Below, piece after piece: positions 1-64,000 of a DNA stretch of 64,000 nt. The notes under the pieces were generated by a model that saw only the letters and a program-made list of their open reading frames with translations, was not told the origin of the DNA and ran no database searches. This DNA comes from Tetracentron sinense. Lineage: Eukaryota; Streptophyta; Magnoliopsida; Trochodendrales; Trochodendraceae. Every line of letters begins with the position of its first letter. Position 1 is the first letter of the stretch. The DNA lies in contig CM026554.1 of the NCBI GenBank assembly GCA_015143295.1, forward strand, positions 26,195,215 through 26,259,214, written 5' to 3'. A program made the position numbers and the translations under genes.

Positions 1-181
1 TACCGTCATTCTGGGTTTTTTTCCAGAAAATTATTTTCCCCCCTTGGGATCGATCTAGGCTGCTTCTAGGGGATCCCTCATGGGCTGAGGGTCCCCAAGA
101 GGATCAGGGGAGGTGTCATGCATGGGGTGGCCATGATGCCGGAGGTTTTTAACCCTCAAGAAAGTCCCCCATGCTGGAGGT
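1..181 (+). repeat. Fragment of a Tat-like LTR (left part of the 5' LTR)
   Basis: The first bases (TACCGTCATTC followed by a T-run) resemble the Tat LTR around 27285, and the CCC/GGG-rich text resembles the LTR body near 26870 and 38380. At about 182 the sequence switches to minus-strand RNase H coding. It is read as the left remnant of the Tat 5' LTR, which resumes at 6074. The match is short, so the assignment is tentative. Confidence 0.45.
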
Positions 182-443
182 TTATGGTCTATGAACACAT
201 CGAATTGTTCCCCATAAGTGTGTGACATGCCATCCAACTTACCATAACTGATGATTGCCTTCTTGTGCCGATGGCATCGTCCCTCACCTTTTCTTAGTGC
301 TTGCTCCCCTCATAATGGATACTGGACAAGAGTTTGGTAGCTTCCACAAAACATGGCAGCAAGATAGCATCGCTATATTTTCAATGCAAATACTACTGCG
401 GTAAGTTTTGAGTTGTGTGTAGGGTAGTTCTTTTCATGATCTT
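182..443 (-). pseudogene. RNase H remnant of the minus-strand gypsy element
   Basis: The minus strand near 187-235 reads YGEQFDVFIDHK, which matches the retroelement RNase H segment usually written YGxxFxVFTDHKSLKY. The match ends right after DHK, marking the truncation point of the element near 182. The stretch 240-443 is RNase H in a damaged frame, with an ALK-RHHLYG-like region recognisable but broken. The first RNase H aspartate lies in the adjoining ORF, within the YSDA segment near its C-terminus. There is no usable reading frame. Confidence 0.65.
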
Positions 444-1397
444 TCAATTATCTTGAAGCATAGGCAATAACCTTCCTGTTTGCATCAAAACAGACCCTAA
501 CCGGACGTGCAAAGCATCACTATAGACGACAAAACCGCCACTCCCGGATGGAGCTGTGAGAACGGGGGCCGTAGTGAGTCGCTTCTTCAACTCCTGGAAG
601 CTAACCTCGCATCTATCACTCCATACAAACTTAGCATTCTTCTGAGTCAAGTAGGTGAGCGGTGCCGGTAAACTGGAGAATCCTTTTACAAATCTCTGAT
701 AGTAGTCTATCAAGCCGAGGAAACTACATATCTCTGTGACAGTCTTGGGTCTCTCCCAGCTTATCACTGCCTCTATCTTTACCGGGTCTACTGAAGTACC
801 CTCAACGGACACCACATGCCCGAGAATTGTCACTTTCTCCAACCAGAATTCGCACTTGCTTAGCTTTGCATATAGTTGGTGCTCTCGAAGAGTTTCAAGA
901 ATGAGTCGAAGGAATCGCCCATGATCTTCCTGTGTCTGGGAATACACCAAGAGATCGTCAATGAACACCATGACACATTAATTGAGATAAGGCTTAAACA
1001 CCCGATTCATCAAGTCGATGAACGCTGCCGATGCATTGGTCAACCCAAAAGGTATGACAAGGAACTTGTAGTGCCCGTATCGAGTCCTGAAAGCCATCTT
1101 TGAAACATCTTCTGCCTTCATCTTTAACTGATGATACCCCGATCTAAGGTCAATCTTGGAGAAGAACCTCGCTCCCTTCAATTGGTCAAATAAGTCGTCT
1201 ATCCGCGGCAACGGATAACGGTTCTTCATAGTGACTTTATTCAACTGTCTGTAATCAATGCACATACGCATTGAGCCGTCTTTCTTCTTCACAAGCAACA
1301 CTGGGGTACCCCATGATGAGACACTCAGTCTAGTGAATCCCAGGCTTTGCAGTTCATCTAACTGTACCTTCAACTCCTTAAGTTCAATCAAGGCCAT
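444..1397 (-). pseudogene. Reverse transcriptase of the minus-strand gypsy element
   Basis: Two ORFs separated by one stop at about 972-977 form a Ty3/gypsy RT. The N-terminal part (978-1397) has [49 protein letters not shown] and FGLTNA. The C-terminal part (444-971) has the catalytic motif as [10 protein letters not shown], followed by CEFW, LGHVVS, the FLGLxxYYxRFV connection segment and the start of RNase H. The stop between the halves falls where a glutamine is normal, consistent with CAA to TAA. The protein would copy element RNA into cDNA. This copy is defective because of the stop and the missing integrase. Confidence 0.92.
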
Positions 1398-1441
1398 CCT
1401 ATAAGGAGCCCTAGAGATCGGAGCAACGCCGGGTGCAAGCT

Positions 1442-1885
1442 CTATCGTGAACTCAATCTCTTTAGAAAAACATCCAGGAACTCGCTCACAACTGGAATGG
1501 TTGAGGAGTTATGTACCTCTGGGTTCGCTAAGCTTAAAGCTGCGAAGCGGGCAATATCCCTTCCTTGTAGCCCTCGAAAGTGAAAAGGCTTTACTCCTTC
1601 CGGCCTGAAGTTCACCACATTTTCAAAGCATGCCACATGTCCATAGTAAGTCGATAGCCAATCCATCCCAAGAATGATATCGAAATCCAAGATGATAAGG
1701 TCGGCCAACAATTCATTATGTCCCACTTGTACTATACAATCCTTGTATATCTGGTCCTTGTCAATCGACTTGCCAAGCGGAGTCAAAATGGTCAACTCAC
1801 ATTCCAACGGACTAGACTTAGCTGAAAAGCTCTTCACAAAAGTAGGCAAAATGAAGGAATGAGTGGATCCTGTGTCGATCAACAC
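1442..1885 (-). pseudogene. Retroviral-type aspartic protease region
   Basis: A 147-residue ORF begins with LIDTGSTHSFI, the D-T-G active-site motif of retroelement aspartic proteases. It continues with the typical DLIILDFDIILGMDWLSTY segment (the ILGMDWL flap and C-terminal motif) and a linker into RT (FHFRG, and [11 protein letters not shown] near its end). It would cleave the Gag-Pol precursor. The frame is broken before RT by a shift near 1400-1440. It lies between the zinc knuckle and RT, the usual gypsy order. Confidence 0.88.
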
Positions 1886-2175
1886 TTGAGCTAGACATTC
1901 ATTTGCTAGAAACGCACCTGTATAATTAAATAACTAAACTCAATAGATTTCAAGCAATAACACGCATTATACATAGGCAACTTATTGTATAGCTAAACAA
2001 CATATAACATGATAATTAGCATTCACTACTTAAAAACTTAGTATCCCTGCGTACCTTGCATGACATCATCGAATGCACGTTCGTCTCTTTTTAATAGGAC
2101 AAAAACTCAGCATTGAGTAGCTTGGTGAGGTGGCTGAGTTGACTGTGAAGGCCTTGATGCCGGTGAAGAGCTCTG

Positions 2176-3179
2176 CTAAGATGATTGCCTAACCAGGGGC
2201 CTGCTCCCTTGAGACTGAGCAGGCATCTGATGGTGGTGACAATCTCGAATCATATGGCCTTGGTCACCACAATGAAAGCATCCACCTGAGATCTTCCGGT
2301 AATCTCCAGCCAAGTGCCTCCTACCACAATACGTACAAGGCTCATAAGAGTAGGTAAAAGGTGTGTATCCCATGGCTTGAGTTAGTGCAGGGCGAGAAGC
2401 CTGTGTAGTAGCTGGGCGCAAAGCCGAAGGAATAAAAGGGCAAGTAGACTAAGGTGTAGAGTACAACCTTTGTGGCTATGCTGGCCCTAAAGGCTGATAT
2501 GACATAATCCTAGCTCTCTTCTCTACTGAGCCACTAGACTGGCCCTTCTCTATTCCCTTCTCTTGAAGAATTCCTCAGAATTCGACTCTACCAAAAGTAT
2601 TTTATCCATAACTTCTTAGTATGTCTCATGCCTGAACATTAAGACTCGATTCTTGAGGTAGCCCTTCAATCCCCTTTCAAACTTTCGGGCCTTCATAGCC
2701 TCGGTAGCCATCATGTGAGGAGAAAATCTAGATAGCTCCGAGAATTTGGCTTCATAAGTGGCCACTGACATATTACCTTGCTCCAAGGTGATGAATTTAA
2801 CATCCTTTTTCTCTTTTATTCCAATCGGGAAGTACTTCTTGTAGAAAACGTCCAAGAATTCTCCCCACGTCCAATCTTGACCCGATCGGGTCAAATCCCG
2901 GATCCTTGCCGCTAACCGCCACCAATGGTCAGCCTCACCTTCTAGCATGAAGGCAACCCAGGTGACCCTCTCTGCCTCTGTAGGCAACAAGATTGAAAAG
3001 ATCTTCTCAAGTTGCCAGATCCATGCTTCGGTGACTAACGGGTCGATACTCCCACAAAAGACTAGAGGCCTCATCCTCCAGAAAGTTTCTATCCCTACTT
3101 GTGCTCTATTTGGAGGAGCAACTATGAGAGCGGCACCTGGAGGAGGAGCAGCAAGTTGCCTTGCTGCTAGGATAGCCAA
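2176..3179 (-). pseudogene. Gag with CCHC zinc knuckle, minus-strand gypsy element
   Basis: The ORF 2616-3179 holds the retrotransposon Gag domain: FCGSIDPLVTEAWIWQLEKI, VTWVAFMLEGEADHWW, FLDVFYKKYFP, TLEQGNMSVATYEAKFSELS and ERGLKGYLKN. The ORF 2176-2421 holds the nucleic-acid-binding part. It has a first cysteine pair CTYCGRRH and a clear CCHC knuckle, CFHCGDQGHMIRDC. The two parts are out of frame with each other (2422-2615), so the gene is broken. Gag would form the virus-like particle and bind element RNA. Confidence 0.9.
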
Positions 3180-3601
3180 AGTCTCAGCTATATATACAAA
3201 GGCTTGAGTGAAGTCGGGTTGTTCATCACCCGAGGGAGCATCACTTCCATTACCCTTTGTATTGTATCAACGAACTCGAGCACCGCGTCTCATGATTCAA
3301 TCCTGAGAACGACAGTGCAATGTGAGTCTAACTTGGATACACGTAACCATTCACAATTCACTCAATCACAGAGTATATAACAACACGCCAAGGTATGCAT
3401 AACAACATGATAGGCATACAATTCATGTTTCTAGCGTATGACACTAAGTTCGGTTGGGTTACAACCGGTTATGGACTAAGACTAAGGATTAGTCTACACT
3501 TGGAATACAACTCTTCGAAATGACCCTATTGCCTTGTTCAATCACGGTATCAGTTCTAAATGACCCTAGGGACTCTAATGCCTAAGCTCTGATACCACTT
3601 A
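3180..3601 (-). promoter_or_regulatory. Untranslated leader with primer-binding site, minus-strand gypsy element
   Basis: On the minus strand, 3597 to 3586 reads TGGTATCAGAGC, the common plant primer-binding site complementary to the 3' end of initiator tRNA-Met. It is separated from the LTR terminus by only four bases (TAAG). The rest, down to the gag ORF at 3179, is leader with no other recognisable feature. The site fixes both the orientation of the element and the inner edge of its 5' LTR. Confidence 0.9.
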
Positions 3602-3817
3602 TGTCGCACCCCAAAATACCCCCTACGAGTTAAGGGGTACATTAGGCATAACTATACTTAACCCGTCAAACCATACTGTAATGAACAAGGTGAAACATAC
3701 CATAATGGAACATGAATCAGAGAGTGGAAGCTCATAATAGTATGGAAGCGTGAACCAACTTTTTCTTTTTCTATAAAACTCCAGTATTCCAAGTTTATAC
3801 AAAACATATCAAGTACA

Positions 3818-3833
3818 GGTGGACATGCCCACC
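3818..3833 (-). other. Conserved LTR hairpin downstream of the small ORF (copy A)
   Basis: The stem is GGTGG/CCACC with loop GCATGT in LTR sense, about 50 bases after the small ORF's stop. The same hairpin occurs in all five Del-like LTRs. In the 10734-12987 copy one stem pair changes on both sides. Confidence 0.6.
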
Positions 3834-3881
3834 ATCAAAATACACAACATAAAAGTCTCTCTCTCTCTATCTCCAGAACCC

Positions 3882-4022
3882 CTACTTACAGTAGTCTAGA
3901 TATGGCCACACATCTAGATCTCGATCCTCTTGAGGCTGAAGTGGAATAGGCGTCGCCTCCTCGACGTATTCTTCCTCAACCCAAGGCTCAAGGTCGAAGA
4001 AACCCACCGGACATGCCGACAT
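3882..4022 (-). CDS. LTR-encoded small conserved ORF, 46 codons (copy A)
   Basis: This ORF begins ATGTCGGCA on the minus strand and is intact to its stop. I do not recognise the product. It is acidic, with no signal peptide or membrane segment visible. Two blocks are conserved with the other Del-like LTRs: WVEEEYVEE (residues 14-22) and DLDVWPYLDYC (residues 35-45). Against the copy at 29948-30088 these 20 codons differ at 11 nucleotides, all silent, which is the pattern expected of selection on a protein. The ATG is chosen because ATGTCGGCA is shared by four of the five copies and lies just after a conserved hairpin. It would sit in the transcribed leader, upstream of gag. Confidence 0.6.
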   Translation of the reverse strand: MSACPVGFFDLEPWVEEEYVEEATPIPLQPQEDRDLDVWPYLDYCK

Positions 4023-4032
4023 GAAATGTACG

Positions 4033-4053
4033 GCTGAGTATGAAATACTCAGC
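4033..4053 (-). other. Conserved hairpin just upstream of the small ORF (copy A)
   Basis: GCTGAGTAT-GAA-ATACTCAGC is a perfect 9-bp inverted repeat with a 3-base loop. It lies 10 bases upstream of the ATG of the small ORF. The same hairpin is present at this place in all five Del-like LTRs, sometimes with a T-G wobble. Confidence 0.65.
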
Positions 4054-4429
4054 GAGTACAAGCTACTAACTAACAATAGTAATAACGAGCTACGATAGCA
4101 ATAATTAAATACAATTCATAGCCACAATATTAAAGCAATACCACATTAAGAATTAAATCAATGCAACAATCATGACATGCATGGAATAATGCAAAAACTC
4201 TGATAAAACTCAAATTTGAAATTCATGGCTTTTTCTTGGAAAATAGCTTTTCGTGGTTTTCAAAACTTGCTTGTCATGTTAAAACTTGTTCTTGTCCCGT
4301 AGGAATCACATGTGTCTTGTCTTGTTCTTGTTAGAATCACATGTCATGCTTGTCATGTCATGTCATGTCATGTCTTGACTTGCCTTGCAATGTTTACTTG
4401 TGAGCCACATGTTATTGCCCCTTATAGTG

Positions 4430-4740
4430 ACTTGTGAGTCGGATACGTAAGTATCCTTCGGCGAAACATGAATAGAAAACAACTTGTGAGCCGGATACGT
4501 AAGTATCCTTCAGCGAAATAGAAAAGGGGTACACCAACATCCTTGACCAGCCCTTTGTTCGGCTTTATCAACTTGTTTTCTTGTGAGCCAGGTATGACAT
4601 ATTTGATGATATGCCCTACCCTTGACTGGCCCGATGTCCGGCTTTATCGTGCTTGTTTAATTGTGAGCCAGGTATGACATCCAGGGGATATGCCCTACCC
4701 TTAACCAACCCGATGTCTGGCTTTATCATTCGTTCTGTAA
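4430..4740 (-). repeat. Short tandem repeats in LTR copy A
   Basis: Two types of unit are visible. One is about 60 bp, containing GGATACGTAAGTATCCTTC (twice, about 4440-4520). The other is about 85-90 bp, containing GAGCCAGGTATGACAT and CCCGATGTCCGGCTTTATC (twice, about 4580-4735). Each unit carries a TTGTGAGCC-like motif. Related repeats in opposite orientation occur at 33290-33620. Confidence 0.75.
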
Positions 4741-5600
4741 ATCAAGGGTCTTGCTCTTATTTGATTTCTCACATATATATACTTTAGAAAACCTCGGTTA
4801 ATGCATGTATGTGTGTGTGTGGGTAGCAATTTGTAGTAATCATGATGATATGCACAACTCAAGGGATGATGTGTAGCATTCAAATCCTTAATATGATCAT
4901 GAGTGGGGAAATTAGACATTCATATAGAGCATTGGATCAATTTATCATTTTTGGGAAAACTACATAAATCCTACTTTCATATCCTTTATTAAATCCATTT
5001 AATTCTCATTTAGACATTTTATCGAACACTTGGCGTGCAACATTACATAGTCTTATTTCTCTTTTTTATTATACATTTCATCAAACACTACATGTGTGTT
5101 CATTATTTGTACAATTTCTTTCCACCATTTTCCATCACCCAACATCCATCACACAACATGGCATCCAATCGCCTCAACCATTCACATCCCACACATCCAT
5201 ATTCATTCCATTTATCTTGTTTATTTTAAGGGTAATTAGTATAACTGAAAGGAAAGGGAAGGTATAAGGTTAAAATCATCACTCTCAAAAGAAATCCTAC
5301 GTTATTACTAAGCTAGTTAGGAGGGTGTACTAACTTTGATGATTAACTCTTAACTTTAGAGAAAACCCTTTATTTGAAACCCAAGCTTGATGGAGAATGC
5401 AACCTTGAGGAGGTGGGTCTTGCTTGAGTGAGGAAGATCCAACCTTGATTGAGCCTCCCTTGAAATATAACCCAAACCCTTCTTGCAAAAATCCCCAAAT
5501 CTCTAGTCTCTTCTCAATCCCTCTTAAGTTTAGGAACCCCCAAATGAGAATCCCCTTATAAGACAAAGGTTTAAAACCCTTAATTTTGGACTCAACTACC

Positions 5601-5864
5601 GTGTGCGATCGATCGCACACCAACTGCGATCGATTGCAGATCCAGCACGATCGATCACACCTGAGGGCGATCTATCGCACATGAACCCGAATACTTTTGG
5701 TCTGATTTCTCCCTGTATGCGATCGATCGCACACCCTTACGATCAATCGCAGATCCCTGTGATCTGTCGCACATGAAGGCCATCTATCTCACTTGGTCCA
5801 GAATGTTTTTGACCAATTCGACCTGCATACGATCGATCGCACCATACCTGTGATCAATCGCACT
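5601..5864 (-). promoter_or_regulatory. Phased CGATCGATCG palindrome array in LTR copy A
   Basis: About ten sites match GCGATCGATCGC or one- to three-base variants. Their centres lie near 5610, 5631, 5652, 5674, 5724, 5744, 5766, 5786, 5835 and 5857, so neighbours are 20-22 bp apart within groups and groups are about 50 bp apart. The site at 5601-5620 is a perfect 20-bp palindrome. The array ends about 40 bp before the TATA-like CTTATAAG (5555-5562). An upstream promoter element bound by a dimeric protein is plausible but not shown. Confidence 0.7.
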
Positions 5865-6073
5865 CCCCATTTTTTGGTTTCTTCCACCTGTAGACCCCTA
5901 GGGCTGTTTCTAGCCTCATTTCCATCATTCATAGGGCACGAAACTCCCTTTTACACGCTGCACCTGGGTTGTTAACATCCATTTTATTAGAAAATACCAA
6001 ATCCAAATACATAGAAAGACATTTGGCCATAAAAAACTATTCATTAGCCACAAAAAAGTCCCGGTGTGCTACA

Positions 6074-6342
6074 GTTTCTACCGCCCTTCCTGATTTAGCC
6101 TAATATGGGAATGACGGTAAAAACTCTACTGCCATTACCTGTTTTATGCTAAATCAGACCCAACCCTTATGCAATTAGTTTGCAACACTGTTCATCTTTC
6201 CAAAACTGGAAATAGGTGATAAATTTTCTACAGCCATTCCTGAAATTTTTAAATTTTTGACAGTGGGCCCCACACCAACGAGTTTCTAGGATATATGGGC
6301 CCCTGTTTTGACCCTTGTGAGAGTGAAATCCCGTGCTTACAG
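6074..6342 (+). repeat. 3' end of the Tat 5' LTR
   Basis: This resumes Tat LTR sequence after the inserted minus-strand element. It holds inverted repeats of the GCGGTA...TACCGC type (about 6090-6150) and ends GTGAAATCCCGTGCTTACA, almost the same as the 3' LTR end at 30576 and the solo LTR end at 40517. The primer site follows after four bases. Confidence 0.75.
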
Positions 6343-7209
6343 TTCTGGCGACTCCAATAGGGAATCTTCTAACCAAGGTTCAACCCGAAACCTAGGTCTA
6401 AGCCAATCAAAATCAACTTGTTCAATGTCTAAGTATTTAACCTAATACTAATCATTTTATCTCGTCGGTTTAATTGTGTACTATGTATATCATACATATC
6501 ATAGTAGTATAATGACCAATTAAACCCAGTAGTTAGGCTTATTATGCTTACGACTGGTGGATGATCATCCTTACTGTCAGAAGCTTAAAAGTCTTAGAGG
6601 TCCGTAGAATTACTCCTGATGGGTGATTAGCCTCAGGGAAGGATTTTGAACGCTCCCGTTTACACCAATCGTCCATTTTCAGGTATGTTCTATACCGGGG
6701 AGTCGAATATACGGTGTTAAGTGATCCCCCAATCCTGTTAGGAACACACTTGCATCAAAGCTGCATTCATACATGTAGACTAGGATCTGGTATAGTCTAC
6801 AAACAGCCCATCTGGGGAGGGTTACTCTGAACCCTAACCTGCTTGCACCCTACACCTGTCCCCAATCATGATTGACTATCTGGGAATACTCCACCCTGAT
6901 AAGCACCTACTCAGGAGCATGTAGTGAGCCAAACTTGTGCTTATAATAAACTACATCCGACCTTGCATCTCGACATAGCATATGGGGTTCAAATCCAGGC
7001 AGAAGAGTCTTCACAAGACCTATCCCCAACCTTGACACGATAAGCCCCCGGTTTCCAAAAACCCGGGTAAAGCATGTCTGCCCTATCGGATCGTATTTGC
7101 CTTGTCACACCCAATCAAAAAATAAGAAAAAATATACAATCATCATCATTTTGCATGTTCATCTGCATACACAGTACACTCACATCGAGTCTATCTCTTG
7201 TCCAGGTAG
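6343..7209 (+). promoter_or_regulatory. Tat leader with primer-binding site
   Basis: TGGCGACTCC at 6347-6356, four bases after the LTR end, is the expected position and form of a primer-binding site (TGG pairs with the tRNA CCA end). I have not assigned the tRNA. The rest of the leader, to the first ORF near 7210, shows no recognisable gene. Confidence 0.65.
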
Positions 7210-7959
7210 ATGGAAGGTCCTTCATGGATTGTCCGATCAATTGGTCAATTGTCACAGCCTGTGCATTTGACATCTCAGGCGGCATGTGATAACAACCTCC
7301 ACAAAGTAATTGAGGCCGTCACTCCGAGCCAACGTCTCGCTTGGGCTCAGCACTACAAAATTGGGTCCATCTTAGACCTATCCATGATTAAACTGGACTC
7401 ACGCCTCATGAACGCTGCTATCCAGTGTTGGAACCTATCACATATGGTGTTCCGTTTTGGTAAGAATGAACTGTGTCCAACACTTGAAGAGATTCAGCGC
7501 ATTCTGGGTTTAAACATGGACGGCAAAGCCATAGTACCGCTCTACAAGACAACATATCAGGCAGACCTCTCAAGGTTCTTGCATATTAAGCCTGCCTACT
7601 TGCAGCACAGCCCTAACGGCTCTTTTGATTGGATACCCATAGAGTATCTTGAAAAGCAGTACAAGTGCAAGTGGGACCCTGACTCCATCACAACTGAACT
7701 CCCCGGTCTATGCCCTTACACTGATAGCCATGATTCAATTGGTGTTTTCAAAGTGTCGCTCCCTCGTCGAGTCAGTTCTGTTAGGGATCATCGAAGACAT
7801 GTGCAGCTCCAGATCAGTTGTACTCGTCATTCTAGCAGAGCTTCTCAGGGCTCTCAACCTAGCAGCAGACCGCAGAAAGGGCATCTTCCATGCCAGTGCA
7901 CCACTCTTACATCTATAGTTAGTAGGACACTTGCCTACAATCATATCAGTACAGGTTGA
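7210..7959 (+). pseudogene. Tat ORF1, plant-mobile-domain-like protein upstream of gag
   Basis: The ORF contains RLAWAQHYKIGSILDLSM, then LMNAAIQCWNLSHMVFRFG and CPTLEEIQRILGL. The pattern of a tryptophan-containing helix, CWDPxxxxFxFG, and a PTLEE motif is that of the aminotransferase-like plant mobile domain and DUF7745-type sequences. These are known in host proteins and as an extra ORF in Tat/Ogre elements. It lies between the leader and gag, as in that lineage. The end of the ORF (after about residue 180) is out of frame. Its function in the element is unknown. The family is recognised from motif style only. Confidence 0.65.
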
Positions 7960-9162
7960 CCTCCGCGAAGCCTATAGTTTACCCCGAAAGATTTCTCAGA
8001 ATCAGGACCCAATAGCGACTAACGACGTCAGAACGCTCTATCAGCTTCTCCAAACCCTATCAGAGGAGGAAATCATAATGAATTGCGAGTAGCTTGTCCT
8101 AAAGAAGCTACCTCGTGTCGTCATAACCGGAAGGCGATGAAAGATTCTCACTGGTCTAACAAGCTCTGCAGTTTATGCATCAATCCGAGTCCTTCGCCAG
8201 TTTGGATTCCCTCAGCATATCCCCATGATAGACCGGCAGGTGGGTCACCTTCATAGTGCACTCTGACAGCCTCACTCGACGCTTCTATTCAGCTTAGCGA
8301 AGCTCCAGATGAGACCAACAGCCTGACTTTGTGGTTACATCAGGGCCACCGACTGATTCAGCATACCAACTACGGGTGGAAAATCCTAACATTCTATCCG
8401 GTATACCCGCACCAAGGGAACTGTCCACACCAGTCTCAGCTCCATCTTATGGAACCATACCTCTAGCTGATATGGTGGTTCCCTAGAGAGACATCTTTCG
8501 GGAGAGACAACTCCAGATCCAATAGGAGGACAGAAGGCTACAGAAAACCCAGCATACATTCAGGCAACAAGAAGCAGAGCGAAACAATGACCTTCAAGCC
8601 ATGCAGGGGCAGGTCGAATAACTTGAGCAGACAGTCCAAGCTCTCCAGAAAAGACGCAGAGGTAACGCCAGAGAAACTGCCGTTATCAGGGCCCAGCTGA
8701 ACATCTACCAAGAACAGCTTGATAGTGCAAAGGTTGAGATGACCTCCCAGATCTGACAGTTCAAATCCCGCATGTTCAATGCTACAAAGGCAATTGAAAA
8801 CATGGAGGTCGAGGTCACATCCCTCCAGCAACAAATCATGGACCTTAACGGTGTGCCCCGATCACTCGACTTCGCAATCCCTGACGGACCTATCTAGTAT
8901 CGAGTCTTTTTCTTTTATTGAGTCACACAATCTTATACTCACTTTACATGCATCAATGAAAAATCCTATTCTAGCATCTTCTTCCTGGCATCATGCATAT
9001 TCATGTTTAGCCATTACATCCTTTTCATTTTGCATAAGCTGACTTATGACTCGATCTATGATTACAATTCTCACAGAAGCAGCTGCCATAGACGCAGTCC
9101 TAACAGAAGTGACTGTCACGGAAGAAGTGTACAGTACAGCCTCCACTGACAGCTAATCAGAA
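7960..9162 (+). pseudogene. Degenerate C-terminal part of Tat ORF1, coiled-coil rich
   Basis: No long ORF remains, but pieces of the plus strand between about 8500 and 8880 translate to QxxxL-type heptads: QQEAERNNDLQAMQGQVE, LEQTVQALQKRRRG and MEVEVTSLQQQIMDLNG. These suggest a coiled coil following the mobile-domain-like part. Stops interrupt it repeatedly. From about 8900 to 9162 I see no recognisable coding. Confidence 0.5.
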
Positions 9163-10728
9163 TTGATGGCAAAACCATCCGATCAGCATCAACGAACAAG
9201 TGAGATTTTGCAATCTAACAAGAGATATATCATAGTTATGCAAGCAAAGTTGGACAGTGTCCTGGAATCCCTGAAGATTCTTATTGTTGCCCGAACTGAA
9301 GAACCCTCCATCCGAATCCCTACCAAAGAAACCCCTGAGCAACCTCTACTAGAGCCACATCAACCCATCCCTATCATCATTCCAAACCCTAGACCTGCAA
9401 TAGGCAGAGGAGAAAAATATGATCAGTATAATGAGAAGCCCAAGGCCTCACATGTCAATCAAGACCGGTCGTCATCCTTAGACCCTACTCCATCCCACAG
9501 GGACCAGCACAATGAAATCAAACAAATGAAAGAGGAGATGAGACGGATAAAGGGAGCACCTGTCAGCCCCTGTCTCTCATTGGAAGACTTGACTTTCTCA
9601 TCCGGGGATGCAATACCCCCAGGGTTTAAGGTGCCAGACTTTGACAAGTATGACGACACAAGCTGCTCGAAGCAACATTTACAGTTGTATCTGGGGGACA
9701 CGCTCTAGCACAACAAAAACTAGCCTCTGCTCATCCAGTACTTTCAGAAAAGTTTGAAGGGGGCAGCCCTTACCTGGTGGATGTCAGTTAACAAACAGTG
9801 AATCAAGACCTGGTAGGATATCATAGACAGCTTTGTAGAGCAGTATTCCTTCAACAAAGAGCTTCGACCTCAGAGAAGCCAGCTCAAACAGATGAGCTAG
9901 CGCAACAACGAATCCTTCCTGGAGTACGCTACCCGTTGGAGGGAAATAACAGCTAAAATATCTACCCTGATCCCCAAGGACGCGTTGGCAAACATATTCA
10001 TGAACACTCTGAAGCAGCCCTACTCCACTCTGATAATAACATTACTAGTCGTGGATTTTGGCACCATTGTCAAAACCAGTGCCCGCATCGAGACAGCCAT
10101 CCAGAGCGGTGTCATCCACTCCAGCCTAGGGCTTGCTCCTCCCAAAACAGTAGCTCCTGTAAGTAGAAACAGTGGTCCCAGGGACCACAGAAGAAAAGAA
10201 GATGTTTAGATGATATCTTCAGTAGCACCTATCAGATTGCCAGCGCCAGCTGCTCAGCAAGCCCCTGGAAACACTCGACCAGATAGACAAAACCAGGGGC
10301 AAAATCATTCCCCCTGAAACTTTACCCCTCTTCCCTATTCTCGCAGTCACTTGTTGAACTTTTTGACCTAATCAGGGTCTTCTCGAATTGAGAGGCCCTA
10401 CCCCTCTCTTACCTACAGATAAACAAAAAAAAAATTACCATGTCGATTATCACTGTGCCTTTCATCAAGGCCCAGGTCTTGCTATAGACTATTGCATTGA
10501 CCTGAAGTGCGATATCTAGGATCTTCTGGATAAGGGTAGGGTTGAACTAGCCCCTGACAATATCAGTATCAATCAAGCACCACTACCCCCACACAACAAC
10601 CAAGTCAGCTTTATTGGGTGGGAAGAGCCCGGGGCAGAGCAGCCAAAACCCAATGCACCCGCAGTTGCTGACAACATTATCAAGCCTTCTTACCAACCTC
10701 CAGTCATAATCCTTTTTCCCTAATCAAA
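9163..10728 (+). pseudogene. Tat gag with retrotransposon Gag domain and zinc-binding tail
   Basis: The first ORF (9163-9708) is the N-terminal part, ending PPGFKVPDFDKYDDT, the usual start of the Gag domain. The domain continues across a TAG stop: YFQKSLKGAALTWWMS, IDSFVEQYSFNKEL, LEYATRWREITAKI and ALANIFMNTL (9720-10210). Further on, about 10430-10560 reads YHCAFHQGPGLAIDYC-DLK, a zinc-binding motif typical of Tat Gag, then IQDLLDKG-like text with a stop. The coding sequence is cut at 10733 by the solo LTR. It would package the element's RNA. Confidence 0.85.
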
Positions 10729-10957
10729 CATACTGTAGAGCCCCGAACTTTTGACATTTATGCATGACACTTTCGTAGCTATTTTTCCTTTAAAGTAGTG
10801 CAATTAATAAATAAGGAAGAAATTGGAAATTCTGAAACTTCAGAAATGTTCTTTTTCGAAGTACGAACCCAACGCAAGTTGAATCATCGAAATCCGACGA
10901 GCGAGTCAAAAGTTATGGCCGAAACAAGGAGGAAAAATATGGAATTTTGCTGCAAGT

Positions 10958-11145
10958 TACGACCGATCGTACACACCCTACGAACGATCGTAGGTGAGTT
11001 ACGATCGATCGTAGAGGTTATGATCGATCGTAGAATCTCAGGAATTTACAAAAGTTTCGGGTCGATATACGATCGATCGTGGATAATTTACGATGGATCG
11101 TAGTACAACTTACGATCGATCGTAGACAGGTTACGATCGATCGTA
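10958..11145 (+). promoter_or_regulatory. Phased palindrome array in LTR copy B
   Basis: Eight 14-base sites of the form TACGATCGATCGTA start at 10958, 10979, 11000, 11019, 11068, 11089, 11111 and 11132. Three are exact palindromes (11000, 11111, 11132) and the rest carry mostly one change. Spacing is 19-22 bp, with one gap of 49. A TATA box follows 51 bp after the last site. Confidence 0.8.
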
Positions 11146-11195
11146 GATCGCGAATCCAGAAATTTTAATCGGATTTTTAGGGTTTCTTCACTACC

Positions 11196-11201
11196 TATAA
11201 A
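11196..11201 (+). promoter_or_regulatory. TATA box of LTR copy B
   Basis: CCTATAAAGG lies 51 bp downstream of the palindrome array and about 460 bp into the LTR. A TATA-like box sits at about the same place in the other Del-like LTRs, for example TATAAAAA at 32457. Confidence 0.65.
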
Positions 11202-12019
11202 GGTTGCCCGAGCCTTTAGGGCTCTCATCCACACACCTAGAGTATTTTTGAGAGTTAGCGAGAAAGGAGAAGGGGATCCTAACCTAGGGTTTGTTCTTGA
11301 AGGAGAAATCAAGGGTTTGATACCCTAGATCACCCCAAGCTTCGGTCAAGCTCGGGAGGACCACGTTCTTCAAGGTCGGTAGCATCTCACGCACGTTTTT
11401 GCAAAGGTTTTCTTCCCTATTCAGGTCGGTACTCTTTGCTACCCTCCTAGTTATAGCTTCTCTTTTCCTTTATTTCTTCTCGTTTTCCTTCACTTATATA
11501 TGTGTTATGAGATTGGTGGTATGAATGGTGAATGGAGGTGGATGTTAGCGAAAGGATGCCGTGTGGAGGATGTGATGAATGAATGGGAAAGGGCATTGTA
11601 CTAATAATGAACATACAAGTGTGATGTGAGCATAACCCACCTAGAAAAACATGATCTAGGTTTAAGTGAATAATCAACACACCCTATGTTTGATGAAATG
11701 CCAAGGTGAACAAAATGAATGATAAATTAAGGGAACCCATGCTTAAGTACTCTTGAAATTTGTTAGGGTTCATGATAGTGTGATTCTTACATTTCTTAAA
11801 ATGTGTAGATTATTACTCACTTAAATTGTTGTATGTTATACTTTGTGAATTACCCCAAATTGCCATATTTAATTCCAAATGCAAGTATGCACACGATTTC
11901 ACGAGCACGAATGCATGGCATGTTTTATCGGCGTTTTCAAGAACACGGTTTAGAGGTGGGGCATATCGTACGATATGTTTTACCTCGCTTTTGGCAAGGA
12001 CAAGACAATCATGCATTTT

Positions 12020-12260
12020 CATAAGAAGGGTCTCCCTTCCCTCGCAAGTGCATACATAACATAAGAAGGGTCTCCCTTCCCTCGCAAGTGCATCTCACAA
12101 GGACATCTCGCAAGTGAATCTAACAAGTGGAAGGACAAGCATGAGCATTCTAGGAAGAAGGGTCTCCCTTCCCTCACAAGTAGTTTACTCTTCCGAGTAG
12201 GCATGACAAGCATGAGCATTCTAGGAAGAAGGGTCTCCCTTCCCTCACAAGTAGATTACT
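12020..12260 (+). repeat. Short tandem repeats in LTR copy B
   Basis: The unit GAAGGGTCTCCCTTCCCTC with flanking AAGTG/CATGAGCATTC text occurs four times (about 12024, 12064, 12156 and 12226), with unit lengths of about 40-70 bp. GGGTCTCCCTTCCC is itself partly an inverted repeat. It occupies the same LTR position as the unrelated-looking tandem repeats of the other copies. Confidence 0.8.
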
Positions 12261-12535
12261 TTTCAGAACAAGCAAGCATGATACAAGCATGACATGGCAT
12301 GACACGCATGATATGACAAGATAAAACAAACATGACAAGTTTTCAAGCATGGAAATGGTATTTCCAGTCAAGTCAAGTGCACAAGGTCTTCGAGGGTTTT
12401 ATCGGTTTTTTTTTAATGCAAGCATGATTACAAACTGCTTTATTTCCTTGTATGATATGAACTGTTCCTATCTTATATATATATATGTGTGCATTGCTAT
12501 CTCATGCTATGACTATTGGTTAGTATTTAGTACCC

Positions 12536-12556
12536 GCTGAGTATTCCATGCTCAGC
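12536..12556 (+). other. Conserved hairpin upstream of the small ORF (copy B)
   Basis: GCTGAGTAT-TCC-ATGCTCAGC forms a 9-bp stem with one T-G pair and a 3-base loop, 10 bases before the ATG at 12567. Confidence 0.6.
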
Positions 12557-12566
12557 CGTACTTCTT

Positions 12567-12683
12567 ATGTCGGCAGGTTCTGAGGGAGCTGCTGCTCCAT
12601 TTGATATTTGTGCTCCTGGTACATGGGTGGAGGAGGAGTACGTCGAGGTGCCTTTGGAGGAACCTCCCGTAGAGGGTTATTAG
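12567..12683 (+). CDS. LTR-encoded small ORF, 38 codons (copy B, divergent tail)
   Basis: The ORF starts ATGTCGGCAGG like the other copies, is uninterrupted, and includes WVEEEYVE (residues 20-27). Against the 29948 copy this block differs only at silent positions (GTG/GTC, TAC/TAT, GTC/GTA). The C-terminal half does not have the WPYLDYC block; it ends PPVEGY. This copy is therefore a divergent member, or the second half was lost and replaced. The function is unknown. Confidence 0.5.
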   Translation: MSAGSEGAAAPFDICAPGTWVEEEYVEVPLEEPPVEGY

Positions 12684-12750
12684 TGGGTGGTGTTAGATTC
12701 TGAGTGGATTAGCTGTGGGTGAGCATGAGTGATTATATCCATGCATTTTG

Positions 12751-12764
12751 GCGGGCATGTCCGC
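12751..12764 (+). other. Conserved LTR hairpin with compensatory change (copy B)
   Basis: GCGG-GCATGT-CCGC. The other copies have GTGG-GCATGT-CCAC (copy C has a changed loop), so both sides of one base pair differ together. This supports a structure that is kept. Confidence 0.6.
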
Positions 12765-12992
12765 ATTTTCTTTGTTTTGTTTTCTTTTGTCTTAAACTTG
12801 GACCATGTGTATATACTTAGAGGTTTGTTAGACTTCCGCTGTGGTTTATAGTTATGCTTCCGCTGTTACCCTCTATTGTACATGTTCTGTGGGTTTTGTA
12901 GGTTGGTTCGTCAAGCAAGTCCTGTAAGTCATGATTAAGTCGTCCAAGATTCACTCTAACTCCTAGGGTGGGTTTTGGGTCGCGACACATAC

Positions 12993-14269
12993 AAACCATC
13001 CAGTCTCCAGTACAAATCCCTATCCTTGAACAGATCGTCTACACTATCCCTTGCCCTGCAAACTGGCCCACGGCCCCAGCTCAAACCTCGACCTCTACGG
13101 GCCTCGTCCAGATCCCCTACATCCCTTCCCCACCTTTTAACCTTAATTAAGTACCTGCTCCCCACTCTCTTATCCTTGAGAGTGAGAGTATAGCCTATCT
13201 CACCCACTCTGGCTCGGTGTACCAACCTCCAACAACTGAGCCGGCAAAGGTAAAAGGAATAGAGAAAGAGAAAGCAGGGGTTTCAGACCCAGAGAGAGAA
13301 GCAGCAGACTCGGTAGTCTTGCTAAAAATCTTGGAAAAAGTAGAGGAGTTCAACATTACTCAACAATTGAGCAAAGTCCCAGCACAGATTTCCATCGTGG
13401 GTCTTCTTCTAACTTCTGAGCATCACCAGAAGTAGCTGTTCTGGGTATTTAACAATGCCCACGTAACACCAGACATATCGCCCGAGAAACTAGGGCATAT
13501 AGTGGGGCAGATACTTGAATCCAGAATTTTCTCCTTCATTGAAGAGGAAATACCCGACAGTGACAGGGATCACACTCGAGCTCTCTACATCGCAGTTTAG
13601 TGCATGGATAGAACATTATCTTCTGTACTGATCGACAATGGCTCTAACCTCAACGTCTGTACTCTGTCTACACTGCAAACCTTAGGGTTGGACCTCACTC
13701 AGGTGAAAAAGAGACCAATGATAATCAGGGCCTTTGACAACTCGACCAGACAAAATCTGGGTGATATTGACCTGACCATCAGGGTCGAACCTGCTTAGTT
13801 CACAATGAACTTTCAAGTCGTGAATGTGCCAGTCTCATTCACCTTGCTCCTTGGGAGGCCATGGATCCATGCGGCCAGAGCCATTCCCTCCTCTCTCCAT
13901 CAAACAATCAAATTCATTCAGGATGACCATCTGGTCGTGATCCCTTCCGATGAGATGGCTAGTTCCTTCGGGGATATACAAGAGTTGGGGCGAGTTAACG
14001 CCTTCATGACATACCAGTTCGAGCAAGTTAGTTCTATCAGCAGGGTAGAAGAGCAGAGCAGGCAAACAGTACCGCCATTTGTCAAGATGATGACCAGAAT
14101 GAATTATCAACCAGGTTCAGGCCTGGGAGTCAGAAATCAAGGGATGAAAAAGAGCTACGTACCTCCACGCTACACGCCACCATTCAGCTTAGGGTACAAG
14201 CCTAGATTCGAAGACTATCTCTCCAAATTTACAAAGAAGAACAGCGGGTCGACGAAGCCAGAACCCTGA
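12993..14269 (+). pseudogene. Tat protease region with G-patch-like motif
   Basis: After the solo LTR the Tat coding resumes. ORFs 13217-13435, 13604-13798 and 13805-14269 lie in a line separated by single TAG stops. They contain SSVLIDNGSNLNVCTLSTLQ, the Tat-type protease active site (D-N-G-S here), then VPVSFTLLLGRPWIHAARA and IPSSLHQTIKFI. Downstream is MNYQPGSGLGVRNQG, resembling the G-patch motif often found after the protease in this lineage. It would process Gag-Pol. The stops make it non-functional. Confidence 0.85.
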
Positions 14270-14949
14270 CCTCATATCTCTGTAACATTTCCAGTAGGAA
14301 CATTCAAAACCTATCCGGATACACCTCTTGCACCAATTGTCAAAACCTCAAACCCCCAGCCCAGTGTTGAATCTTCAGGGATTCCGGATATAGAAATATT
14401 CAGCAGGGCATAGATGTTCGACGAGCTGACTATTGAAGAAGCCGCAGAAATAGAAAATCCAGTGGGAGAACAAGTCTGCACCCTCTCCATCAGCGTCGAG
14501 GCATCCTCCAGTCGTCAACCACTGATCCGTTGGTGGACAGAGGCTCTCACCATCGAGGTCATTCAGGGCCGGGGCAAGTAGAGTACAGGTTAGGTTGGTT
14601 CGATCAAGCAATTACCGAAGCACCTCACTTCTCCTCCTTTTATCTTCTCTTTTGCTCCTGTTGCAAAATCCAAATGTCAGGCCACTGTAGGCCTCTTTTT
14701 TGTCGAGTCAATTTTGTAAATAGTCCACCTTTTATCAATATAAAATCAAATGTTTTGACTCAAAAATCATATTTTAAAAAAAAAACATTTCAAATTGACT
14801 GATGACGAAATCACACGAACTCTTCCCTTGGAAGGCCTAGTGTCCTGAAGCCAACAACAAAAAAATAACAAAAAGCATGCTAAACTAAGCTAATTGATTT
14901 ACAAGGAAATCGCATGCACTAAGGCTACCCCTGAACCCTCCTTGAGCTT
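14270..14949 (+). other. Spacer between Tat protease and RT
   Basis: Broken plus-strand coding continues to about 14590 (EEAAEIENPVGEQV and nearby), as the usual linker before RT. From about 14600 to 14949 the sequence is AT-rich, with an A-run near 14776-14786. I see no recognisable domain. Confidence 0.5.
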
Positions 14950-16582
14950 TTGAAAGTTAAGTATGACTCAAAACAGGAAAAAGAACCACCTCAAGAGCTT
15001 CTGGACCTCCTTGAGCACAGTGAAGGGATCCTACAGTCTAACATCGAGGACACTAAGACCATAAACCTCAGTTCTGAAAACAAACCTCAGGTTATCAAGA
15101 TTGGCACAATCATGAGCCCGCGGCAAAGAACATACATGATCAGCTTCCTAAAGAACTACAATGACATCTTCGTCTGGTCATATGCAGACATGCCCGGCCT
15201 GGACCTAGTATTGGTGGTACACAGACTGCCCCTGAACCCAGAAGTCAGACCAGTTAAGCAGAAACTAAGACAGATAAGGCCCGAATGGTAGCAAAAAGTC
15301 AAAGAGAAGGTAGAAAATCAAATCAGTGCAGGCTTCCTGGTAGTAACAACCTATACTGAATAGTTAGCCAACATTGTGCCGGTAGCCAAGAAGGACAGCA
15401 AGGTCCGTATGTGTATCGAATATCAAAATCTGAACAAGACAAACCCTAAAGACAACTTCCCTCTCCTACATATCGACATTCTCGTTGAATATACAGCGGG
15501 GCATGAAACGCCCTCATTCATGGATGGTTTCTCCGGATACAACTAGATCAGAATGACAGAAAAAGACATGAAGAAAACCTCCTTCATCACACCTTGGGGC
15601 ATGTTTTGCTACAAGGTAAATGCCCTTCGGGCTCAAAAATGAAGGGGCAACCTATCAGAGGGCCATGATGGCACTGTTCCACGACATGATCCACAAGTCT
15701 ACTAACGTATATTTGGATGATATGATCGTTAAATCGCTTACTACCAAGCAGTATCCGGAAGACCTGAAGAAACTGTGTGACAGACTCAGAGAATTTGGCC
15801 TGAGACTGAATCTGGCCAAATGCGTCTTTGGAGCCTCATCAGGAAAGCTCCTTGAATTCATAGTCAGCAAAAGAGACATTGAGATCGATCCAGCTAAAGC
15901 CAGAGCTATCATCAAAATGCAACCTCCACAAACTGAAAAGGAAATCCGCGGTTTCTTAGACAGAATCCAGTACATCAGTCGATTAATCTCTTAACTCACT
16001 CTGATATACGAGCCAATCTGCAAGCTTCTCTGAAAGAATACACCTACAGTCTAGACAGATGAGTGCCAGGAAGCCTTTAACAGAATAAAGCAATATCTCC
16101 TCCATCCTCTAGTACTCGTGCCTCCTACACCGGGATGGCCACTACAACTCTATATCTCAGTACAAGAAACCTCCATGGGGTGCGTTTTGGCACAACATGA
16201 CGAGACAGGTAGGACAGAGCAAGCCATCTACTTCATCAATAAATACCTGCTAGAGTACAAAGAGAGATACAACTCGCTCGAGAAAACTTGTCTAGCACTG
16301 GTCTGGGCTACTCAGCGTCTGCAGTACTATCTGCTCTCCTATCTGGTAATCCTGATCTCCCGGATAGACCCACTCATATACTTATTAGAAAAGTCAGCCA
16401 CTACCAGGAGGACAGCCCGATGGCTTATGATGTCTGAATTCGATATCATGTACATGACTCAGAAGTCAATCAAGGGGCAGGCGATTGCAGATCACATAGC
16501 CCACAGTCCAGTGCAAGACTATTTCTTAGTACATGATCAGTTTCCAGCTGAAGCCATCCTGTACAAAGAGCCTGAAGAATAG
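14950..16582 (+). pseudogene. Tat reverse transcriptase and first RNase H
   Basis: The RT starts with the linker MSPRQRTYMISFLKNY-NDIFVWSYADMPGLD and RPVKQKLRQIRPEW (14950-15291). It continues past a TAG through IVPVAKKDSKVRMCIEYQNL, FMDGFSGYN and KTSFITPWGMFCYKV, with a one-base frameshift near 15617. It then reads MPFGLKNEGATYQRAM, catalytic YLDDMIVKS (about 15710), FGLRLNLAKCVFG and IRGFLDRIQYISR. RNase H follows (16118-16582), with VQETSMGCVLAQHD, EYKERYNSLEKTCLALVWA and DPLIYLLEK. In-frame stops and the frameshift show it is inactive. Confidence 0.9.
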
Positions 16583-16935
16583 CTATACTTCGACGAACCC
16601 ACTAACGGTCACGGGCACAGGGCAGGAGCAATCCTGATCTCAACCAAGGGAACACACCTCCCGATCTCAGTCAAACTATGATTAACAACGAAGCAGAGTA
16701 TGAGACATGCATAATCGGATTATACGAAGCCCTGGGCATCGGGATTGAAGAGGTAGACATCTACGGTAACTCATCTTTGGTAATCTGTCAAGCAAACGAG
16801 TCTTGGGCTATCCGAGAAGTAAGGGTAATCTCATACTTGGCCTACCTTAACATAGTGATTACTCAGTTCAGGAGAATCACCTTCAGTCACAGGTCCAGGA
16901 ACCAAAATTGATTTACCGATGCACTGGCCACTCTC
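16583..16935 (+). pseudogene. Second, plant-type RNase H of the Tat element
   Basis: After the retroviral-type RNase H a second domain follows: YFDEPTNGHGHRAGAILIS, NNEAEYETCIIGLYEALGIG and VDIYGNSSLVICQ, and after a stop FTDALATLA. The pattern of YFDGS, NNEAEYEA and YGDSxLVI is that of the additional RNase H typical of Tat-lineage elements. The catalytic residues can be followed as D (YFDEP), E (NEAEYE), the position of D in YGNS (changed to N here) and D (TDALA). The N in place of D, together with stops, suggests decay. Confidence 0.75.
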
Positions 16936-18294
16936 GCCTATATGGTACAGATCCCCAGGAGCATCATGCTCTGGCCAATCGAGATTCAGAAACAGGATCA
17001 GCCTGCCTACTGCCTTGAGATCGAAGAGGTAACAGATAACAAGCCTTGGTATACGAACATCAAGCAGTACCTCAAGGACAGGACTTTCCCACTCGACGCA
17101 ACCAAAAGAGATCGCCAGGCAATCAGAAGACTAGCCATTCAGTTTGTACTCTCTTGAGGAATCTTGTACAAGATATCGCCGAACTTGATCTGGCTCAGAT
17201 GCCTCGACACTCGTGAAGCAGCACAAGTAGTCGAGGAAGTTCACAGAGGAACTTACGGCCCACACATGAACGGCATAATGGTCTCCAAGAAGATACTCAG
17301 ACTGAGCTACTACTGGTCAACAATGGAATCTGATTATTGCCAGTATGTATAGAAGTGCCACCAGTGCCAAATCTATGCCGACAGAATCAATACACCACCG
17401 ACCAGGCTGCACAATCTCACTGCTCTATGGCCATTCTCAGCTTAGGGCATCGACATCATCGGGCCCATAGCACTGAAAGCATCACCCGGACATCGATTCA
17501 TCCTGGTTACAATCAATTACTTCAGAAAATGGGTTGAGGCAGCCTCTTATGCCAATGTTACAGTCTCCGTGGTTCAGCGATTTCTAAAAAATGACATCAT
17601 CTGTCGTTATGGTGTCCCATTTGAGATTGTAACATACAATGCTCTCAACTTCTGCAACAATGGGATGACAGACCTCTGCCAGAAATTCAGGATACAGCAT
17701 CACAACTCCACACCATACAGGCCACAGACCAATGGTGCAGTTGAAGTCACCAACAAAAACATGAAGAAAATTATAGAGAAGATGGCAACCAACTACTTTG
17801 CCAGACATGAGATGCTCTCATACGCACTCATGGCTAACAGAACGTCCATCCGAACTTCAACTGGGGCAACAACATTTTCTCTGGCCTAAGGTATAGAAGT
17901 AGTCCTCCCTATTGATGTTAAAATTTCATCACTCTGGGTGTTAATGGAAGCATAAATCTCAGAGGCGAAGTGGGCGCAGACCTAGTATGAGCAGCTGAAT
18001 CTAATCGAAGAGCAACGATTGAAAGCCATCAACCACTCTTAGGCCTATCAGAGGCGCATAGCTAGAGCATTCAATAAGAAGGTCAAGCCACAAAACATTG
18101 AAGTCAGTGATCTGATTCTCCGGAAGATGTTGTCAAACCACTCTGTCCCAAGGGGCAAGTTCACACCTAACTATGAAGGCCCATACATCATCTGAGATAA
18201 ATTCTCAAGTTGTGCCCTTCGACTCGGACGTATGAATGACGAAAGCCTCTCAGAGCCCGTCAACATGGACAAAGTCAAACGATATTACACTTAG
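16936..18294 (+). pseudogene. Tat integrase
   Basis: The H2C2 zinc-binding part is seen in HRGTYGPHMNGIMVSKKILR, then Y-W and KCHQCQIYAD (17240-17390). The core has GIDIIGPI and HRFILVTINYFRKWVEA with the first aspartate. It then has ICRYGVPFEIVTYNALNF, where the second aspartate of the usual SDNG is lost (TYNA), and HHNSTPYRPQTNGAVEVTNK with the third acidic residue. The C-terminal region includes KPQNIEVSDLILRK, KFTPNYEGPYII and the end VKRYYT at 18294. It would insert the cDNA. Stops and the altered active site make it dead. Confidence 0.88.
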
Positions 18295-21174
18295 GGTCTA
18301 CACTTAGGCACTTTGCACTCATAAATTCTCCGAGAAATGACAGGAGGTCATCCTTGGCACACTCCTTATCCCTAATAATGTAAACTCATTTTTAAATCAA
18401 TGAAATCCACTAGTTAGCCCCCTTGAGCTTAACAGCCCTTCTTTCATACAACCTTTTCAGGGACACCCTCCCTCGCCTTCAGCGGTATTTGTCTGAACTT
18501 ACGTCATGACCTGATCCTGCCAATGGTACGTCAACCTGACAAATCAGGTACGGTCACTAAAGGGATCAAGATATTTCCAAAATCACCTCTCGAGTAGGAT
18601 TTAGACATCCTTCATACCATCCCCAGTGGAATCAAAGCCTCTCTAAAAATGTCTCCCCATAAACTCCAAACAGAGCAAGAATCCTCTCGATTTCCCCAAC
18701 CGAATCAACTCTCAATGGTATAAAATTTCCATCAAAGAAAAACTCAAAATAGAAGTCGAAACATTCTCAAAAGTCAGAGATTCCCCACAGAGACAAACCT
18801 CTCAAGGCTCTTTCCCCAGCAAAAACCTTTCAGAAACAATCCATCTCGAAAAGCAATCCCCAATCAGAAACAACCTCTCTCAATTTCCCTAGCGGAGCCA
18901 AAAAAACTCTGCCGAAAATCTCAAAGTACAAATTCCTAGGAGAGTACAACGAGAGAAGTCCCCAAAAGAGCAAAGATCAATTGCATAAAGGAGAAATCTC
19001 AGGGTGTCCCAAACTTCAGTCCCCTAACCTACATTTTATCCTACTTTAAGTCCTTTTAGATACCCTAGAAACTACGAGTGCAAACGCAGTACCGCATCTA
19101 CATCCTCGGCGGAACACAAATCATCGACAGATCGTCACTCAGGGCAATGAAGGGAGAAGACCCATTCTTTTCCCCAACAAATCGTGAGCATAAGTGAAAA
19201 CTGGCAACGTCCTCATTGCACAAAAATTACGTGACCCCAGACCTAGTCTTACGACTAGGGACAAAAAAGAGAAAAAAATCAACCAGCTTCACAGGTATGA
19301 GAAAAGCCGACAACGGCCTCATCGCGCAAAAATTATGCGAACCCATTGACTTGGTCATTCCAAGGTTAAAAAATGGAGAAAAGCTTAAGAGCAATTTAGC
19401 AACAAAGTCTGGTAGTAATTAGTCTCGCCGAATTCCCAACAATCCCTCACAGTCTGGCACGACAAACAGATTCCCCAACAATAGTCTCCAGCAGATTTTC
19501 CAGGCACTAGTCTCCAGCAGATGTTACAACTCCCCAGCAGACAGCTGACAATCTCCAGCAAAGTGCTGCTTCCCGACATATCCCCAGCAATAGTCTACAA
19601 CAATGTCACATTCCCCAACGGATCCTCAGTAGAGACCTCCAAATGCTCTCTACAGCACTCTCCTCAGCAAGAGTCTAGAAGTTTCCAATTGCTCTCCAAT
19701 AAGCTTCTCTCCAACCAGAATCCAATCTCCAGTAGCGACAAAACAAACAGGTCTACCACCATCATCCCTAGCGGTGACGAAACCTCTTCTGGGCATGCTC
19801 CTCTCTCCGAGAGTGAAAGACATACTACAAAATCCCCTAAGCCCTAGCAAAGGCAATTTCCTAGCAAATCTAAAAGCTAGCTAAGCATTTTTCTACTAAA
19901 ATCAAAAAACTTTTGCAAAAGTCTGTCACTTTTCTAAAAATATTTTTCAAAACAGAGCTTCCGGTACCGAGACCTGATCAAACCAACCAACATCAAGTAC
20001 ACCCAACAAGACAAGCAGAAGGAGCCAACACCGTGCATACTCGCAAGTCCCAATCAACAAAGTCATGGGAAAACATCCTCGCCTTTACACTCTGCATGAA
20101 TCACCAAAATCTAGTGCATCTAGGCCATTTCAAACATCAATCTGGCTAGCGCCTCCCGGACATGCCATCTTCAAAATCAATTTGGCTAGTGCCTTTGGGA
20201 CATGTCATCTCAATATCAATCTGGCTAGTACCTCTGGGACATGCCACAGCCTTCTTTGAAACCCCTGTGTGTCCTTGACATCTCAGGTGAGTATCGACGT
20301 AACGCACTTTGTCGGCACCTCGCATATCTTCCTTCGACACCCCCGTGTGTCCTTAGCATCCCAGGTGAGCATCGACATAACACACTTTGTCGACACCTCA
20401 TATGTCTTGATATCCCAGGTGAGCATCGACATAATGCACTCTTTTGGCACCTCGCATGGCCCCCTTTGACACCCCCATATGTCATTGGCATCTTAGGTGA
20501 GCATCGACATAATACACTTTGTCGGTACCTCGTATGTCTCGATATCCCAAGTGACCATCAACATAATACACTTTGTCGGCACCTCGCATATCCCCCTTCG
20601 ACACTCCCGTGTGTCCTTGACATCCCAGGTGAACATCAACATAACACACTTTGTCGGTACCTCGCATGTTTTGATATCTCAGGTGAGCATCAACATAACA
20701 CACTTTTTTGGCACCTCGCATGTCTCGATATCCCAGGTGAGCATCTACATAACGTACTTTATCGGTACCTCGCATATCCCCCTTTGACACCCCCGTGTGT
20801 CTCTGACATCCCGGGTGAGCATCGACATGACGCACTTTGTCGACCCTCGCATGTCCTCTTTCCGACACTCCAGGTATCCTTCATTTGTTTTGGCTAAGCA
20901 TCTCCAAGTAACACCATAACAACCAATCCTGGCTAGCGCCTCTGGGACATGTCATCTTTCATTGCATCCATTAAGTCTCAGCATGAGTACACTGAACTAC
21001 TTGCTATTCCCCAGCAATAGTCATACCACTTCATCGCACATTACTCATTGCATCACCTGCACAGCATGCATGCATATCATCATCCTATAAAAACTATTCT
21101 TAGTGTAAAAATAAGATGATTTCAGTCTTTGCCGTTTAATTGCCAGTCGACACTCTCCAGCAAAAAGGGGCAAC
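18295..21174 (+). other. Long 3' untranslated region of the Tat element with polypurine tract
   Basis: No protein domain is recognised. From about 18780 to 19760 the sequence is rich in short irregular repeats of TCCCCAGCAA and CTCCAGCAGA type. Tandem repeats follow (20245-20870). The region ends GCAAAAAGGGGCAAC at 21160-21174, the expected polypurine tract directly before the 3' LTR. Long non-coding 3' regions with tandem repeats are known in Tat/Ogre-type elements. Confidence 0.75.
20245..20870 (+). repeat. Tandem repeats in the Tat 3' region
   Basis: About nine copies carry the core CCCAGGTGAGCATCGAC, near 20285, 20358, 20412, 20490, 20545, 20622, 20678, 20732 and 20808. Spacing alternates between about 54-56 bp and 73-78 bp; the long unit has an extra block of about 22 bases (CCTTCGACACCCCCGTGTGT-like). 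Both strands stay open over hundreds of bases because the repeats lack stops, which explains the long but non-genic ORFs here. Confidence 0.88.
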
Positions 21175-21723
21175 TGTAAGCACCCAATTTTTACACACTA
21201 CTTTTAACCATGTTTTACACTTTTTAACCATGGTTATCCACAACTAAGCCCTAGTCAAACCCTAACCCTAGGTAAACCCCGGTCCAAATCCTGGTCAAAC
21301 TCTAGTCAAGCCTAGGCAAAATCCTAGGACAAACCTTAACCCTAGGTAAACTCTGGTTAGACCCTAGTAACCCCTAGGTAAACCCTAATTCAAACCCTAA
21401 CAACCCTAGGTAAATCCTGAACCTAAACCTTAGGCCTAATCCTAGGTAAGTCCTAAGTCAAACCTTAAGCCTAACCCTAGGTAAACCATGGTTAAACTGT
21501 TGCGCCCCAAAATACCTCCTAGGAGTTAAGGGATACTTTAGGTGTGACTATACGTACCTGCCAAACCATCATGTACAACAAGGTAAATATAATACTAAAA
21601 CAATGATAATCAGAGCGCGGAAGCTAAACATAAATGCGGAAGCGTAACTAACTTTTTTTTTTCTTCTAAGATTTTCAAAATAGTATTCCAAGTTAACATT
21701 TATACAAAACATGTCTAAGTCTA

Positions 21724-21741
21724 AGGTGGACAGGCCCACCT
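21724..21741 (-). other. Conserved LTR hairpin (copy C)
   Basis: The AGGTGG/CCACCT stem of six pairs is intact. The loop differs from the other copies (GCCTGT in LTR sense). Confidence 0.55.
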
Positions 21742-21784
21742 ATCAAAATACCAAAATACATAAGCACCCTCTCGTACTCTCCCC

Positions 21785-21925
21785 TCAACAGTAGTCGAGG
21801 TACGGCCACACGTCAAGGTCTCGGTCCGCCTGAGACTACAGTGGGATAGATGGCTCTCTCTCCTCTATATACTCTTCCTCGACCCAAAGCTCCGGGTCGA
21901 GGGCTCCCTCAATACCTGCCGACAT
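21785..21925 (-). pseudogene. LTR-encoded small ORF, copy C, one internal stop
   Basis: It has the same start (ATGTCGGCAGG), the same length as the 29948 copy, and the conserved blocks WVEEEYIEE and DLDVWPYLDYC. One internal TAG replaces what is a CAG (glutamine) codon elsewhere. The last block differs from copy D by silent changes only (GAC CTT GAC versus GAC TTG GAT). The decay is thus slight and recent relative to the third-position differences. Confidence 0.6.
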
Positions 21926-21933
21926 GAAAGTAC

Positions 21934-21954
21934 GGCTGAGCATGGAATACTCAG
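21934..21954 (-). other. Conserved hairpin upstream of the small ORF (copy C)
   Basis: In LTR sense it is GCTGAGTAT-TCC-ATGCTCAGC, a 9-bp stem with one wobble pair, nine bases before the ATG. Confidence 0.55.
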
Positions 21955-22228
21955 CGAGTACAAGCTACTAGCTAACCATAACAATAATAAACATGCAAAG
22001 AGTAATACAATACCAATCATCAATTCAAGGTAATAGTAAAATCATAGAATTAAACAATATTAAACATGGACCAATATTATCATCTTGATGTACGTGCATG
22101 AATGCAAAAAGACCGATAAAACTCATGCTTGAAAACCCATTTCCATGTCTCGGTATGCCTTGTAAAAATCATGTATGTGTGCATGCATGAATGTCTTGTC
22201 ATCATCTTGTAAACTTGCATCTTGTAAC

Positions 22229-22505
22229 TTGTGAGCCAGAGGCTAGCATCCGAATCGCCCTGGGCTGCCAACCTCCTTGATATATGGTTTTCTTGTGAGC
22301 CAGAGGCTAGTACCCGAATGTCCCTAGGCTACCAACCTCCTTGACAATATGTGATTTTTATTACTTGTTTAGTTTTCTTGTGTGCCAGAGGCTAGTACCC
22401 GAATCCCCCTTGGCTACCAACCTACTTGACAATATGTGTTTTGGGGTTTTCTTGTGAGCCAGAGGCTAGTACCCGAATGTCCCTGGGCTACCAACCTCCT
22501 TGACA
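22229..22505 (-). repeat. Short tandem repeats in LTR copy C
   Basis: Four copies of GTGAGCCAGAGGCTAGTACC ... GGGCTACCAACCTCCTTGA begin near 22229, 22286, 22378 and 22451. Unit length varies from about 57 to 92 bp because of spacers. They match, in opposite orientation, the repeats of copy D. Confidence 0.85.
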
Positions 22506-23503
22506 TGCAATATTTTCTTGTTAGTTATTATATGCATATGCTCTTGAAATCTCGGTTCATGCAATATGCGTGCTCGTGTACGTGTCAATAGTACAATCAT
22601 GAAAATGAGGAAAACAAGAGAGATATGACATCATAATTCATTCAATTCATAGTACATGCATATGACCATTTGAGTAATTAACATGGTATTTAAATCAATT
22701 CACCATTCATAAGAATACATGCATAAGGCCTATTTCCATTTTCTTCATTCAAATCATTATTTCATAGTTTAGACATTTTGTCAAACACATCACATGCAAT
22801 GTTCCTCCATAGTTCATTTTCTTCTTTTTAGTGCATATCTTCTATCCAATAATCAAAGTGATTTCATTATTGGTAAAATGTCCATCCTCCATTTTCCATT
22901 ACACATACCACATATATCACACATCATACATTCGGCATCCCATCGCCTCAATCAATCTCTCATCCACACATCCATATCCTTTTCTTTTTCTGGTTTATAA
23001 TTATTAGATATAATACATTTTTCAAGGAAGGAAACATACTAACATGAATCACATTTCACATAGAAAACCTAGATTATTGCTAGGGGAAGTTAGTAGGGTG
23101 TACTAACCTTGAATCAAGGCTTGATCCTTTGTAGAAACCTTGATTGAAGCTTTAACTTGAAAGAAGAAACCCTTGCTTGAAGAAGGTTTGAGTTGAGGAT
23201 GAAACCCCTCTCAAAAAAGTAAGTGATTTGCTGCCCTAGCTTCGGAGAAACGTGCTCCTCATGAGTTAAACCTTGAATTTGGAGAAGAAGCAAGCTTGTG
23301 ATGATCTAGGGTTTCCAAACCCTTTTGATTCCTTCTCCAAAGCAAACCCTAGGTTGGAAATCCCTTTCTCCTCTCTCTCTTTCTCTCAAAATCTTCTAAG
23401 TATAGTGAATGAAGCCCTAAGGCTCGGGCAAAGCCTTATAAGAAAGGGTTTAACCCCTAAAAGATGAAAAAGCCCTTACTAAAATTTCTGCAAAAATGCG
23501 AAG

Positions 23504-23690
23504 ACCGAGCAATCGGTGGTTATGACCGATTGATCGGTTGCCTACCGAGCGATCGGTGTTATAACCGAGCGACTAGTCAAAAACATGCTCTCTGGAAAAT
23601 TTCCTCATCCAAAATTTTTGACCAGTCGATTGCTACCGATCGATCGGTTTTAGACCGATCAATCACCGAATGGACCGAGCAGGTCAGAAC
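23504..23690 (-). promoter_or_regulatory. Phased palindrome array in LTR copy C
   Basis: Sites related to ACCGATCGATCGGT start at 23504, 23525, 23544, 23564, 23621, 23635, 23654 and 23674. The one at 23635-23648 is an exact 14-bp palindrome. Spacing is mostly 19-21 bp. The array ends about 60 bp from the TATA-like CTTATAAG at 23435-23442. Confidence 0.7.
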
Positions 23691-24329
23691 TGTTTTGGTC
23701 ATATCTTTTGACTCGTTCGTCCGATTTCGACAATTCAACTTGCGGTGGGTTCATCCTTCGAAAAGGAACATTTCTGAGATTTCAGAATTTCTAATTTCTC
23801 CCTTATTTATTAATTAGACTACGAGAAGAGCCAATTAGGCACGAAAGTGCTATTCATTAAATATAGAAAAGTCCGGGGTGCAACATAAACCCTACGCCTA
23901 ACCCTAGGTCCACCCAGGGCCCATTTCAGGCTCAAGAAACCTCAAAACCACGTCCAAACTCCCCCGTGGGCCCAAACACGAGCCCACAAGCCTTTAGCAC
24001 CCAGTGTAGTGGGGCCCACCTGCTCATTTTGAAAATTCAAATTAATTGCGGTAATAACATTACCGCCATTAAAAAAATGGCAAAATGAACAGTGCTTTCG
24101 GCCCAATCGTGTGAGGGTTGGGCCATTCTTGCCAAAAATACTAAATGGCGGTAATGATATTACCGTCATTCCTATTTGGCCTGATCCAGAAATGACTGTA
24201 ATATTATTACCGCCATTTTCAGCTTTCGGCAAACTAGTGCACTGCACCTCTCCTGGCCATCTTAGCTCCCCTCCAGTATATCTCCCACGCCTGGTTTAAT
24301 TCCCAAGCTACCCCTATAGTCTCCCTCTT

Positions 24330-24345
24330 CCTCTATAAAAGCCAC
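24330..24345 (+). promoter_or_regulatory. TATA box of the Tat 3' LTR
   Basis: CTCTATAAAAGCC lies inside the Tat LTR part 23886-24425. The solo Tat LTR has CCTATAAAGCC at about 37970 at the equivalent place. Confidence 0.6.
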
Positions 24346-24425
24346 CCTTCTTCATGGTTTAAAGGGGACTCCAAAAATTCCCATATCAAACCTCTGTTCA
24401 CATTCGGCCAGCCTAAGCTCCATTG

Positions 24426-26618
24426 TGAAAGTATGCCTCTTTTTAATTTTAGAAAAATAGTTCTTGGGGGGCATACATCGAATCCCAAGATCTGACTAAG
24501 ATTCTAATTGATTTTATTCAATGAGAGTAAAAATCACAATATCTTTGCGACTTTGAAATTGTTAAGTCAAATCCACGATAATAGCGATACCGGCAAAACT
24601 TCACAAGTGCCAAGTCTCCTTCGTAATCCACACGGACCTTCTTTTTCTTTAAAGCTTTCTCTAATGGAAGCTAATGGCCCTTCCAAATATCCAGCTCTAT
24701 AAATCTTGAATAAAAGATCCAATCTTTATTCTTCAAGATGGGATCTTGATCTCTTCTTGATATTCAAACTAAAACACAAGAGAACAAAATCAAAAGGGGA
24801 AGGGGAGAGATGACCGTAAACCACAAAGGGAGAGAGGGGCGTGAGATTGAGGAGAGAGGAGATCTTTCCAAATCTGAAATTCTGAAAATTATTAATTGTC
24901 TCACATGCCTGGACGTCCAAGTCTTTAAATAGGCTAGGCTTAGGTTGCTTGCAACCCAAGAATCCTCTTTCTAATCCAATTAGAAGTCCTCAATTAGTTT
25001 CCTATTTGGTTTCTCCTTTAATTAATTAGGATTAATCAAAATAGAAACTAATCTTATCCACTAGTGTCCAATTAAGCTTATCCTTATCCTAATCCAATTA
25101 GGATTCCTTGATTAGCAAGAAACTAATAGAATCTCTAACAAATAGGGAATCTTTAATTAGTAACTAACTAACTAACTAACAAACCTTATCTAATAAGGAT
25201 TTTAATTAATTAGAAATTAATTAATAATGACAATAATCATTATCCCTTATGGAGTGGGCGTCCCACCCTAGGTGGGTCCCACCCCAACACGCCCTCTAGG
25301 GTTCTAAACCCATTTTGGTCACTTTAAATATTCTTTTAAAATATTCCCCAATAGGTCCTACCCATTTGGTTTTTCACATTTAATGTGATTCCACCTTTTA
25401 GAGCTTCACTATACCATATAATGATTTCTTAGAGAAATAAATTAATTTAATAAATTATTAAATTAAATACTTTAATAAAGTCCTTGTGTGTGGGATCTAA
25501 AGGGATCTCCTATTTCCGGTTGTGGGACCAAGTACTCAACCTTTTGGTTAAAGTATTGTTACTAGGAAACACCTTTCCTATACTCCATTAGGATTATAAA
25601 TTTTCTTCTATATCCCTGGACTTCCACCAATCACAATTAATGTCCATTAACACAATGTGATTAACCCCCAGAAAATAGAGAATTACTTGCAGGTATTTCT
25701 ATCTCAAGATTTGTTACAGATCATTCCCTCCACTTCCAATATTTTTATAAGCTTACGGGACAATATCTAATACTGTCTTTAATCCCTGGCTTATATTGAG
25801 AACTCATTCTCTTTGATACTTTTAGTCAAACTTGGACTTGCAAAACATTTTAGAAATTCTTTAAAAGAAATAATAATAATAATTACATTTCTTTTATACA
25901 GAAAATAAATTCCTCGATAAAACCATTTCGTCGATAAATACCAGTGTTGGGTTTTTCAAGTCCGGTTTTGACAAGTATCAACTCAATATTATTTACTCTG
26001 TAAGAGTAGTGGAATCCTTGTCGAGCATACACACACTTCTTCCAGTACAGCATACATAACCCAACGAGCCCGTATTTAGTCCGGTGTGTTGGACATTGAC
26101 GATTGACTACATCAAAGCTACATAGGCAAATACTAGAGAAGATGTCGACCTCTCAAGTTAAGGACAATCTGTCAAATGGACTACCCTAAATATAAAGACA
26201 GTATATTTCTAAGGGTATCCACTGAGCGATCCAGTTGCAATATAAGTACTTCTTACTTATATCCACATCTTAGTCAAGAGACCCTTCTCTCAGTGATTGA
26301 GATTCATCACTCCATCATATGGAACTAACAATGTGTAAGTTATTAGGAATACATTGTCCAGATGCATCCTGATCAACTTAGAATAATTTTAGGTCTACAA
26401 GGAACCGAAAAAACCATATCTCCTTAGCAATCAGTTATCAACTAATTGGATGGTTTTCCTACAATGTTACCTAAGGGACAAAGTAGTCTCATCCAATGAG
26501 ATACTTTTGATATATTACCCAATGTAGAAGACAATGTGTGAATGTAAAATATGTATTTTTTGATTAAAAATAGATAAATACAATTCCGGAATGGCTTTGT
26601 GGGCATACATGTCTAACA
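24426..26618 (-). mobile_element. Long solo LTR of an unidentified retrotransposon, minus orientation
   Basis: It begins TGAAAGTATGCC and ends GGCATACATGTCTAACA, so in its own sense it starts TGTTAGACATGTATGCC. The flanks CATTG (24421-24425) and CACTG (26619-26623) are a 5-bp target duplication with one difference. It is about 2.19 kb, AT-rich, with no coding. It is similar in ends and layout to the LTR at 35600-40837 (starting TGTTGGACATTATGCCC in sense). A Copia origin is possible but not shown, because no internal region is present. Confidence 0.7.
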
Positions 26619-28045
26619 CACTGCCCTCTGCCCACACCCTAGGCAAGATCCCAGGAGCTTCAGGGAGCACCCTCAACCTCCCCTCAGCCCTCTGCCACCT
26701 TGCTGCCACCTCCATCATCGTTGGAGCCCAACCGAGTAGGGTAGGACCTCCTCCCTCTGTAAGGCCCCTGGTCCTACTCCAAGAGCCATTTTATTTATTA
26801 TCTTTTTTTCCCTAGTTGTTTAGCTCCCAGGGATAGAGGCCCCCTACCTTACCCTAGGTATGGGGGACCCTCTTGAGGGCTGAGAATTCGGGTACAAGAC
26901 CCCCCACTGCATGGCATCAACTCTACTTCTTAGCTTCTTGCCTGGTCTTTCCAGGCCCACCCTGTAGCCTAACCACGGTTAAAATAGCCTAAACCATTCC
27001 CTGTCCAGAATTGCGGTAGCTATCTACCACCATTTCAGTATTTCTCTTACAGTAGCTTTGGGCCTACCTTAAGCCCATTTTAGACCAGTTCCAAAGCCCA
27101 CCAGAGGACAAGGACATTGGGGGAAGTCCCCTGATCAACCCTGATGGGTCCCAGACCCTTGGATTAACCCTTAACTTCACTTTAGACCCTACAAAAAACC
27201 AGCAACAGGAAACTGTTAATGGCGGTAGACTATCTACCGCCATTCCAAAACAGTGAAGTTTTGGAATTGCGGTAAACAGATTACCGTCATTCCTAATTTC
27301 TATCTTTAGGTTTTTTTGCATAGGGTCCAAACCTGATAGGAGGCCACTCTAGACCCTCCCATATCTTCTAGGCTCACCCTGACCTGCTCAACACCTTTAA
27401 TTGGGGTTAACCTAACCCCGATTAACTTTTAACCGCGGTTAAGCAGCCCTTAACCCCTGGTAAAAATATGGAAAAATATCAAAAAATCTGAAATATTACT
27501 GTGTCCAAAATATTTCTACTTTGGCCTCTTCACCATGGTTAGTAGCCCTAACCATGGTTACTTTACCCATTTAACTCCGGTTAGTAACCCTAACCTCGGT
27601 TAAATCCATTTTTGGCTTACCGGGCCTAAATCTCTCAGCCTACCGGGCCCAATCTCAGTGACCATACCTCCCTTAACTATGGTTAGTAACCCTAACCATG
27701 GTTAGTTTGATCTAACCCGCAACTCTAACCTTAGTTAAACTTTGCCTTAGCCTACCGGGCTTCTCTCTTGGCCTACCAGACTAACCCTAAGCCTATGGGG
27801 CTTAAACCACGTACTTGACCAACCTTGGTCAACCAAACCCTAGTCTATCGGACTAATTCATTAGCCACCCTTGATGCACACACACACCTCCTAGCCTCGG
27901 CACGAGCTCATGTGCCAGAACTACGCTCGATCTGATCTCACCTTGTGAGTACGTAGGCAACCTAACCTGGGTTCGACCCTAGTTAGCTTTTCTTCCTTAG
28001 ATTAGTATTACTTTACACTTAGGCATTTAAACAAACATGGAATTT
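26619..28045 (+). repeat. Body of the Tat 3' LTR
   Basis: No gene is seen. There is a perfect hairpin AATGGCGGTAGA-CTA-TCTACCGCCATT at 27218-27244 and related imperfect ones near 27010 and 27262. From 27410 to 27740 AACCATGGTT, AACCGCGGTT and similar palindromes recur. The rest is CCTACCGGGC-type short repeats ending at the copy D insertion. Confidence 0.75.
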
Positions 28046-28257
28046 TGTAGCACCCCAGACTTTTTCATCCTTAATGAATACCACCTTCATAGCTAATTGG
28101 CCATTTTTATAGTCTAATTAATAAATAAGGGAGAAATCAGAAATTCCGAAACGTCAGAAATGTTCGTTTTCGAAAGACGGATCCAACGCAAGTTGAATCG
28201 TCGAAATCCGACAAGCGAGTCAAAAGATATAGTCAAAACAGTCCAGACATACAGAAG

Positions 28258-28442
28258 ACCGATCGCTCGGTCCAGTCAGCGATCGATCGGTCCATAACCG
28301 ATCGATCGGTAGCTATCGCACGGTCATAAATTTTGTATGGGGAAATTTTCCAGAGAGTGAGTTTTTGACCGGTCGATCGGTCATAAACACCGATCGCTCG
28401 GTAGGCAACCGATCGATCGGTCATGAACACCGATCGCTCGGT
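28258..28442 (+). promoter_or_regulatory. Phased palindrome array in LTR copy D
   Basis: Sites of the form ACCGATCGATCGGT or ACCGATCGCTCGGT start at 28258, 28278, 28297, 28368, 28389, 28408 and 28429, with a degenerate one near 28316. Spacing is 19-21 bp, apart from one gap of about 50. Those at 28297 and 28408 are exact 14-bp palindromes. Confidence 0.8.
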
Positions 28443-29402
28443 CTTCGCGTTTTTGCAGAAATTTCAGTAAGGGCGTTTTCGTCTTTTGGGTGTTAAACCC
28501 TTACCCATAAGGGTTTGCTCGACCCTTTGAGACCTCACTTACAACATTGAGAGATTTGGGAGATAAGAGAGAAGAGAAAAGGGTTTCCTAAACCTAGGTT
28601 GCTTTTGGAGAAGAAATCAAAGGGGTGAAGACCCTAGATCGTCCCCAAGCACGTTTTCTTCACGATTTCAACTCGAGCTCGTGTGGAGGTGCATTCTCCA
28701 AGCTAGGGCAGCACTCACTCACGTTTTGAAAGAGGTTTCTTTCCCCAACTCAAGTCCCCTTCAAGCAAAGGCTTCCTCCTTCCAAATAGAGCTTCTATTT
28801 CAAGGTTTCTTCAAGATCAAACCTTGATCTAAGGTTAGTACACCCTACTAACTTACCCTAGCAATAAATCTAGGTTTTCCTTATGAAATGTGATTTATGC
28901 TATTATGTTTGCCTCTCATATGAAATGTATCATCTCCAATGAACCTAAATAAGATAAGAAAAAGGTATGGATGTGTGTGGGTGTTGATGTGGCGATTGGA
29001 TGCCGAGGTGTATGTTGGGTGATGTGTGTGATGGAAATGGTGGATGGGTACTTTACCAATAATGAACATACCTTGATTTTTGGATGGAAAGTAGGCACTA
29101 AAAAGAAGAAGATGAACCATTAAGGAACCTTGCATGCTATGTGTTTGACAAAATGCCTAAACTAGGAATAAATGACATAAATGAAGAAAATGAAAGTAGA
29201 CCTTATGCATGTGTTCTTATGAAGGATGAACTATTCAAATGTCACGTAGATTACTCAAATTCCTATATGGTTATACTGTGGATTGAATTGCTATACACTA
29301 CTCTTCATGTCACATTGTCATCATGATATTACAAGTGTTACACACACCACACATGCATGCATGAAACCGGGTTTTTCCAAGATTGTATTTGTATATGAAA
29401 TG

Positions 29403-29672
29403 AATCAAGAACATGACAAGGAGGTTGGTAGCCCAAGGAAGGGTGCTAGCCTCTGGCTCACAAGTGAAATGCAAGAGAGAACATGACAAGGAGGTTGGTA
29501 GCCCAAGGAAGGGTGCTAGCCTCTGGCTCACAAGAGAAACCGAACAAGAACACGACAAGGAGGTTGGTAGCCCAAGGAAGGGTGCTAGCCTCTGGCTCAC
29601 AAGAGAAACGGAACAAGAACACGACAAGGAGGTTGGTAGCCCAAGGAAGGGTGCTAGCCTCTAGCTCACAAG
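29403..29672 (+). repeat. Four 70-bp tandem repeats in LTR copy D
   Basis: Four nearly identical units of 70-71 bp each contain GACAAGGAGGTTGGTAGCCC, AGGAAGGGTGCTAGCCTCTG and GCTCACAAG. They begin near 29408, 29478, 29549 and 29619. Their near identity points to recent amplification. The repeats are open in several frames on both strands, which produces spurious ORFs. Confidence 0.92.
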
Positions 29673-29917
29673 TATACAAGTCAAGAACAAATCAAGACAT
29701 GAAATACAAGACAAGAAACGATACACATACATGATTTGACCGAGACACGAAAAAGGTTTCCGAGACATGAGTTTTACCGAGGTTTTTGCATTCATATACG
29801 CATGTCAAGATATGGCTATGTATCTTATGCTTTCACTATTGCTTTAAATTAATATCTTGTATTGCTCACTGTTGTTATGCTTTCGCTATTGTTATGGTTA
29901 GCTAGTAGTTTGTACTC

Positions 29918-29938
29918 GCTGAGTATTCCATGCTCAAC
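29918..29938 (+). other. Conserved hairpin upstream of the small ORF (copy D)
   Basis: GCTGAGTAT-TCC-ATGCTCAAC. The stem has one wobble and one mismatch near its base compared with the perfect stems of copies A and E. It lies nine bases before the ATG. Confidence 0.5.
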
Positions 29939-29947
29939 CGTACTTTT

Positions 29948-30088
29948 ATGTCGGCAGGTACTGTGGATGTCCTCGACCCCGAGCCTTGGGTCGAGGAGGA
30001 GTATGTAGAGGAGAGGGAGCCACCTATCCCATGGCAGTTTCAGGAGGATGGGGACTTGGATGTGTGGCCGTACCTCGACTACTGTTGA
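29948..30088 (+). CDS. LTR-encoded small conserved ORF, 46 codons (copy D, intact)
   Basis: It starts ATGTCGGCAGG and ends in TGA with no interruption. The product is small and acidic: about a dozen D/E residues, blocks WVEEEYVEE (residues 14-22) and DLDVWPYLDYC (residues 36-46), and a proline/glutamine-rich middle. There is no known domain, signal or membrane segment, and I do not recognise it. Comparison with copy A shows 11 silent and no replacement differences in the two blocks. An in-frame upstream ATG (29930) would add six residues, but only the ATGTCGGCA start is shared. It would lie in the RNA leader of the element, upstream of gag. Confidence 0.65.
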   Translation: MSAGTVDVLDPEPWVEEEYVEEREPPIPWQFQEDGDLDVWPYLDYC

Positions 30089-30125
30089 GAGGAGAGGGTT
30101 AGAGAGTTCCTTTTTGTATTTTGAT

Positions 30126-30143
30126 AGGTGGGCATGTCCACCT
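30126..30143 (+). other. Conserved LTR hairpin (copy D)
   Basis: AGGTGG-GCATGT-CCACCT has six pairs and a six-base loop containing the self-complementary CATG. It lies 37 bases after the small ORF's stop. Confidence 0.6.
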
Positions 30144-30576
30144 TTACTTTGATTGTATTTAGTATATGTTAACTTGGAATACTATATGGAGTAATAGAAG
30201 AAAAGAAAAAGTTGGCTTATGATTCCGCACTTATGTTTAGTTTCCGCGCTCTGATTATCATTGTATTATATTATGTTTAGCCTCTTGCATTACAGGATGG
30301 TTTGACAGGTACACGTAGTCACCTCTAAAGTATCCCTTAACTCCCAGGGGGTATTTTGGGGCGTGACAAATTTAATTTGGCTTGCACCTAGCAAGTAGGG
30401 AATCATTGACAAATAAAAGTCTCAGGGTGCCTAACACCTTCCCCGGACTTAACCAAACCTCTTACGTAGACCTTTATTGCAGACCAAGACCTTATCCACA
30501 TCTCGGGGCTTATCCCTTCTAAATAAATAGGTGGCGACTCTTAACTTTTTTGTGAGTGCGAAATCCCGTGCTCACA

Positions 30577-31894
30577 AGATTATCACATCCAGTGGAAGAA
30601 TATGTGTTCCAGCCCATGAGGAGCTTAGACGAGAAATCTTGGATGAAGCTCACCGGTCCAGGTATACAATGCATCTTGGGGGTACAAAGATGTATCGGAA
30701 CCTCAAGGGCACTTTTGGTGGTGAAACATGAAGAGAGAAGTGGCGGAATATGTGTCTTGGTGTTTAGTATACCAGCAAGTTCAAGCAGAGCATATGAGGC
30801 CAGTAGGTCTTTTGCAATCCCTTCTGATTCCCGAGTGGAAATAGGAGATTATTTCCATGGATTTCATTATTGGGTTACCAAGGACGGTGAAGATTCCGAT
30901 GTCATTTTGGTGGTTATTGACCGTTTGACGAAGTCCGCTCATTTTTTGCTATATCGAACTACGTTCAACTCGAACCAACTTACTGCATTGTACATCAAGG
31001 AAGTGGTTCGATTGCATGGGGTGTTAGTGAGCATTGTTTTAGATCGGGATCCTAGATTCACTTCCAAGTTCTCAAAAATATTTCAGAGCGCCATGGGTTC
31101 CCATTTGGATTTTAGCACGGCCTTTCATCCGCAGACGGATGGGCAGACTGAGGGTAAACTAGGTGATAGAGGACATGCTCCAAGCATGCATACTAGACAT
31201 TAAGAGCAATTTGAAGGATCACTTGCCTTTGGTTGAGTTCGCCTACAACAACAGCTATCAGGCGAGCATCTAAATGGCACATTTCGAGTCTTTGTATGGG
31301 AGAAGTTACAGATCTCCTCTATACTGGGATGAAGTTGGTGAAAGAAAAGTGTTAGGTCCTGAGTTAATTGAGCAAACCGTAGACAGGGTCAAGGTTATCA
31401 GGGAAAGGTTGAAGGCTGCACAGGATCGACAAAAGAGCTATGCCGAGACCCGTAGGAGAGATCTTGAATTCCTTGTTGGCAAATTTGTATTCGTCAAAAT
31501 TTCACTGACAAATGGTGTTATGAGATTCGGGAAGAGGGGCAAGCTCAAACCTAAGTATGTGGGTCCGTTCGAGATCATCACCAGAGTTGGTGAGGTGGCT
31601 TACCGGGTTGCTCTACCCCACCATATGGCAGTGGTCCACAATGTATTTCACATTTCCATGCTTCGGAAATATATCTCGGATCCGTCTCATGTCATTGAGC
31701 TTGATCCATTAGAAATTTGAGAAGATCTCACATTAGTGGAGCAACCAGTTCAGGTCTTGGATAAGCGAGATCAAGTCTTGCACAACAAGACCATTCCATT
31801 GGTCCAAGTGAGATGGCAGCACCATTATGCAGAAGGGGCTACATTGGAACGTGAGGCCGAAGTGAAAGAAAAATATCCGCAATTGTTTGTTTAA
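30577..31894 (+). pseudogene. Integrase of an older Del-like element
   Basis: Coding begins directly at the Tat LTR boundary. The H2C2 zinc-binding part includes EELRREILDEAHRSRYTMHL and GGTKMYRNLKGTF, and a frameshift follows near 30730. The core follows: DFHYWVTKDG-like text, VVIDRLTKSAHFLLYRTTF, YIKEVVRLHGVLVSIVLDRD and DFSTAFHPQTDGQTE. The second ORF (31274-31720) is the C-terminal region, with MAHFESLYGRSYRSPLYWDE, KPKYVGPFEII and VVHNVFHISMLRKY. Past a TGA (CGA elsewhere) the frame ends LVQVRWQHHYAEGATLERE and PQLFV at 31894, a chromodomain-like tail typical of Del/Tekay elements. Confidence 0.88.
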
Positions 31895-31971
31895 TTATTT
31901 GGTGTTTGTATGTATTTTGGTTTTTCTCGTATCCCTTTGTATCTTCCTAATTTCAGGGATGAAATTTTTGT

Positions 31972-31982
31972 AAGGGAGAGGA
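31972..31982 (+). promoter_or_regulatory. Polypurine tract of the older Del-like element
   Basis: AAGGGAGAGGA lies directly before the TG that opens the 3' LTR. This is the site expected for priming of plus-strand DNA, and it fixes the LTR start at 31983. Confidence 0.8.
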
Positions 31983-32192
31983 TGTAGAACCCCGAAACTT
32001 GTGTACGTGATTGGTGAATAGTGTTTTCTAGGCCAAAGGGCCTTCCATGTATTTGAACTTGTGATAGATGAGAAAATGGATAGTAGCAAACTATGTGTAG
32101 TATATAAAGGAGGTTAGTACCTTAAGGATGATGGAAACAAGGGTGAAAAACACTCAAAAGGGTCTAAAGGGATCAAAAGGGAGAAAATGGGG

Positions 32193-32412
32193 TTGCGATC
32201 GATCGCAAGTAAGGTGTGATCGATCGCAGTCAGAGGAAATTCTAGGAAAACTTTCGAATGAACTTGCGATCGATCGTAGGTGGTTTGCGATCGATTGCAT
32301 ACAATGGAAAATTGAACAGAAGCTCTTGGGTCCATGTGCAATAGATCACCTCCAGGTCGATCGATTGCACTGGGATCTGCGATCGATCGCAGTTGGTGTG
32401 CGATCAATCGCA
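32193..32412 (+). promoter_or_regulatory. Phased palindrome array in LTR copy E
   Basis: Sites related to TGCGATCGATCGCA start near 32194, 32215, 32265, 32286, 32337, 32356, 32378 and 32399. The first lies in a perfect 16-bp palindrome (32193-32208). Spacing is 20-22 bp with gaps of about 50. A TATA box follows 45 bp after the last site. Confidence 0.78.
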
Positions 32413-33289
32413 CATGGTTGCCGAATTTAAGAATTTAGAGTTTTAATCCATTTGCCTATAAAAAGGAGGCCATTTGGGGGGTTTTGGGTTAACCTAAAAC
32501 TAAAGGAGTTCTTAGAAGAGAAAGGAGAAGATTTGGAGATTTTCAAAATGGGGTTTTGGATTGAAGAAGAAGAGCTCAAATCAAGCTTGGATCATCCCCA
32601 TCAAGCAAGAATCATCCTCCTCAAGGTGGTGTCTTCTTCCTCAAGCTTGAGTTTCTTAATCAAGGGGTTTTCTTCAAGTTAAGAGTTGATCCTCAAAGGT
32701 TAGTACACCCTTCTAGTTGGATTAGTAATAACCTAGGTTTTTCTTTAAGAATGATTGTGAATTGAGCCTTCATGTTCCATTTTCTTGAGATCAACCATGT
32801 TCCCCTAAAATGTAAAGATTAAATTAAATGTTTATGGATGTGTGCAATGTATGCATAGTTGAGGCAAATTTGGATGTCATGAAGAAGGTGGATGATTATT
32901 GTATGATGGAAAAATGGGGAAGGGCATGTTCAAATAATGAATGCACTCAAGGTGTTGAAATGTTTGAGTATGAAAACATGAATAAAATGCCTATAAGAAT
33001 GTTGAATGCTATGTGCTTGATAAAATACATGTACAAGAATTAAACATAAGACTATGAAACATGATTTAGGGATTTTCTCCAATTCGGTAATTATGTTAAT
33101 ATGCTCTATATGTTTCCTTAAATTCTCACATGTCTATAGAAAGATTTGAAATACTAGATGATATTCTTTTAATTATTCATGTCACTATGATTGCCCACCA
33201 ATTAATAAGCACAAACACACACGCATGCATGAACCGAGTTTTTGAATAAGTATATGAAACACAACCAAGAACAAGACAAATGATTTACG

Positions 33290-33620
33290 ACACGAATGAT
33301 AAAGCCAAATTTTGGGTCGGTTGATGATAGGGCATATCCAAGGATATGTCATATCTGGATTCAAGAAAACAAGACAAGCAAGAATGATAAAGCCGAACTT
33401 TGGGTCGGTCAAGGATAGGGCATATCTAAGGATATGTCACATTTGGCTCACAAGAAAACAAGACAAGCATGATAATATCGGACATTGAGCCGGTTAAGGA
33501 TGTTGGTGTGCCTTTTCTATTTTTGCTAAAGGGTATCTACATACCCGGTTCACAAGTTGCTTTCAAGAATTCACTGAAGGGTATTTACATACCCGACTGA
33601 CAAGTCGTTACAAGGGCGCT
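33290..33620 (+). repeat. Short tandem repeats in LTR copy E
   Basis: Two long units of about 85 bp contain TGATAAAGCC, TTTGGGTCGG and GATAGGGCATAT (about 33297 and 33382). Two shorter units follow, with AAGGGTATCTACATACCCG (about 33527 and 33576). The short unit forms an inverted repeat, GGGTAT/ATACCC. They are the counterpart of the repeats of copy A. Confidence 0.75.
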
Positions 33621-33920
33621 AACATCTGGCTCACAAGATAAGCATGACAATGCAAGACAAGACAAGCATAACATGACAAGCAAGACAAGACACGCATGAT
33701 TCTCACGAGACAAGAACAAGACAAGAATGAGTTTTAAACACGACAAGCAAGTTTTGAAAACACGAAAGTATATTTTCAAGAATAAGTTATGAATTATGAG
33801 CATTGGTTTTATACAGAGTTTTCGCATTTAGTTCCCTGCATGTCATGATCATTATATTGTTTAATTTAATAATATGAATTGAATTTTGTTATTGCTATTG
33901 TGAGCTAGTAGCTTGTGCTC

Positions 33921-33941
33921 GCTGAGTATTCCATACTCAGC
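33921..33941 (+). other. Conserved hairpin upstream of the small ORF (copy E)
   Basis: GCTGAGTAT-TCC-ATACTCAGC has a perfect 9-bp stem and lies 10 bases before the ATG. It is intact although the ORF that follows is broken. Confidence 0.6.
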
Positions 33942-33951
33942 TGTACATTTT

Positions 33952-34089
33952 ATGTCAATGGGTCCGGAGGATATTTTCAACCCTAAGCCATGAGTTGAGG
34001 AAGATTATATTGAAGAAGAGGTGCCTATTCCATTGCAGTCTTAAGAGGACAGTGATCTAGATAAGTGGCCCTATCTAGACTATTGTTGA
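33952..34089 (+). pseudogene. LTR-encoded small ORF, copy E, two internal stops
   Basis: The frame is still aligned to the other copies (46 codons including the stop), but the TGG of WVEEEY is now TGA and one CAA has become TAA. The last block reads DLDKWPYLDYC, with one replacement (V to K) and six silent changes relative to copy D. The start context also differs (ATGTCAATG). Confidence 0.6.
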
Positions 34090-34130
34090 GAGGAGAGTCA
34101 ATGAGGTTTCCTTATTTTATATTGTGATGG

Positions 34131-34144
34131 GTGGGCATGTCCAC
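34131..34144 (+). other. Conserved LTR hairpin (copy E)
   Basis: GTGG-GCATGT-CCAC, intact in the oldest copy. Confidence 0.55.
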
Positions 34145-34359
34145 TCTTATAGTTAGTCATGTTTATTTATAAAACTTTGGAATATTGATCATGTATAGGA
34201 AAGAAAAATTGATTTCACGCTTCCGCATTTGTCTCGCTTCCGCTTTTATTTTTTATCCACTATAGTATGCTATGTATATTTTGCAGGGTGGTTTGCTAGG
34301 TTATGACAGTAATGTCTAAAGTCTCACCTAACTCCTAGGGGAGATTTTGGGGCGTTAAA

Positions 34360-34762
34360 TTTTCACTTCCAGCTTCTACACTCGTGAGGGTATATGTTTT
34401 CTTTGAAGGTATATCAACACTACTTGTCATGTTAGCTTGAGTAGCAGTTACTTTCCTCCGTGAATGAAACATGAAAGCCTTTGACAGGGTACACCTAATT
34501 CCACCACATTTATATTAAACTTGTTTGACTGAAGAACAATTATTATGTGTACTTTGCAATAAATTCTAGTAGGATCACGTGGGCATATCACGGTACATCG
34601 TCCATCTTTCTTGATGCATTCTCTTGAACAACAAAGTTTTAGTCGCCTTAAAACACCTGTACTAATTTCATTTTTTCAATCCTTTTCAAATGTCAAACCC
34701 AACATTTCTTGCAAATTAATTGTAGAAATTTTATGCATTTTTCTCCAATTCAAACTTCATAT
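34360..34762. other. Low-copy-looking AT-rich sequence
   Basis: I see no gene, repeat or regulatory signal that I can support. Confidence 0.5.
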
Positions 34763-35033
34763 CAATGTTTTGAAAATCCGACTAAATCGACCAGTTGAAC
34801 CGATTAAACTGGGAACCAACTAGTCAACTAGTTCCCAAAACCACCCAAACCAGATTTTAAAAATCGGTCTTAAAACTGGGAACCAAAATAATCGGCCAGT
34901 TCAACCGGAAAACCAGTGATAAAAGTGGGAAGAATCAACCAAAAAAATAACTTTTTTAATAATAAAAGGGCACGATCGAACTTGGAACCTACCACCGAGC
35001 AGTTCAACGGCGGGTCCGGTTATGAAAACATTG
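34763..35033. mobile_element. MITE-like element with CAATGTTTT terminal inverted repeats
   Basis: The ends CAATGTTTTGAAAATCCG (left) and, on the opposite strand, CAATGTTTTCATAACCG (right) are inverted repeats. The inside is rich in GAACCGG/CCGGTT text typical of short non-autonomous plant elements. No clear target duplication was found. Confidence 0.55.
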
Positions 35034-35245
35034 CTCCATAGCAAATCTGGAATTGGTGTACTAATAATATTTCTCGATTCTTCATTGTACCCAAATCCAC
35101 TGGAAATATAATGCTCATACTCTTCCATTTCATGTGGTGCAGGGTTATTCTTGTTGTCTTCTTCATCAAACAATAACCTTTGTGATACTTGTAGTCCATA
35201 GTTATCTTCTTCAGACATGCTACAAATTATATCATGCTCCATCAC
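35034..35245 (-). CDS. Possible exon of an unknown acidic protein
   Basis: On the minus strand an ORF opens MMEHDIICSMSEEDNYGLQ and continues for about 71 residues rich in D, E and N. It includes LLFDEEDNKNNPAPHEMEEY and GFGYNEESRN before it runs into the MITE-like element at 35033. Beyond that the translation is repeat sequence and should be ignored. It does not belong to any transposon domain I know, and its composition is more protein-like than the neighbouring ORFs. It could be a first exon or chance. I see no convincing splice donor before the MITE. Confidence 0.25.
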
Positions 35246-35599
35246 AAAGACTGCATCACAAGGTTAAGACCTTGCTAAAGTTGTTGAGAAGAACAATTCA
35301 GCCTTCAAGAGAGGCATAACGAGTTTTACAAATAAAACAAAAGAACACAATCTCAAATTATATATAGGTATAAGTAGAAACACGTATAAAACTCCAAACA
35401 TTTTTGAAAGACAACTTGCAATCAGTGTGTAATCTACTAAAATAGAAGAACATATAACAACTTGTCATTCACATCTAATACTTGCACAATGTATGTAAAT
35501 TGGATTGGCAAAAGAGATGTTAAGAAAATCCCCTAACTGAGTTTGACAATGTATTCTACATATGGAATGAGTAAAATAAGTAAAGTTATAACTAATGTA
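35246..35599. other. AT-rich spacer left of the long solo LTR
   Basis: It holds diverged copies of short text such as GGCAAAAGAGATRTTAA and CAATGTATTCTACATAT that also occur right of the solo LTR (40838-40900). The target site was therefore itself slightly repetitive. No gene is seen. Confidence 0.45.
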
Positions 35600-38500
35600 T
35601 GAAGGGACTCCAGATAAAAATTATGTGGAAAACTGGATCCCGAAGATCTTTACACCAAAGAAGGTATTTAAAATTATCTACATTAAAGAAGAAGAATACC
35701 TCGGTGAATGATGTTCACCGGTGTCATAAAAAACGATAGAACTTCAAAACTTTTTATAGAGATTTCTCGAAGAAATAATCTTAGCTCGATCCTCGCTCTT
35801 CGCTATCTCCGTGAAGCTTTCGAATCTTTTCTTAACTTTATGAAAATAAAATTATCCTTGGATCAATTCTTAGAAGAAGATCCTAAGATAAAAAGGAGAT
35901 GATGGAGTTCTAACTATTTAGAACCCCACAAGTAGTTCACGAAAATCCCTTGGGATGTTCTCCCTAGCTCACGAAAATCCTTGGGGATTTCTCTTGCTTA
36001 CGAAAATCCTTTGGTATCCACACTTTGGGCTCACGAAAATCCCTTGGGGTATATATAGAATCAATCCATTATCTTTTCGAGTTTCTAATAATGATAACAT
36101 TTATCATTATTAGACTCCTAGTTAATCCACAAGAAGTTTGTTATCACAAAACTTCTATATCAAGTTTTCTTTTTTTTAAAAGATTCCTTAATTAAAAGGA
36201 TATAGTCAACTCCCTAAAATTTAGGGAGTCAAGAAACCTAGACAATCTAGATTCTCCACTAAGGGGGGGGGGGGGGGGGGCGTGAGCTTTATGGATAAAG
36301 GATTAGTGATCTATCCTTATCTCTCTTTTTTCTTTTAAAACCAAGTAATTATCTAGTCTTATTAGTTAAGAGATTATTAATTAATAATTATCTACTAACC
36401 AAAATCCTTAAAATATAGGGAAGATAAAGTAGGCGCCACTTTGAGGGTGTTAATCCCTAGGCCGTTCCCTTATATTAGGTTGGTTAAATAATTATTATTT
36501 TATCTCTTGAAATTAGATTAACATTTAATCTAAAACATAGATTAATATTTAATCTATTAATATAGATTAACATTTAATATATTATTATAGATTAGCATTT
36601 AATCTATTTGTACGAGCTTGTATTTCTTTTATGAGCACCTCCACAGATTGCTCTGAGACATTCTAACCCTGGCTTACCCGGTGTTATCCCATTGACCCTT
36701 TAATAGGAAGGACACCGGAATTACAAGTAACGTGAGATATCCATATTGCAATTGAATCCCAGTGAAAGAACATAAACCAAAAGGATCCCGTCACATGAAC
36801 TAAGCATTCAAATAATCCTTCAATTAACATTATCCCTAATAGGCTTTCGAGATTATAATACTATCTAACCCATAGCCTATGTACATCATCCGGGGTTCCA
36901 AGACATTTGATTAAGCCATGAGAAACTATTTCTCATGTTAAAACATTTTGAAAAAATCTTTTATTAAATATAATATATTTTATTAAAAAATATATTTTTT
37001 AAATATATTTGATTTCAAAATCACCTGCGCAGGTTTTTAGCATAATGGACCGTCTTACCCCGAAACTCGGATAATCTCTCAATTTAATGAGCATGGATTT
37101 CTTATTTGATATTCATCATGACTCTAACAACATTCTGATTATCCAACTATCACATTTTCGTAGTCCTTTAAGTAGAAAGTACTCAGGTGCAATCAAAACA
37201 ACCAGATCACTACTCAGTTATAAATGAACTCATCAGATCTAAGGATCATTAAATCTGTTCAATGTGAATGAGAGACCATCTATCTGATAGTATGTTTATG
37301 CAAGAGGTCTCTCATTGAATGCAATCAGTCAATGTACATTTAAGCACCCATATGCCGATGTGTAGTCTTCACTACAATAGTTTGAGATAAAACTATTGTA
37401 AGCACCCAATTTTTACACTCTGTCTTAACCATGGATAACATCATTAACCATGGTCATCCTCAGCTGAGCCCCCAGTCAAAACCTTGGACCATACCCTAGG
37501 TAAACCCTACACTATAGATCAAACCCTAGCTAAACCCTAGGTAAATCCTAGACCCAACCCAGGCCTAACCCTAGTCCAAACCCTAGTCTAACCCTAAGTT
37601 AAAGCTCCACAGGCTCAAGGTCCATTAACAAGTCCAATCCCTAAAACCTAGGCCTACTGTGGGCCCATGACCATTTAGGGACCTTTAGGGTGAGACCCAC
37701 CTCAAAATTTGAATTTTTTTAGGGCACCCAAACCCTCAAATTGTAAAACCCTTTTTGCTTTTGCCCACACATATGAGGGTTGGGCCCAAAGCAGAAAACA
37801 AAAAAACAAAAACCAAATATACTGTTCATCATCTTCTTCAAGAAGACGCGTACAGCAGGCAACCCTTGCTCCTCTCCAGGTCACCCTCCTGCTGCTCCAG
37901 GCCTCTTCCCAAGTGTCCCTCACGCTTCCATTAATTCCGAAAATGCCCCTGGCACTTTCCTTCCATCCTATAAAGCCACCACCACCCTCAACGGTTTGAC
38001 AGATTGTTTTCCATATCCGAGCTCTGTGAGCATTTGGCAAGCCCACCCCAGCCCTCAAAGTCCATTCTCTCAACCTTAGATTCATCCCAGGTCACCCTAA
38101 AAGCTTCTCCAGACCACCTTCAAGTCCCCCCCAGCCGCGCACCATCCTGCACCACCCATTCACCGCCACTGCAGCAGCATCACACTAGGGTAGGGCCACC
38201 CCTCACCCCCTGTATTTTCTATTCTTAAGCACTGTAAGGACCCCTAGTCCTCATCCAGGGGTCCCTTTTTTCTGTTATAGCATACCCAAACCAAGGATAG
38301 GGGCTCCTCTTTTGCCTTAATCGTAGGCATAGGGGTATACCCTTGAGGTCTCCATTTTGGGTATAATACCCTACATCACCAATGCTCACTCTAAGGTTCT
38401 TGGCGTCCCTCAGGCCATGAGGGAACCCCTAGTAACCTTTGGTGTAGCCTCCAGCAAAAGAAATTTTTCCAAATTTTTTTTTAAAAAAAAGATTGCCATT

Positions 38501-40837
38501 TTTGGCCTCTATTGTAGTTGCCTTTTAACCATGGTTAGCTCAGGCCCTGGTCAAGTCCAGAGCCATGGTTAGGATCCTCTGACTCTTGGCTAACTCTCAT
38601 AGCCTTCCCATACCTTAACTCTCCCTTAACTGTGGTTAATTTTGGCCCCAAAAGATGAAACTCACCATTTTGAACAACCAAGCAGGGTGTCTTTAGCCCT
38701 CTATGGGACCCACGTGTGGCATCCCCCTGGGCCCACCAAAGGCCCAAGGTCTTCCCTGTAGTCTAGGCCACACACCCATGGTTCAGATCCCCTGGGTTCA
38801 GACCCTAACCCGAGTTAACACCCTGTAAACCTTGGTTAAAAAAATTGATTATTGAAACTCTCCATTTCAAACTTCCAACCATGGTACCTTTGGCCCACTG
38901 TGGGGCCCACACCTGACGTCCTCCCGGGCCCATACCAAGCTCAGGGTCTTCCCTGAAGTTCAAACTTTACCCCTGTAGGTTCAAAACCCCGTGGGGTTAA
39001 CCCTAATCAGGGTTAAAACCCCGCAAACCAGGATAAGTTAGAAACTCGTTATTTCATGTTTACCAACTAGGGTATCTTTGGCCCACTATGGTGCCCACAC
39101 CTGACCTCCCCCTAGGCCCACCAAAGGCCGAGAGTCTTCCCTGTACTTCAAGTTACACATCCATGGTCTCAGTTTCTCTTAGTTTAGTCCCTAATCACAG
39201 TTAAACTCATGCAAACCATGGTTAAAAATGTGATTAAAATTTTAGTTTTTTTAACTTCTGGCCTTTGTACAGGACCCAGGCCAGGTAAGAGGCCAGTCTA
39301 GGCCCTGCTATGCTTCTTAGGCTCAATTTGGACCTGACCAGACCCTTAACCATGGTTAAATTCACATTTGGTTAATATTTAACCATGGTTAAGCACCCTT
39401 AACCCACAAAATTCTGAAAATTTGATCAAAAATTTAGAAATATTCCCAAGATTCCAGAATGATCCTCTGTGATCATTTTCACCCTAGTTAGGACCCTTAA
39501 CCATGGTCAAACCTCACTTGATTTTTTTTAAACCATGGTTAAGCAACCCTTAACCAACAAAAATCTGGAAAAATACTCAGGAAATCACAAAAAATTTGAG
39601 ATATCCAAAAATGGTCTATTTTATCCATTTAACCACAGTTAACAGTCCTAACCATAGTCACCTCCCCCCTTAACCATGGTTAAACAATCTTTAACCATTG
39701 AAAAAAATCTCAAAAAAATCCAAAAAATATAAAAAGACCGAAAATAAGCTTCAAGGGCATTTTTACCATGATTAGCAGTCTTAACAATGGTTAACTCTCA
39801 TTTAACTCCAGTTAACAACCCTAACCTCGGTTAAATCTGGATTTAGCCTACCGGGCCTCATCCCTTAGCCTTTTGGGCTCACCCTTGACCTACTGGGCCA
39901 AACCTCAGCCTACTGGGCTTTACCTTACCATATCAACTGTGGTTAGCAAGCCTAACCATGGTAAGTTTGATCTAACCCCGGTTAGCAACCCTAACCTTGG
40001 TCAAGCTCCTCTCTTGGCCTATCGGGCCCAAAACTTAGTCTACCAGACCATTCCTTGGCTGACCAACCTCAGTCAAACAAAACCTTAATCTACCGAATTA
40101 TGCACATTAGCCACCATTGGTGCACACACACACACCCCCTAGCCTTGATGCGGGCTCATGTGCTAGAATTACGTTCGGTTTGATCTCACCTTAATGTGAG
40201 TACGTAGGCAACCCAACCCGGGTTCGACCCTAATTAGCTTTTCTTTCTTACGGTTAGCATTATTTTAAACACTTTGGTATTTAATTAAAATTGAACTTAA
40301 TTTGGCTTAACCCTAGCAAGTAGGGAACCATTGAAAAGTGGAAGTGTCGGGGTACTTAATCCCTTCCCCAGACTTAATCAAACTTCTTACCCTAATCTCT
40401 AATCGGAGACCAAAGACTTTATCGAAATCCCGGAGACTTATCCCTTCTGAATGAATAAGTGACGACTCTCTAAACCCAATGAGATTTAATTAGGGTTTCC
40501 CAAAATCTGCGCTTACAACTATATCTCAACCATTGAGAACATCTAAGCATTGTGGTAACCATATAAGTGAAGTGCCCAGCTTCACCCATTGCTGTGACTC
40601 TATAAGGTATAAGGAACTGGAAAGCTATATCTACCTGTGTCAATCCATAACCAATCACATAGCTTTCCTACAATATATCCTAGGGACCTTGTTCGATATC
40701 TCATATCATATAGATCATTTCATGATCTTGGTCAATTACCCATAATGAATTCATAATAGATAAAGAAAATGTCTTTATTAATCTAATCAATAAAAATCTT
40801 ACAATCTAAATGACTTTTCAGGGCATAATGTCCAACA
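35600..40837 (-). mobile_element. Long solo LTR of an unidentified retrotransposon, with a nested Tat solo LTR
   Basis: It begins TGAAGGGACTCC and ends GGGCATAATGTCCAACA, so in its own sense it starts TGTTGGACATTATGCCC. The target duplication is ATGTA (35595-35599 and 40838-40842), perfect. Without the nested Tat LTR it is about 2.1 kb, AT-rich, with an 18-G run at 36263-36280 and no coding. It shares end motifs with the LTR at 24426-26618 and is probably the same broad family. Confidence 0.8.
37397..40517 (+). mobile_element. Solo LTR of a Tat-like element
   Basis: It runs from TGTAAGCACCCAATTTTTAC to AAAATCTGCGCTTACA, with a perfect target duplication ACTAT (37392-37396 and 40518-40522). 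At 3121 bp it is longer than the net LTR of the Tat element at 21175-30576 (about 2.48 kb). A TATA box is at about 37970. At least six exact AACCATGGTT palindromes are present (38527, 39214, 39348, 39381, 39531, 39672) along with many variants. No protein is encoded; the ORFs seen here have no domain. Confidence 0.93.
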
Positions 40838-40842
40838 ATGTA

Positions 40843-41440
40843 TTCTACATATAGCATGGCAAAAGAGATATTAATAACTAATGTATTCTACATATTTGGA
40901 CTAAGGCCTAGTAGATTCGAAACAAGCTTCCCAACCTAGAATAACAACAACAAAGGAAAACCAAACGAGAAGTTCAATCAAAACCTTTCTCAAAGGAAAA
41001 CCAAACATGAAGTTCAATCAAAACCCTTCAAAAATGGGATGAATCAATTGACGCATTTGTATAATTACCTGATACCCAGTTGAAGATAATTAAGCATAAA
41101 ATCATGGTTTCTTCACCTTACCTTTGAAACAACATAGATTTCTCCTTTGCCTCACCTAGATCCATCCAAATCCAAATTGGGTATGTCTCGATAAAACATG
41201 GATGCCTCTACATTATCGATAATATCACGAGTAATATCCCCAACTTCACCATCTTATTTACCTATACAAATCCTTGCGAAATTCCTCCCCACCAACAGTT
41301 AAAAGGGAGGGAGGGAGAGAGAGAGAGAGGAGCGAAATTCCCAAATACAGATTATCTCGATTTGATCTCGTCCAGAGTGGAGGAAAGGGTCTAGGGGCCA
41401 AGGTATGGACTCTAATTGACGTTTTCTTTCGCGAACCTTT

Positions 41441-41476
<36 letters not shown>

Positions 41477-41832
41477 GAATAAAATGAGTGAAGTTATAAC
41501 ATGAATAAAATAATAATATTTTAAATATAACGGAGCTTTCACCATCGAAAGACCACCCACTATACTTTTCAGTTCCTGCCCTCTTGCTAGACACTTGTCT
41601 CATGTACAAGATAGGTAAGACAGTTTTGATCTGGCAAGGGCCAGACCAAACCCAATCCCTTGTGATCGTGTCATTGATAGAGTTCAGTGACCCATCTCTT
41701 TTAGATTTCTTGATTTTTTTCTCCAACTGAAACATTTGTGATTTAGACACGGTATTATATGTGATATGGCATTTGTTTCCAAGGGTATTTGCTTGATGGT
41801 CTAGTAGGAAAGGAATGGAGAGTGTTCTATAC
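40843..41832. other. Intergenic sequence with GA microsatellites
   Basis: No gene is recognised. A (GA)n run occurs at about 41437-41473 and a shorter one at 41301-41330. Short ORFs across these are simple-sequence artefacts. Confidence 0.55.
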
Positions 41833-42215
41833 TAGGGGTGTATTTGAGCCAAGCTGAGGCAAGCTCGACTTGAAATGGATTTACTCTAGGCTCGAGCTCG
41901 GCTCGCCTTGGCTTGAAATGGTGCTTGAAAAATTGGCTCGAAGCTCGACTCGAGTTCAAATAGTTTGGCTCAGGTTCGACTTGATTTTTTTAAATAAAAA
42001 TAGTAATATTTTTATATATCTATATATAATAATGATATATGTAAATAATATATTTTTATATTTTTTATATAATATTCAAGCCAAGCCAAGCCAAGTCGAG
42101 CTCATCGAGCGGAATCAAGCCTTAATCGAGCCGAGCTTTGAGTCGAGCCGAATCAAACAGGCCTTGGTGAACACGTTTCAAGCTTGAAAACTCAGATCAG
42201 CTGGTGTGCACCCTA
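41833..42215. mobile_element. MITE-like element rich in GAGCTCG text
   Basis: It begins TAGGGGTGTATTTGAGCC and ends GTGTGCACCCTA, which are imperfect inverted repeats. Inside are many AAGCTCGAC/GAGCTCGGCTCG repeats. This matches a common kind of short non-autonomous element in plants. No clear target duplication was found. Confidence 0.5.
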
Positions 42216-42569
42216 ATCAATACCTTTTCCCTTCACCTGTATTTGCTTGGTTATTCTGTCTTGGTGTGAAGTCATGCCTAGGCGCCGAAGTTTGCTTGGT
42301 TATTTATCACTTATTCTTTCTTGGTGTGAAGTCATACCTTGACACAAGAGTTTACCAAATTATTTATCATCAAGCTTATTCTTTATTGGTGCGAAGTTAA
42401 GTCTAGACCAATATGTATATGTGTGTATTTTTGTTGCATCCACTTAGGGGGTTGGGGGTTTTGTGACTGATATTTTTTTCCCTGCTTCATGTGTCATGGC
42501 GAAGCATTGACACATGATTGGTTAATCTTTTGTACATTTCCACTTTCTTTCTGCTCACTTGCTTTTGAA

Positions 42570-42604
<35 letters not shown>

Positions 42605-43510
42605 TTTATGGATAATAATAATAATAATAATGCCTATGACTAAATTAAAAAATAAAACCACCATTTCCTAGTCTCCATTTTATTTTCAGTTGATTTCAAA
42701 TAGTTCTTGGATTAATAGGGTTTTTTCACACACTACCTTTTCTTATTCATCTTCTTCTCCATAACTATGATATGAAGAACTTCTAATTCAAAGAGCATGC
42801 AACTTTCAAACAAGTCAAGATTATCAATTGAATTATTATTACAAAATGAGCTGTATAATGCTTTGTAGTTTTGGAGGGGGACTCCTTTTGAACACGGCTA
42901 TGCCATTTTTATGGACTTTGCAAGCCTTTTCTCAAACCCGAGTTGGATTAGCATTTAACATAAAAGTTAGAAATTAATCCAATCAACATAATCATAATAT
43001 TCTATTCATAGTAAATTGAATAAATTAAATGACAAAACGGACTCCTTGCTTTGATGTTTCAAAAGACTCCAATCCTATTTTTTTTTTCCTGAAGATGTTT
43101 TTGAATAATTAACTCCATTGATTACATCTCTTCCTCCATAGATTCTTTCGAAGTCGGAAGAAATATGGAATCGGTCGCTTTCTTGGATGACATAATATGA
43201 TATGGATTTTTTTAGATGAGTTATTAAAGCTAACCAACTAGGATTAAATGGGACAAATGCCATAAAAGCGATCAAATTGAAGGATCTTTATCCGGGTTGA
43301 TCTCGGGGAAATCCCTAACTTTATTTTTGAGACTCATCAAATGGTAAGGTTCAAGTCATTTTTCTATTCGCCATGCCAATGCAGTTTGATAGAAAAATTG
43401 GAGTTTACCAAACTGCATTGATGTTCCAAAACATCAATGCATTTTTCTATTCGCCATGTCAGGGGACACTCTACCACTGGGATATCCCTTGTTCCATAAA
43501 ACTAGCCATC
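42216..43510. other. Intergenic AT-rich sequence with simple repeats
   Basis: It has an (AT)n run at about 42576-42602 and (ATA)n at about 42610-42632. At about 43360-43460 a short inverted repeat is built from ATTTTTCTATTCGCCATG and AATGCAGTTTGATAGAAAAAT. No gene is recognised. Confidence 0.5.
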
Positions 43511-43820
43511 CCTCTATTCTTTTGGTGGAACTTTTAAAAGTCTAGAACGTTAATGTTTTGGAACAAGAGGCAGAAGTATGAAAATAGAGGGGAGAGGGAT
43601 TTTAACCCTTTTACTCAATGGTATCTCAGATTTATCAAGTTCAATTTAATTAGAAGTTCTATATCCATGGAACTTAAAAAATTTAAAATTTTTTGTTGAA
43701 CTTGAAAGTTCCATATTTGTAGAATTTTTGCACTCTATAGAAGAATATAGTTTTACCCATTAAGTAAAATTAGACATGAAACAAAAAATTGACTTTAAAA
43801 GTTCCACCAAAAGAAAAGAA
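43511..43820. mobile_element. MITE-like element with long terminal inverted repeats
   Basis: The left end CTTTTGGTGGAACTTTTAAA (about 43519) matches the right end GACTTTAAAAGTTCCACCAA (43793-43812) in inverted orientation over more than 20 bases. The whole is about 300 bp with no coding. It lies a few hundred bases upstream of the host gene's 5' UTR. Confidence 0.65.
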
Positions 43821-43939
43821 CAGATAACAATTTCATGCATCTATTTCCTTACCAAAAAATTCCTTTCAAACAAACGCAACCTTAGTTTTACATTCGATTG
43901 CTAAAAATTAACCCTGCGTTTAATTATAAACTCATCATT

Positions 43940-44366
43940 CCAATATATATATATACATCCAAAACGCCATTATTGTTTTCCTCAGACTCCTTTATCTCAG
44001 TATCGCTATCGAATCGACGAAAGAGTGATCAGAAATCTATCCGTGGACTTTGTCCATCGATTTTTTTCTCAATGATTTACACAAATTTCTCTTTGATTCT
44101 CTGATCTTCAAAAGAAAATCTGTTCAAATCTGGTTTCTCTCATCCTTTTCCTATTTTTTTTTTAGGGGTTTTGTTGTAGATTCTAGAAGGTCCTGTTTGT
44201 TCTCGTTTTCTCAGATTCAATCTTCAAAACAGAGCTGAAATATTGTTTCATCAGCGATTTCTAGGGTTTATGCTCCTGTATTTACTGCTCATATCCTTTT
44301 TCCCTTCTCTTTCTGGTTCGGATCCTCTCGGAGTTCGTCGGTGAAAGTCGTAGATTTTTGGATAAA
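43940..44366 (+). promoter_or_regulatory. Core promoter and 5' UTR of the UBP1-like gene
   Basis: CAATATATATATATACATCC at 43941-43960 is a likely TATA region. It is followed by about 400 bp of CT-rich leader (TTTCTCTTTGATTCTCTGATC and similar), typical of plant 5' UTRs, up to the ATG at 44367. The transcription start cannot be set from sequence, and a leader intron is possible. Confidence 0.55.
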
Positions 44367-44474
44367 ATGCAGCAGAGGTTGAAGCAGCAACAGCAGCAAG
44401 CCCTAATGCAGCAGGCGTTGCTTCAGCAGCAGCAGATGTACCACCCCGGTGTCCTTGCCGCCGCCATGTCTCAG
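44367..44474 (+). CDS. UBP1: First coding exon of a UBP1-like oligouridylate-binding protein
   Basis: The exon encodes 36 residues: MQQRLKQQQQQQALMQQALL, then QQQQMYHPGVLAAAMSQ. Polyglutamine blocks around a YHPG motif are the N-terminus of plant UBP1 proteins, nuclear RNA-binding proteins with three RRM domains related to TIA-1. The exon ends CAG and is followed by GTTTGATCTC, a good donor site, in phase 0 at the known type of junction before IEPI...GFDPS. No downstream exon (RRM1 to RRM3) is seen in the remaining 19.5 kb, which is LINE and LTR sequence. Either the first intron is very large or the gene is cut off here. The family call rests on the N-terminal pattern only. Confidence 0.7.
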
Positions 44475-45559
44475 GTTTGATCTCTTGAGCCTGTTTATAG
44501 TCTTATGTTGAGATTGGTAATGTAATATTATGCTTGAAAGGTTATCACTTTTGAGTCTTTCAGTTCCTTTTGATTTTATGTCTCTCTTCTATGTGAAAGG
44601 GTATAATTGATTTTCATTGTTTTCTTTTCGCTTTTGTATGACCTAGTATTATTTGTTTATTCATTTTTTTGAGAAAGGATTACTTAGTTTTTGAGCATGT
44701 AATACACGTGAAATTTATAAATTATTTCCTGCTTATCGCCGGGGTTGATTGGTACTTCTTACCTTTTGCTAACCTACTACCTGCTTGAAGAAATTCCATT
44801 ATCTAAATTTTTTAGGTTATGTTGATATTATTGTCTGTGTCTTCTTATATATGATGGGTATCTTTCTTTTCCACATTTGAAATATGTTATATTTGTCATA
44901 CCATGAGGAAAAAATCTGGACTTGGGGAATTGACCCTAATTTTTGGTTGCACAGTTATACACTTCAATTCAGGATTCTATACCCATCCTTTGATATGAAG
45001 CTTGAATCTTTTTTTTTAAGAAAAAGAGAGGAAATATTCTTTCCAATAAGATTTTGATACTTTAAAGGCTCTCTTGTTACTAGTTTGTCTTTATTTTTCT
45101 TTTTTATCACCGCAAAACTCATCTGCATCTATAAGATTGTTCTTATTGGAAAAATATCACCTTGAATAGAGTGTACTTGGTTTTATGATTCTCTTCTACA
45201 TATGCTTTATCTTGACAGAGTTTTTCTTCTTAAAATAGCTTTTTGCTCCATTTTTTATTCTTCTCGTCATATTGGTTTCTCTTTCTTTAAGTGCATTTCC
45301 CTTTTCTTCTTTTCACTTGAAATTATGATTTTCTTTTGTATTTTAATTTTGGGTAAAATTTATCTATTTTCTTTTGCATTTAGACTTGAAGACATGTTTT
45401 TTGCATAATCTATCACTCATTTTTATCCCTTTCTTGTAGAATACTATTTTCTAAAATTTTGTTGTCGAGTTTTATTCTTGTCTAACACTTCTCAAATCTT
45501 AAGTATTAAGAAAATGAACCCATTGGGTGGTTGCCTCTGGCGATTCTCCATAAAGCCAT
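44475..45559 (+). other. Start of the UBP1-like first intron
   Basis: The sequence is T-rich, as plant introns are, starting with the donor GT at 44475. It holds no repeats until LINE sequence begins near 45560. No RRM-coding exon is visible. Confidence 0.5.
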
Positions 45560-45745
45560 ACATGAACTCAGAAAGGTACTCCATGTTGGCTACTCTCAAT
45601 TCAATCGAACCTTTGCTTAATTAATGAGTGGACAACAAGAGGAGCGCTTTAGACCCTTGGACCAAGGTAGATAGCATCACCTCTTGTAAAGCTAATGAAG
45701 CTTGCTCCCGTAGGCCGCCACTTTGCAGGTTGGGTTTTGAGCAAG

Positions 45746-45866
45746 GGTGTCAACGGTTCAAATTCGGGCCACTAAAACCTCTTGTAAATGTGCTGAGCTC
45801 GGGCCTACCCTATTAAAAAGATCATAAAAATGCAAGCCTAGCCCATTGACAACCCTAGTTGATGGT
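45746..45866. mobile_element. Small MITE-like insertion in the first LINE repeat
   Basis: The ends AGGGTGTCAACGG and CATTGACAACCCT are inverted repeats. The inside has GGGCC/GCCC text like the larger element at 50085. It is about 120 bp. Confidence 0.5.
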
Positions 45867-46052
45867 GAGTAGGTGTTTTTGTTTTTTCCCTCTATAATGT
45901 TTTGAATAAAAAATAGCTGTGGATTACAAGACTTTTGAATTTTATGAGTTTGATGGTAAGGAGGGCGTTGTCCTTAATATTATTGAAAGAGGATGAGGTT
46001 TCGTTAGTGTCATCAACTTAGTAAGGTACTCCGAGTTGACTACTCTCAATTT

Positions 46053-46980
46053 TGGTTCAAAATTTCAACCATATCAATACGTATCCGTCGATATGTATCC
46101 CTTTTTGAAGTTTTCGAAATGAAACTCTTATGTAATGCCAAAAATACAACATATCGATATGTATCATACTATTTCGGTTGTATCGGTATGGATACTTTAC
46201 GATAAGTACCGGTGTGTATTGAAACCGATAGTAAAAAAAACCCTTTTGAGCTTTTAAGCCCTAATTTATTCTTCCCTTACTCATCCCCTCCAAACCTTGT
46301 CTTTTGACCCTGAAAATGACATGTTCATCTTCAACAAATCATTGGAAAACCTATTTGATTTCCGTGGAGATCAATAAACGGGGGGATATTTGATTATTCA
46401 TCTTGGTATGCTCCATAATCTTTATTTTCAAATTTTAAGGTATTAATGAGTAAAAAATGCTTGTAGATCAATAGATCCATGGATTTGTGGCCAAATTCAT
46501 AGATCAATGACCTACATCAAGGATATTTGATTTTACATTTTTCAATACTTCATCAAAATTAATGGATCTAATGATCCAATAAAAAAATTACTTCATCAAA
46601 ATTAAATATATTATTAAACTTCTAGTTTATACATTTGTATATCCTATATACTGATTCTACTCGTGCGTGTATTTTCGTTAATGTTGTGGTAATCTTAAAT
46701 CTTGTATATGTAATATCTATTTATATATATGTGCACGTCTGTGCCTTTGGGAAGTAATGCATTGTGATAACTCATATAGATAGCTAAAATGATGGTTTTG
46801 GACTTTATCAATCATATTTTCATATAATCTTTGCATTAAATAAGTTTGGAATTAAATTTCAATGCGTTTCCAACTTTTCTTGAATTTTTTACAACGTTTT
46901 TGTGCGTATAGATGTATCCATGGTAAGTTTCTTAATTTTGGCTTATTGATACACTCATGATACTGATAATTTGAACCATG
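46053..46980. mobile_element. Mutator-like non-autonomous element in the second LINE repeat
   Basis: The flanks CTCTCAATTT (46043-46052) and CTCTCGATTT (46981-46990) form a 9-10-bp target duplication with one difference, the length typical of Mutator-like elements. The ends TGGTTCAAAAT and TTTGAACCATG are short inverted repeats. It is about 0.93 kb with no coding, and repeated CGATATGTATC-type text lies near the left end. Confidence 0.6.
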
Positions 46981-47640
46981 CTCTCGATTTAGTCAAAACC
47001 TTGGTCTAATTGATGAGTGGACTACAAGAGGATCACCTTAAATCCTTGGATGAAGGTAGTTAGAGTAACCTTTTGTAAACTAATGAGGCCTGCTCCCAAG
47101 TCCCATCGACCACCACTTTGAAGGTTGGGTTTCTGATGATTAAGTATTTTCGTTTTATCCCTATATAATGTTTTGCAAAAACAATAGTTGTTGATTACAA
47201 GACTTTCGACTTTTATGAGGTTGATGGTAAGGAGGGTGTTGTCATGAAGATTGTTGAAAGAGGAGTTTTCGTTAGTGTCATCAACTCAGAAAGGTTATTT
47301 GAGTAGACTATTCTCGATAGTCAAAACCCCAGCCTAATTGATGAGTGGAAGACAAGAGCCTTAGACCCTTGGACGAAGGTAGGTAGCGCTACCTTTGTAA
47401 AGCTAATGAAGCCTGCTCCCGTTGGTCACCACTATCCACTTCGTAGGTTGGATTTCTAGCATGTTGGTTTTTTCGCTTTCCACTCTATAATGTTTTTTGT
47501 TTTTGTTTTTTAATGAATTAATGGTAGCTATGGAGTACAAAACTTTCGGCTTTTATGAGGTTGATGGTAAGGACGGCATTGTCCTGAAGATTGTTGAAAG
47601 AGGATGAGGTTTCATTAGTGTCATCTGGATTAGTGAGGAA

Positions 47641-49033
47641 GCTTTCTGGTGACTTATGAAAGTAGTTGTGGAGAATACCAATTGTGTTGAGAAAATGCAA
47701 TGGTTGTGACTTGTGAGGGATCTTTTTTTGGCTAAAGGATGGAGAACGAGAGAGGGGTGTTCAATCTCTTTTATTTCTAGAAAGGGGGTTAAGGTGACTG
47801 ATTATCATTCCGGAAGGGGGAAACATTCGTTTGAGGCATTCGATTCCTTAGGCGAATGATCACGCAAAAATTTAACTCTAAAGCCTCATAATTAGCCACG
47901 AGCCCAATTGTTAAATCGATCAAACTTGCATTAAACACTCAAATTTTTCATTGCCCTCCTGAAATTCAAGGGCCTATTATGGGTAGCATTGAGTGCCATC
48001 TCAAGGAAATTGGTGGAGTGACGAGGGTTATCACTAATAACGATTCCAATTCTTTGGGAGATGGTTGTAGGAGGAGGCTCCAGATGATCGATTGACGCTG
48101 GCATTACGTCTAGAAGGGCCAAAAACAATCAGGTGCCAAATTTGGGAGGTTTTGAACAATGATGAAGGAATGGAAGGAGTTTGAAGTAAAAAAAAAATAA
48201 TCTGTTTTCACTTCCTTTTTTTTGCCTTTCCTTTGCCCTTTTATAGAGCCCTCAACTGCACGAAAACACTCTTTATTTTAATAGCCCTTTGCAACTTCAA
48301 GGAGGATGTTAGGAAGTAAGTTCATGCTGTGATTGAAAGTTTGCTGAATGTGGGTTTCAATTGTTGGCTGTTGCAAGACAGGTTTGCAATTATATCCTGC
48401 TCTGTTTTCTTGGAGGCATAATGTGGATGTCTGGCAAGATGTCAAAAAGTTTATTCTAGATCTCCTCGGCTCCTCGGAGTAGATTAGGTTAGGCTATTTT
48501 CTTTTGAAGACGTCAGGGCAGTATTCTATGCGTTTAATGAGTTGCAACTCTTTGTGCTAGGCGGTGAAGACCTACTTGTTATGCATGGAAGTTTTTCTCA
48601 AGCTTTTCACTGGTGGTTGCTAGTTGTTAGTTCACATAGCAGCGCCCTCGCCTGGCGCCATTCCCGGACCTAGCAGCAGACGGCCGGGCCAGGCTTGAAT
48701 TCAGACTGAACCAGATTGGTGTTATATTGTAATTACAGATGTTCACCTACCTCTCTTATTTTGTCAAGTAGGCCCTTTTCTATAAAGTCTAGGTGGCTTG
48801 CACTAAAAGTTTTTCCCATCTACATGTGGGTTCTGGCCATTCTGTCAAAGATATGGGAGCTTTGTGGCAGATTAGACGAAATCTGCCCCTCAACTTTGGA
48901 TCTCTCTGAATCCGACCTCTCATCAGCTAAGATTCAAGTTAAGGAATGTGGTATACAGTGTAGTTGTGATACCACGTACATTTCCATTCAGTGTCTTTCC
49001 GATGGAAATCTTGATTTTGAAGGACTTAAGTAG
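47641..49033 (+). pseudogene. L1-type LINE ORF1 (DUF4283-like) remnant
   Basis: Pieces of the plus strand read like plant LINE ORF1. After the 5' module come AFDSLGE-type pieces (about 47830). Then 48720-49033 gives LALKVFPIYMWVLAILSKIW, ELCGRLDEICPSTLDLSE and LSSAKIQVKEC. This is the pattern of the DUF4283 RNA-binding part (L-G-P-xHxW, a G-x-LVEID stretch, A-x-IQV). Many stops and frameshifts separate the pieces. ORF1 would bind LINE RNA. From 47880 to 48700 the reading is weak. Confidence 0.5.
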
Positions 49034-49779
49034 CCAGAGAAGATGATGGTCGGTGAAGGAAGGGGCCTTCGCTTTGTAGGAGATGACGAACTGGAAAGAC
49101 CTTGGAGATGCGTGGTCCACAAATATAAAGCATAAAAAGCAGTTGGTTGAACTTGGGCCATACTGTCAATGTGACAATCCTGAATCGTTATTTAAACCTG
49201 CACTGCCTATATGTTGTGATGGCTCAGCAACTTAAGATGGCTGTCAAAGCTGCTAATGCTGGATGATGTAAACATCTCTTGAAAGTATAAAATATAACTC
49301 TAATAAGCATAAAGGTCTATAAAGGTGGTGGTGGTGTGCATTTTCAGTACCTAAAGGTGTTCGGATCGATGGACATGACTGAAGGAAAGTACTACCAGCA
49401 CTATCATTATTGTCAAAAGCAATGACTTTATCGCCAGGTGTCAGAAGGAAGAAATAGGTCTTAAAGGATCTACTCTGACGTGCCTATTCCCTATCGTTCG
49501 AAGGTGTTGTGATTGCTAGATCCAATGGGACACCTTTGGGAGGTCAAAGCATTGATGAGTGATGCCACACATGATACAATATTTGGATACTCATCCTTTT
49601 CAAGCCAGTGAGATCTGTTGCTTTATATTTGACAAAGGGGTCTTTGAAGCCTAATTTCAATTAGTAGCAATGAAGCATACCTATTTGGGAAAAGGCAAAA
49701 GCTTTGCACTAGTGGGGTCAGATCATCTTGTTGTCTATTGAGAGTTAGAGGTGGTTCGTACCCCTTTAGATTTGGAACA
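49034..49779 (+). other. Probable LINE ORF1/ORF2 sequence, too decayed to assign
   Basis: It lies between ORF1-like and ORF2-like pieces of the same orientation. I see no endonuclease motif I can defend. Confidence 0.35.
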
Positions 49780-50085
49780 GGTGGTTAGCACACCCAATTT
49801 TTAAAAATGATATATAGAAATTGGTGGCATGAATGCGTTGTGGCCTGGTCATAAAGTCATGAAAAAGCTCCAACATCCTGAGGAAAACTTGAAAATTTGA
49901 AATAGGAACAGTTTTGGTATGATTGGGGATTAGGAGGATAAGATCACAAGTGATAATTTGTTGTTGCATATGAAGGAACATATCTATTGGTGTTGCAGAG
50001 CTAAGAGAAAGGACTAACCCGAAGATCCAGTTTGAAGAATTCTCAAAAGGTGATTCATTGGAAGCAAAAGTCCAGACAAATGTAG
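49780..50085 (+). pseudogene. LINE ORF2 linker segment before RT
   Basis: The plus strand reads WWHECVVAWSGHKVMKKLQ, then NRNSFGMIGD, KEHIYWC, and ILKR followed by IHWKQKSRQM, with stops and shifts. This is the segment between endonuclease and RT in plant L1 LINEs (usually WxxxxVxGWxGxxLxxKLK, LKxWNKxxFG, REExHWKQKSR). It stops where the GCCC-rich element starts. Confidence 0.6.
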
Positions 50086-50372
50086 GATTGTCAACGGGCT
50101 GTGTGTTGTCCAAGCTTAGCCCGACCAAGGGAATGCTGATACTTAGCCTGGTCCAAGCTTGATTGGGCCTTGATGAGTCAAGCCCAAGCCCTACCATCAC
50201 AGCCCGGGCAAAGCCCGAGCTGAATTTGGGAATTCTTCAAATCCTACCCTCTCGGAAAATAAATCGAGGGAGAGAGGGGGTAGGGTGTTCGGGAGAGAGG
50301 CTCCTTTGGGGAAACAAATGAGGGGAGAAGTGGGCGAGGCTCATTAGAAGTCAGAGAGAGAGAGAGTGTGTG
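50086..50372. mobile_element. Left part of a GCCC-rich hAT-like element
   Basis: It starts TGTAGGATTGTCAACGGGC and has AAGCCCGAGC/AGCCCGGGC text, a type common in plant non-autonomous hAT-like elements. It is interrupted by an LTR at 50373. The right part, with GGCCAAGCCGGGCTTGGGCC, is 57950-58330. No exact ends or target duplication are established. Confidence 0.45.
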
Positions 50373-51345
50373 TGTAACGACCCAAAATTTTAATATAATA
50401 AAATTATAGGTTTATGGGTCCTTAATTGAGGTTAATTAGTTAAGTGTTTGATAAATTTGTGGAAAGTGAGTTTTATTTGAAATTGAAGTGTACTGATAAA
50501 AATTTTGCGTTTTCCTCTGGTATTCGCACACAGCGTACTGGTCAGTTATTGGGACGATCACCTGTTGTACCGGTTCTGTCGAGCATCGATTCGCGAGACC
50601 GTGAGGGCCTTGTATGTAAGAAAATTTAGAAAACCAAGAAATTCATAGATTTTTGAAGTTCAGTTGGGACTTGATAATTGTCAGAGGTTCTAATAGAAAT
50701 TCGCGAAACTTGTACCACAACATGTCGGTCGACCATGTGGATGACTGTCTGTCGTTTCGGCAGTTCATCATTTCAAATGAAGAAATTGCAGCGTGTTTTG
50801 TGTCCAAAATCAGGAAATTTGTGGGTTTTGCAATTTTCTTCTGGACTTAACTTTTTATAGTCAAACTCAACATTTCCCCCCAAAATTTCATCAGCGGTGT
50901 CGAAATGTCCCAAGTTCAGTCACCTGAAGTTTCGTCACTATCGGATGTCATTTAGTAGGGTTACGGGGGCCGTGTACGTGCGAAAAGCGAAAACCGGTCA
51001 ACTTATCAACGGCCACGTCATCGGGCCCATGTGCTAAGCACATGGCCTCGCCACGTAGGCGAGGTCTTGGCCTATATATAGAGGGGCCAGCCCTCTCATT
51101 TTCTCTCATTTTCATTCGGTAAAGAGGCTCTGTCGAAATTGGTTTTAAAGAGAGAAAGTGTAGAGAAAGGAGAGAGAGAAAGGAGATAAAAAGTAGAGAG
51201 AGAAGGAAGAAGAAGGTCCACCTTGAGGTTTTTGGGCGTTCTGAGCGTAGTGGGGACGTCCGTTTCGTCCTACGTAGCCTCGAAGTTCATGTAGGGAGGT
51301 AAAAATCTTTTTCCTCTTCTCTATTTTTCCTGTTATTTATAATCA

Positions 51346-53560
51346 ACTTTAAATGATGGTAGTTTTGTCACCCTTTATCAGAATCGAATGATTCTTGAGC
51401 CGTTGGAAAGGTATGGAAACCCACTTCGATGTTCATGTTGAACATTTTTCCTGATTTTGAGTCTAAGTGAGGTCAAATGGCCGAAAATCATAGGCTGGTA
51501 TGCTGTAATTCGTCAAAGGAACAATCAACTTTAGGGAACCATTGTTTTGTCACCCTTTATCGGAATCGAACGATTCTTGAGCCATTGGAAAGGTATGGAA
51601 ACCATCTTTGATGTTCATGATGAACATTTTTCCTGATTTTGAGTCTAAGTGAGGTCAAATGGCCAAAAACCATAGGTTGGTCTACTGTAATTCGTCCTAA
51701 GAACAACCAATTTTAGGGAACCATAGTTTTGTCACCCTTTATCGGAATCGAACGATTCTTGAGCCATTGGAAAGGTATGGAAAACCTCTTCGATGTTCAT
51801 GTTTAACATTTTTCCTGATTTTGATCCTAACGTAGGTTAAAATAGGAAAATATAGAAAGTGGTCAAACTATTTTGGGATCCTCATGTGATTATTGTTTTG
51901 GAATTGTGTGAATGTGTGATGTATGGATGAAAGGGTCGGAGACTTGGTCGATTGTGTATGGAAGAGATGGTATTGCGTGTGGATGGAGTAGAGGGGTGTA
52001 GCCCTTAGTTTTGGGCTTCAACAACTCGGAATCTAGTGCTCGGATTGGGATTTTTGTGTTGTGATGGTGTTTGGACCTTCTCGGTTGGACCTACGGGAAG
52101 CGTGGATTGGGTCTCGTGTATGCTGTAGTGTCACCCTTGGGTGTTGAAATGTTGTGTGGAAGTCGTGTAATACGGTGAACGGATTCATCGACCCGATTGT
52201 GTTCCCTATCAGAACGATATACTCTCAGACTTGGTACACGGGTGCGAGGCCCAATTGTTAATGTTATTCAAGCAAAGCTTGAGATAACTGAGGTTTATCT
52301 GTGGTTAGAAAATCTAATCGGAGTAAGTATGGTCCGTGGTTCCTCTTTGACTAGATCAGGAGAGTGAGAGCCGGTGTCCAGTAAGACTCGGGGTTCCTCT
52401 GTGATTGATAGTTGGGAGATGTTCATGTTGAACATTTTTCCTGATTTTGAGCAGTGTAGTCAAGGCGTCGCCTAGGCGATTTTGGGCCTCTGTCGCCTAG
52501 GCGCCCCTCTAGGCGGGCGATCCTGCAAAATTTTTTTTTTTTTTTTTTTTTTGCTTTAAAAAAATCCAAAATTTCCTAATAAATAAATAAAAAATATAAA
52601 AACATGAAATAAAGTGGTAATAAGATTCTAAATCGTTTTTTTCACTAAAAAAATCATTTTTTTTCACTAATATTATACATGGACAATAACACGAATTTGA
52701 GTATTTTACCCAGATTTTGAAGTGTTTAATACCCCACTAGGTTAACATGTCTTTGGTTATGTGATGAATGCTTGTAATAGGCTTTTTATTTTATGTTTTT
52801 GTGGAATGTGGGTGTGGAGTTTTGATCTTTTGGATGTTATATATATACGTGATATATATATATAATTATATATATATTTATATTAAATTAATCGCCTAGG
52901 CCACGACTAGGCAACGCCTCGCCTAGCCGGGGCTAATCGCCTAGGCATCGCCTAGACGCCTTGACTACACTGATTTTGAGTCTAAGTGAGGTCAAATGGT
53001 AGAAAACCAAAGGTTGGTCTACTGTAATTCGTCCTAGGAACAACCAATTTTAGGGAACCCTAGTTTTGTCACCCTTTATCGGAATCGAATGATTCTTGAG
53101 CCCTTGGAAATGTATGGAAACCTTCTTTGATGTTCATGTTGAACATTTTTCCCGATTTTGAGTCTAAGTGAGGTCAAATGGCCGAAAACCATAGGTTGGT
53201 CTGCTGTAATTTGTCCCAAGAACAACCAACTTTAGGTAACCCTAGTTTTGTCACACTTTATCGGAATCGAACGATTCTTGAGCCGTTGGAAATGTATGGA
53301 AACCCTCTTCGAGGTTCATGTTGAACATTTTTCCTGATTTTGAGTCTAAGTGAGGTCAAATGGCCGAAAACCATAGGCTGGTCTGCTGTAATTCGTACAG
53401 GAACAACCAATTTTAGGTAACCTTAGTTTTGTCATACTTTATCGGAATCGAACGATTCTTGAGCTGTTGGAAAGGTATAGAAACCCTCTTCGAGGTTAAT
53501 TTTGAGCCTAACGTAGGTTAAAATAGAAAAATATATAAAGTGGTCAAACTATTTTGGGAT
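51346..53560 (+). repeat. Six copies of a 182-bp tandem repeat in two blocks
   Basis: The motif TTTGTCACCCTTTATCGGAA starts at about 51364, 51546, 51727, 53064, 53246 and 53428, so units are 181-182 bp. Both blocks are followed by the same sequence (GGATGAAAGGGTCGGAGAC and so on, at about 51926 and 53600). The second block starts abruptly within a unit near 52420. This is the pattern of a segmental tandem duplication by unequal crossing over. Confidence 0.9.
52452..52972. mobile_element. hAT-type MITE with perfect 8-bp target duplication
   Basis: The ends CAGTGTAGTCAAGGCG and CGCCTTGACTACACTG (one base inserted) are inverted repeats. The flanks ATTTTGAG (52444-52451 and 52973-52980) are an exact 8-bp duplication, the hallmark of hAT transposition. 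The inside is AT-rich with a T-run near 52530 and GCCTAGGCG repeats near both ends. No transposase is encoded, so it depends on one supplied elsewhere. Confidence 0.9.
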
Positions 53561-54243
53561 CCTTGTGGGATTATTGTTTTGTAATTGTAGAATGTGTGAT
53601 GTATGAATGAAAGGGTCAGAGACCCGGTGGATTATGTATGGAAGGGATGGTATTGCGTGTGGATGGAGCAGAGGGGCGTAACCCTTGGTTTCGGGCTTCA
53701 CCAGCTCAAAATTTAGTCTCGGCGACCGATCGGGTGACCGATTGGTACGCGATGTGTTGACTTGGAATGATGTGTGTGCATAAGGTAATGATTATTGAAA
53801 TTTGGTAAGATGATGGACGGACCCATCGACCCAGATATGTTCCCTATCAGAACATGTGATGTGATGTTGTACTTCGGTCGTTGGCTCCTGAGTGAGTGAG
53901 GTGGGGAAGGAGCGGATTTAGCTGCTTCTTCGGCTTCTGCTTCTATAGCTGGTGTTCTAAGCAGTAAGATTGAACGTGGTAAGGCGATGAAAGGGTTCAT
54001 CGGTCAGGTAATGTTCCACACCGGAACGGTATACCCTCGGACTTGGTCCACGGGCGTGATGGCTAATGTATTCAATTTATCAAGCAAGGGCTTGGATTAA
54101 TTGGGGATTTCTTACGATCAGAAAACCTAACCTGTGTGATTACTGTCTATGGTCCCTATTTGGCTAGGTTTGGAGATGTGGTATCTATTAAGAGCCGGAA
54201 TTCCTCTGTGATTGATAGTCGGGAGAGTTAGGATGACATTGGG

Positions 54244-56580
54244 TGTGACGCCTTGAACCCGCGCCTAAGGAATCAAGTTCCGAGATGCGTGCCCGTTCGT
54301 TATAACCACGAATGCGGTTACCCGCAAAAATGCAGGAATTTTGAACTTTTCTTATGAGCTTATATAAACAATAACAACTGGTCATCACAATAACCCATTA
54401 TAAGCAAATGCGTTACCTTGGCATCACAACTACGCCGGTACACTTTCCGGACTCCATCAAGTATAACTCCTTACCAATCGGTAACCGCTTCCAAATCTGA
54501 AGACATAAAATGAGAGGAGTGAGTTATAGAGCCCCGCAAAATCCACAATCCATCTAGGCTATTTTTCACCTAGTAACAATCATCATCATCATCAATAATG
54601 ATATAGTGTTACAATGCAATTCTCATAATAATATATAATCTCGTAATCTGTGACCCGAGGTCACTCAGGGCTATTTCACTCTATTTCGAGGTTCCTAACC
54701 TCAATTTCCAAGTTCATCCAATCATCGTCTACACCACTAGGTTACCATCTCAGACAACCGCGCACACTCTATCCTTGAGTCCGCAGACTCAATCAACTGG
54801 CCTTCGCCCGTGCTCAACCTTTATCCTTGAGTTTGTAGACTCAACATCCAAGTTAGAGTCCGTAGACTCGTTATCCATTTCCAAATTTGTTAACATCAAT
54901 TTTGTTACCATGGTGTCCCATACCCCCATGATAACTATCGAGATCAGCTGGGCTTACACTCAATGAAATCAAACCTTGAGTCCTTAGACCCCGTATAACC
55001 TTGAGTCCATAGACTCAATACATAATTCGGGCCTTCACCCACTAGAACCAACACAATCATCTGATCTCAGCCACGGTGAGGAACTCTAGCCTCACGGCAT
55101 ATCTATCAGACAACGTGACCATCTGAATCAGCTACGGTGGGGAATTCTATCCTCACGGTATATCTATCAGATCACAGACAACACAACCATCTGACTCAGC
55201 CACAGTGGAGACTTCTATCCTCACGGCATATCTATCAGATAACACAACCATCTGACTCAGCCACGGTATAGACGACATATCTATCAGAGGCATCACAACC
55301 TATTGACTTAGCCTCAGTACGACATATCTATCAGATCACAGACAACACAACCATCTGATTCAGTCACGGTGGGGAATTCTATCCTCACGGCATATCTACC
55401 AGATCACACAACAATCTGTTCTCCCCTGACCTAGTCAAAGAGGATTTATGGATAACACTCCACACAATCTCGACGATTAGTCACGTACCTCGCCAAAGAG
55501 GATCTATGGACATTATTCCACCCACTCCCGACTATCAGTCACGGAGACTAGATCACACCACCACTCCAGACCTTGCCAAAGAGGATCTATGGATATCAAA
55601 TCCACCCACTCCCGACTATCAGTCACGGAGGACTCACATAAAACCACCACTCCAGACCTAGCCAAGGAGGATCCATGGATATCAACTCCACCCACTCCCG
55701 ACTATCAGTCACAGAGGATTTTACTTTAACCCTGATTAGGTTTTCTAACCATAGGTTAACCCCAGTTAACCTAGGCCTCGCTCGGTTAATTGAAATACTT
55801 GGGCCTTGCGCCTGTGAACCAAATCTAGTAATACACCGTCCCGTTAGGGAACGTTTCTAGGCTAATGGATGTGTCCATCGCCTTACGCGACACCCAAACC
55901 AACTTTTCGTCATCTTATAGTGGCATTACAAATTACTCGGGACCTGATCCGGGCTTCCCAAAGGTCCACATAAAATCACAATATCACCGTAGCCCAAACA
56001 GAGCTTTCTGAGCATTCGCGATCGATTGCCAGTGCTGGACGATCGATCGTCCTGTGCATAGTGAGTCTAAATCTGGGGTTTTTACACCCTAGACCGAGGC
56101 TACATCCCTCTACTCATTTTTCCATGCTCCACGACCCTTCCATACATCATCCAAGGGTCTTCGACCCTTTTTCTTTCGCACACAGCCATACAAGTGAGCC
56201 AAAATTTCGAGCTAACAAGCCCGAAACCGAGGCTACATTCCTCTTGCTCTAATTCCATACATTCCTAATTCTTCCAGACATCACATAGGGGTCTCTGACC
56301 CGTTTTCATCAACACACATACATTCCACATAAAGAATATCGCAAATAAAAGGGAAAAGAGAAGAAATAAAAAGGGATTTTACCTCTTTCACGCTTTTCGA
56401 GACATCTAGGGACAAAATGGACACTGCCAACGCATTCGGGAAAAGGATCAACCCCCCCAAGGTGAAGCTCCTCGCTTTCAAACCTACTTTCCACAAATTT
56501 ATTAAACACTTAACTAATTAACCTCAGTTAAGGACCCATAAACACATAATTTTATTTAATTAAAATTCCGGGTCGTTACA
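54244..56580 (-). mobile_element. Solo LTR of the third family, minus orientation
   Basis: It runs from TGTGACGCCTTGAACCC to AATTCCGGGTCGTTACA, with a perfect target duplication TTGGG (54239-54243 and 56581-56585). In its own sense it starts TGTAACGACCC, like the surrounding LTR. It has tandem repeats of about 60 bp around ATCTATCAGATCACA and CTCACGGCATATC (55060-55420) and of about 75 bp around CACTCCCGACTATCAGTCAC (55440-55720). It holds two CGATCGATCG sites (56018-56052). The small ORFs in it are repeat artefacts. Confidence 0.95.
56018..56052. promoter_or_regulatory. Two CGATCGATCG-type palindromes in an unrelated LTR
   Basis: GCGATCGATTGC (about 56018-56029) and GGACGATCGATCGTCC (56037-56052, a perfect 16-bp palindrome) lie about 20 bp apart. 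Spacing and core match the arrays of the Del-like LTRs. Confidence 0.6.
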
Positions 56581-57944
56581 TTGGGCCTATGGGCCTAGGA
56601 TTGATTAGGGTCTACGGACCCAATGATGTATTGAGTTTATGAACTCAATGACGTTACATTGAGGGGGTATTATGGGTAGGTACGCACCCAACATAGGTTG
56701 TGATGACAATAAAGGGTTGCGTCATCTGATAGTGGACGCCGTGAGGATAGATTCCCCACATTGGCTGAGATCAGATGGTTGTGTTATCTGATAGTGGATG
56801 TCGTCAGGACAGGTTCCCCACATTGGTTGAGATCAGATGATTTGTGTTGAATCTAGCGGGTGAAGGCCAGGATTATGTTTCAATAATACCTTGAGGTGAA
56901 AGGCCTTGTGGATTCAGCAGAGGATGACCCAAGATAGGGTGAGTCTGAGGGTAACAAGATACCTTGAGGTGAAAGGCCTTGTGGATTTAAGGATGACCCA
57001 AAAATAGATTGATTCTCGAAAGACAAGATACTTTGAGGTGAACGGCCTCGTGAATTCAAAGGATGACCCAAGAAAAGTTGAGGAACGAGGATCACTGTAC
57101 TTAAGTATATCTTGAGATGGTACAAGTTGTGGATTGTGTGTTGAGTTTAGGGACTCAAGGTTGTATTGAGTCTAAGGACTCGAGGTTGGATTTCATTGGG
57201 TGTAAGCCAGTTGATCTCGATGGTTATCATGGTGTTATGGGACGCCATGGTAACGGGGTTTTTCGATGGCAATGGATTTTGAAATGGATAACGAGTATGA
57301 ACTCTAAGTTAGGTATTGAGTCTACGGACTTCGGGGTAAAGGTGTATATGGGCAAAAACCCAGTCAATCGAGTCTATGGACTCAAGGATATAGTGTGCGC
57401 GGTTATCTAGAACGGTAAACCTTGTGTCATGGATGATGATTGGATGAACTTGACAATTAGAGGCCGGGAACCTCGGAATAGGGTGAAATAGCCCTGGGTG
57501 ACCTCAGGTCACGAATTACGATATTATATATTACTTTAATATGAGAATTGAATTGAAATACTATATTGTTATTGATGATTGTTACTATGTGGAAAATAGT
57601 CTAGATGGACTGTGGATTTTGTTGGGCTCTATAGTTCACCTCTCATTTTATATTTTCAGATTTGGAAGCGGTTGCCGATTGACAATGAGCTACGTGTGAT
57701 AGATTCTGGAAAGTGTACTGGCGCATTAGTAGCGCCAAAAAGTAAAAGCTACAATAGCAAGTGAGGTAACGCATTTGCTTATGATGGTTATTGTGATGAC
57801 CAGTTGTTATTGCTTATGTAAGCTCATAAAAAAAGTTGAAAATTCCTGCATTTTCGCGGGCATAGTCTTCCGCTGTGTGGTAATGACGATCGGTCACGCG
57901 TCTCGAAACATATTTTCCCCAAGGCGCGGGTTCGGGGTGTCACA

Positions 57945-58330
57945 GAGAGAAGTGAAGCGGTTGGGATGGTTAGAGAGAAAAGTGGGGAGGTGAGGTGGTT
58001 AGAGAGAGAAAAGTGAGGAGATGGTGCATGGTGGGACCCATTAAAAGAGAGGTTTGAGAGAAAGAAAAGACTCGTAGGATATGATAACTTAGAATCATTG
58101 GGATTAAAGATTGGGGAACAAAGATGATGCTACATGTCATCTTATTTCTTTATATTATAGTATAGATATATATTAATGTTGATATATAAGTAGGTTGGGG
58201 CCAAGCCGGGCTTGGGCCTTAAAAACCTAAGCCCTAGATCGGTCCATATAAATATGGGCTTCAATTTTTGAGCCCGGCCCTAGTCCCACAGCTTTACATA
58301 TCGGGCTAAATTTGAGCTTTTTTACAGGAT
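57945..58330. mobile_element. Right part of the GCCC-rich element
   Basis: After GA-rich text it holds GGGGCCAAGCCGGGCTTGGG and TTTTTGAGCCCGGCCC, the counterpart of 50086-50372. The boundary with LINE sequence near 58330 is approximate. Confidence 0.4.
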
Positions 58331-58735
58331 GAGAATGGGGATAAAAATGATCATCTCATCAGGTGGGAGCAGGTGATTGATTCCAAAGGAGAAAAACTTG
58401 GCCATGCTTTGCAAATGGTTTTGAAGATTTCTTTGGAGCCTAGCATTTATGGATTTTGGTGATAAAGAGCATTTATGGTACAAACACTTATGGCCTTATG
58501 GGCGGGGATTGAATTTGGCTCATTGTGTTACCTATGTTGTCCGTCGATATAGCAAATACGCTTCATGTGTTTTTCACTTTTGTTAGATTCTACATGGGAA
58601 GAGGACCGATGTTAAATTTTGGGAGGACACTTGGTTAGGTGAGGCTAATTTCAGATATGCTTTTCCACCTCTTATGATCTTTGTTTGGATAATGCTCCAT
58701 TTGGGCAGCCTTACACCATTCAGATTTGAACATAT
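58331..58735 (+). pseudogene. LINE ORF2 C-terminal fragment
   Basis: Broken plus-strand frames give RRTDVKFWEDTWLGEANFRY and AFPPL, the pattern that follows RT in plant LINEs (VxFWEDxWxGxxxLxxxFP). It probably belongs with the 5' part at 45560-50085, after a large internal loss, or to a separate copy. Confidence 0.5.
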
Positions 58736-61010
58736 GTGGTAATAACATCTAGATTTCAAAGGAGGTTGTGAAGTTGTTTGGGTTGGACTCTAGCTTTTGG
58801 TGTCCAGCCAGTTTCAATTTTGGGCTTAAATTAAAGGCTCTCAAATTGAAACGGAAAGTTTGGAATAGGGAGGTGTTTGACATTTTCCCAGTTAAAAGGA
58901 GTCTACTCTTGGGGGTTTTCAATCTATTGACTTAAAAGAGGAGCAAAATTACTCTCAGATGAAGGTGTGAGGGAGGGGAGTGAGCTGAAACTAGAATATT
59001 CAATATCAAAGGGTCTTGAGAAGTGAGGAGATTAGCTAGTAACATAAGTCTCAAATTAGGTGATTTAAAGAAGGGTATCATAACACAAAGTTCTACAAAT
59101 CTACCAATCACCACAAAAAATTAACTTCATCTCGAGACTGTCAGTGAATGGTGAGTGGAAGGAGAACGAGGGGGACTATGATCATTTTTATAAGGAGAAC
59201 TATAGCTACATGCCTAAGTTGAATGTGATTCAATTTGATGTCCTGTCAGATGACCAATGGGAGGAGCTAGAGCATTCGTGATCAGGGGAATGGAGGGTAA
59301 CAAAGCTCATGGTCCTGGTGGATTCTCCATTGAGTTCCATAAAAAAATGTTGGGATATCATAGGCAGTGATCTTGAAAAGTGGTTAATTAAATGCACAAT
59401 TAAAGGAAATTTAACCGTGTCCTTAATAACACCTTTGTAGTTTGTAGCACTCATCCCCAAAAAGGCTGCAACTAGTGACATTAAGGACTGTACGCTAATA
59501 AGCCTCGTGCAAAGTGTTTACAAAATATTAGCAAAACTTTTGGCTAATCGACTCAAACTTGTCATGCGTTCGATTATCTCCATGTCTTAGAGTGTGTTTG
59601 TGGGCAGAAGACAGATTCCCAATGGGGTTCTAATCGCAAATGAATTTGTGGACGAGCGGTTAAAAAGTAGGATGCTGGGTGTGATATGCAAAATCGATAT
59701 GGAAAAGACATACGATCATGTCAGCTGGGACTTTCTCTATTACCTATTGGGTAGGATGGGTTTTGGCTTAAGATGAAGAGTACGGAAGAAAGCGTGAGTC
59801 TCCTTGGTTGCGTTCTCTCTATCTTGATCAATTGTAGGCCTACGAGGTACTTCCAAAGCACTTGGGTGCTGCGCCAAGGGGATCCCTTATCTCTATTCCT
59901 TTTTTTATTGGTCATTGTCCTCATGGAGGCCCTCAACAAATAATTAAAAGAGAAATGGAATCTATGCTATAAAGTTTTGTTGTTGGTAAGGGGGGTCTTG
60001 CCATCTCTCATCTCCAATTTGCAGATGACACACTTTTTGTTGTTGTTGTTGTGTGATGCATCTTCTAGGCCGTTAGCATATCTTTGGTGCCTTTTTAGAT
60101 GCTTTAAGGCAGTATTTAATCTTAATATCAACCTTTAAAAAGAGGGATTTTTGGTGTAGGTGAGGTATCCAACTGAAAGGAACTCATTTTTTGTATAAGA
60201 TGTAAGATAAATTCATTATCTTCATCCTACTTTGGCATGTACCTCCGCACCAAGTTCAAGTCCAAATCAGCTTGGGACCCCCATTTTCGAGTGTTTGAAC
60301 AAAAGACTTGAGGAGTATTGATATAAAAAAAACTAAAGACTTGAGGAGTAGAAGTCTTTCTTCCTCCCAAAAGGAGACATGCTGAACCTTTTGAAGAGCT
60401 CTTTGAACAGCTTATCCCCCTACTTCTTGTCTCTCCTCTCAATCTCGGTCTCTATTGCTAACAAATTGGAGAAAATTTAGTGGGTCTTTCTTGGGAACGA
60501 GAGAGTGGAGCTCAAAAATACCATATGGTCCAATGGAGTGAAGGAGGGGGGCTTAAGGTGAGACCTTTGGTAGAGACCTTTGGTTGAGGTAAATAAGGCT
60601 ATGGCATTATGGAGAAAGGGATAGTCTTTGGAGAAGGGTTATTCAGTAAAATATGGCTCAAAGTCAATATGGGAGCTGAAAGAAGCCAGAGGATGTAATG
60701 GAGTGGGGTTGTGGAAGGCCGTCATGAGTGTCTCAGTGGAGTTTGGAGACACACCTGACTGCCAGTGGGGAATGAGGCGGATTTTAGATTTTGAAAGATA
60801 TGTTGTGTGGTTCTTCGACCCTAAAAGATCATTTTAGAAACCTATACTCTCTCTGGTTTTCAATAAGGACCAGTGGTCACGTCTAATTTCGAAATGGAGG
60901 GGTGTCCAGTGTGGGTTTCAAAGTTGAGGCATGACCTTAATGACTGGGAAATGGAGGACCTGGTCTGTGTGCTTACGTGCCTTAGTTCTACACCCCCTCT
61001 CTGTTAGTCA
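58736..61010 (+). pseudogene. L1-type LINE ORF2: linker and reverse transcriptase
   Basis: The linker reads FWCPASFNFGLKLKALKLKR, KVWNREVFDIF and NTKFYKSTNHHKK. RT follows with [75 protein letters not shown] and the catalytic LQFADDTLF (FADD at about 60018-60029). The later part has ANKLEKI, WVFLGNERVELK, KYGSKSIWELKEARGCNGVG and LWKAV. Many stops and frameshifts make it inactive although the FADD motif is intact. It would copy LINE RNA at a nicked target. Confidence 0.85.
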
Positions 61011-61659
61011 GGGATAGTCATGGTTCAAAATATTGGTAGTGATGGGCATTTTGGTGAGGCGAATTTAATATACATACTGTGGATATGCTTGGATATGCAT
61101 GAATGCATGAGAATAATCAAGATACATTAATAAATGCTTGGATACGCAAGGTATAATTAAGATATGCTCGGATATCCAAGGAAAAACTTGGATGCTTGCA
61201 TAAAACTTCTTTTAATGCAATGATATAAATTAAATAAAGCCCAATTAAGAATTCTGTGTTAAAAAAGGCGAACATGCTTTTAAACATGTATGAAAACACA
61301 AACCATAGTCATATAGTCAATTATAGACAATGCATTACAAGTATAATCTAAATATGAAACATTATATTCAATGAAATACATAACAAAGTACTGACTTTAC
61401 AAAATTAAAGTAAATGGCATACTTGCAACCTCAATATTACATTGAGTTACGTGTTGTTCGAACTTTGAACACTCTGGGCTCACGAAGAAGAAAAGAATAT
61501 ATCGATAATTTGAACCCATCGGGATAATCGAGTCTGGTCCACGACTACCAATAGCTAGTTCTCTTTCAATTCATTTTTCCTTTTGATTTGGCCTTGTTCC
61601 ATCAGTCCCATTTTATATCGAACTGTGTGGTCCCCTAGACCCAAAGGTTTTTTTTTTGT
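61011..61659. other. AT-rich insertion within the LINE 3' part
   Basis: LINE coding is interrupted. GGTTCAAAATATTGG near 61022 and GAACTTTGAACA near 61458 could be the ends of a non-autonomous element like the one at 46053, but no target duplication is clear. No gene is seen. Confidence 0.35.
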
Positions 61660-61866
61660 TTCTCCTTTGAATGACAAGCTTAGACAAAAGTCTCGCATGT
61701 GATCATCTGGAGAGTAGAGGGTGGAGGATGGCGAATTGTTGCTTATGTGTCTGAAAGCAGAGGAGTTGGCGGATCACTTAGTACATTATCCCTTTGCTTA
61801 TAGTTATTTTCTCCTTCGGATGGGGGTGTGTTATGGGTTTTCCTTAGCTCATCTCAGGACTTCTTA
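61660..61866 (+). pseudogene. LINE zinc-binding (zf-RVT) tail
   Basis: The plus strand near 61740-61866 reads LCLKAEELADHLVHYPFAYS, matching the CxxCxxxxEsxxHLxxxCPFA pattern at the end of plant LINE ORF2 with the key cysteine before PFA changed to tyrosine. It is cut by the LTR at 61867. Confidence 0.55.
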
Positions 61867-64000
61867 TGTGACGCCCCGAACCCGCGCCTAGGGAATCAAG
61901 TTCCGAGACGCGTGTCCGTTCGTCAAATCATACAAGCGGAAAACTTTACCCGCAAAAATGCGGGAAATTTAAACATTTATCAGATGCTCCCAAAAAGCAA
62001 ATAATACCTGTCATCACAATAGCCATCATACAAACCATATACCTGTATTATTTACATCAAGTTTGTTTTACAAAAGTAGGCGCCTCTATCACGCCAGGTA
62101 CAACTTGTACAAGCTTCCAAAATGTCCAGATAGACTTTTCACTTACTGGTCAGCAGTTCCAAGATCTGCTGACACAAAAAGTCAGTGAGCTATGAAGCCC
62201 AATAAAACCACAATCCTTCTAAACTATTTTCCACATAATAACACGCATCAATAATGATATAATAAGCAGTTCAATTTGCATGTTACAGTAAAATAGAACA
62301 GTATATAATAAATTGTGACCCAAGGTCACTTAGGGTTACGTCACCCTAACAGAGGTTCCCGACCTCACATTACTTTCTAATTATGAGGTTCAGTTATGAA
62401 TGTATTATATTACCAAATTATCGTTTCGATCATCAATCATGTTTCATTTCGAGTCCTAAGACTCTAATAATTGGCCACAGCCCACAAATGTTTAGCTTAA
62501 AGTCTCTAAATCATAACCATAATACATTGAGTCATTTAGACTCACACGCGCTGTTCCGGCTTTCACCCGAACATGACAAAACCTTGGGTATACCAACCCA
62601 ACTCACCTGGAATCCGATGATTCCATACCGAACTATGAGTCCACCAACTCAAACAAATACACCAACTCTGAGTATACCAACTCAGACCACTTCGTATCCG
62701 AAGCTTACACACACAACATGGGCATTCACCCAATAAGAACATTTTTCCATTCAATTGACTGGCCACATCTACCGTGTATTCGCCGCCATCGCCCTGGGTA
62801 TCAGTTATGAAGGAACCCCGACCAACCTGCCTACCATCATCTTCTGGCTAGTCTACGGAGGAACCCCGACATCTATACCAATGCCGACATCTCCTGACGT
62901 TCCACCAAGAAGGGACCACGATAGACACGGTGCCGACATCTTCTGACCCACCCAGAGAGGAACCCCGGACTATACACTATCTGATGTTTAGCCACTTTAA
63001 ACTCCCTAGGACTCCGACATCTCCTGACTACCAGTCACGGAGGAACCACGAGCCATGCAGGACACCGCCACTCCTGACTTAGTCCAAGAGGCACCACGGA
63101 CGACCTAGACAAACAGACCGACATCTCTCGACTATCAGTCACGGAGGAACCCCGGGCCTTACTGGGCACCGTCTCTCCTAACCTAGTCAAAGAGGAACCA
63201 CGGACTATACTTAACCCTGGTTAGATTTTCTAACCACAGGTTAACCCCAGTTAACCCAAGCCTCGCTTGATTAACTGAAATACTTGGGCCTCGCGCCCGT
63301 GAACCAACTCCGGTAACACACCGTCCCGTTAGGGAACATTTTCAAGCTAATGGATGTCTCCATAGCCTTACAAGACATGCAAAACAACTTTTCGTCACCC
63401 TAGAGTGGCGATACAATTTACCCGGGACCCGATCTGGGCTCCCCGATGGACCACATAAAATCACAACATCACATAGGGGTTTCCGCCCCTTTTTCATTCA
63501 CGTCAAAAGACATGCATATACATCACATGAAATAATATAGCAAAATAAGCGGAAAAAGAGAAGAAAAGAGGGGTTTTACTTGCTTCACGCGTTTCGAGGC
63601 GACTAGAGTCGAAACGGACACCGCCAACGCGCTCGGAAGGATGATCAACCCCAAGGTAGAGCGCATGCAACTTTCTCTCTCAACTTTCTCTCTACCTTTT
63701 TCTCTTTCTCTCTCTACACGCAAAATGAGACGCCGGAGAGAAAATCAGACGCCGCCAACGCGTCGGGGACGTCGAAAAACCTCAAGGAGACCTCCCTTTC
63801 CCTTTCTCTCTCTTCCTTTCTCTCTCCTCACTTTCTCTCTCTAAAATGGTTGGGGCAGCATACTTTGTCTGCAGCTCTAAACCGTGAGCAAATGAGGGGC
63901 TGACCTTCATTTATATAAACCTTAAATGGGGTTTAGATCATGTGCAAAAGCACATGATCCATTTGGTGTGGAAAGGTGTGGTTGACCAAGTCAACCACTT
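61867..64000 (-). repeat. LTR of the third family, minus orientation, running off the window
   Basis: It begins TGTGACGCCCCGAACCCGCG, like 54244, and shares the CACTCCTGACTACCAGTCACGG tandem text (62890-63160) and the GGTTAACCCCAGTTAACC region. A TATA-like TTTATATAAA on either strand is at about 63911-63920. CT-rich text (63670-63840) gives only repeat ORFs. The far end is outside the window, so a solo LTR and a full element cannot be told apart. Confidence 0.8.

Follow-up and report, generated by a model that had tools for sequence, protein, structure and literature searches.

The 64,000-nucleotide stretch of the Tetracentron sinense genome analysed here (the window) raises the question of whether the long terminal repeats (LTRs) of a plant retrotransposon encode a small protein of their own, and by which route the element would express it. 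The first-pass annotation had described a short open reading frame (ORF) in all five related LTRs of the window (copies A to E), and the coordinates, strands and sequences given there agree with our re-reading (Table 1). The frame indeed occupies the same LTR position and spans 38-46 codons in the five copies, but it is open only in A, B and D; C and E, counted originally as ORFs, are interrupted copies of the frame carrying one and two stops, respectively. The start ATGTCGGC is shared by four of the five copies as claimed (E starts ATGTCAAT), and the comparison of A with D also held: in the blocks WVEEEYVEE and DLDVWPYLDYC there are 11 nucleotide differences, all of them silent according to the codon table. 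The second block is absent from B. The two blocks had been chosen post hoc; consequently, the whole frame was tested instead. The silent changes in the frame include transversions and one two-step leucine change.

Table 1 Position of the LTRs, peptide frames and predicted transcript features in the window.
Feature	Position	Strand	Remarks
5' LTR with copy A	3602..6075	-	primer-binding site TGGTATCAGAGC and gag come next; position of outer end approximate
Solo LTR with copy B	10734..12987	+	target-site duplication CATAC; 3' end from alignments
Solo LTR with copy C	21498..23885	-	target-site duplication GTTTA
Solo LTR with copy D	28046..30368	+	TG...CA; target-site duplication AATTT
3' LTR with copy E	31983..34358	+	polypurine tract before it; 3' end approximate
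Peptide frame, copy A	3882..4022	-	46 codons and stop, open; CATGT in place of the CAGGT of most copies
Peptide frame, copy B	12567..12683	+	38 codons, shorter, open, without the DLDVWPYLDYC tail
Peptide frame, copy C	21785..21925	-	same frame, broken by one TAG
Peptide frame, copy D	29948..30088	+	46 codons and stop, open
Peptide frame, copy E	33952..34089	+	same frame, broken by TGA and TAA
Weak TATA-like box, D LTR (CCCATAAGGG)	28504..28513	+	prediction; after the CGATCGATCG array
Predicted AUG-free leader exon 1, D	28536..28833	+	start placed at TATA+32
Predicted LTR intron, D	28834..29957	+	donor AAG/GTTAGT; best acceptor GGCAG/GT, in frame codons 3-4
Conserved inverted repeat directly before ATG	29912..29943	+	13 possible pairs

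The elements look like Del/Tekay-type chromoviruses, a name based on their gag and Pol-end domains, on the primer-binding site (PBS) and on general features of this class (gag with capsid and zinc knuckle, an SH3-like/Chromo-like Pol end, long TG...CA LTRs, 5-bp target duplications and an initiator-Met-type PBS). The LTRs studied have TG...CA ends, 5-bp target duplications (B, C, D) and a PBS after the LTR (A and other copies), which we take to be of the initiator-Met type. The gag of one D-type element, a little-diverged relative of copy D, contains the Retrotrans_gag (PF03732, 64 bits), Ty3_capsid (PF19259, 42.1 bits) and zf-CCHC (PF00098, 22.1 bits) domains; its Pol end contains SH3_Tf2-1 and a Chromo match (PF00385) of 24 bits, below the cut-off of 25.1. 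Global identity over the whole LTR among A, C, D and E was 76% for the C-D pair and about 55-71% for the other pairs. The solo LTR of copy D interrupts a different repeat (27429-28045 and 30369-30541), of which a second, unbroken copy lies at about 39670-40469. About 40 nt past the frame stop of D there is a short inverted repeat (GGTGGGCATGTCCACC, 30127-30142), which is retained with small changes in A, C, D and E; the B counterpart is GGCGGGCATGTCCGC, with both sides of one pair altered.

The codon models fitted to the five copies gave an omega of 0.21 (LRT 40.8) in the 61-state version, with stops excluded, and of 0.31 (LRT 25.5) in the 64-state version, where stops were counted as residues, a conservative treatment that works against the claim of selection. 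The same third-position pattern in all three frames, which the first-pass annotation had named as the sign of a spurious signal, was not observed: shifting the frame by one or two raised omega to 1.06 and 2.06, the latter with an LRT of 7.8 towards omega above 1, and the constraint is specific to the frame. Extending the analysis to nine lineages (the five window copies plus B2, B3, F and G, from loci L039, L028, L036 and L049) resulted in an omega of 0.28 (LRT 51.4), the four added lineages having been detected when the peptides were run by tblastn against the flanks of loci retrieved for other matches, being likewise picked by frame likeness and having an uncertain alignment in the indel-rich second half. 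When the alignment of the five LTRs was scanned with the codon model in all frames (521 of 546 scan-window positions had enough aligned sequence), no second coding stretch under strong constraint emerged; the best scan window free of overlap with the frame reached an LRT of 7.0 towards omega below 1. A simple test of third-position enrichment, restricted to copies A, C, D and E, was clear for C-E and D-E (0 of 1857 and 0 of 1852 distant windows as strong) and less clear for A-C (6 of 1704), A-D (16 of 1532) and A-E (65 of 1801); the C-D pair did not rise above distant windows (673 of 1936 reach its value).

Long frames together with silent differences left by methylation decay might produce such a pattern by chance, and the copies do have an excess of transitions (kappa about 2 to 8 in the codon models). 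However, kappa is part of the models, yet the in-frame LRTs are 25.5, 40.8 and 51.4, and nine tests on the flanks of the E family described below gave an omega of 0.74-1.57; chance is to us an almost negligible explanation. Selection on the LTR peptide, as suspected from the silent A-D differences, is well supported by the omega values of 0.21, 0.31 and, for nine lineages, 0.28. Between lineages the peptide is under purifying selection, and the frame very probably encodes a selected small protein.

The host genome (1.16 Gb, 1479 contigs) provided further copies. In little-diverged copies the frame is open, the opposite of what the first-pass annotation had considered damaging to its claim: all the D-type loci read (24 of 24, representing 22 separate sites, one of them in the window, all selected by 99-100% identity to the frame) carry it uninterrupted. 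The score-ranked protein matches of the A, B and F types are ordered by likeness to the frame and thus biased to intact copies; among the best 150 of each, a stop was present in none of the B-type (23,991 candidates), in nine of the F-type (8,845 candidates, the other 141 stop-free) and in 44 of the A-type (18,940 candidates). The 40 D matches scored were all 99-100% identical to the frame, and the 40 F matches scored were all 96-100% identical over about 464-501 nt. D-type neighbour pairs located 4.7-9.3 kb apart, taken to represent both LTRs of a single element, were 94.5-99.9% identical over 672-996 aligned nt in eight of eight cases. The intact frame is therefore present in high-copy, little-diverged subfamilies.

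Sampling by the frame lowers omega, and only the window copies and the E set were sampled independently of it. The 92 ACDE-type sequences, which are subject to this frame-likeness bias, gave an omega of 0.37 (internal branches 0.22, terminal branches 0.42). The E family was collected by searching solely with sequence that follows the E frame (best 40 of 1994 candidates, the window copy included): 12 copies had neither an in-frame stop nor a frameshift, 18 had in-frame stops and 10 a frame-breaking length; three of the 12 unbroken copies lack the ATG and two have lost the end stop. Omega was 0.72 (LRT 8.3) in the frame, compared with 0.95 and 1.73 when the frame was shifted. Two of eleven off-frame tests exceeded an LRT of 10 (19.7 and 10.1), each in the direction of omega above 1, and the LRT of 8.3 is thus smaller than two control deviations in the opposite direction. 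The dN/dS over many copies, proposed originally as a check, is 0.72 in this flank-sampled old family, and not low as it is between lineages. An omega of 0.72 in an old family fits decay after insertion; the E family behaves as would be expected of an old one under mostly neutral decay, and alone constitutes weak evidence for selection.

The lineages have in common the peptide core PWVEEEYVEE or a sequence near it (C, LWVEEEYIEE; B, TWVEEEYVEV; B2, PWVEEGYVEE; B3, PWEKEEYIEE; F, PWVEETYIEE; G, PWVEGEYYDP; E, P-stop-VEEDYIEE). The C-terminal D-(one residue)-WPYLDYC is present in A, C, D, E and G, next to the stop codon, and absent from B, B2, B3 and F, which keep the middle block instead. The D peptide is strongly acidic (14 of 46 residues D/E, one K/R, seven W/F/Y), a composition which in our view resembles that of acidic activation or cofactor-binding peptides; acidic composition is by itself no proof of function. 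There were no matches in a Pfam search with peptides A, B and D, no confident or usable fold from AlphaFold2 with three sequences (pLDDT 62.9), no confirmed homologue among the pattern matches (8 from IMG/VR contigs and 7 from GTDB contigs), and no match in a DNA motif scan of IMG/VR. LTRs pick up foreign sequence, and the frame might descend from a host exon taken up by the element and left to drift as a relic; nevertheless, the constraint runs along the element lineages, the frame is open in little-diverged families and Pfam matches amount to zero, making such an origin very improbable. The one F copy read (L036:2833, minus strand) has the same core and no ATG at the shared start, its in-frame ATGs being located farther upstream and separated from this site by a stop that the copy itself carries; most of the best 150 F matches contain an 87-codon open frame. 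Splicing was considered as an explanation for the ATG-less F copies and discarded as unneeded, in view of this 87-codon frame and of the upstream ATGs in L036.

The sequence around the frame allows a leader structure to be predicted. A TATA-like box is found at the same aligned place in the five LTRs, about 0.45-0.55 kb into the LTR (TATAAA in B and E; TATAAG in A and C; CATAAG, a weak version, in D); there was no TATA[AT]A at the box position in the five D-type loci listed. An array of CGATCGATCG-type palindromes lies just upstream of the box (about 28390-28470 in D) and is present in all five LTRs despite their differing sequences. The predicted exon 1, from 32 nt past the box to the donor, contains, summed over the five copies, 2 ATG in 1208 nt versus 6.5 expected, and the predicted intron 267 ATG in 5703 nt versus 181 expected (first-order simulation of the same stretches). 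The putative donor AAG/GTTAGT (slashes mark splice sites) is conserved, with AAA/GTTAGT in A, CAG/GTCGGT in B and AAG/GTYGGT in several other B copies. Among the 68 loci with enough upstream sequence, 52 have the donor pattern within 1.5 kb upstream (D, 9 of 9; A, 20 of 29; B, 23 of 30), and elsewhere it is rare (3 matches off these LTR sites on both strands of the 64-kb window). The predicted LTR intron would be ~1.0-1.3 kb in length. It includes tandem repeats in D (29396-29672, 69-bp units) and C (22228-22507, units spaced 64 and 85 bp), and those of D produce a repetitive 83-codon ORF at 29483-29734. No intron-less LTR copies were found in the 364 kb searched; two matches (L063 and L160) keep the ATG and are consequently no junctions. 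An upstream coding exon supplying the start via splicing found no support: no in-frame Met exists in 51 of the 52 donor-bearing loci (from the last stop of exon 1, or from the start of the piece up to 240 nt, to the junction). Four of the nine D-type loci, including the window copy (L001), have a stop directly before the junction.

Scored with approximate splice matrices, the candidate acceptor GGCAG/GT in codons 3-4 of the frame is the best in D (9.2 bits), joint best in B (7.8) and second in C, and it is lost in the window copies A and E. Using it would remove the ATG of the frame. If the RNA stays unspliced, each window copy has 48-61 AUGs from the predicted intron ahead of the frame. Sequences resembling an acceptor also occur about 70-75 nt short of the LTR end, in D and E but no longer in C, and immediately ahead of the start codon of gag (TTCTCAG/GA). 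The third base is A in 73 of 75 cases at codon 3 and T in 64 of 65 at codon 4, a near-fixation that a CAG/GT acceptor would require, and the best conserved block of the LTR corresponds to the 60 nt just before the ATG, which can form an inverted repeat with 94% of the cells paired. Both observations would fit the view that there is no protein at all and that a signal at the RNA or DNA level (a splice acceptor, a hairpin or part of a promoter) kept a codon-like sequence by chance. Against this, the constraint is specific to one frame (0.31 vs 1.06 and 2.06) and extends to silent transversions and the two-step leucine change; the third bases of codons 8 and 42 are as fixed as those of codons 3 and 4; and the hairpin lies outside the frame. 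The hairpin was also dropped as a covariation-supported structure, its covariation not being above that of shuffles (84 of 500 reach it, using 41 of 97 distinct segments). A purely nucleic acid function for the frame is, in our judgement, improbable.

The first-pass annotation had placed translation on the leader RNA upstream of Gag. This fits the predicted promoter position, but the best predicted acceptor would cut off the ATG. Two arrangements would accommodate an acceptor within the frame: a TAG located a little earlier, within the conserved block, may serve as the acceptor and leave the ATG in place; or the start codon may lie within the 3' splice site of the LTR intron as a splice switch, in which intron retention would keep the start and splicing would remove it. 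We consider this second arrangement rather unlikely. Translation from the leader RNA as such appears somewhat more probable than not.

A peptide translated from the leader might act in cis, as a conserved-peptide upstream ORF (uORF) whose nascent chain adjusts Gag translation from the same RNA by making the ribosome stall or by releasing it. A conserved C-terminal stretch at the stop codon is a feature of plant conserved-peptide uORFs, and the size of the LTR peptide, together with its C-terminal block at the stop in A, C, D, E and G, resembles them. The two groups also share the short peptide, conservation by silent change (omega below 1) and the predicted position upstream of a main frame. 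The predicted leader position is appropriate as well: in all 35 sequences with a PBS the frame begins 397-435 nt ahead of it, and the distance from the PBS to the gag start is about 325 nt in D-type and about 357 nt in B-type copies. Conversely, the frame differs from the plant uORFs in being carried by a retrotransposon LTR, and its C-terminal block is missing in B, B2, B3 and F, where the middle block is kept; since this block is not common to all lineages, a cis-acting arrest peptide becomes less likely. The main ORF is, moreover, about 600 nt downstream in D-type copies with other AUGs between, the stretch from the frame to the LTR end alone containing 40 ATG in 1391 nt over the five copies. 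We regard the cis-acting uORF as a minority possibility, though one to be taken seriously. PMC2075485 and PMC2527020 turned up in the literature for leader uORFs and for the comparison with plant conserved-peptide uORFs.

The explanation we favour is that the frame corresponds to a real microprotein of a Del/Tekay-like chromovirus, of ~38-46 residues, acidic and with conserved aromatic and hydrophobic residues. An LTR promoter about 1.4 kb upstream of the frame would direct transcripts with an LTR intron, and the frame would be situated at the start of the second leader exon, before gag. This explanation has to accommodate the weak TATA box of D (CATAAG) and the F copy read without an ATG at the site, and we consider that it has about the same chance of being right as of being wrong. 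The product could further act in trans for the element, possibly by docking, as a short disordered peptide, onto a host factor; it would then be kept while the element replicates and would decay after insertion. Opinion is evenly divided in our minds as to action in trans, and not on its own ribosome; docking of the activation type specifically, which is suggested by analogy, is speculative and on balance doubtful.

One mark of an LTR-encoded accessory protein, a coding sequence under selection inside the LTR, is found here (omega 0.31). MMTV sag and HIV nef are LTR-located retroviral genes, in U3 and much longer; they resemble the present frame in having coding sequence within the LTR, and differ from it in that the present frame is predicted downstream of the promoter. 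The literature on ORFs in LTRs, judged by titles and the beginning of abstracts, deals mostly with MMTV or its superantigen. In the Caenorhabditis elegans LTR retrotransposon Cer1, according to PMC12786077 and PMC10309623, CERV is made from spliced RNA and is required for the export of unspliced genomic RNA, being thus another extra product encoded by an element. Ogre and EVADE, plant LTR elements with introns, produce subgenomic RNAs by splicing (PMC12786077); here, in contrast, the predicted intron sits within the LTR itself. The main text of a survey of Del LTRs (PMC4029996) does not mention ORFs, open reading frames or peptides, and an LTR-borne peptide would set the present elements apart from its description. 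Among the open-access papers listed on ORFs, introns or small proteins of LTRs, on Del/Tekay LTR ORFs, on splicing in Tekay-type elements and on leader uORFs, none announces such a peptide in its title. The upstream TATA-like box, the AUG-poor leader exon, the conserved 5' splice site and the LTR intron, all of them predictions, would be new as well.

Plant LTRs are usually taken as non-coding and masked in gene prediction, and consequently a selected protein located there would be missed. If expressed, the LTR peptide would constitute an accessory gene for an abundant class of plant retrotransposons, and would offer a handle on how the element controls RNA, translation or host silencing. If the splice switch were true, the retrotransposon would toggle between a trans-acting regulator and Gag in a Tat/Rev- or CERV-like manner, all inside the repeat.
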